Part shown: positions 1 to 37,182 of the stretch, one piece after another
Numbering within the stretch: the first letter of the stretch is position 1
Layout: each line of letters opens with the position of its first letter
NCBI GenBank assembly: GCA_028286945.1
Contig: JAQBQR010000023.1
Span: 1-37,182 of the forward strand
Length of the DNA stretch: 37,182 bases
Direction: 5' to 3'
Source of the DNA: Parcubacteria group bacterium
Lineage (GTDB): Bacteria > Patescibacteriota > Minisyncoccia > Phycocordibacterales > Phycocordibacteraceae
Made by a program: the position numbers and the translations under genes
The notes under the pieces: model-generated
What the model saw: the letters and a program-made list of their open reading frames with translations, nothing else
What the model was told of the DNA's origin: nothing
Database searches by the model: none

Positions 1-1
1 A

Positions 2-547
2 CACAATTTCACCTTCGCACTTATCGCGGTGGGACGCCTTGAACCAGAAAAAAGATTTGAAGATGTTATTGCTGCCGTTGCACGTATTGGAGACGCTTAT
101 CCTGCGCTCGGCGCATTCATTGTGGGAGAGGGACGTGAGCGCCCAAAGCTTGAGCGTATGATTCGCGAAAAGAATCTTGAGGGCAGAATTATATTGCTCG
201 GTGCGCGTTCAGACGCGCGCGGCCTTATGCGCAACGCTCAGGCATTTATTCAGACCAGCGCGTATGAAGGATATGGCATGACACTCATTGAGGCTGCGCT
301 TGCCCGGGCTCCTATAGTAACGAGCGACGTTGGTATCGTTGGGGAAGTATTCACCGGGTACAAACACGTACTTAGCGCGCCGGTTGCGGATCCCACGAAC
401 TTCGCAGCACATGTTGCTTGGCTCATTGAAGACCAGGAGGAGCGCCTCGAGCTTGCAATGAATGCTGAACAAAGAGCACTCGAGCACTTAGCGGAAACAG
501 ACTCTTCTGCACACGCTATTATTAGTGATATCGCAAAGCTGGTATGA
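2..547 (+). CDS. Glycosyltransferase family 4 (C-terminal part; truncated by window start)
   Basis: Frame is open from base 2 (HNFTFALIAVGRLEPEKRFEDV...); GT-B motifs VGRLEPEKRFEDVI, LLGARSDARGLM, SAYEGYGMTLIEAALARAPIVTSDVG. ORF-track start at 29 is an internal GTG. Confidence 0.9.
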   Translation, partial: HNFTFALIAVGRLEPEKRFEDVIAAVARIGDAYPALGAFIVGEGRERPKLERMIREKNLEGRIILLGARSDARGLMRNAQAFIQTSAYEGYGMTLIEAALARAPIVTSDVGIVGEVFTGYKHVLSAPVADPTNFAAHVAWLIEDQEERLELAMNAEQRALEHLAETDSSAHAIISDIAKLV

Positions 548-1566
548 GACTTTTAGTTATTACACAGGTAGTAGATACGCAAGACACTGCTCTTGGCGCA
601 TATGTGCGTTGGCTTGAAGAACTTTCTACACGTTTTGATCAGCTTGAGGTAATTTGTCTACGCGAAGGGACGCATGCGCTTCCCGATAATGTTCGCGTGC
701 ACTCGCTCGGTAAAGAGCACGGTGCGAATCGACTTCAGTATATCTATCTTTTATACCGGCATGTGTGGAAACTTCGCTGTGAGTACGATGCTGTATTTGT
801 GCATATGAATCAAGAATATATTTTGCTCGCCGGTCTTTACTGGAAATGGATGCGCAAGCCTATATACATGTGGCGAAACCATTACGCTGGCTCACAGATG
901 ACTGATTTAGCCGTGCTCTTTTGTAAAAAGGTATTTTGCACGTCAAAATATTCTTATACCGCAAAGTTTAAAAAAACAGTGCTTATGCCAGTGGGTGTTG
1001 AAGTTTCTCTATTTGATGGAAGTGTTCCTACGCCAGAACCTCGCAGCATTCTTTTCTTGGCACGCATGTCACCGTCTAAGCGTCCGGAAATGCTCATTGA
1101 TGCGCTCGGAGAAGTACTCGCACGAAGTGTTTCTTTCACCGCGTCATTTTATGGATCATTTCTCCCCGAAGATGCTTCGTATTATGAAAGCCTGCAGGCG
1201 CGTGCAGAATCCTTAGGGCTTCGCGATCGAGTACAGTTCTATCCTGGAGTCCCGCATGAAGCGACTCCGGCTATCTATCGTGCGCACGATATTTCAGTAA
1301 ACTGTTCGCCGTCAGGAATGTTCGATAAGACGTTGTTTGAAGCGGCAGCCGCAGGCTGCCGCGTCATTGCTTCAAGCGACGATTTCAAAGACGCTGCCGG
1401 GGAAGAGGCGTATGCCCCTGATACCCAAGCACTCGCTGAACGCCTTATCGATGCACTTCAGCAGGACGAGGATAGTATTTTACGTCGACGCATCCAGATG
1501 CAGGCTATTGCTCGGGGAGAGTCGCTGGGAACGCTTATGGATCGTCTCCAAATTGAGATCAAATAA
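544..1566 (+). CDS. Glycosyltransferase family 4
   Basis: ILFLARMSPSKRPEMLIDAL, VQFYPGVPHEATPAIYRAHDISVNCSPSGMFDKTLFEAAAAGCRVIAS; ATGA overlap with previous gene. Confidence 0.9.
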   Translation: MRLLVITQVVDTQDTALGAYVRWLEELSTRFDQLEVICLREGTHALPDNVRVHSLGKEHGANRLQYIYLLYRHVWKLRCEYDAVFVHMNQEYILLAGLYWKWMRKPIYMWRNHYAGSQMTDLAVLFCKKVFCTSKYSYTAKFKKTVLMPVGVEVSLFDGSVPTPEPRSILFLARMSPSKRPEMLIDALGEVLARSVSFTASFYGSFLPEDASYYESLQARAESLGLRDRVQFYPGVPHEATPAIYRAHDISVNCSPSGMFDKTLFEAAAAGCRVIASSDDFKDAAGEEAYAPDTQALAERLIDALQQDEDSILRRRIQMQAIARGESLGTLMDRLQIEIK

Positions 1567-1598
1567 GCGGTTAGAGCCCGACTTGCTATACTTCATAT

Positions 1599-2342
1599 AT
1601 GAAACGTTTCAGCAGCCTCATCCGTAGGATTCTTCTTAAAAGAGGATATCGACTCCAATCCTTTCCGGACATAGACATCGAACCCGAATTTATGCAGCTT
1701 CACGAAAAAGTGAAGGAATATACCATGACGTCATTCGAACGACAGCACGCCTTGTATCGTGCGGTACAGTATGTCACCGACCACCACATCCAAGGAGATA
1801 TCGTTGAATGTGGTGTATGGAAGGGGGGCAGCACAATGCTTATTGCGGAAACGCTCAAAAGTAAAAATGATGTTAGTCGTAAGCTCTACCTTTACGACAC
1901 TTTTGCAGGAATGTCAGAACCAACGAGCAAAGATATAAGCCGCACCGGAAGCGCAGAAAAGAAATGGAAAAAACTTGCACGTGCTGATTTTAATGAATGG
2001 GATTACGCATCTCTTGATGAGGTGAAGCAAAATCTTAAGAGCACACAGTATCCCGCTGAAAACATTTCGTATGTTAAAGGAAAAGTGGAAGACACTATTC
2101 CTCAAACCATCCCTGAATCAATCGCTCTCCTAAGACTTGATACTGATTGGTATGAATCGACGAAACATGAATTGGTTCATTTATTCCCACGACTCGTAAA
2201 AAACGGCGTGCTCATTATTGATGACTATGGCCACTGGGAAGGCGCTCGCGCAGCTGTTGATGAATATATACGCGAAAAGGGAATTACTATTTTCCTAAAT
2301 CGCATTGATTACACGGGCCGACTAGGTATAAAAACGACATGA
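1599..2342 (+). CDS. TylF/MycF-type O-methyltransferase
   Basis: VECGVWKGGSTMLIAETL, LYLYDTFAGMSEPT, LRLDTDWYESTKHELVHLFPRLVKNGVLIIDDYGHWEGARAAVDEY match the macrocin O-methyltransferase family pattern. Confidence 0.85.
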   Translation: MKRFSSLIRRILLKRGYRLQSFPDIDIEPEFMQLHEKVKEYTMTSFERQHALYRAVQYVTDHHIQGDIVECGVWKGGSTMLIAETLKSKNDVSRKLYLYDTFAGMSEPTSKDISRTGSAEKKWKKLARADFNEWDYASLDEVKQNLKSTQYPAENISYVKGKVEDTIPQTIPESIALLRLDTDWYESTKHELVHLFPRLVKNGVLIIDDYGHWEGARAAVDEYIREKGITIFLNRIDYTGRLGIKTT

Positions 2343-2989
2343 GAAAAACAGGATTCCTCCATACCCTGAGCTGTCTGTACAAAGGCCAGTCACTGCTCCG
2401 AATACGAATGAACGAAAACTTTGCTACGCACACCCTTAGAGGAAAGGTTATAGATGTGGGAGGAGGAAGAAACCCTGATTACTTCACGTATTTCAATAAA
2501 GACGAAAACGTGACCATCGAGGCGCAGGATGGATCAATGAGCGGAATAGATTTTGAGCGTGACCCGCTACCGTATGCGCCAGGAACGATAGATACGATAG
2601 TCCTCGCAAATGTCCTCGAGCATATATACGACCATCAGTTTCTCCTTCGTGAAATACGTACCACGTTAAAGCCAGCTGGAGAGTTAATTGGGTTTGTGCC
2701 ATTTTGGATCGGCTACCATCCTGATCCCCATGATTATTTCCGCTATACAAAAGAAGCCTTACAACGAATGCTTACTGACGCTGGATTTATGAATATTTCA
2801 ATCACTCCAATTGGAGCAGGACCTATTCGTGCAAACTTCAATACGATTGCGCTTTCATTTCCACGCATACTGCGCCCGTTACTCTACCTACCATATGCGA
2901 TTCTTGATCAACTGTTTATAACGCTACGTCCAAACACTCTAGAACGAAATCCACTTGGATTCGTATTTACTGCACAGTCCCATGCATAA
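2339..2989 (+). CDS. Class I SAM-dependent methyltransferase
   Basis: GKVIDVGGGRNPDY, IDTIVLANVLEHIYDHQFLLREIRTTLKPAGELIGFVPF; ATGA overlap with previous gene. Confidence 0.85.
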   Translation: MRKTGFLHTLSCLYKGQSLLRIRMNENFATHTLRGKVIDVGGGRNPDYFTYFNKDENVTIEAQDGSMSGIDFERDPLPYAPGTIDTIVLANVLEHIYDHQFLLREIRTTLKPAGELIGFVPFWIGYHPDPHDYFRYTKEALQRMLTDAGFMNISITPIGAGPIRANFNTIALSFPRILRPLLYLPYAILDQLFITLRPNTLERNPLGFVFTAQSHA

Positions 2990-4004
2990 GATTGGAGTAC
3001 TGACACCAATCCCCGGAGTTAGGCAGCTGCCCCTGCTCGAGGAGTCGGGAGATAATGATAATCGATTATTTCAAGATATCCCGATTACGGATTTTTCTTG
3101 GTTCGAGGCTTTTCGTTCAAGTATAGAAGAATCTGACTTTTTGCTTTTACCTCACTTGCTCGGTGATTTAAGTAAATATCCTTCGTATTTGCCTGATGCA
3201 ATTACGACGAGTAAGCGTACGCAAAAGAAATTATTGGTTTTCACCAATCAAGACGATCCGAATCCAACGGCACTTCCGTCGAACTGCCTCATCTTTAGGG
3301 CATCAGCATATCGCTCAACGGTAGGCTCAAATGAAATAGTGATTCCGGCTCAAATTGAAGACATCGGGAATAGTTCTGGATATGACCCCTTAGCAAAGGG
3401 AGCACGCCCAGCCGTCGGGTTTGTTGGAATGGCCGCGCTTCCAACGGCGCGTGACCGCATTCGCTACGTTCTTAAAAATTATGTACTGCGAAGTGGTATA
3501 GAACGAGAGGGTCTGTACTTCAGACGTAAAGCGTTAAAGGCATTGTCGCGTTCTTCAGACGTTCAACTTATCGCAATTCTACGGAGTCGGTTCTCGGGGA
3601 ATCGGAAGACGATTGAAGGTTCTCCAGAAAAAGCCCGATCTTTGTATATTGAAAATATTAAAACTACTCTTTTCACATTGGCACCCCGTGGTGCAGGTAA
3701 CTACTCCCTTAGATTTTACGAAACTCTTTCTCTAGGAAGAATTCCCATACTCATCGATACAGATATGAAATTGCCATTTGAAGATCGAATTTCGTATGAC
3801 GATTTCATCATTCGAATTCCTTGGAAGGAAATCAACCAACTCCCCGACATCATACGTACGCGATTTCAGAATACGACCAATGAGGAATTTATAGAGATGC
3901 AGCGTAAAGCACGAAAGGTATTTGCTGAGTATTTGTATCTACCAGCATTTTTGAAAATAGCGTTTTCTGAGCTCTCAATCACGAACTATGAAGCAGCGCA
4001 TTAA
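2982..4004 (+). CDS. Exostosin-family (GT47-like) glycosyltransferase
   Basis: FTLAPRGAGNYSLRFYETLSLGRIPILIDTDMKLPFEDRISYDDFIIRIPWKEINQLPDIIR resembles the exostosin C-terminal domain. ATG at 2982 overlaps the upstream stop and is preferred to the track start 2955. Confidence 0.7.
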   Translation: MHKIGVLTPIPGVRQLPLLEESGDNDNRLFQDIPITDFSWFEAFRSSIEESDFLLLPHLLGDLSKYPSYLPDAITTSKRTQKKLLVFTNQDDPNPTALPSNCLIFRASAYRSTVGSNEIVIPAQIEDIGNSSGYDPLAKGARPAVGFVGMAALPTARDRIRYVLKNYVLRSGIEREGLYFRRKALKALSRSSDVQLIAILRSRFSGNRKTIEGSPEKARSLYIENIKTTLFTLAPRGAGNYSLRFYETLSLGRIPILIDTDMKLPFEDRISYDDFIIRIPWKEINQLPDIIRTRFQNTTNEEFIEMQRKARKVFAEYLYLPAFLKIAFSELSITNYEAAH

Positions 4005-5118
4005 CATCGCATTTAGTGGTAGATTTCCAAGCGAAAAGGCAGCCGGTCTTTTTGTGGCTGAGAATGCTCGTGCACTATCGCGTTTGTATCAGGTAAGAAT
4101 CATCGTACCTAAACGCCGCGGGGTGTCGGACGATCCGTACACTGCGTACCATCTGCCTTCGACGGTCGAGGTTATCCATTTGCCCGTCATTGATTTGTTC
4201 CATCTTCCCGTAGGAAAGGGAATTGCGTTCTATATCAGCCAAGCAAGCTTCGCTGTTTCGCTGTACCGGTACTTACGAAAGGAAGGCCATAAAGAAATAC
4301 TCGTAGCTAATGATCTTTTGCCCGGCTTAGCCGCTGCTGGTCGCTCGAAATTAGTATTTGAGGTGCACGATTTTCCTGAGCATTTTCTTTCGTTGTATCG
4401 TCGTCTCTTCAAGAAGAGCGCAATAATCCTTGCAACAAATGTGTGGAAGAAAGATGCCCTTGCTCAGCAGTTTCCAAAATACTTGAATAAAATTGTCATG
4501 GAACGAAATGGCGTTGATCTGAGCAGCTTCGGTGTATCACGTAACAAGGAAGCATGTCGCCGAGATCTGCACCTTTCAGTCACGGCAAAGATCGTGGTGT
4601 ACACAGGCCATCTGTACTCTTGGAAGGGAGTTGATACTTACCTAGCTGCAGCAAAACTACTCCCAGACGTACTCTTTGTTTGTGTGGGGGGTACTGACTC
4701 AGACCTCGCTATATACAAAACTCGGTATGCAGACGTGCCAAATATTTTGTTTGTCGGTCAAGTTCCACATGACCACGTCCCACTCTGGCAGGCCGCAGCG
4801 GATGTGCTTTGTCTACCAAATACTGCTCGTGAACTCATCTCGGTACGGTATACCTCGCCTATGAAACTCTTCGAATATATGGCAAGCGGACGACCAATCG
4901 TGGCTTCAAAAATTGCTTCCATTCAAGAGGTGCTCCCTGAGACAGCGGGATTTTTCTTTACGCCGGATAGTGCGGAATCTTTAGTAGTAGCACTAACGAA
5001 CGCATTGAATGATGAGGAGGATGCGGTACGCCGCGCCGGCTTAGCGCGCTCACTCGTTGAGCAATTTTCGTGGGATGAGCGCACAAAAAGACTTAGTACT
5101 ATACTGAACACACTATGA
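3988..5118 (+). CDS. Glycosyltransferase family 4
   Basis: KIVVYTGHLYSWKGVDTYLAAAKLL, FVGQVPHDHVPLWQAAADVLCLPN, SPMKLFEYMASGRPIVASKIASIQEVL. Confidence 0.92.
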   Translation: MKQRINIAFSGRFPSEKAAGLFVAENARALSRLYQVRIIVPKRRGVSDDPYTAYHLPSTVEVIHLPVIDLFHLPVGKGIAFYISQASFAVSLYRYLRKEGHKEILVANDLLPGLAAAGRSKLVFEVHDFPEHFLSLYRRLFKKSAIILATNVWKKDALAQQFPKYLNKIVMERNGVDLSSFGVSRNKEACRRDLHLSVTAKIVVYTGHLYSWKGVDTYLAAAKLLPDVLFVCVGGTDSDLAIYKTRYADVPNILFVGQVPHDHVPLWQAAADVLCLPNTARELISVRYTSPMKLFEYMASGRPIVASKIASIQEVLPETAGFFFTPDSAESLVVALTNALNDEEDAVRRAGLARSLVEQFSWDERTKRLSTILNTL

Positions 5119-6485
5119 GCGTAGTCCGTACGGTTGGAAAAGGTATTGCCTGGAATGCGTTTGGAAGCAGCATTGGGAAAATCATTGTGCTTGGGAATAT
5201 CTTCATTATTCTCCACCATCTTTCAGTATATGATTACGGCCTTTCAGAACTTGTATTTTCCGTTATAACGACGGCAAGTATTGTATTGCTACCGGGCCTC
5301 GCGACTGCAATTCAAGCTGATATAAGTCACGCGTTAGCCTCAGGGGCACCAGGAGATGCGCGCGCCATTTTTGATAAATACTTTCTTCTTAATCTTTTCC
5401 TGGGTACTTGTCTTTGTATAGGACTCTTCGCCCTGGCGACACCAATCTCTATTCTCGTTAAGAATGTTTCGATTGCATATTTTTTACGAATCGTATCATT
5501 CTCCTTTATTCTTTCTCCATTGCGTATGGCAGGTACGATGCTCGCACAGGTATCCTTACGATTTGCAGATCAGTCACTGTATAGTGTCGTCGAAGAAGCG
5601 GCGAAGGGAATAGTACTTGCCATTATGTTTTTTGGATTGGGACGAGGTATCGATGGGCTTCTCTATGCAGCCGTACTTTCACAAGCCGTAGTATTTCTAC
5701 TATTCCTACCACGTACGATTTCTGCATATGCGAAGTTCGGAAATGAAAAACCATCTCAGCCATTTCGATACGTGGATCTTATCCGGAAACACAGAAAATG
5801 GAGTGTTACGAATTCTTATATAAGTAACCTTACTCAGTCAACGCAACTGTGGCTTATTCGTATTTTGCTCGGAACGGAGGCGGTGGGTCTCTATGCTGTC
5901 GCGTCTGGAATTGTAAGCCAAATAAGCGCCTTTCTGCCGCTTGGGACGGTGCTCTCACCGATAGCACCAGCATATGTTGAAAAACCAGTAGAAATGGGAC
6001 GACTTATACGAGCCTCACTCAAACTGCAATTCGTACTTTCACTCGTACTGTGTCTTGCGGCGTGGGCAGCGCTACCAATCTTTGTGCATCTATTTCCAAA
6101 ATATGCACACGCCAGTCCGCTGGCAGCAGGAATGATACTTAGCGTCATTCCTCTGGGATTTGCAAACGTACTTACTCCTATTTATTCAGCATACAAAGAA
6201 CAGTTCGCATTTCTAATATCCGTAACTATTAAATTCATACTGGTACTTATCTTGTTCCCGGTAGGAATACAGGTATTTGGTTTGTACGGAATAGCTATTG
6301 CAACCATAATCACCAGCGCGGTAACCGCCATTGAACGATACCTTCGACTGCGAAGAATAACACCGCAAATCAAGATGCGTTTTAAAGATCTATATACGCT
6401 TTCAACAGAGGAGAGAATCTATATACGAGTTCTCATACTACGAATTCGTGCTTTCCGCATATTTCAACGAACGCCTAAAGTGTAA
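5115..6485 (+). CDS. Wzx/MATE-like oligosaccharide flippase
   Basis: Multi-TM protein, about 12 hydrophobic segments, with polysaccharide-exporter layout; ATGA overlap with the GT gene. Confidence 0.85.
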   Translation: MSVVRTVGKGIAWNAFGSSIGKIIVLGNIFIILHHLSVYDYGLSELVFSVITTASIVLLPGLATAIQADISHALASGAPGDARAIFDKYFLLNLFLGTCLCIGLFALATPISILVKNVSIAYFLRIVSFSFILSPLRMAGTMLAQVSLRFADQSLYSVVEEAAKGIVLAIMFFGLGRGIDGLLYAAVLSQAVVFLLFLPRTISAYAKFGNEKPSQPFRYVDLIRKHRKWSVTNSYISNLTQSTQLWLIRILLGTEAVGLYAVASGIVSQISAFLPLGTVLSPIAPAYVEKPVEMGRLIRASLKLQFVLSLVLCLAAWAALPIFVHLFPKYAHASPLAAGMILSVIPLGFANVLTPIYSAYKEQFAFLISVTIKFILVLILFPVGIQVFGLYGIAIATIITSAVTAIERYLRLRRITPQIKMRFKDLYTLSTEERIYIRVLILRIRAFRIFQRTPKV

Positions 6486-6487
6486 CT

Positions 6488-7876
6488 ATGAAGACCATAC
6501 TTATTTCTATCTTCGATAGTAATATGGTGCGTAACATTTTGAGGACAGATGTGTTCCGGGTTCTTGTTGAAGATCCTGCTATTGAACGAATAGTTCTATT
6601 GGTGCATCCAACTAAGCTGGAGGTGTACACAAAGGAGTTTGGCGGAGGGAAAGTCGTTTTAGATACGTATCCTTCGAACCTCCCGTCTCGATATGAACTA
6701 GGAACTTGGTTTCTTCTTCGTCACGCGATTCATACAAAAAATGTGCGGGCAAAAATAAATGAGCTCCTATATACCTCAAAAGGTACCCGCAGTGCACGAT
6801 TCTTTAAATATATAGCCGCACTGATCGCTTTCTATGTAACATACCTCTGGCCAGTAGATTGGTTGTTACGAAAAGTTACCCGAGCGACACATCGTAGCAA
6901 ATTGTTTGCGCCGCTCATGAAAAAATATCAGCCGGATCTAGTCTTTCTTCCGACTATATTTGCGCATAATGATATTCGTCTATTGAAGTGGTGCGCTGAT
7001 CACGACGTCCCTACAATCGGAATGATTAAGAGTTGGGATAATTTGATTGGTAAAGATCCGCTCCTCGTATGGCCTGACCGTCTCATTGTTCATAATGAAC
7101 TTGTGCGTGAACTAGCTTGGAGCATGCATCGATTTCCGTACGACAGAATTTTTATAGGAGGTATTCCCCAAATGGACGTCTATGCGCAGCCTGCCACGAT
7201 TCCAAGTCGGACTGAGCTCTTTGAGAAATATCATCTTGATCAAAACAAACGACTAATCATGTATACCGCAGTGGGGCGGCTCATTTCGTATCATGAGCTC
7301 GAGGTCATTACCTACCTTGCAGATGTGGTGCACGCTCTTGCTGAACCTTCGCAGCTACTCGTCCGGCTCCATCCCGCATACCCCAGCGACGACGCTTCCG
7401 TCGAAGCCATTCCCGGTATTACGGTGGTGCGTCCGGGCATGGCGGGCGCGGAACGAAATCCGCTACGATTTGACTTTGAATTCCGCGATGAAGAAGTGCG
7501 CGACCTAATGGGAATGCTCGCGCATTCTGATGTAATTATTCAAAGCGGTTCAACTACGGCAATTGATGCGGCCTGTTTTGATACTCCCATTATTAGTCTT
7601 GGCTTTGACGGATATGCTAAAAATGTGCGCGAAGAAGAATCTGCGAGCCGGCTCCTTAAGAAGGATCATTTTGCGCGTATCGTTGCAACGGGTGGAACCC
7701 GTGCTGTCTATACTCCCGCAGAGCTGGAGGAAGCGCTTACGGCGTACCTTGCGAACCCCGCGCTTGACCATGCAGGGAGGGAAAAAATAGTTTCTGAGCA
7801 ATGTTATAAGCTCGATGGGAAATCCGGAGAACGAATCGGCTCCTATATTTCCTCAGTCATTTCTGAACTAACCTGA
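6488..7876 (+). CDS. GT-B-like surface carbohydrate protein (possible CDP-glycerol/capsule transferase-like)
   Basis: IRLLKWCADHDVPTIGMIKSWDNLIGKDPLLVWPDRLIVHNELV, IFIGGIPQMDVY, DVIIQSGSTTAIDAACFDTPIISLGFDG. Fold inferred from motifs only. Confidence 0.6.
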   Translation: MKTILISIFDSNMVRNILRTDVFRVLVEDPAIERIVLLVHPTKLEVYTKEFGGGKVVLDTYPSNLPSRYELGTWFLLRHAIHTKNVRAKINELLYTSKGTRSARFFKYIAALIAFYVTYLWPVDWLLRKVTRATHRSKLFAPLMKKYQPDLVFLPTIFAHNDIRLLKWCADHDVPTIGMIKSWDNLIGKDPLLVWPDRLIVHNELVRELAWSMHRFPYDRIFIGGIPQMDVYAQPATIPSRTELFEKYHLDQNKRLIMYTAVGRLISYHELEVITYLADVVHALAEPSQLLVRLHPAYPSDDASVEAIPGITVVRPGMAGAERNPLRFDFEFRDEEVRDLMGMLAHSDVIIQSGSTTAIDAACFDTPIISLGFDGYAKNVREEESASRLLKKDHFARIVATGGTRAVYTPAELEEALTAYLANPALDHAGREKIVSEQCYKLDGKSGERIGSYISSVISELT

Positions 7877-7920
7877 TTTTGAGGATAGTGGTGCCCAAGC
7901 TATAGTTACCAAATCAAGCT

Positions 7921-8658
7921 ATGAACCGAGATTCTATTGAAAATAAGGTCATTATTGTCACCGGGGGAAATGGGTTCCTGGGGTCTCAGTTCGTGCCCTA
8001 CCTCCAAAGTAAGGGCGCTATTGTAAAAGTCTTTGATCGCAGCGCGGACGCTGCCGTTGATATCACCAGTCCTTCAGAGGTTTCTCAGGCAGTAGCGGAA
8101 ATTGTAGAAGAACACGGACGTATTGATGGACTCGTACATACCGCTGCCCTTGATGCAGTGCCGGGTGCAGGGAACCCGCAGTTCTCACCCTATGAATCAT
8201 TCCCGCTTGAACTTTGGGAGCAGGAATTCAAGGTAAATCTCACTGCTGCGCAGATAGTCACTCAAGCAGTCGCGCCAATAATGATGAAGGCAAAGGCTGG
8301 AAGTATTGTTTTCATCGCATCAGATCTGGCAGTAATTGCTCCAGATAACACTCTTTATGAAAAAGGTCTCTTTAAAGATATTGCATACGTATCATCAAAA
8401 GCGGGAATGCTCGGACTGATGCGCGCGTGGGCAGCATACCTCGGTCCTTATAACGTGCGTTCAAATGCGCTAGTCCCTGGCGGAATGAAGAACACTCAAT
8501 CCGATGAGTTTGCGGCAAAGAATGGCTCGTTAAATATGCTGGGCCGAATGGCTGCGCCTGGAGAATATAACGAGACTATCGCATACATGCTTTCTGATGC
8601 CTCATCGTTCATGACGGGAAGTAACCTGGTTGTTGATGGCGGCAGAACCGCTCGATAA
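7921..8658 (+). CDS. Short-chain dehydrogenase/reductase
   Basis: VIIVTGGNGFLGSQFVPYLQSKGA, YVSSKAGMLGLMRAWAAYLGPYNVRSNALVPGGM, SNLVVDGGRTAR. Confidence 0.92.
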   Translation: MNRDSIENKVIIVTGGNGFLGSQFVPYLQSKGAIVKVFDRSADAAVDITSPSEVSQAVAEIVEEHGRIDGLVHTAALDAVPGAGNPQFSPYESFPLELWEQEFKVNLTAAQIVTQAVAPIMMKAKAGSIVFIASDLAVIAPDNTLYEKGLFKDIAYVSSKAGMLGLMRAWAAYLGPYNVRSNALVPGGMKNTQSDEFAAKNGSLNMLGRMAAPGEYNETIAYMLSDASSFMTGSNLVVDGGRTAR

Positions 8659-8661
8659 GAT

Positions 8662-9654
8662 ATGCGTTTCCTGATACAAGGCATCGGCTCAATTGGTCAG
8701 CGGCACTATCGCAACATCCGGGCGCTTGGTCACGAAGTAGCGGTACTCCGCACCAGCGGCATTGACCGGCCATTTGTACAGGCTTTTTTTGATAGCGAAC
8801 GAGAAGCGGGTAACGAACCTTTGGTGTTTCAAGATTTTGATACTGCACTAGCTGACTTTACCCCTGCAGCAATAGTTATTTGCACACCAAATCATCTGCA
8901 TCTGCAGGCAGCAATGAAGGCCGCAGAAGCGGGGCTTCATACTCTTATTGAAAAGCCGGTTCATCTAGAGCAAGAGGGGATCGATGCATTAGCACAGCTC
9001 GTAGCTGAGAAAAAAAGTACGGTACTCGTGGGGTATAACCTCAGATTCCATCCTCTGCTCGAACGAGTTAAATCAATGGTAGATAGTAAGGAACTGGGTT
9101 CTGTGCTTTCTGCATCGGTAGATGTTGGAGAAAATATTGAAGACTGGCATCCCTGGGAAGATTATCGTGATACCTATGCTCCCTATGAAGTATCGGGTGG
9201 GGGAAGTCTATTATGCTTCAGCCATGATATTGATTATCTATTCTGGTTGCTCGGATCGCCCGATGCAGTATTCGCAGGTGGCGGCAAGGTAACACCCTTA
9301 GAAGGTACCGCTGAAGATTTAGTCCAAGGATTGTGGAAATACCAGAATGGCGTAACTGCAATTCTTCACATTGATTATTGGCAGCGTCCTAAAGTGAGAA
9401 CATTGAAAATAGTTGGAACTAAAAAAACCATTGTATGGGATGCGTATACTAATCTTCAGATTTTTGACCATGAGTCTGGAAAGAGTGTCGTAGAGGAAGT
9501 GCCCGCAGGTTTCGACCGTAACAGTATGTTTATTGCCGAGGTGCAGCACTTTATTGACTGTATAGAAGGAAGGTCGAAACCTTTAATTCCCCTTAGTGAC
9601 GGAAAGAGCGTTGTTGAAATTATTGAACGAATGAAATCTTCACTTATATCATGA
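8662..9654 (+). CDS. Gfo/Idh/MocA-family oxidoreductase
   Basis: GIGSIGQRHYRNIRALGHEVAVLRT, VICTPNHLHLQAAMKAAEAGLHTLIEKPVHL. Confidence 0.92.
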   Translation: MRFLIQGIGSIGQRHYRNIRALGHEVAVLRTSGIDRPFVQAFFDSEREAGNEPLVFQDFDTALADFTPAAIVICTPNHLHLQAAMKAAEAGLHTLIEKPVHLEQEGIDALAQLVAEKKSTVLVGYNLRFHPLLERVKSMVDSKELGSVLSASVDVGENIEDWHPWEDYRDTYAPYEVSGGGSLLCFSHDIDYLFWLLGSPDAVFAGGGKVTPLEGTAEDLVQGLWKYQNGVTAILHIDYWQRPKVRTLKIVGTKKTIVWDAYTNLQIFDHESGKSVVEEVPAGFDRNSMFIAEVQHFIDCIEGRSKPLIPLSDGKSVVEIIERMKSSLIS

Positions 9655-10376
9655 ACACCACACACCCACCCCAAGTGCGAGTGTTAGCGATCATTCCTGC
9701 GCGTGGCGGGTCAAAGGGAATTCCACGAAAGAATCTGCTCCGCATAGGGGAGATACCTCTTGTTGGCTATGCGGTACGCGCAGCCAAAGCGGCTCATGGC
9801 GTTGACGCAGTAATTGTCTCAACGGACGATGAGGAGATTGCGAACGTTGCTCGAGAGTACGGTGCTGACGTCCCCTTTCTCCGTCCTGCGGAACTCGCTC
9901 AGGATACGTCGCGTGATATTGAAGCTTTGACTCATACCTTGGATTGGGTGAAGAAAGAGCGGGGGTGGGAACCGGAAATCGTATTGCTTCTTCCACCGAC
10001 ATCACCTTCGCGTATGAGTAGTGATATTGAAGCAGTTATTGCTCAAATGGATGAAACAGGCGCAGACTCGGTCCGTACTATGGTTCATCCTCCACACTGG
10101 AATCCGTATAAGATGTGGCGTGACGCGGGAGAGACCGGCGCTGTCCAGCCCATCCTGCCGCAAGGCGCATTAGCGGTGCCACGTCAGGAGCTTGATCGAC
10201 ATTACATGCCGGTGGGTATTGCCTATGCAATGCGGACCTCAAATATTCGAAAAGGAAGTATGTGGGGCGAAGATGTGCGCGTCCTCGAGATACCCCTCGC
10301 ACGCTATACTGACATTGATACTCCAGAAGATGTTGAGGAAGCGGAACGCGTTATGAAAGAGTACGGGATTATATGA
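9651..10376 (+). CDS. neuA: Acylneuraminate cytidylyltransferase family (CMP-nonulosonate synthetase)
   Basis: RVLAIIPARGGSKGIPRKNLLRIGEIPLVGYAVRAA, VIVSTDDEEIANVAREYGADVPFLRPAELAQDTS. Confidence 0.88.
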   Translation: MNTTHPPQVRVLAIIPARGGSKGIPRKNLLRIGEIPLVGYAVRAAKAAHGVDAVIVSTDDEEIANVAREYGADVPFLRPAELAQDTSRDIEALTHTLDWVKKERGWEPEIVLLLPPTSPSRMSSDIEAVIAQMDETGADSVRTMVHPPHWNPYKMWRDAGETGAVQPILPQGALAVPRQELDRHYMPVGIAYAMRTSNIRKGSMWGEDVRVLEIPLARYTDIDTPEDVEEAERVMKEYGII

Positions 10377-11590
10377 AAATACTTCACTTAGCAAACTGGA
10401 ACAGTACCAATATTGGGAATGGGGCCTTAATATATGGCACGCAACACATCATTGCAGAAGATTTTCCAGAGCCCGTGGAGTTCATCCCAGAAGCGTGGGA
10501 TGACTATACCTTTAAGCGTAAATTCTTTGATGAGAAATTTGTTGATCTGGTTAATCAGCACGACGCACTTTTGGTGAATGGAGCAGTAACGTTTAATGCC
10601 TTTCGTAAACAAATGCGAAATACGGGCATGCGCTTTGATCTGCCGCTCCCCCTGTGGGACGCCATTAAAAAACCAATTATTTTGTACGGACTTTCGTACC
10701 GCTGCTGGCCATTTCAAGCATACCCAAATAGCGGTGCTATGCGCCGCATGTTTGAATACGTCATACATTCTGAAAACATATATTTTGGCGTAAGAAACGA
10801 CGGTACAAAAGAATGGATCAAAGATCGATTTGGTATTGAATCAGATCGAATAAAAGAGATTCCTGATCCTGGTCTCTTTGTCCCGTATGAAGAGCATGAC
10901 TATCCAGAATTCACACCGGCCCGAAAAAATATAATGGTTGCCTTTAATGGCGAGGATCCAATATATCGCTTTGCAACTGGACTTGAACGATTTGTGATAA
11001 AAGCAGGGCAGGGCATTCTGAATCCAGAAAAGATAGATCGGCTAGTAACGCATTTTTCGGGATATAAAAAGGAACGGCATCGCATAATTAGTGAAATGGC
11101 TCGCGCGGTGGAACGCATTGCCGCGGAAGTAGATGCTCAATTTATTCTGGTCCCACACTACCTTGATGACTACGGAATGATTCAGGAATTTATAGAAGTG
11201 ATACAAGAACGCATCGCCCATCAGTTAGTGGTTACCACAGGATTGGTTGCTGTACCCCATACGGCGTATTTCTATGGTCGCTATAAGCAGGCTGACCTCG
11301 CCCTCTCAATGCGAGTTCATTCTATGTCTCCTTCGATTGGTCTCAATACGCCGGTTATTCCGGTAACGTCTCAGGGGCGAATGCGAAACTTCCTTAAAAA
11401 AGCGGGACTTAGTGATATTGGGGTAGATGTGTCACAAAAAGGTTTTGGAAAGGAGCTTGCAGAACGAGCTATTAAACTACTTAAGAGTCCAGAAGCTTTC
11501 AAAGAAGAATCACGAAAGGCGGTGGAAGTGATGAGAGAGACGTCACGTAAAAATAACGCAGACGTGTATCGTTTTATAACGAAAGAATAA
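10373..11590 (+). CDS. Polysaccharide pyruvyl transferase family protein
   Basis: N-terminal NWNSTNIGNGALIYGTQHII; C-terminal ADLALSMRVHSMSPSIGLNTPVIPVTSQGRMRNFLKKAGL. Confidence 0.8.
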   Translation: MKILHLANWNSTNIGNGALIYGTQHIIAEDFPEPVEFIPEAWDDYTFKRKFFDEKFVDLVNQHDALLVNGAVTFNAFRKQMRNTGMRFDLPLPLWDAIKKPIILYGLSYRCWPFQAYPNSGAMRRMFEYVIHSENIYFGVRNDGTKEWIKDRFGIESDRIKEIPDPGLFVPYEEHDYPEFTPARKNIMVAFNGEDPIYRFATGLERFVIKAGQGILNPEKIDRLVTHFSGYKKERHRIISEMARAVERIAAEVDAQFILVPHYLDDYGMIQEFIEVIQERIAHQLVVTTGLVAVPHTAYFYGRYKQADLALSMRVHSMSPSIGLNTPVIPVTSQGRMRNFLKKAGLSDIGVDVSQKGFGKELAERAIKLLKSPEAFKEESRKAVEVMRETSRKNNADVYRFITKE

Positions 11591-11607
11591 AAGCCCTCCA
11601 GGGCTTT
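11590..11607. terminator. Short hairpin between convergent genes
   Basis: Perfect inverted repeat AAAGCCCT-CC-AGGGCTTT directly after the 11590 stop and before the minus-strand HAD stop; U-tract is weak. Confidence 0.5.
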
Positions 11608-11619
11608 GATCCTTTCTAT

Positions 11620-12189
11620 TTACTGTGCAGGAAGCAAGAAAGGATCAATATTTCGAGCAGCAAGTATCATATTTGTGAAATCACGAATAGCGCCTTCTCC
11701 TCCATTACGTTCTGCAACAAACGTGCATAGGTCACGAATAGCTCGTTCAGCAGAGGCAGGAGCCGCCGGTAACGCCACCGTACGTAATAGAGGAACATCA
11801 ACCATGTCGTCACCCATAAAACCGGCGTCAGAAAAACTAAGCCCACGGCTCGCAAGGAATTCTTCTGCTGCCGCTGACTTTTGCTCACCTCCGCATCCTT
11901 CATACAGTACTATCGGCTCCCAACCATCACTCTGCTGCGGTTTTGAAGAGGGAAGTGAATTCCATTTTTCAACGGTGGTACGGATCGCATCCGCTGCCTG
12001 ATCCTTTTCGTTGGTAATAATAGCGATTCGAATTCCGATTGCGCGTAATAATGAAATACCTTGACCATCGTAATAACTTCGAGACTTCGCCATGAACGGT
12101 GCTCCCATAAGCACAGTGTTTGGAAAAATCACCCCATCAGAATCGAGAAATAGGACCTTTATGTTCTTTGCTGCGTTCTGGATGTCCAT
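11620..12189 (-). CDS. KdsC-like HAD-superfamily sugar-phosphate phosphatase
   Basis: KVLFLDSDGVIFPNTVLMG, LRAIGIRIAIITNEKDQAA, GFMGDDMVDVPLLRTVALPAAPASAERAIRDLCTFVAERNGGEGAIRDFTNMIL. Confidence 0.82.
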   Translation of the reverse strand: MDIQNAAKNIKVLFLDSDGVIFPNTVLMGAPFMAKSRSYYDGQGISLLRAIGIRIAIITNEKDQAADAIRTTVEKWNSLPSSKPQQSDGWEPIVLYEGCGGEQKSAAAEEFLASRGLSFSDAGFMGDDMVDVPLLRTVALPAAPASAERAIRDLCTFVAERNGGEGAIRDFTNMILAARNIDPFLLPAQ

Positions 12190-12260
12190 AATGATTCTTG
12201 AATTGTCTTACTCGTAAATTACGACTAAATATCGTCTATGTCAAAAAATAGATACAAAAA

Positions 12261-12296
12261 GGCCTGCATCCGGGGGGACGCAGGCCAAATTTTTTT
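12261..12296. terminator. Intrinsic terminator, probably bidirectional, downstream of neuB (-)
   Basis: GGCCTGC...GCAGGCC stem flanked by AAAAA on the left (U-run for the minus strand) and TTTTTTT on the right. Confidence 0.75.
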
Positions 12297-12310
12297 GAGG
12301 GTGTTTAGCC

Positions 12311-13279
12311 CTACACGCGGCGGAGCTTTTCCGCCACCGGACGTTCCTCGGGATAGAACACGATCTCGCCGTCGCCCATGACGATCGGAAGCTCGCGCAC
12401 CATGCGCACCAGGTCAGCGAGCGGACCTGGTTCGATGGACGCGCCCTGATCACTGCCATACCCGCCGCGCCAGAGCGTCACGTGCTTTTCGAGCACGCAC
12501 GCGCCCTTGACCGCCGCCGCGTACGCCGGCTGGATACCGAGGTCGTGTGACGAGAACCCGATGGGAACGCCGGGGAAGGTTTCCCGCAGCGTATCGATCC
12601 CGTTCAGGTTGATCAGCGAAAGGCCGCGGTCCATGTCATTCTGCTGAACCGTGGGATACACGCTCGTGCAGTGCAACAGGACCAGGTCTTTGGTGCCGAT
12701 CGCCGCCACCGCCGCTTCGATCATCGGAAGATCGGACATGCCGGTCGACAGAATGATCGGGCGACCCCTGCCACGAATATAGCGCAGCAAGTCGTGGTCC
12801 GTCAGGGATGCCGACGCCACCTTGTAGCAAGGCGGGTCGAAGTCTTCGAGGAAGTCGACCGAGGCCGCGTCCCAGGGGGAGGCGAACCACAGGATGCCGC
12901 GTTCGCGGCAATACGCATCGATCTCCGCATATTCGTCATGCGTCAGCTCGATGGCCTGCTTCTGGTCGCCGTTCGTGGTCGCGCCGAGCCCGTTGGTCGT
13001 GAGGCGCTCGACGCTTTCCGCCGAGAGCACGCCACGCTTCATGGCCAGCTCGATCACGTCCTCGGGCACCGCACGCGGCGCCGCGAGTTCCTCCGCCGTG
13101 TAGACGAGGTCCACCGTGCGTTTCTGGAACTTGACGGCATCGCAGCCGGCGGCAATCGCGATGTCGATCAATTTCATCGCGTGTTCGACATCGCCGTTAT
13201 GGTTGATGCCGATCTCGGCGATGATGAAGCAGGTGCCGGGGGCACCCACCTGGTGTGAGCCAATGGTAACGTGGGTCAT
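12311..13279 (-). CDS. neuB: NeuB-family nonulosonic acid synthase (TIM barrel; C-terminal SAF/antifreeze-like domain seems absent)
   Basis: FIIAEIGINHNGDVEHAMKLIDIAIAAGCDAVKFQKR, WFASPWDAASVDFLEDFDPPCYKVASASLTDHDLLRYI, PIILSTGMSD, IGFSSHDLG, VLEKHVTLWRGGYGSDQGASIEP. Confidence 0.9.
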   Translation of the reverse strand: MTHVTIGSHQVGAPGTCFIIAEIGINHNGDVEHAMKLIDIAIAAGCDAVKFQKRTVDLVYTAEELAAPRAVPEDVIELAMKRGVLSAESVERLTTNGLGATTNGDQKQAIELTHDEYAEIDAYCRERGILWFASPWDAASVDFLEDFDPPCYKVASASLTDHDLLRYIRGRGRPIILSTGMSDLPMIEAAVAAIGTKDLVLLHCTSVYPTVQQNDMDRGLSLINLNGIDTLRETFPGVPIGFSSHDLGIQPAYAAAVKGACVLEKHVTLWRGGYGSDQGASIEPGPLADLVRMVRELPIVMGDGEIVFYPEERPVAEKLRRV

Positions 13280-13292
13280 CTTCTTCTCTCCT

Positions 13293-13865
13293 TTAGAGCA
13301 GTGTGTCTAGTGCTTCGCACCAGATGTGGATGATGAGGTCATGGACCTCCTGGATACGCGCCGTTACAGGACTGACGACCGGAATCGTGCAGTCGGTTAT
13401 TAGTGCGAGATCGGCACCGAGTGTGCCGGTCACGGCAATAACTCCGATACCGCGCTCGCGCGCGACATCGATTGCTTTTAACACGTTCGGCGACCTGCCG
13501 CTCGTGGTGAAGCAAATGAGTACATCGCCCGCAACTCCCAGACCTTCGAGCTCGCGCGCGAAAACCTGGTCATATCCGTAGTCGTTGCCGACAGCGGTTA
13601 TGGTCGAAAGGCATGAGCCGAGCGCGACCGCACGAAGCGGACCACGTTCCTTCTTATATCTGCCGACGAGCTCGGCAATGAAATGGGCCGCCGTTGCCGA
13701 CGAACCACCATTGCCACAGGCAAAAACGGTCTGCCCACCCAAAACAGCCTTGCTGATGAGAGCGAACCCATCGTCAACCTCTTTCGAGTGTTGTTCTAGG
13801 GTTGCGGTTGCGGCGTGGACAAGCCATTTCACCGCTTCCTTTCCTACGTCTGAAGCGATCGTCAT
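13293..13865 (-). CDS. gmhA: GmhA-like sedoheptulose-7-phosphate isomerase (SIS domain)
   Basis: VFACGNGGSSATAAHFIAELVGRYKKERGPLRAVALGSCLSTITAVGNDYGYDQVFARELEGLGVAGDVLICFTTSGRSPNVLKAIDVARERG. Confidence 0.9.
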   Translation of the reverse strand: MTIASDVGKEAVKWLVHAATATLEQHSKEVDDGFALISKAVLGGQTVFACGNGGSSATAAHFIAELVGRYKKERGPLRAVALGSCLSTITAVGNDYGYDQVFARELEGLGVAGDVLICFTTSGRSPNVLKAIDVARERGIGVIAVTGTLGADLALITDCTIPVVSPVTARIQEVHDLIIHIWCEALDTLL

Positions 13866-13894
13866 GATCGTCCCTCCTCTTATATAGTGTGCGG

Positions 13895-13914
13895 GTGCTC
13901 ACGGGTGTGAGCAC
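13895..13914. promoter_or_regulatory. Perfect inverted repeat upstream of gmhA (-)
   Basis: GTGCTCA-CGGGTG-TGAGCAC, next to TATATA (13881-13886) and AGGAGG on the minus strand. Confidence 0.35.
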
Positions 13915-14024
13915 GACCCAGTGTGATTTTACCTATTCTGCATGAAAAGTCAATTCGTCATAATGTCGCACCACAGGGGCACTTCTTATTTTCTAACCAG
14001 CTGACTGGTAAGAAAATAATGTCG

Positions 14025-14030
14025 TATACT
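14025..14030 (+). promoter_or_regulatory. Putative -10 box TATACT of the O-antigen ligase gene
   Basis: TATACT, 9 nt before the ATG at 14040; CTGACT 18 nt upstream as a possible -35. Confidence 0.5.
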
Positions 14031-14039
14031 ATCCTCATT

Positions 14040-16202
14040 ATGACCACCAAAACCATCGCGCGCTGGGTGACCATTGGGGCCCTCTTTATTATTCCGTTCC
14101 TGGGGCTCTATGTGGCTAACTCAATGTATTTCCCGTTTATTACCGGTAAAAACTTTGGATTCCGTATATTGGTTGAAATAGCCTTTGCAGGTTATTTGGT
14201 ACTTATTGCATGTGATAAGCGATACCGTCCTCGTTTTTCATGGACACTTGTTTGGTATAAGGCACTCGCGATCTGGATGATTCTTGCGAATATCCTTGCG
14301 GTAAATCCCCATAAGGGCTTTTGGAGTAACTATGAACGTATGGACGGATGGGTAACGCTCGCGCATCTCGTCATTCTTCTCGTGGTTATGTCTGCTGTGC
14401 TCTCTGCGGAAAATTTGTGGCGCAAGTGGTGGCTTGCCTTCATCGCAGGAAATGCGTTGGTTTGTGTGTATGGTCTTGCACAGATGCTCGGGCTTGCCGC
14501 AATTCATCAAGGCTCAACACGTATCGATGCCAGCATCGGTAACGCTGAATATTTCGCCGGATATCTTTTGTTCGCTATTGCGGTCACGCTATGGCAAGCA
14601 CTTGAGACGCGCGCAAAGAATCAGCTTTGGTTGCGCTATTCGCTATTCGTACTCGCTGCCGTTCAATTTGTCTTGCTCTTCGAGACAGGAACGCGCGGTA
14701 CGCTCATCGGCCTTGTGGCAGGCGCAGCATTCGGAAGTGTGCTCTGGATGCTTGAAGCAGGGAAGCAGGGACGAAAGGTTGCGGGCAGCGTGCTCGTGAT
14801 ACTAATTGTCATCGTTGGCGGACTGTTCGCGGTAAAGGATCTTCCCTCGGTGCGACAGAATGAAAATATAAACCGTCTCACCTCAGTCTTCTCACTTAAA
14901 GAAGCGCTCGGTCCACGTATCACCATCTGGCACATGGCCGTGGAAGGTATTAAAGAAAAGCCACTTACCGGATGGGGACAGGAAGGCTACAACTATGTCT
15001 TCAATAAATATTACGAACCAAGCCTCTACTCACAGGAACAATGGTTCGATCGCGCTCACAACACGTTTCTCGACTGGGCCGTTGCCGGAGGTATCCCTGC
15101 GCTCGTTCTGTTCTTGCTTGCACTCATAAGCGCAGCAGTTGCGCTGTACCGCGCACCCATATCGCGCTTTGAACGTATCTTTTTGCTCTCAGCGCTTGTT
15201 GCGTATGTGATTCAGGGATTGGTGGTGTTCGATAACCTTCTAACGTATTTGCCGCTTGTTGCCATCCTTGGTATGGCGCACATGGCGTCTTCGCGCCCGA
15301 TACGCATGATGGAAAATATGCGTGAGATTAATGACACCAAACTCGACACGCTTGTCGCGCCTGCGGCGCTCGTCGTCGGAGGTCTTCTCATCTGGTTCGT
15401 GAACGTGCCGTCCGTGATGGCAAGCATGCATCTCATTGACGCGGTTACGCCGTCAAATACGCCTGACGCTCGTCTTGCTTCCTTCAAGCAAACCGTGGGC
15501 GACAACGGTCTGGCACACCAAGAAGAGGTGGAACAGCTGCTAACGTTCGCCTCGCAGGAAGCAACGGATTCTGGAGCATCCCAAGAAACGCGTCAGGCAA
15601 TTGTCGATTTCGCAGGTGCACAAATGAATGCAGAACTTCTGCGCGCACCAACGGATGCCCGCCTCCATCTTCAGTACGCGCTCTTCTTCCGTACTCTCGC
15701 TGACTTCAAAGATGCAGAGCAAGAGAGTGGCATCGCGCACCAACTATCACCTAATAAGCAATCAATCCTTACCGAACGTGGAATTGAGTTTTTCCAGGCG
15801 AAGGATTTCGTTTCAGCGAAGAACTACTTCACGCAGGCATACGAACTCGATACGAGTAATAAAGATGCTGCAGCGTACGTAGCGGGAGCTGACATTGCGA
15901 CTAACGACGTGGCAGGAGGTAAGGCAATTCTTCAAAAGGTATACGGAACAACGGCCATCAACCATCCGATGCTCATCGTTGCGTACTATCAGATTAAAGA
16001 TTGGAAAGATCTCATTGAAGTATTGAAGCTTAAGTATCAGGCTGAGAATACTGTCACTAACGGATTCCAGATTGCCGCTGCGTACCTTGAGTCAGGAGAT
16101 AAGACAAATGCTATTGCTCAGATTCGCGCCGTTGTGGCAGCGCATCCAGAAGCAGCTGCGCAAGGAACCGCGATTCTTCAGCAGCTAGGAGTAGCGCCGT
16201 AA
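14040..16202 (+). CDS. O-antigen ligase (WaaL)-family membrane protein with C-terminal TPR-like region
   Basis: Multiple TM segments; TGTRGTLIGLVAGAAFG, GPRITIWHMAVEGIKEKPLTGWGQEGYNYVF, WFDRAHNTFLDWAVAGGIPALVLF; helical repeat tail. Start moved to the in-frame ATG at 14040, just after TATACT. Confidence 0.85.
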   Translation: MTTKTIARWVTIGALFIIPFLGLYVANSMYFPFITGKNFGFRILVEIAFAGYLVLIACDKRYRPRFSWTLVWYKALAIWMILANILAVNPHKGFWSNYERMDGWVTLAHLVILLVVMSAVLSAENLWRKWWLAFIAGNALVCVYGLAQMLGLAAIHQGSTRIDASIGNAEYFAGYLLFAIAVTLWQALETRAKNQLWLRYSLFVLAAVQFVLLFETGTRGTLIGLVAGAAFGSVLWMLEAGKQGRKVAGSVLVILIVIVGGLFAVKDLPSVRQNENINRLTSVFSLKEALGPRITIWHMAVEGIKEKPLTGWGQEGYNYVFNKYYEPSLYSQEQWFDRAHNTFLDWAVAGGIPALVLFLLALISAAVALYRAPISRFERIFLLSALVAYVIQGLVVFDNLLTYLPLVAILGMAHMASSRPIRMMENMREINDTKLDTLVAPAALVVGGLLIWFVNVPSVMASMHLIDAVTPSNTPDARLASFKQTVGDNGLAHQEEVEQLLTFASQEATDSGASQETRQAIVDFAGAQMNAELLRAPTDARLHLQYALFFRTLADFKDAEQESGIAHQLSPNKQSILTERGIEFFQAKDFVSAKNYFTQAYELDTSNKDAAAYVAGADIATNDVAGGKAILQKVYGTTAINHPMLIVAYYQIKDWKDLIEVLKLKYQAENTVTNGFQIAAAYLESGDKTNAIAQIRAVVAAHPEAAAQGTAILQQLGVAP

Positions 16203-16209
16203 GTACGGT

Positions 16210-17226
16210 ATGCGCGTTAAGGAACACGTTCCGCTTGCTGAGCATACAACGTTTCGTATTGGAGGACCGGTTACGCTCTTTGTAACCGCAGAGACAATTA
16301 AAGAAGTGAAAGAAGCATACGAGCTCGCGCATTCGCGCGGGCTCGATGCGTATCCTTTGGGACAGGGAAGTAACGTGCTTGCCGGCGATGCATCTATTAC
16401 TAAAGCGGTGATTACTCTTGCTGCAAATGCGATAACGTATCTGCCCGGCGGTACTGACGAAGAAGTATACGTACATGCAGAAGGCGGGGTGTCATGGGAC
16501 GCTTTGGTGAGTGACGTGGTAGCGCAAGGATTGTGGGGCATTGAAAACCTTGCGGGCATACCAGGTACGGTGGGTGCAGCACCGGTACAAAACATTGGCG
16601 CATATGGAGTTGAAGTCCAGGACAGTGTTGTACAGGTTAATGCGTATGATCCGATTGGTAAGGTATACGTGCAATTTGAAAAGAAAGAGTGCGGGTTTGC
16701 GTATCGGGACAGCAGGTTTAAGCAGGAACCACGATACTTCATTACCGGCGTAACGTTTGCACTCTCAAAAGTGCCTAATCCACGGCTCTCATACAAGGAT
16801 ATTGAAGCACGCAGGGAAGCGGGTTCTAAACTTGGAACGTCTGCTGACATTGCGCGTGAAATACGCGATATTCGTTCGTATAAGTTCCCAACTCTTTCAG
16901 AGTTCGGCACCGCGGGCTCATTCTTTAAGAACCCGGTTATTACCCCAGAGCACTACGGCGAACTGCATGCAGCGTATCCAGAACTACCAGGCTTCGAAAG
17001 TGCTGCAGGTATAAAAATTCCTCTTGCATGGATACTCGATCACGTTTTGCAGTTGCGCGGATTTGTACTCGGACCTGTTTCTCTATTTCAAACACAGCCG
17101 CTTGTTATGGTTGCAGAGCAAGGAGCACACGCACATGATGTTAACGCGCTTGCAGAATTAGTTTCAACGCGCGTGCATGATGCAACAAATATTTTTATTG
17201 AACGAGAAGTGCAGTCACTCGTGTAA
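16210..17226 (+). CDS. murB: UDP-N-acetylenolpyruvoylglucosamine reductase
   Basis: EHTTFRIGGPVTLFVTAE, PLGQGSNVLAG, GLWGIENLAGIPGTVGAAPVQNIGAYGVEV, FGTAGSFFKNPVI. Confidence 0.93.
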   Translation: MRVKEHVPLAEHTTFRIGGPVTLFVTAETIKEVKEAYELAHSRGLDAYPLGQGSNVLAGDASITKAVITLAANAITYLPGGTDEEVYVHAEGGVSWDALVSDVVAQGLWGIENLAGIPGTVGAAPVQNIGAYGVEVQDSVVQVNAYDPIGKVYVQFEKKECGFAYRDSRFKQEPRYFITGVTFALSKVPNPRLSYKDIEARREAGSKLGTSADIAREIRDIRSYKFPTLSEFGTAGSFFKNPVITPEHYGELHAAYPELPGFESAAGIKIPLAWILDHVLQLRGFVLGPVSLFQTQPLVMVAEQGAHAHDVNALAELVSTRVHDATNIFIEREVQSLV

Positions 17227-17253
17227 GTTTTTAGAAAAACTTTCTGTAAAAAG

Positions 17254-17262
17254 TTATCCACA
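17254..17262 (+). promoter_or_regulatory. Single perfect DnaA-box match TTATCCACA
   Basis: Exact match to the classical DnaA box in an AT-rich intergenic region; only one copy seen there. Confidence 0.35.
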
Positions 17263-17322
17263 CAATTTGTTTTTCGCAGACAAAAACTTTTTTTGCACGT
17301 AATAATAGTTATAGAACACATT

Positions 17323-17381
17323 TGCGCACAAAATATTTTTTGCAACGTACGAAATTGCATTCGAAAAATATTCTGTGCGCA
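17323..17381. repeat. Long imperfect inverted repeat upstream of the H1-like gene
   Basis: TGCGCACAAAATATTTTTTG-CAA ... TTGCATTCGAAAAATATTCTGTGCGCA: arms of about 23 and 27 nt, nearly complementary. Confidence 0.65.
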
Positions 17382-17421
17382 TGTGGGTCGAAATTAATCG
17401 TAAGTTTTAATTTTTAGATCT

Positions 17422-17595
17422 ATGGCAGCAAAGAAAAAGGCAGCTAAGAAGACTGTAAAGCGCGCAGCTAAGAAGACTGTTAAGAAGACAGTAAAGAAAG
17501 CAGCGAAGAAGACAGTTAAGAAAGCCGCTAAGAAAACTGTAAAGAAGGCAGCTAAGAAGACCGCAAAGCGCAAGCCCGCTAAGCGTCGCAAATAG
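17422..17595 (+). CDS. Histone H1-like Lys/Ala-rich nucleoid protein, 57 aa
   Basis: Read directly: MAAKKKAAKKTVKRAAKKTVKKTVKKAAKKTVKKAAKKTVKKAAKKTAKRKPAKRRK*; flanked by a terminator. Below the ORF-track length cut-off. Confidence 0.85.
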   Translation: MAAKKKAAKKTVKRAAKKTVKKTVKKAAKKTVKKAAKKTVKKAAKKTAKRKPAKRRK

Positions 17596-17608
17596 TTAAC
17601 TCTTTCAC

Positions 17609-17643
17609 AAAAGCCGCTCCCTCTGGGAGCGGCTTTTGCTTTT
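17609..17643 (+). terminator. Intrinsic terminator of the H1-like gene
   Basis: Perfect 13-bp stem AAAAGCCGCTCCC-TCT-GGGAGCGGCTTTT followed by GCTTTT. Confidence 0.85.
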
Positions 17644-17709
17644 ATGCATCCACTTATCCTTCATACGTCCCACAGGGTGGGAGGGCTAGAATTAAGGCTT
17701 AAACCGGGC

Positions 17710-17715
17710 TATACT
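17710..17715 (+). promoter_or_regulatory. Putative -10 box TATACT of secA
   Basis: TATACT, 9 nt before the ATG at 17725. Confidence 0.5.
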
Positions 17716-17724
17716 ACTCCAGAT

Positions 17725-20256
17725 ATGGCAAATTTGCTCGGAAAACTATTCAGTCAGAACCAATCAGCTTCTTTTATACGTGGTGCTCGTGGCGTCGTTG
17801 ACGCTGCTAATGCCCACGGGCCCGCATTAGAGGGAAAGACCCAGGAAGAGCTTCAGGCGCAGCTTGCTGCCATTAAGGAGCGAACTGGTGGCACTCCAAC
17901 CACCGACGCTGATATTGCTGAGGTATTCGCACTTGTTCGTGAAGCTGCACACCGCACTATAAAGGAACGTCACTATGATGTGCAGTTGATTGGTGGTCTT
18001 GCACTTGCTAAAGGAAAGATCGCAGAAATGCGTACCGGTGAAGGAAAGACCCTTACCGCGCTTCTTCCTGCCACGCTCCACGCGATTGCAGGCAAAGGAG
18101 TGCACGTGGTTACGGTGAATGATTATTTGGCACGACGCGATGGCGCATGGATGGGTCAGGTATATGCGTACCTCGGACTAACACTTGGCGTGGTGTCGAG
18201 CAGCGGCGCATATGTATACGACGCGTCTCACGTAGAAACGGAGGAAGACAAAGCTCGTGACGAAGAAGGTTCATTCCGCGTCTTTTATGATTTCCTTCGC
18301 CCCGCAACGAAGAAGGAAGCGTATACCGCAGATGTTACGTATGTAACGAACAATGAGCTCGGCTTTGATTATCTTCGCGATAACACGGCATACAGTGCTG
18401 ATCAGATCATGCAACGCGGACATCATTACGCCATTGTCGACGAGGTCGACTCTATCCTCATCGATGAAGCGCGTACGCCGCTTATTATTTCTGGTCCTTC
18501 AGGTGATGCAGAACAGCTCTATGAACGCTTCTCTGGCATTGCCCGTACCTTTAACGAGGGTGAGGACTACTCTGTAGATGAGAAGCAGAAGGCAATACAG
18601 CTTACCGACGCAGGTATTCACAAGGCGGAACAAGCACTCAACATTGAGAACCTATATACAGAAGGCGGCATGAAGCTGGCGCACCACCTGGAAACAGCCG
18701 TAAAGGCTAAGGCGCTTTTCAATAAGGATAAAGAGTACGTTGTTCGCGACGGAGAGATTTTGATTGTGGATGAGTTTACCGGACGTTTGCAGCCGGGACG
18801 CCGTTGGAGCGAAGGATTGCACCAGGCTATTGAAGCAAAAGAAGGAGTAGCGATTCAGAAGGAAACACGCACGTACGCAAGCGTGACCTTCCAGAACCTG
18901 TTCCGCATGTACGAAGCGCTTGCTGGTATGACCGGTACTGGCCTTTCTTCAGAGGAGGAATTTTATACCGTATATGGGTTAGACGTGATGGTGATACCAA
19001 CACATCGAAATATTGCTCGTATAGACCATAACGACCTCATCTTCCAGACAGCAGATGGTAAGTATCGCGCCCTTACGCGCGAGATTGGTCGTTTGCATGA
19101 AAAAGGACAACCGGTGCTCGTGGGTACCGTATCCATTGAAGATAATGAAGTGGTAAGTAATTATCTTCGTGATGCAGGTATTCCGCATGAAGTACTCAAC
19201 GCAAAGAACCATGAACGTGAAGGTGAGCTCATTGCACAGGCCGGTATTAAAGGACGCGTAACGGTGGCCACGAACCTGGCCGGTCGCGGTGTGGACATCA
19301 AGCTCGGCGGCGCACGTGCCTCCGAAGAAGAGCGTGAAGAAGTCCGCAAACTCGACGGTCTCTTTGTTATTGGTACAGAACGCCACGAAGCGCGACGCAT
19401 CGACAACCAGCTTCGCGGACGTTCAGGACGTCAGGGAGATCCCGGTGAGACTCAGTTCTATGTGGCTCTTGATGACCGTCTCATGCGCGTCTTCGCAAGC
19501 AACATGCTCGCGCGCGTTATGGGAACGTTCAAGATTCCTGAGGACGAGCCAATAGGCAGCAAGATGATCACGAACTCGCTTGAGACTGCACAGAAGCGTA
19601 TTGAGGGCTTTAACTTCGATTCTCGTAAGCAGGTGCTCGCGTATGATGATGTGCTCAACACGCAGCGCCTTGCGGTGTACCGTGACCGCCGCACTGCGCT
19701 TCTTGGAACCGCTGAAGAGATGGAGGCGCGCATGCAGGACATCATTGGAGATGACGAAGCCTCACGCGCAATATACGACGCTAAGGAAGCAGAGATCGGA
19801 GACGAACAGTGGATGGAGCTTATGCGTCGTCTTATTCTCCAGACCACCGACGCCTTCTGGCTCGAACACCTTGAGTACATGGAGTATCTCCGCCGCTCTG
19901 TTTCGCTCCGTGCATACGGTCAGCGTGATCCATTAATTGAGTATCGTCGTGAAGGTCTTCTTCGTTTCCGCGAGATGGAAGCCGGGATTGCGTTCCAGGT
20001 ACGCGAAGCATTACCACGTATCATGCCAGCTGACGACGCTCGCATCCGTGCCGAAGAAGAAAAGGTACGTGCACGTTTGGTGGCAGCAAGCGAAGGGGGA
20101 GATGAGTCTGCTGGACCCGTAGCACCCATTCAAAATACCGGACCGGAATACGGACGTAATGACACAGTGACCATCCGTAAGGGAGAAGAGACGCAGACAC
20201 TTAAATACAAAAAAGCGGAAACACTTCTGGAGGAGGGTTGGACGATCGTTGATTAA
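17725..20256 (+). CDS. secA: Preprotein translocase ATPase SecA
   Basis: MANLLGKLF, AEMRTGEGKTLTALLPA, VTVNDYLARRDGAWMG, YAIVDEVDSILIDEARTPLIISG, VATNLAGRGVDIKLGG, QLRGRSGRQGDPGETQFYVALDD. Start shifted from 17644 to 17725. Confidence 0.97.
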   Translation: MANLLGKLFSQNQSASFIRGARGVVDAANAHGPALEGKTQEELQAQLAAIKERTGGTPTTDADIAEVFALVREAAHRTIKERHYDVQLIGGLALAKGKIAEMRTGEGKTLTALLPATLHAIAGKGVHVVTVNDYLARRDGAWMGQVYAYLGLTLGVVSSSGAYVYDASHVETEEDKARDEEGSFRVFYDFLRPATKKEAYTADVTYVTNNELGFDYLRDNTAYSADQIMQRGHHYAIVDEVDSILIDEARTPLIISGPSGDAEQLYERFSGIARTFNEGEDYSVDEKQKAIQLTDAGIHKAEQALNIENLYTEGGMKLAHHLETAVKAKALFNKDKEYVVRDGEILIVDEFTGRLQPGRRWSEGLHQAIEAKEGVAIQKETRTYASVTFQNLFRMYEALAGMTGTGLSSEEEFYTVYGLDVMVIPTHRNIARIDHNDLIFQTADGKYRALTREIGRLHEKGQPVLVGTVSIEDNEVVSNYLRDAGIPHEVLNAKNHEREGELIAQAGIKGRVTVATNLAGRGVDIKLGGARASEEEREEVRKLDGLFVIGTERHEARRIDNQLRGRSGRQGDPGETQFYVALDDRLMRVFASNMLARVMGTFKIPEDEPIGSKMITNSLETAQKRIEGFNFDSRKQVLAYDDVLNTQRLAVYRDRRTALLGTAEEMEARMQDIIGDDEASRAIYDAKEAEIGDEQWMELMRRLILQTTDAFWLEHLEYMEYLRRSVSLRAYGQRDPLIEYRREGLLRFREMEAGIAFQVREALPRIMPADDARIRAEEEKVRARLVAASEGGDESAGPVAPIQNTGPEYGRNDTVTIRKGEETQTLKYKKAETLLEEGWTIVD

Positions 20257-20266
20257 CCTAGCTGGC

Positions 20267-21031
20267 ATGGAGAGATCAAACGTACTTCAGCGATTGCAAA
20301 AGATTTCTCCCACATTGGTCAAACTGTATGCACGTGCTGGGCTTTGGCATGGGACCGGAAGATACGCGCACCAAGACGGACAGGTGGTTGATTTACTCCA
20401 GGGAATTATAAAAGAGGGAGGCCTGACGCCGCATCTAGACAGATGGGATCAAAAACGCGGCGACTCATATACTATTTCTATAGCTCGAGCGCGTGTATAC
20501 GCCCGTCTCTACGCAGAACTATACCGAACTACTGAAGATAGAAACCTTATACGCTCTATACGTCCGCGTATGGTGTGGAGTGCCTATTTTTTCCTATCCG
20601 CCAAATGGGTTGCCTGGAACGAGTACACGGTATTCCGACCACACATTACCGATGTAAGAGAGAAAAGCGCCGAATGGACTAAACGACTTGCACGTAAACC
20701 GCGTTCATTTACGGGTGCGTTTCTGTTTGGTGCGAGTGATATCTCGGAGAACTACCCCATCCTCGTTGGCATTCGACCTGGTTCCATACATCCAACGCGG
20801 GGTTCTCGGTTCATTGATCTACATGAAGAGAGAAGTTCATCAGCGGTATCTTTAACTGACTTTACCCATATCGAGGTTCCTCGAAAGAACATAGAGGAAA
20901 CGATGCGCATTATTAGGAAGGCAAATATCTTGCTGTCCGTATTAGCTATTGAGGATGGAGATGCATACTGTTGGAATTTCAAGTTTAAACATCTTGCAAG
21001 CGGACTCACACTATCACCAATTTGTACTTAG
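20267..21031 (+). CDS. Uncharacterised protein; possible ADP-ribosyltransferase (ART)-like fold
   Basis: GLWHGTGRYAHQDG...GLTPHLDRWD...YTISIARARVYARLYAEL...HIEVPRKNI resembles HGT / S-x-x-x-A-x-x-Y-A / E-type ART patterns. Fold is weak inference; the ORF itself is solid (ATG at 20267 preferred). Confidence 0.4.
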   Translation: MERSNVLQRLQKISPTLVKLYARAGLWHGTGRYAHQDGQVVDLLQGIIKEGGLTPHLDRWDQKRGDSYTISIARARVYARLYAELYRTTEDRNLIRSIRPRMVWSAYFFLSAKWVAWNEYTVFRPHITDVREKSAEWTKRLARKPRSFTGAFLFGASDISENYPILVGIRPGSIHPTRGSRFIDLHEERSSSAVSLTDFTHIEVPRKNIEETMRIIRKANILLSVLAIEDGDAYCWNFKFKHLASGLTLSPICT

Positions 21032-21040
21032 TATTACTGC

Positions 21041-21535
21041 ATGCTTACTCAAACACAAAAGGAAGTATTGAGATTGTTAATAGAAATATTTAACTCAAAT
21101 AATATTGACTTTCAAGCAAGTGGCGGCTTAGCTGCGATTGCATATGGTGCAAAACGCCCTCTATATGATATCGACATAGAAATTTATAAGAAGGATGTAG
21201 AAACAGTACGGGAGCTGCTGGAACCCTATATTGTCGAGGATTGGAATAACGACGTAGAAAGTTCTGAGGATTCGTTTAAACTCTGGATTATGACGCTCAG
21301 CATAAACTCTGTATCTGTAGATATAAATCAAGTTGAAGAAAGTTACGTACGATCTCAAACCGGCGAGTGGATTCATCAGCCAGAAACAATGAATATAGAA
21401 TTGCGTATTGTGGGCGGGATAGAAATTCCAGTACAAGCAAGGGCAGATCTCATTGCATACAAGCACATAGTTGGGCGAGACACGGACAGGATTGATATAG
21501 AACAGATGGTAGAAGCTGATAGTATTACTGCATAA
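21041..21535 (+). CDS. Nucleotidyltransferase-fold protein (MNT/AbiEii-like)
   Basis: FQASGGLAAIAYGAKRPLYDIDIEIYKKDVETVRELLEPYI; ARADLIAYKHIVGRDTDRIDIEQM. Confidence 0.65.
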   Translation: MLTQTQKEVLRLLIEIFNSNNIDFQASGGLAAIAYGAKRPLYDIDIEIYKKDVETVRELLEPYIVEDWNNDVESSEDSFKLWIMTLSINSVSVDINQVEESYVRSQTGEWIHQPETMNIELRIVGGIEIPVQARADLIAYKHIVGRDTDRIDIEQMVEADSITA

Positions 21536-21553
21536 TTATTCCTGTATATACGT

Positions 21554-22534
21554 ATGTTGTGGACCATAGAAGCGAAGGGTGGTTATTTTGATTGCGGAAA
21601 AGCATTTGGTGCGGCGTGCGCTGAGAGTATTGCGTACCGACTAGCTAGAGAGTTCCGGGCGAATGCCGTTGAATCCTATATAGAGGAGCTGAAAAAGGTA
21701 GATGCACTTTGTAGAACGCTCTACCCAGAATATGTGGAAGAGTTAGAAGGTATTGCAGAGGGTAGCGGCGCAGATTATTGGAGTCTACTCCTGCTTAATA
21801 CGCCGGAACTCATGGAGCGTCATCAGGGTTGTACTACCGTGGCCGTGAGCAATGAATCTGAGGTATATCTCGTACACAACGAAGATGGCAATGGGAATGA
21901 GCGCTCAGAAGATTGTGTGATTTTACACTATGTTTTACCCAACTGCTCCTTCTATGCTTTTACATACGCAGGTGAAATTGCAGGCGGTTCATATAGCTGG
22001 AACAGCCATGGGCTATATTTTTCCGTTAACTATCTAAAGCCAATCGAAATAGATTTTACTGGCCGAGTATCACGAAACTTTGTGGCCCGGAAAGTCGTCG
22101 AAGCTAAGAGTATTCAGGACGCTATTACGGTACTTGAGCATGGGCAAGATGTCAGTGGATACCATTATTATATGGGGCAAGGAACTGAATTAGTTTCAAT
22201 AGAAAATTTCCAGAACGAGGTGAGTGTGAAAAAGGTAATGGGCGTAGATGTTCATGCAAATCACTATTTGCATGAACAGTTTGTTGATAGAGCGTCAGGT
22301 AAACCAAATTCTCTTACAAGACAAAAGCGTGCAGAGGAATTGAAGCAGCAAGGCGTCGATCCACTGCATATGCTTGCAGACCGTGCGAATCTTCCAAATG
22401 CTATTTGCACGGAATTTGGTGACGGCCTCCATACCATTTCGACCATCGGCTTTTATCCAAAAGAGCATGTCATAAAGCTTTACGAACCAGAGACGCTAAA
22501 GATCGAACAAGAGTTCCCTTATGAGTTCAAGTAA
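21554..22534 (+). CDS. C45-family autoproteolytic acyltransferase/hydrolase (acyl-CoA:6-APA acyltransferase-like)
   Basis: GCTTVAVSNESEVYLVHNEDGNGNE (candidate nucleophile Cys), CSFYAFTYAGEIAGGSYSWNSHGLYFSVNYL. Confidence 0.75.
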   Translation: MLWTIEAKGGYFDCGKAFGAACAESIAYRLAREFRANAVESYIEELKKVDALCRTLYPEYVEELEGIAEGSGADYWSLLLLNTPELMERHQGCTTVAVSNESEVYLVHNEDGNGNERSEDCVILHYVLPNCSFYAFTYAGEIAGGSYSWNSHGLYFSVNYLKPIEIDFTGRVSRNFVARKVVEAKSIQDAITVLEHGQDVSGYHYYMGQGTELVSIENFQNEVSVKKVMGVDVHANHYLHEQFVDRASGKPNSLTRQKRAEELKQQGVDPLHMLADRANLPNAICTEFGDGLHTISTIGFYPKEHVIKLYEPETLKIEQEFPYEFK

Positions 22535-24269
22535 TCTTCCGAATACTCCGCGCGCCTTTTTCCTTGCGGTGTGCAGGAAAGATATGCCGATTATTGTCCT
22601 GAATTCTGTCTTCTATGGGCTGGGAGGAAGTACGCTAATCATCTTTTCCTACTTTCTTGGAAATGTTATCGATGCCCTTAACCGTGGGCAGAGTGCGTCA
22701 TTAAGCCATCTGCTATGGATTATGTTCGGGATAATTATTTTATATGTAGCAAGTTATCGCATCGGGCACATATATGAAATCATTGCCCGTACACGAATGC
22801 TTGCTCGCATCAAGCAAGTACTTTTTGAACACACACGCTCTCTTTCATTTGGCTACTTTGCAGACCGTTTTGCTGGTGAGATTGCCCATAAGATTTCGGT
22901 TACCGCTCAGTCATTTGAACGCATGTTCCTTGTAATCAGCAACAACCTCGTTGAGGATGCTGTAATCGTAGTTGTATCTGTGGGCATATTGGGAAGTCTC
23001 CAAGGATGGTATGCAATATTCCTGCTCATCTGGGCAGCTGTATTTGGTGGAGGAATCATATTTTTCTCGAGAAAAATGGATAGTAAGGCGGGAGACCATA
23101 CTGCGGCAGAAGCGCGCGTCCTGGGGTCTCTCGTTGATGTGTTTACAAACATAAGTGCAGTAAAGGTATACGGAGGGGACTCAGATACGTCGGTGCAAAA
23201 GAGAATCAACGAAGAAGCTCGCGCCTTTAGGTCTTTGGGAATGTGGGAAGTTGTTACGTACCACTATGCAGATTGGTCAGTGATTACCCTGATTGGAGGG
23301 CTTATGCTCATAAGTGCAAAACTTTACGTCGCTGATGCAATCAGCATAGGTGCCCTCGTTACTGTCACTGGAGTGGGATTCCGACTGTATGGAACGGTGT
23401 GGGACCTGGGCCCGCGATTAAGTGAGTTTATTCGTGCTAGGGGAGAGGCACGGCAGAATCTAAAAGATTTGCTTGTGAAGCCAACCCTTATCGATGGCGC
23501 ATACAGCGAGAACACTGTTCCGTCACATGCCGTACCCGTTGTGTACGATCACGTTCGATTTGGATATACTCCTGAACGATTAGTACTAAAGGATTTTTCG
23601 ATCAGCATTAATGCCGGTGAGAAAGTGGGAATTGTTGGTTTGTCAGGTGCCGGCAAGACAACATTTGCAAACCTCCTCCTACGCTTTTTTGATGTGCAGG
23701 AAGGAAAGGTGCTTGTGGACGGTAACGACATCAAAGAGTGCACCCAAGAGCGCTTACGTTCCTATATTTCGTATGTTTCTCAAGACACGTCCCTTTTCCA
23801 CGCAACGATTGCTGAGAACATAGCGTATGGCATGCCTGAAGCCTCACTAGAAGACTGTAAGCATGCTGCTACGCTTGCGTATGCCGATGAGTTTATTCAG
23901 CTCCTACCTAATAAATATGAAAGCGTTGTAGGAGAGCGGGGCGTAAAGCTCTCAGGAGGCCAGCGTCAGCGCATTACTATTGCGCGAGCACTTCTGGCTA
24001 ACAGACCGATTTTCCTGCTCGACGAAGCGACAAGCGCGCTCGATAGTGAGAGTGAGCAAAAGATTCAAAAGGGACTGGAAATTCTTATGGAAAATAAAAC
24101 CGTAATAGCGATAGCGCACCGTCTCTCAACCCTCTCTCGTATGGACCGTATAATCTATCTCGATAAGGGAAAGATAACTGAGAGCGGTACACACGATGAA
24201 CTGCTCGCACTGAATGGGCAGTATGCGGCACTCTGGCGTATGCAGGCTGGCGGTTTCCTGCCAGCGTAA
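22521..24269 (+). CDS. ABC transporter, fused permease and ATP-binding protein (exporter type)
   Basis: VGIVGLSGAGKTTFANLLLRFFD (Walker A), VKLSGGQRQRITIARALLANRPIFLLDEATSALD; six-TM N-terminal half. Overlaps the C45 gene by 14 bp. Confidence 0.95.
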   Translation: MSSSNLPNTPRAFFLAVCRKDMPIIVLNSVFYGLGGSTLIIFSYFLGNVIDALNRGQSASLSHLLWIMFGIIILYVASYRIGHIYEIIARTRMLARIKQVLFEHTRSLSFGYFADRFAGEIAHKISVTAQSFERMFLVISNNLVEDAVIVVVSVGILGSLQGWYAIFLLIWAAVFGGGIIFFSRKMDSKAGDHTAAEARVLGSLVDVFTNISAVKVYGGDSDTSVQKRINEEARAFRSLGMWEVVTYHYADWSVITLIGGLMLISAKLYVADAISIGALVTVTGVGFRLYGTVWDLGPRLSEFIRARGEARQNLKDLLVKPTLIDGAYSENTVPSHAVPVVYDHVRFGYTPERLVLKDFSISINAGEKVGIVGLSGAGKTTFANLLLRFFDVQEGKVLVDGNDIKECTQERLRSYISYVSQDTSLFHATIAENIAYGMPEASLEDCKHAATLAYADEFIQLLPNKYESVVGERGVKLSGGQRQRITIARALLANRPIFLLDEATSALDSESEQKIQKGLEILMENKTVIAIAHRLSTLSRMDRIIYLDKGKITESGTHDELLALNGQYAALWRMQAGGFLPA

Positions 24270-24276
24270 CTAGATC

Positions 24277-25032
24277 ATGAAAATATTGAGTCTTAATTGT
24301 CAGAAGAACTTCCAACCTGGTCTGGCTGAATTCCTTCAGCACATACTCTCTGGTGGGGAATACGACGCACTTCTTCTCCAAGAAGCGTCAGATGAAGTAC
24401 GAATACAGCTTACACATCCTGGATATAGGTTGCTTGTGGCAACTGATACGGTAGTGCAAAAGAAAAGTATGCTTTGTATCGTGTTCAAAAATGAAATCGA
24501 ATTAACGATTGAATCTTTTCAGTCATTCTCGAATCTTCGATTCGATCCCGTCGAAGGGTATAAACACCTAGGATTCGGCATACTTGGAGGAAAGTTTATG
24601 CATAAAGGTAAAATAGTTTGTCTATTTTCGACCCATTTACATTCTGGTTTGGATGCTGGCATACGCGTCAAAGAGTTTGTATATGTGCAAGAACGAATGC
24701 GTGAGCTAGCTGACGGTGCGCAGACCATCGCAGGAGGTGATTTTAATTTTGGGTATCCGTGGGAGTTAGGACGTGCCTCCCGCATGCTTACTTCAGAATA
24801 TGAATTCGCAACCACTTCACTGGGTGGAACTCTAGATAGTCGGTATTCAGAGTTGGTAGATCATTTACCAAATAAGGTGGCACACGCTTTAGCTCGTTTC
24901 GGACTAGGCGTGTCACTAAGGGCAGATCATTTCATTCTCGATAAGACATCTGCGAGAAAGAGTGCGGTGCACACCCGAATTTTGCCTGAAAGAGTGTCGG
25001 ACCATAGCCCGATTGAGCTAGTGATTACATAA
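24277..25032 (+). CDS. Endonuclease/exonuclease/phosphatase (EEP) family protein
   Basis: ILSLNCQKNF, LLLQEAS, FSTHLHSG, AGGDFNF, RADHFIL, VSDHSPIELVIT. Confidence 0.85.
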   Translation: MKILSLNCQKNFQPGLAEFLQHILSGGEYDALLLQEASDEVRIQLTHPGYRLLVATDTVVQKKSMLCIVFKNEIELTIESFQSFSNLRFDPVEGYKHLGFGILGGKFMHKGKIVCLFSTHLHSGLDAGIRVKEFVYVQERMRELADGAQTIAGGDFNFGYPWELGRASRMLTSEYEFATTSLGGTLDSRYSELVDHLPNKVAHALARFGLGVSLRADHFILDKTSARKSAVHTRILPERVSDHSPIELVIT

Positions 25033-25035
25033 CAT

Positions 25036-25638
25036 ATGGCTTTGAATATACATTTTATTCTTGGGATCATCGCTGGCGTTATTTCTGCCTGCGCATATGT
25101 CATATATATACGTTCAATTCTAAAAGGTGAGTCAAAGCCGAGCAGAGTAACGTGGTGGATCTGGACCTTTATGGGGGCAGTCCTTGCCGCAAGTTATTAC
25201 GCGTCAGGAGCGCGAGACACGATCTGGTCTCCGATTGTAGAATTTATCGGACCTCTTATTACCGCACTCTTGGCAATTAAATACGGTGAGGGAGGGATAG
25301 AGAGTAAGACAGACATTTTGTGCTTCGTAGGGGGCGTCATAAGTATCGGTATTTGGGTGCTTTTCAAGACGCCCAAAGCGGCACTGATTATAAATCTCAT
25401 TATCGATGGTTTCGCTATTTTTCCGACGATCAAGAAATCGTATTTGAGACCTGAAGGCGAGAATATCTGGGCGTGGGCTGGAACCGCACTTGGTGATGGT
25501 ATAAACACGCTCGCAATTGAACAACCATACTTTGCAATTATCATTTACCCTGTCTGGATGCTCACATTAGATCTAAGCGTTATCACAGGCCTTATTCTCG
25601 GCAAAAATCGACAGGGTAAAAGGATGGAAAACGTGTAA
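25036..25638 (+). CDS. Multi-TM membrane protein, PQ-loop-like (uncertain)
   Basis: Six or seven hydrophobic segments; KPSRVTWWIWTFMGAVLAASYY motif. Confidence 0.5.
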   Translation: MALNIHFILGIIAGVISACAYVIYIRSILKGESKPSRVTWWIWTFMGAVLAASYYASGARDTIWSPIVEFIGPLITALLAIKYGEGGIESKTDILCFVGGVISIGIWVLFKTPKAALIINLIIDGFAIFPTIKKSYLRPEGENIWAWAGTALGDGINTLAIEQPYFAIIIYPVWMLTLDLSVITGLILGKNRQGKRMENV

Positions 25639-25641
25639 GCT

Positions 25642-26196
25642 ATGAATATGGAAATCTTATTGCCGCATCCAGAAAAGAAACGAGCGCTGCTGGTTGTTGA
25701 TATGCAGGCAGGATTTATAACTGAACATAGCAGACATGTTATACCTGCTATTCGGGCTGTCATAACTCAAGGTAATTACTCGCTCGTTGTAGAGGCGACC
25801 TTTAGTGCGGAGCCAGGATCTGTATGGGATACGCAGACTGGCTTTGTCTTTGCAAAAGAACCTGTCATACCAGAAATACGTGACGTGCTAGGTCCAGATA
25901 CCATTAAGGTAGAGAAAAATACGAAGTCAGTATTCAAAGGTAATACGGACGTGATTGGCATTTTGCACCGCACTGACATAGAAGAAGTACACGTTGTTGG
26001 GATTGATGCGCACGACTGCGTACTCTCTACTGCCGAAGAAAGTTTTGACTACGGATTCACAACCTATGTAATCGAAGAATGCATTGCTTCAAGCGAAGGA
26101 AAAGAATACTGTGAAGCGGCTATCAAGATCTTGAGAGAAGTTGAAATGACAAACCATTCTCCCCGGATACGTTCTTTTAAGAAAATACATAGTTAA
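25642..26196 (+). CDS. Isochorismatase-like cysteine hydrolase
   Basis: RALLVVDMQAGFI, IKVEKNTKSVFKGN, IEEVHVVGIDAHDCVLSTAEESFDYGFTTYVIEECIAS. Confidence 0.88.
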   Translation: MNMEILLPHPEKKRALLVVDMQAGFITEHSRHVIPAIRAVITQGNYSLVVEATFSAEPGSVWDTQTGFVFAKEPVIPEIRDVLGPDTIKVEKNTKSVFKGNTDVIGILHRTDIEEVHVVGIDAHDCVLSTAEESFDYGFTTYVIEECIASSEGKEYCEAAIKILREVEMTNHSPRIRSFKKIHS

Positions 26197-26204
26197 ATCT
26201 CTCT

Positions 26205-27104
26205 ATGTGGCAACTCTATACCCTGGGAGCAATTGCCGCTGAGGCTATCGAGACCATTTTTGATAAAGCGGCAATAGTAAGAAATGTGCGTATCGACTCG
26301 CTCGTTGCTTCGTTTTGGAGAGCATTTCTTTTTACCGTATGTACCGCCCTCATCGGTGTAATCGGCATCGCTGGGCCCTTACACCCTTTCTTTCACTGGA
26401 GTCTGATCTTGATGGCTCTTATAGGCAGTTGTACTTCACTGACGTATACCTATGTGCTTAAACGCGTTGAAATTACGAATATTAGCTCAATCGCATATCT
26501 CGCCCCCGTTCTTTTACTTTTCATAGATACTAATATTGCGGGAACACATCTGGAACAGAACCAGATCATTGGCGTATTACTTTTGGTACTAGGAGGGATT
26601 ATGTTTACCTTAGACATGAAAACCTTTCGTTTCAAGAAAGAATTAAGCTGGGTTGTGTGGCTTATATTTCTCTTCAATCTTGCGTATGGCGCTGCAGAGG
26701 CATACCTTTTCAAACATTTAAATAGTGCCTACGGTGTGGATGGGGTGAGCTTCTTTTCTTCTTTTTGGCTGTTGAGCTCAATCTATATTTTGATACTGGT
26801 AATCGTTAAAGGAAAACTGCCTCTCGTGTTTGCTCGTTCGAACAGAGTCTTCATCGCACAAACGAGCGTCGGCAAATCGTTCGATGCAATTACTACAATA
26901 CTATGGGCCCAAGCACTGACGCTTGCGGCCGTGTCACAAGTAAGTTCATTCAGTTCTATATATCCGCTCATGTTGCTCATCTTCGTTCTTCTCATACAAG
27001 GAGCATTGCGTATTCCTTTGGGCGAGAGAGTAGATCGTTCGCGTTTGGGGTGGAAGGTAGTAGCCACAGGATTCTTGGTTCTTGGCGGATTTCTCACTGC
27101 GTAA
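26205..27104 (+). CDS. EamA/DMT-superfamily transporter
   Basis: About 10 TM segments; YTYVLKRVEITNISSIAYLAPVLLLFID, IIGVLLLVLGGIMF, SIYPLMLLIFVLLI. Confidence 0.75.
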   Translation: MWQLYTLGAIAAEAIETIFDKAAIVRNVRIDSLVASFWRAFLFTVCTALIGVIGIAGPLHPFFHWSLILMALIGSCTSLTYTYVLKRVEITNISSIAYLAPVLLLFIDTNIAGTHLEQNQIIGVLLLVLGGIMFTLDMKTFRFKKELSWVVWLIFLFNLAYGAAEAYLFKHLNSAYGVDGVSFFSSFWLLSSIYILILVIVKGKLPLVFARSNRVFIAQTSVGKSFDAITTILWAQALTLAAVSQVSSFSSIYPLMLLIFVLLIQGALRIPLGERVDRSRLGWKVVATGFLVLGGFLTA

Positions 27105-27183
27105 ATTACTCCTAGAAATATGCGCGAGTGGATTACCGTGACTTAGACTAACTACGAATAGTGTGTTAGAATGCAAATAACAT

Positions 27184-28167
27184 ATGGCTTTTATCGATGA
27201 CATTACAATTCATGCTATGGCAGGTCGCGGAGGCGACGGTGTTGTTCGTTGGCTCCATATTAAAGGACATGACAAAGCCGGACCTGCAGGAGGCGACGGT
27301 GGCCGTGGCGGTGATGTAATCATCGAAGGCGTTCGTGACCTTGCCGCGCTTTCAAACTATCAATACGAGAAGAAATTCCGCGCAGATGACGGTGATCCTG
27401 GCGATGGAAATAATAAGAAGGGAAAGGACGGAGAGGATCTTATATTAAGGGTGCCCGTTGGAACCATTGTTACCAATACCACTACCAAGGAAGCTTTTGA
27501 AATTCTTCACCATGGAGAGCAGAAAGTTATCTTCAAGGGAGGAAATGGAGGTCTCGGAAATCCGCACTTCAAAGGTGCCGTAAACCAGAACCCAATCCAG
27601 TCCACACCGGGTAAAAACGGGGGAGCTGGGGATATCCGTTTCAGCCTTAAGATTATCGCTGACGTGGGTCTTGTGGGCTTCCCTAATGCTGGTAAGTCAT
27701 CCCTTTTAAACTCGCTTACCCGAGCTCGTTCGAAGGTTGGAGGCTACCCCTTCACCACTCTTGAGCCGCATCTCGGAGATTTATACGGGTACCTCGTGGC
27801 TGACATCCCGGGTCTTATTGAAGGTGCCTCGACTGGACGAGGTCTTGGTTCAAAGTTCCTACGTCATATTGAACGTACGGTACTTATTGCACATCTTGTC
27901 TCGGCTGAGCAAGAAGACATCGTTGGGACATACCGTGCCATACGAACGGAGCTAGAAACCTTCAGCCCTGAGTTGATGGGGAAGAGGGAGATTGTGGTCC
28001 TTTCAAAGACCGACCTACTCACCGAAGAGGAGCTTGCCGAGAAAATGGCTGAGCTTAAAAAAGCTTCTGGAGCCGAGGTATATCCACTTTCCATCATCGA
28101 TGACGAGATCCTCAAAAACTTCACCGATTCGCTTGTTCGGGAGATTCGTGACGTTCGGGGTGACTAA
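27184..28167 (+). CDS. obgE: Obg-family GTPase (no C-terminal OCT domain visible)
   Basis: Gly-rich Obg fold AGRGGDGVVRW...AGPAGGDGGRGGDVIIEGV; GFPNAGKSSLLNSLT, VADIPGLIEGAS, LSKTDLL. Confidence 0.95.
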   Translation: MAFIDDITIHAMAGRGGDGVVRWLHIKGHDKAGPAGGDGGRGGDVIIEGVRDLAALSNYQYEKKFRADDGDPGDGNNKKGKDGEDLILRVPVGTIVTNTTTKEAFEILHHGEQKVIFKGGNGGLGNPHFKGAVNQNPIQSTPGKNGGAGDIRFSLKIIADVGLVGFPNAGKSSLLNSLTRARSKVGGYPFTTLEPHLGDLYGYLVADIPGLIEGASTGRGLGSKFLRHIERTVLIAHLVSAEQEDIVGTYRAIRTELETFSPELMGKREIVVLSKTDLLTEEELAEKMAELKKASGAEVYPLSIIDDEILKNFTDSLVREIRDVRGD

Positions 28168-28210
28168 GTGCCGCTTGCGCGCAGTCCCACATTCCGTGTA
28201 GGCTGGGTAT

Positions 28211-29653
28211 ATGACCGACAGCTCAGACGCCTCCAAGGCCTATAGGCCCACCATCGGACTTGAAGTCCACGCAGAACTCGCTACGCAGACGAAGATGTTT
28301 TGTCGTTGTAAGAACGACCCAAATGAACCGAGGGCAAACGTAAACGTTTGCCCTGTTTGCATGGCACACCCAGGAACCCTTCCAACCATGAACCAGGAAG
28401 CCATCCGTCAGGTGCTTCGCGTTGGACGTGCTGTCGGAGCGAACCTTGCTGACTACACTGAGTTCGACCGTAAATCATATTTCTATCCGGACATCCCAAA
28501 GGGATATCAGATCACGCAGTTTGAATATCCGTTCGTGGCAGGAGGCACCCTGGCTGGTGTTCCACTCACGCGCATTCATCTCGAAGAAGATACGGCGCGT
28601 TCATCGCACGAAGGTGCCGAGAGTACAAGTGAAGTTGATTTTAATCGTGCAGGAGTTCCACTCATGGAGCTTGTTACGGAACCTGAAATTCACGACGCGC
28701 AGACCGCGGGAAAGTTTGCACGTGAACTTCAGCTCCTCCTCCGTACACTCGGTGCTTCGCACGCGAATCTTGAGAAGGGAGAGATGCGCATCGAAGCAAA
28801 TATCAGTGTCTCGAAGACCGATACGCTTGGTACAAAAATTGAGGTAAAAAACTTAAACTCATTTCGTTCTGTCGAACGGGCCATTGAATTTGAAATTGCA
28901 CGTCAGTCAAAACTCCTGGATGAAGGAGGGGTGGTACTGCAGGAGACGTGGGGCTGGGACGAGAATTCTCAGACAACGTTCCGCCAGCGCTCAAAGGAGG
29001 GAAGCGCCGACTATCGCTATTTCCCAGAACCAGATTTGCCGAAGCTAAAGCGTAGTGAAATTGCAGAATGGAGTGATGAAGCACTTCTAGCCTCACTTCC
29101 AGAACTTCCTGCAGCAAAACAAGCACGATATGTTTTTGCGGGACTTAAAGAAGCCGACGCAGATTTAATTCATGCAGACATGCGCGATGCAGAATTCTTC
29201 GATGCAGTACTAACTGCAATTGGAAATAATTCTGCACTCGTATCTCTTGCAGGAAATTATTTTATTTCAGATCTTAAAGGATTGCTCGCAAAAAGTGACA
29301 ACAATTCATTTGGAAAAGTAACACCTGATGTATTTGTTGAATTAGTGCGCATGGCGCATGCAGGAGATCTTTCTTCACGTGGTGCGAAAGATACGCTTCT
29401 CAAGTTATACGAAGACGGAGGATCACCACGTGCCATTGCAGAGGCGAATGGATTCCTGCAGGTGAGTGACACAGAGTCACTCAAGAAGGCCGTCCAGGAG
29501 GTCATAGCGGCTAACCCAGGCCCTGTGGAGGAATATAAGGGCGGGAAGGAAGCGAACATACAATTCCTCGTGGGCCAGTGTATGAAGGCCACGAAGGGCG
29601 CTGGTAACCCACAAGTTTTGAAGGAGCTGCTTCTGGAAGAGCTGGCGAAGTAG
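28211..29653 (+). CDS. gatB: Asp-tRNA(Asn)/Glu-tRNA(Gln) amidotransferase subunit B
   Basis: PTIGLEVHAELATQTKMFCRC, VCPVCMAHPGTLPTMN, FDRKSYFYPDIPKGYQITQ, GVPLMELVTEPEI, DYRYFPEPDLP. Confidence 0.96.
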   Translation: MTDSSDASKAYRPTIGLEVHAELATQTKMFCRCKNDPNEPRANVNVCPVCMAHPGTLPTMNQEAIRQVLRVGRAVGANLADYTEFDRKSYFYPDIPKGYQITQFEYPFVAGGTLAGVPLTRIHLEEDTARSSHEGAESTSEVDFNRAGVPLMELVTEPEIHDAQTAGKFARELQLLLRTLGASHANLEKGEMRIEANISVSKTDTLGTKIEVKNLNSFRSVERAIEFEIARQSKLLDEGGVVLQETWGWDENSQTTFRQRSKEGSADYRYFPEPDLPKLKRSEIAEWSDEALLASLPELPAAKQARYVFAGLKEADADLIHADMRDAEFFDAVLTAIGNNSALVSLAGNYFISDLKGLLAKSDNNSFGKVTPDVFVELVRMAHAGDLSSRGAKDTLLKLYEDGGSPRAIAEANGFLQVSDTESLKKAVQEVIAANPGPVEEYKGGKEANIQFLVGQCMKATKGAGNPQVLKELLLEELAK

Positions 29654-29676
29654 GGAACTAGATCGAGCGCAGACAA

Positions 29677-29723
29677 AGTAAAAAGCGACAGCCTTGGTAC
29701 TCCTCGGGCTGTCGCTTTTTACT
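29677..29723 (+). terminator. Intrinsic terminator downstream of gatB
   Basis: AGTAAAAAGCGACAGCC ... GGCTGTCGCTTTTTACT, 17-bp perfect stem with T-run. Confidence 0.85.
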
Positions 29724-29780
29724 TTTTAGGTGCTTAGTTATCCCCCTAATGAATCTATTCCAGTCGAGGCGAGAAAGCCT

Positions 29781-29786
29781 TATACT
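29781..29786 (+). promoter_or_regulatory. Putative -10 box TATACT of the HTH-TM gene
   Basis: TATACT, 6 nt before the ATG at 29793. Confidence 0.5.
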
Positions 29787-29792
29787 ACAAGC

Positions 29793-30842
29793 ATGAATGA
29801 AGTAACTCTGGGAGACAAGATATACATCTCGTCTAAGCGTGCGGCCGAAATTACTGGATATGCGAAGGACTACGTGGGGCAGCTGTGTCGTGAGGGGCAC
29901 GTTGATGCAAAGATGATCGGACGAGGATGGTACGTATATGAACCATCCATACGTGCGCATCGTTTTGGAATTGAGTCTCTTGAAGCAACCCCTGCTCAAG
30001 AAGAGGTAGCGGAGCCTGCAGAAGGTAATTCAGAGGCTGAAGTCGAGCTCGTTGCAGGTTCTAACGCCTGGGATAAGCCGATATATACAGCAGAGCCTCC
30101 GCAAACACTCCCTGAATTGCCTGAAACACCTGCGGAGGAAGTATCACCTCAGACCGAGGAAACACTTACCGATATGCAATCAGCATGGAAAGAATGGTTT
30201 GATCGCAAGCAGCAGGTCCTTTCTACGCCAGAAATCGAGTCTCCAGAGGTCATAGACGCACGAAATGAGCAGTACGACGCTGAACACGAGGATGTCTTGG
30301 AGGAACAAGATGACGAAGTAACGTTAGAAGATGAGCTTCCTGAGGAAAATGCTGACGAGGAGGTGGAAATACCACTTCATCGCATCGAAGAAGCGGGAGA
30401 ATCTGCTCCAGAAGTACACACTGAAGCTGAAACAAGCTCACAGCCTATACGCATACACACTATCGAAGCTCCTGTGCCCGCATATCCCTCGTATTACGCC
30501 GCACCAGAAGTGAGAACACAAATGGAACAATACGTACCACAGAGTGCTGTACGTGAACCTGTGACGCCCTACGCGGCTGCACAAGCACCAGAGGCAGTCA
30601 TTATTAGCGAGAGAGTTATACCAAAAGCGGGTAAAGGGAAAAAGAAGAACCGTGTTCGAAAGGGGAATAAGGGAAACGCTACGAATGCTCCCATGATTGC
30701 GTTATTTGTTGGTATCTCGATCGTCACGATTGCTATAACGGTTATTGGTTCAGGAATTGCAGACCGTTATGTACAAACATTCTCCTCGCATAACCCAGTT
30801 GTAGATTTTCTCACTGGAACGAGAGAGATAAAGAATCAATAG
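29793..30842 (+). CDS. Predicted membrane-anchored HTH protein: N-terminal excisionase/MerR-like HTH, acidic low-complexity linker, basic patch, one TM helix near the C-terminus
   Basis: ISSKRAAEITGYAKDYVGQLCREGHVDAKMIGRGWYVYEPSI; Glu/Pro-rich middle; KGKKKNRVRKGNKGN then MIALFVGISIVTIAITVIGSGI. Start moved from the GTG at 29730 (inside the intergenic leader) to the ATG at 29793. Confidence 0.75.
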   Translation: MNEVTLGDKIYISSKRAAEITGYAKDYVGQLCREGHVDAKMIGRGWYVYEPSIRAHRFGIESLEATPAQEEVAEPAEGNSEAEVELVAGSNAWDKPIYTAEPPQTLPELPETPAEEVSPQTEETLTDMQSAWKEWFDRKQQVLSTPEIESPEVIDARNEQYDAEHEDVLEEQDDEVTLEDELPEENADEEVEIPLHRIEEAGESAPEVHTEAETSSQPIRIHTIEAPVPAYPSYYAAPEVRTQMEQYVPQSAVREPVTPYAAAQAPEAVIISERVIPKAGKGKKKNRVRKGNKGNATNAPMIALFVGISIVTIAITVIGSGIADRYVQTFSSHNPVVDFLTGTREIKNQ

Positions 30843-30892
30843 ATACGGCATATCTCGTCTCGACAAGACAAGATATTTCTAATACTTGTTTA

Positions 30893-30928
30893 AACATAAG
30901 AGCGCGCCCACGGGCGCGCTCTTATGTT
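30893..30928. terminator. Perfect 17-bp palindromic hairpin downstream of the HTH-TM gene
   Basis: AACATAAGAGCGCGCCC-AC-GGGCGCGCTCTTATGTT; no T-tract follows, so terminator function is inferred. Confidence 0.6.
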
Positions 30929-31120
30929 ACATATGCTCACATCTTTTAAACAGTATGTAGGTGCTTGCTTAGATATAGTCATTGAAATACAACAGTACTC
31001 TCTACATTGTACGAAGTATAATTTCGCTAAAATTTAAAGGTAGTAAAGCTCGAGTTTCAATACGTAATTCATTCGCTAACTACCAATGTACGTGAATACC
31101 GATTTCAAAATACGTTTTAT

Positions 31121-31140
31121 TCATTAGATATATCTGATGA
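31121..31140. promoter_or_regulatory. 20-nt near-perfect palindrome in the long intergenic region
   Basis: TCATTAGATATATCTGATGA (9/10 symmetric positions). Confidence 0.3.
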
Positions 31141-31463
31141 GTGTCTGGGAGCGTATGTACTTAACCGCACGCAAGGAAAGTCGTAGAAGATGATAGAAAT
31201 TTTCGCACTATGAGGCAAAAATTGTCTTGAAAATTCGTTCGACTAACATTTTTTTCGATCCATGTGCCTCCCTAAGGCGATTTTCGCATCTTTTTTGTCC
31301 TCAAATTATTTTTCGTACGCATATTTTTCTTCCCAATTCTAACGATGCACTTAAAAATATTTTATAAAATTCTTCCATGAATTCTTTCTAAATCTTATCC
31401 CCAAACTTTTTAACGGCATAGTGAAAATAACGCGGTATTATTTACTTAATTCGGATATCCGAC

Positions 31464-34400
31464 ATGCCTGATCTTTTTGAAAACACTCTCCACTCCACTC
31501 TGATCCCAACGAAAGTTGCATCGGAGATTTCGGGGTACAACGCTGACTACCTCGCGCGTCTTTGTCGCGAAGAAAAAATTCAAGGAACACAAGTTGGTCG
31601 TTCTTGGCTCATCAACCGCGTCTCTCTGGAGGCCTTTGTAAAAACACAGGAAGGAAAAAAGGTAGAAAGAGCAGAGTCACTTCGTGCTGAGCGCGAAAAA
31701 GAATATCGACGCGCACAAAAGCCTATAATGCGCGCGGCCTTTGGTTCTGCGGTAGTTGAAAAAACTGCCACAACCCGTAGTGTCATCTCTTCTTCGCCGT
31801 CGCATCAGCATTCTACATATTCTCGTCCTCTCGTTGCTGCCGCTATCGCATTGATGTTCGTTACAGGAGTCGCGTATGCATCTTCAAATGCAGCTGTCAT
31901 CGGAACTCTCGCATCCGTACCAAATGCGGTTGTTGCATTTGCACGTTCATCTTCAGCAAATCTTATTTCACATGCATCGTTCCGTGTTACTGATTCGAAG
32001 AATGATAAGAACAATGCACTCGCAACTTCTGCAACAACTTCTCCATTTGCGTTTGCAATGCGTGCACCTTCCATCAACAACACCTCAGACGCACTCGCGG
32101 TGTTTAGTGCACGCGCAAGCGCAAAAAGTATTTCTTCAGTACATGCTCTAACTGACGAAGCGCGTCTTCCATTTGAACAAACAAAAACTGCGCAGGTTGC
32201 ACAGGGTCGCATTGCAACGCTTGCATCCATCGCACACGATCCATTCGGAAGTGCGGTCAACGCGTACGTGATGTCGGGACTTTCTTTGTATGACGCTGGT
32301 GCCGTACTCGGCGATTCCTATCTCCGCGCGATCAACTCTTCCGGCGATGCTGCTCTTGCCTCTGCAGCAACGACGCGCGATGTCTTCGCATTTATCCCTC
32401 AGGCAAGCACGGCACTTCTTGATACTTACGCGCAAGGTGTGGATGCGTTTAATGATGTTGCACCAAAAGTTGCGGGGACGGCGATCCTTGCTGTATACGA
32501 TCTTGGTGATACTACAAACACTGCGGTGAGCGCAGTGCCATCACTCGCGAGTCAAACAAAAGATACGGTTGCGAACGGAATTGTACGCAGTGCACTTGCC
32601 ACTGCTGCAAGTATTCAAAACACCGAGGCGAATGCATTCGCACCATTTGTGCATGGAGCAAAAACACTTGCCGCAATTCCACGCGCAGCAGAAAATACGA
32701 TGCTCGGAATTGCGGGATACACTGCAGCACTCATCGATGGTCCTCAGGCACAACCACAGACCCTTGGGGTGGCACCGTCAACACAAACCGCGCAGGCAGC
32801 TTCATTTGTTTCGTTCCTTCCTGACGCTTGGCTTCACGGCATCGCAGATGCTTTCCACAGCATAGGAAACCTCGCACAGGGCCTTATTTCAAGCGGTTTC
32901 CACTCATTGGCAACGGTCTTACCAGGCGGCACGTTCATCACGCCAGTACTTACCGTTCTGCCGGTGGGACCTTCTGAAACTCTGGCGCTCCCGGTACCTG
33001 CAGGATCACTTACCCACGTACTGGGAACATCAGAAAACACGACTACAACGACAACGGGCGGCAACACTGCAGGTGGTGGGACAACAATCAAGCAGATAAT
33101 TAATAATTTCTATCCGCAAACTCTTTTCGGTAGTGCGATGCAAGACGCGGTGCTTGCCATCGTCCGTCCGTATGTGCAGGACAGCATCGATGCCGCTATT
33201 GTCAGTACGCATTCAAATGGAGGTGGCAATACAACTGTCGTAAATAACTCAGGAGTTTCAAGCGATGGCGCGACACTCACGAATGTAAACATTCAAAGCG
33301 GCAACGGAACATTTTCTTCAGTGACCACCGGGACACTAACGGCAGGACCTTCCACACTTGCGACGACAACCGTGAACGGGGATCTTACGGTGACAGGAAA
33401 TCTGTATGCGAATGTTGTCATCTCAACGTCATCATTCAGCGGTAGCGGTTCAAACTTCAACGCTGACTATCTCGACGGATTTGATTCAACGTATTTCCTC
33501 GCGAACTCATTCTCAAGCACCAGTGCTGCATATTATCTTTCACAAAATCCTCCTGCTGGTGGAAGTGGGTTCTCAACCACCTCTGCAAACTATTGGCTCA
33601 CCGGCAAAACAACCGACAACCTCACCGAAGGAACTACAAATAAATATTATTCAGATACGCTTGCACGTAATGCGTTCTCAACGAATGCAACAGGACTTAC
33701 GTATACGAGTGGCACCGGTGTTCTTTCATTAACATCCGGATATTCAATTCCACTTACTGCATCAACTACTGAATGGAACAGTGCATACGCGAACCGCATC
33801 ACGACTGCGAACGCACCGCTTTCGATTACCGGAAACGCAATTTCAATTTCTCAGGCGAACGCAACAACAAACGGATATCTTTCTTCAACAGATTGGAATA
33901 CCTTTAATGGTAAGATCTCCAGCACCTCGCTTTCTTCAACAGCCCCAGGACTCGCATACAACTCAAACACCGGTGTCTTTTCACTTACGGCTGGATACAC
34001 CATCCCAACCATTGCCTCTACCTCAGCATGGGAGACGTTCTATCAGACACCGTCATCGCGCATTGCAGCAGGCACAAATCTTTCGTGGGTCGGGAATACG
34101 CTTAATGGGCCTTCAGACGCATACATTCGCGGACTTTTCTCAGCTGTTTCGCCTCTTTCATACAACTCCGCTACGGGCGTATTCGCGTTCTCAACTTCTT
34201 CAATCTCAGGAAGCGGTTCAAACTTCAATGCAGATCTCTTAGACGGCTTAGATTCTGCATATCTACTCGCAAACTCATTTAGCACAAGCTCAGCTGATTT
34301 CTGGAAGACGCAGAATAACTTCTTTAGCACTACGTCTGCGGACTACTGGCTCACCGGCAAATCAACCGATAACCTAGCGCAGGGCATAACTAACCTGTAT

Positions 34401-37182
34401 TACAGCGACTCTCGTGTAAATTCCTTCATTGCGGCGTCAACAACCATCCCCAAGACGTATACCTCTAACGTATTCTCAAATTCGAATATCTTTAACGGGG
34501 GACTAACCGTTGGAACGCTTAATGGTCCACTTCAGGCAAATAACGGGGTTGTTTCAGCAACGAGCTCGGTTGGTGTTCTCTATGGAGGAACAGGACTTCC
34601 AGTGCTTCCTTCAAACGGACAGATCCTCGTTGGAAATGGCACCGGCTACACCCTAACTTCAACAAGCACGCTTGGACTTGAATCAACACTTACGTTCACG
34701 ACGCCACTTTCACGTACAGGCAACGTAATTTCAATCCTCCAGTCATCAGGTGTGCAGAGCGGATATCTTTCTTCAACAGATTGGAACGCCTTCAATAATA
34801 AGATCTCAAGCACCTCACTCTCTGCAGGCACGGGTATTTCATACAACTCTTCAACGGGAGTTATTGCAAACACGGGCGTGATCTCATTTAACGGACGCAG
34901 TGGTGTAGTGGTACCGGGCTCAAGTGACTACACTACGGCGCAGGTAGCTGAATCAGGAAACCTGTACTACACCGACGCACGTGCACGCGCTGCAATTTCT
35001 TCAAGCGCAACAGGCCTCACGTACACGAGCGGTAGCGGTGTATTGAGTTTGACTGCTGGATACACCATCCCACTCACTGCTTCAACAACAGAATGGAACA
35101 CTGCATACGCGAATCGCATCACGACTGCGAACGCACCGCTTTCAATCGCAGGAAATGCAATTTCAATCTCACAGGCTAATACTTCAACCAACGGATATCT
35201 TTCTTCAACAGACTGGAATACGTTTAATGGAAAACAGACAGCGATTTCATTTGCGTATCCACTCGTGAACACCAGCAACACCGTTTCACTTGCATTCGGA
35301 ACTTCAACGTCTAACACGTGGGGAGGAACACAGACATTCACGAATGCACCCGTACTTGGTTCACTCACCGGTTTCCTAAAAGCAACTGCAGGCGTTCTTT
35401 CAACATCACTCATCGATCTTTCAACAGACGTGTCGAGCACACTCGCGGTATCAAACGGAGGCACAGGACTTACTTCGTACACCCCAGGTGACATTCTCTA
35501 TGCTGATGCAGGAGGCTTCCTCACAAAGCTCCCTATTGGTTCCGGCGGATCAGTACTTAAGGTCCAGGCAGGACTTCCATCATGGGGAGTTGACCAGACG
35601 GTAGGCGGTGGCGGTAGCGACGGCATATTTGCTACGAGTACCGGAAAAATATATCCCCTCGACACGGCAAGTACCGTTATTATTGGTGCCAATGCAACGG
35701 CTACAGCGAACAGTATCTTTGAAGTAAGCGGTGAGGCGTATGTTTCAACACGCCTCTCAGTGGGCAGCACCTCGCCTTCATCACTTGCCATCCTTGATAT
35801 AGGTGGGAACGCATATATAAGTGGAACGGGTACCTTTGGCCAGATTGTAGACGGTGGTCTCACGGCAAACACGCTTACGTATGCAAACGGCAGCAAGCAG
35901 CTTTCAAGCGTTACCCTCGGTAACGGTCTTACGCTGGTGGGTGGCACGCTTTCCGTTTCAACATCTTCAATCTCAGGAAGTGGCTCAAACTTTAATGCCG
36001 ATTTTCTTGATGGGCAAGACGGCACGTATTATCTCAATCGCGCAAATCACACGGGCACACAGCTTGCATCAACCATCTCAGACTTCTCAAGTACTGCGCG
36101 CGGATTACTTTCTTCAACTGCCACCGGACTCACCTACACCAGTGGCACGGGCGTCTTCTCGCTCACATCCGGATACACCATCCCACTCACTGCTTCAACA
36201 ACGGAATGGAATAGCGCATACGCGAATCGCATCACCAGTGCAACAGCTCCGCTTTCGATCTCTTCAAACACCATCTCAATTACCCAGGCGAATGGAAGTA
36301 CCGATGGATACCTTTCATCAACAGATTGGAATACGTTTAATAGCAAGATAAGTTCAACCTCACTCTCTGCGGGCACAGGCATTTCATACAACTCCTCAAC
36401 GGGTGTCATTGCAAACACCGGTGTGATCTCATTTAACGGACGCAGTGGCGCAGTGGTGCCAGGCTCATCAGACTACACCACCGCGCAGGTAGCTGAGTCA
36501 GGAAATCTGTACTTCACCAATGCGCGCGCTGACGCGCGCATCAATGCCACGAGCACCATTGGCACACTCACTAGTGCTCCTAACTTGGGCACCGTACTAA
36601 CGTCGCTCACCGGAATTCTTCGCGCCACTTCAGGAGTTCTTTCAACCGGTGCAATTAATCTGGCTTCAGGTGACGTAACAGGAACACTTCCTGTGGCAAA
36701 CGGCGGCACCGGATCAACAACACTCACCGGTATCCTTGGCGGAAATGGCACGGGGGCAGTGAAAACTATCGTCGTGGGCAGCGGCCTCACGTTTGATGGC
36801 ACGACTCTTGCCACAAGTGGCGCAGGCATCACCGCCATCGGGCCTGCAGGACAGCTGCAGACGGGCGGCACGCAGACGCTAGCGACCACAACAAGCACCT
36901 TTAACGGGCTTACTGCAGGCATCACTATTACTGCAGCAGGGAATACGCAAACATTCCAGCCAACGCTAAGCGGCGTACTTACGTATGCGGGCGGAGGCAC
37001 CGGCATCTCTTCACCGGTAGCGGCAGGCGTTCTTCTTGGAAATTATTCTGGAACGGGCTACATGCAGATTGCGACCTCATCTCTTGGACTTACCACCACA
37101 AACGTAGCTGAAGGAAGTAATCTGTACTACACCGACGCCCGTGCACGCGCTGCAATCAGTTCAACAGCCACAGGACTCACGT
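31464..37182 (+). CDS. Giant surface fibre protein, partial at the 3' end: N-terminal excisionase/MerR-like HTH, TM helix (about 31827-31880), Ala-rich helical region, tail-fibre-like repeats
   Basis: Hand translation from ATG 31464 stays open in the stretches checked through to the window end: MPDLFENTLHSTLIPTKVASEISGYNADYLARLCREEKIQGTQVGRSWLINRVSLEAFV...RPLVAAAIALMFVTGVAYA...FNADYLDGFDSTYFL...YLSSTDWNTFNGK...LAVSNGGTG...LYYTDARARAAISS. No stop in window, so absent from the ORF track. Confidence 0.88.
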   Translation, partial: MPDLFENTLHSTLIPTKVASEISGYNADYLARLCREEKIQGTQVGRSWLINRVSLEAFVKTQEGKKVERAESLRAEREKEYRRAQKPIMRAAFGSAVVEKTATTRSVISSSPSHQHSTYSRPLVAAAIALMFVTGVAYASSNAAVIGTLASVPNAVVAFARSSSANLISHASFRVTDSKNDKNNALATSATTSPFAFAMRAPSINNTSDALAVFSARASAKSISSVHALTDEARLPFEQTKTAQVAQGRIATLASIAHDPFGSAVNAYVMSGLSLYDAGAVLGDSYLRAINSSGDAALASAATTRDVFAFIPQASTALLDTYAQGVDAFNDVAPKVAGTAILAVYDLGDTTNTAVSAVPSLASQTKDTVANGIVRSALATAASIQNTEANAFAPFVHGAKTLAAIPRAAENTMLGIAGYTAALIDGPQAQPQTLGVAPSTQTAQAASFVSFLPDAWLHGIADAFHSIGNLAQGLISSGFHSLATVLPGGTFITPVLTVLPVGPSETLALPVPAGSLTHVLGTSENTTTTTTGGNTAGGGTTIKQIINNFYPQTLFGSAMQDAVLAIVRPYVQDSIDAAIVSTHSNGGGNTTVVNNSGVSSDGATLTNVNIQSGNGTFSSVTTGTLTAGPSTLATTTVNGDLTVTGNLYANVVISTSSFSGSGSNFNADYLDGFDSTYFLANSFSSTSAAYYLSQNPPAGGSGFSTTSANYWLTGKTTDNLTEGTTNKYYSDTLARNAFSTNATGLTYTSGTGVLSLTSGYSIPLTASTTEWNSAYANRITTANAPLSITGNAISISQANATTNGYLSSTDWNTFNGKISSTSLSSTAPGLAYNSNTGVFSLTAGYTIPTIASTSAWETFYQTPSSRIAAGTNLSWVGNTLNGPSDAYIRGLFSAVSPLSYNSATGVFAFSTSSISGSGSNFNADLLDGLDSAYLLANSFSTSSADFWKTQNNFFSTTSADYWLTGKSTDNLAQGITNLYYSDSRVNSFIAASTTIPKTYTSNVFSNSNIFNGGLTVGTLNGPLQANNGVVSATSSVGVLYGGTGLPVLPSNGQILVGNGTGYTLTSTSTLGLESTLTFTTPLSRTGNVISILQSSGVQSGYLSSTDWNAFNNKISSTSLSAGTGISYNSSTGVIANTGVISFNGRSGVVVPGSSDYTTAQVAESGNLYYTDARARAAISSSATGLTYTSGSGVLSLTAGYTIPLTASTTEWNTAYANRITTANAPLSIAGNAISISQANTSTNGYLSSTDWNTFNGKQTAISFAYPLVNTSNTVSLAFGTSTSNTWGGTQTFTNAPVLGSLTGFLKATAGVLSTSLIDLSTDVSSTLAVSNGGTGLTSYTPGDILYADAGGFLTKLPIGSGGSVLKVQAGLPSWGVDQTVGGGGSDGIFATSTGKIYPLDTASTVIIGANATATANSIFEVSGEAYVSTRLSVGSTSPSSLAILDIGGNAYISGTGTFGQIVDGGLTANTLTYANGSKQLSSVTLGNGLTLVGGTLSVSTSSISGSGSNFNADFLDGQDGTYYLNRANHTGTQLASTISDFSSTARGLLSSTATGLTYTSGTGVFSLTSGYTIPLTASTTEWNSAYANRITSATAPLSISSNTISITQANGSTDGYLSSTDWNTFNSKISSTSLSAGTGISYNSSTGVIANTGVISFNGRSGAVVPGSSDYTTAQVAESGNLYFTNARADARINATSTIGTLTSAPNLGTVLTSLTGILRATSGVLSTGAINLASGDVTGTLPVANGGTGSTTLTGILGGNGTGAVKTIVVGSGLTFDGTTLATSGAGITAIGPAGQLQTGGTQTLATTTSTFNGLTAGITITAAGNTQTFQPTLSGVLTYAGGGTGISSPVAAGVLLGNYSGTGYMQIATSSLGLTTTNVAEGSNLYYTDARARAAISSTATGLT
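33687..33913 (+). repeat. Fibre repeat unit A, copy 1
   Basis: ATGLTYTSGTGVLSLTSGYSIPLTASTTEWNSAYANRITTANAPLSITGNAISISQANATTNGYLSSTDWNTFNGK. Confidence 0.8.
34800..35027 (+). repeat. Fibre repeat unit B, copy 1
   Basis: KISSTSLSAGTGISYNSSTGVIANTGVISFNGRSGVVVPGSSDYTTAQVAESGNLYYTDARARAAISSSATGLT; closely repeated from about 36345, and its tail again at 37105-37182. Confidence 0.8.
35007..35235 (+). repeat. Fibre repeat unit A, copy 2
   Basis: ATGLTYTSGSGVLSLTAGYTIPLTASTTEWNTAYANRITTANAPLSIAGNAISISQANTSTNGYLSSTDWNTFNGK. Confidence 0.8.
36120..36350 (+). repeat. Fibre repeat unit A, copy 3
   Basis: ATGLTYTSGTGVFSLTSGYTIPLTASTTEWNSAYANRITSATAPLSISSNTISITQANGSTDGYLSSTDWNTFNSK. Confidence 0.8.

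Follow-up and report, generated by a model that had tools for sequence, protein, structure and literature searches.

The window, i.e., the whole 37,182-nucleotide stretch of a Parcubacteria group bacterium contig that was analysed, comes from a tiny uncultured organism whose assembly measures 0.72 Mb and is 86% complete. It holds the following genes:

7921-8658, plus strand: SDR-family oxidoreductase (ORF and profile matches)
8662-9654, plus strand: Gfo/Idh/MocA oxidoreductase (ORF and profile matches)
9651-10376, plus strand: NeuA/PseF-like CMP-ulosonate cytidylyltransferase (best NCBIfam match PseF, 135 bits, under the cut-off of 205.7)
10373-11590, plus strand: polysaccharide pyruvyltransferase family protein (PF04230)
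11620-12189, minus strand: KdsC-like HAD phosphatase (68-71 bits to the families of KdsC and of KDN-9-P phosphatase, short of their cut-offs)
12311-13279, minus strand: neuB-like PEP-condensing synthase, 322 aa (PF03102, E=2.8e-64)
13293-13865, minus strand: gmhA, SIS_2 sedoheptulose-7-phosphate isomerase type (PF13580; phosphoheptose isomerase E=2.2e-53)
13923-16202, plus strand: O-antigen ligase/polymerase (Wzy_C) family protein (island context)

The genes named in an earlier note on this DNA are intact ORFs at these positions, which confirms its gene list; the pyruvyltransferase gene was missing from that list. The minus-strand run opens with gmhA, located 13 bp ahead of neuB, and the HAD gene lies 121 bp downstream of neuB. 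The HAD retains the motifs DSDG, TN, K, and GDD, and its subtype, which carries an insert, was also found at loci L103, L106, L118, and L144. The SDR probably serves in sugar tailoring, with the Gfo/Idh/MocA oxidoreductase probably working alongside it, and genes for both also occur near NeuA/NeuB in L100, L106, and L113. An Rfam search of the window gave no matches.

The earlier note held that the synthase is not a canonical Neu5Ac/Leg/Pse enzyme and suggested, as one possibility, that it condenses PEP with a phosphorylated aldose; the former is well supported, and the latter is well supported as a prediction, by the domain architecture, the phylogeny, the neighbour counts, and the gene fusions. 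Canonical NeuB, LegI, and PseI share with the window the NeuB family, the metal-site residues (by alignment), and the NeuA family. In contrast to those systems, the window has no C-terminal SAF domain (which bears R314 in N. meningitidis NeuB) and no NeuC, and it has a HAD phosphatase. The window NeuB ends a few residues past the equivalent of position 285 of 349 in 1xuu, and the C-terminal tails of its clade measure 1-17 aa, as against 57-96 aa in SAF types. This separate clade (SH-aLRT 92) includes the window synthase, in which a KFQKRT motif is present and the loop that follows strand 2 is lengthened (approximately residues 70-100). Among cultured organisms, Methylomagnum, Nonomuraea, and Azospirillum thermophilum have clade synthases of related subtypes. 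Residues H245, H266, D277, and E22 of the window NeuB align with H215, H236, D247, and E25 of N. meningitidis NeuB, and these metal-site positions are invariant or nearly so across the clade. Among solved structures the nearest is 6ncs, a SAF-less synthase from Leptospira, which resembles the window synthase in its barrel but shares 28% identity with it and reads KFQAY where the window NeuB reads KFQKRT. A scan of genome contigs with one protein found one distant archaeal locus.

To compare genomic neighbours, we split the synthases by architecture into 49 SAF-less and 50 SAF-type sequences. A HAD phosphatase lies within 4 kb of 19 of the 49 SAF-less synthases versus 2 of the 50 SAF-type ones, GmhA within 1.5 kb of 11/49 versus 1/50, and NeuC within 1.5 kb of 1/49 versus 21/50; on the tree this comparison amounts to two independent contrasts, such that Fisher p values overstate independence and independent-pair tests have no power. 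Coupling of a KdsC-like phosphatase to the synthase is also what is seen in the phosphorylated-intermediate pathways (KDN, Neu5Ac-9-P, and Kdo). Fusions were found as well: NeuA is fused to HAD in L039, L119, and L057 and to HAD-NeuB in L054; one actinobacterium, Nonomuraea, encodes NeuA-HAD-NeuB in a single frame. Around the NeuBs of the clade, pyruvyltransferase homologues lie close by in L036 and L116, and Wzy_C homologues are found in many relatives.

GmhA adjoins NeuB in L037, L106, L109, L110, L113, L142, L143, and L145, and L119 reads GmhA-NeuB-SDR-SDR-TIM followed by the NeuA+HAD fusion. In an IMG/VR sample, gmhA and neuB are separated by 5-8 bp in L172 and L183 and lie near each other in L192, L240, and L247, with no NeuC near the synthases examined there. 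In L116, which belongs to another order (genome G735), NeuB-GmhA-HAD-SDR-NeuA-pyruvyltransferase form one run, and a frameshift splits the gmhA gene. The suggestion in the earlier note that two unrelated pathways meet here thus appears unlikely, given that this six-gene set recurs in one run in another order and that 11 of the loci sampled, plus at least five viral-collection contigs, have GmhA next to a NeuB of this kind. A frozen operon as the source of the GmhA link was considered and rejected, since gene order varies among loci and the GmhA-neighbour label changes 11 times on the NeuB tree.

The absences that the earlier note had seen in the window extend to the whole assembly (86% complete): Epimerase_2 gave zero matches, leaving no NeuC, and neither HldE domain II nor GmhB was found. 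No GHMP kinase was found in that assembly either, and the HldE domain-I model retrieved only ribokinase-like traces of 18-32 bits. The genome (G000) has a single NeuB, the window GmhA is its sole SIS_2 protein, and it also encodes a transketolase.

Zinc in GmhA is held by H64, E68, Q175, and H183, and the D61 Ala mutant of B. pseudomallei GmhA has about 6% of its activity left (PMC5705639). The window GmhA and its NeuB-linked homologues retain equivalents of all four zinc ligands, and in the window protein Thr replaces the D61 equivalent. The best-scoring families of the NeuB-linked GmhAs are phosphoheptose isomerases. Against TIGR00441 (cut-off 209.45), which ranks second among its families behind a further phosphoheptose isomerase model, the window GmhA scores 162.7 bits; the homologue in L113 scores 212.2 bits, above that cut-off. 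Because no heptokinase candidate was detected in 5 of the 11 GmhA-NeuB genomes (G000, G264, G735, G380, and G434) and no GmhB in 7 of the 11 (G000, G735, G880, G757, G380, G609, and G434), GmhA in such genomes stands without a known heptose route. Three of these genomes, G735, G380, and G434, have a completeness rating of 100%.

Judged from sequence comparison, it is well supported, and probable, that the acceptor is phosphorylated and that the gene set constitutes one pathway. The comparative data support three points: the genes are linked as one set, the synthase clade stands apart from canonical NeuB and is coupled to a phosphatase, and GmhA is coupled to it as well. The genes would form one route to a CMP-activated ulosonic acid for a surface polysaccharide, and its intermediates would be phosphorylated, like those of Kdo and KDN synthesis. 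The SAF-less synthase would condense GmhA-derived heptose-7-P with PEP to 3-deoxy-dec-2-ulosonate-10-P, the HAD would remove the phosphate from this product, and the NeuA-like enzyme would form the CMP-sugar, while the SDR and Gfo/Idh proteins would probably alter a hydroxyl stereocentre before or after. We infer which sugar is the acceptor, that the product has ten carbons, and the tailoring steps, and we regard the whole chain from heptose-7-P and PEP to a ten-carbon ulosonate as the best single reading, at slightly under an even chance. The Kdo pathway (KdsD, KdsA, KdsC, and KdsB) has the same logic of a SIS-domain sugar-phosphate isomerase, a PEP-condensing barrel, a KdsC-like HAD, and a CMP-transferase; in the window, by contrast, the synthase belongs to the NeuB family (PF03102), the isomerase is of GmhA type, and the CMP-transferase is of NeuA/PseF type. 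We would like to note that GmhA lies beside only a minority of the clade's NeuBs (11/49), which speaks against heptose-7-P as the acceptor, as do the Thr at the D61 equivalent of the window GmhA and the frameshift in the gmhA of L116.

The main rival, less likely than the heptose-7-P chain, is a KDN-type nine-carbon route, in which the synthase joins PEP to a hexose-6-P such as mannose-6-P, the HAD strips the phosphate from the product, and NeuA activates it; GmhA would then act as a phosphomannose isomerase on fructose-6-P or be present for another reason. In characterised cases, KDN-9-P synthases take Man-6-P and a KdsC-like phosphatase acts next (Bacteroides thetaiotaomicron, Prymnesium parvum; PMC6200933). 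The window HAD scores 68 bits against the family of KDN-9-P phosphatases. The KDN pathway of these organisms (KDN-9-P synthase, KDN-9-P phosphatase, and CMP-KDN synthetase) is like the window in its PEP condensation via a phosphorylated intermediate, its KdsC-like HAD, and its CMP activation. It differs in that the window couples GmhA to the synthase, with heptose-7-P suspected as the acceptor. The recurring partner of the synthase is GmhA-type rather than a hexose isomerase, a coupling that a KDN-type route leaves unexplained unless the substrate has changed. Furthermore, a separate PGI/PMI is present in 7 of the 11 GmhA-NeuB genomes, and GmhA is therefore not needed there for Man-6-P. The bifunctional PGI/PMI family was not found in G000, G380, G609, and G434, which favours the KDN-type route, since GmhA could act on fructose-6-P in these four.

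It is improbable that a phosphorylated-intermediate ulosonate pathway (NeuB, HAD, and NeuA) and a GmhA-started heptose pathway run side by side into one shared polysaccharide. G708, G935, and G900 have GmhB and/or heptokinase-like genes in addition to GmhA beside NeuB, and ordinary heptose could thus be the role of GmhA in those genomes; in G827, a SIS protein with a GHMP kinase and GmhB lies approximately 7 kb from NeuB. Against this stand the five genomes without a heptokinase candidate, three of them rated complete, and the zinc ligands, which are present in NeuB-linked GmhAs but missing in the SIS proteins adjoining GHMP kinases (L168 and L167 were checked). Moreover, GmhA lies near SAF-type NeuB in similar islands in only 1/50 cases.

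Very improbable is a Neu5Ac-9-P-like route of the kind that animals use and that has been proposed for Leptospira interrogans, with ManNAc-6-P serving as the acceptor. A NeuB-phosphatase fusion in Leptospira gives a precedent (PMC3438082), tying phosphatase to synthase as in the window, and 6ncs is itself a Leptospira enzyme, but no GmhA coupling is reported for the Leptospira systems. A NeuC-family epimerase is absent in G000 and almost absent near the clade, no source of ManNAc was seen, and GmhA would go unexplained. A canonical unphosphorylated route, with NeuC and Leg/Pse genes in the missing part of an assembly that is just 86% complete and with HAD and GmhA incidental, is hardly credible for a clade without the SAF domain that is phylogenetically apart from NeuC-linked NeuBs and, in many near-complete genomes, is linked to HAD and GmhA.

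Returning to the heptose-7-P reading, we tentatively propose, with slightly more reserve than for the chain itself, a widespread and undescribed pathway in small-genome bacteria and viral-collection contigs that would convert D-glycero-D-manno-heptose-7-P and PEP to a ten-carbon 3-deoxy-dec-2-ulosonic acid. A literature search on the gene set, Patescibacteria with NeuB, and ten-carbon ulosonic acids returned nothing relevant, and we know of no ten-carbon ulosonic acid of this kind. The known ulosonates form a series of C7 (DAHP), C8 (Kdo), and C9 (sialic acids), which a ten-carbon acid, if true, would extend by one. If the acceptor is heptose-7-P, cell surfaces would carry ulosonic acids of a size class that is new. 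Additionally, because SAF-less KFQKRT synthases carry the annotation N-acetylneuraminate synthase (in examples seen), 'sialic acid' surveys in environmental bacteria and phages probably miscount and probably include different chemistry.

The genes that the earlier note had picked out (NeuA, NeuB, a KdsC-like HAD, GmhA, an SDR and a Gfo/Idh oxidoreductase) are real and intact, and a polysaccharide pyruvyltransferase gene, also intact, stands with them. The four plus-strand genes converge on the minus-strand run:

7921-8658, plus strand, SDR
8662-9654, plus strand, Gfo/Idh
9651-10376, plus strand, NeuA/PseF-like CMP-transferase
10373-11590, plus strand, polysaccharide pyruvyltransferase
12189-11620, minus strand, HAD
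13279-12311, minus strand, neuB, 121 bp from the HAD gene
13865-13293, minus strand, gmhA, 13 bp from neuB

These genes belong to a polysaccharide island that also encodes glycosyltransferases, methyltransferases, a flippase and a protein of the O-antigen ligase family. The whole assembly (G000; 715,773 bases, 86.4% complete, the window being contig 41) holds one NeuB, one SIS_2 protein, i.e., the window GmhA, and one transketolase N-domain. The reported lack of NeuC extends to this whole assembly, where no Epimerase_2/NeuC was found, as does that of HldE and GmhB: neither GmhB, HldE domain II nor a GHMP kinase was detected in it, and the HldE domain I model gave ribokinase-like traces only. 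Since the assembly is incomplete and every absence there is limited accordingly, our argument leans on near-complete relatives.

The window synthase is a non-canonical NeuB. Aligned with N. meningitidis NeuB (1xuu), its 322 aa terminate at the end of the barrel, and the approximately 60 further residues of 1xuu are the SAF domain, including R314, which is mutated in 4ipi and 4ipj. The metal-site residues align (H245/H215, H266/H236, D277/D247 and E22/E25, window first) and are invariant or nearly so across the clade of SAF-less synthases. After strand 2, KFQKR is invariant in this clade and the next residue is almost always T, whereas 1xuu has KHQTH and the SAF-less Leptospira synthase 6ncs has KFQAY. 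Because the related DAHP and Kdo-8-P synthases bind the acceptor phosphate through residues after the equivalent lysine, K53-R54-T55 are candidate phosphate-binding residues. The AlphaFold model (pLDDT 90.8, pTM 0.89) is a NeuB-type barrel whose nearest structures are, in order, 6ncs, NeuB and PseI, and DAHP and Kdo-8-P synthases.

NeuB-family loci were collected by searching the window protein against genomes at three taxonomic levels (order, 297; class, 384; phylum, 380), with plasmid and phage records added; neighbours were detected with purpose-built HMMs, and synthases were split by C-terminal tail length into SAF-less (n=49) and SAF-type (n=50). With kinship ignored, a HAD lay within 4 kb of 19/49 SAF-less versus 2/50 SAF-type synthases (Fisher p 1.7e-5), GmhA within 1.5 kb of 11/49 versus 1/50 (p 0.0018), and NeuC within 1.5 kb of 1/49 versus 21/50 (p 9e-7); NeuA proximity did not differ (20 versus 21). 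Where both types share an island (L039, L104 and L106), NeuC adjoins the SAF-type synthase, and a NeuA of its own, a HAD or GmhA adjoins the SAF-less one.

A tree of 102 synthases unites the SAF-less proteins in a single group of 48 (SH-aLRT 92), one long-branched row excepted. Its sister (union support 97) comprises 11 SAF-bearing proteins, mostly with KFQKR/KFQRR and GYSGH motifs, some near a HAD, GmhA, transketolase or histidine phosphatase (L142, L151, L159, L045). An independent-pair test on the tree had no power, the SAF-less label needing only two changes. The GmhA-neighbour label changes 11 times, so the GmhA link was gained or lost repeatedly, and gene order around the synthase varies among GmhA loci. 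Separately, NeuB-family proteins at L049, L050 and L122 carry a KFQMR motif and about 340 extra C-terminal residues.

Fusions also tie a phosphatase to the synthase. In Nonomuraea gerenzanensis (L054:6636-8861, plus strand), NeuA, a KdsC-like HAD and a SAF-less NeuB occupy a single open frame, an apparent trifunctional enzyme, and NeuA-HAD fusions adjoin the synthase in Azospirillum thermophilum (L057) and at L039. A histidine phosphatase lies between synthase and NeuA in L042 and near both in L045, consistent with one phosphatase having taken the place of another. This tie implies that the synthase product is phosphorylated, as it is in the KDN pathway, where a phosphatase follows the synthase (PMC6200933), and as argued for a Leptospira synthase-phosphatase fusion (PMC3438082). 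The earlier suggestion that PEP is condensed with a phosphorylated aldose is thus well supported by the HAD counts, the fusions and the separate SAF-less clade; the acceptor is probably phosphorylated, and the gene set is probably a variant of known phosphorylated ulosonate pathways. From their repeated presence, we guess that the SDR and Gfo/Idh enzymes would tailor the sugar.

As to which acceptor, two loop subtypes follow KFQKRT in the SAF-less group: type I, as in the window (..VYT.EEL..PRE..FG.TNGDLKR.LEF), and type II (..CVP..Q....TPWG.MTY..Y...EF), a subclade of 10 with support 99. The 11 SAF-less synthases that have GmhA within 1.5 kb all belong to type I. Transketolase pairs lie within 4 kb of a SAF-less synthase at four loci (L055, L118, L141 and L144), in each case one of type II; these are N/C pairs (fused in L118) and adjoin a HAD. 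This partition suggests different acceptors, those four loci with the TPWG-MTY loop perhaps using another one. The NeuB-linked GmhAs best match phosphoheptose isomerases, rather than KdsD or PGI/PMI, and keep the positions equivalent to zinc ligands H64, E68, Q175 and H183, called completely conserved across orthologues (PMC5705639); SIS proteins adjoining GHMP kinases (L168, L167) do not keep them. The window GmhA has Thr at the D61 position, whose loss reduces activity in another GmhA (PMC5705639).

Among the 11 genomes with GmhA beside a SAF-less synthase, five (G000, G264, G735, G380 and G434) yielded no GHMP kinase and no HldE-like kinase, and seven gave no GmhB match. In genomes lacking heptokinase or GmhB, D-glycero-D-manno-heptose-7-P has no evident use but as acceptor. 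Man-6-P ranks second: the PGI/PMI family was not found in G000, G380, G609 and G434, but it is present in the other 7/11, where a second mannose-6-P isomerase is thus unneeded, and the GmhA family matches count against it. Heptose-7-P ranks first on GmhA type, missing heptose genes and PGI/PMI presence, and the SAF-less synthase would condense it with PEP into a ten-carbon ulosonate. This product, already raised in the earlier note, is possible and the best single fit to the GmhA coupling and the missing heptokinase and GmhB, though somewhat less likely than not.

Two unrelated pathways side by side, another reading offered before, are unlikely given the fusions and the linked sets: L116 (genome G735) repeats the window set minus Gfo/Idh on one strand (NeuB-GmhA-HAD-SDR-NeuA-pyruvyltransferase), its GmhA (L116:8696-9306, minus strand) being split over two frames by a frameshift or sequencing error; L119 reads GmhA-NeuB-SDR-SDR-TIM-(NeuA+HAD); and in L145, NeuB and GmhA are accompanied by a HAD-bearing protein whose length would suffice for a NeuA-HAD fusion.

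Other neighbours were seen as well. At L034:5428-7665 (minus strand), a 745-aa protein, in which a pyruvate-kinase barrel is joined to PUA-like and ATP-sulfurylase domains, adjoins a sulfotransferase as well as the window NeuB's closest relative. A large radical-SAM protein (approximately 550-620 aa) is repeatedly encoded close to SAF-less NeuB and NeuA (L040, with a weak B12-binding match, L101, L107-L111, L114, L115 and L118); a role in modifying the sugar or its carrier is possible.

Beyond the phylum, one scan of IMG/VR returned at least 558 relatives; among the 80 retained, the synthases examined had no NeuC nearby. In L172 and L183, contigs of that collection, 5-8 bp separate gmhA and the synthase gene, and the two genes are also close together in L192, L240 and L247. 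Hundreds of IMG/VR contigs, L172-L251 among them, carry SAF-less NeuB, often with NeuA and some with GmhA or a HAD. A marine Kyanoviridae genome (L058, Marine virus AG-345-L05) also has a SAF-less NeuB, and phage-borne surface-sugar genes may be common.
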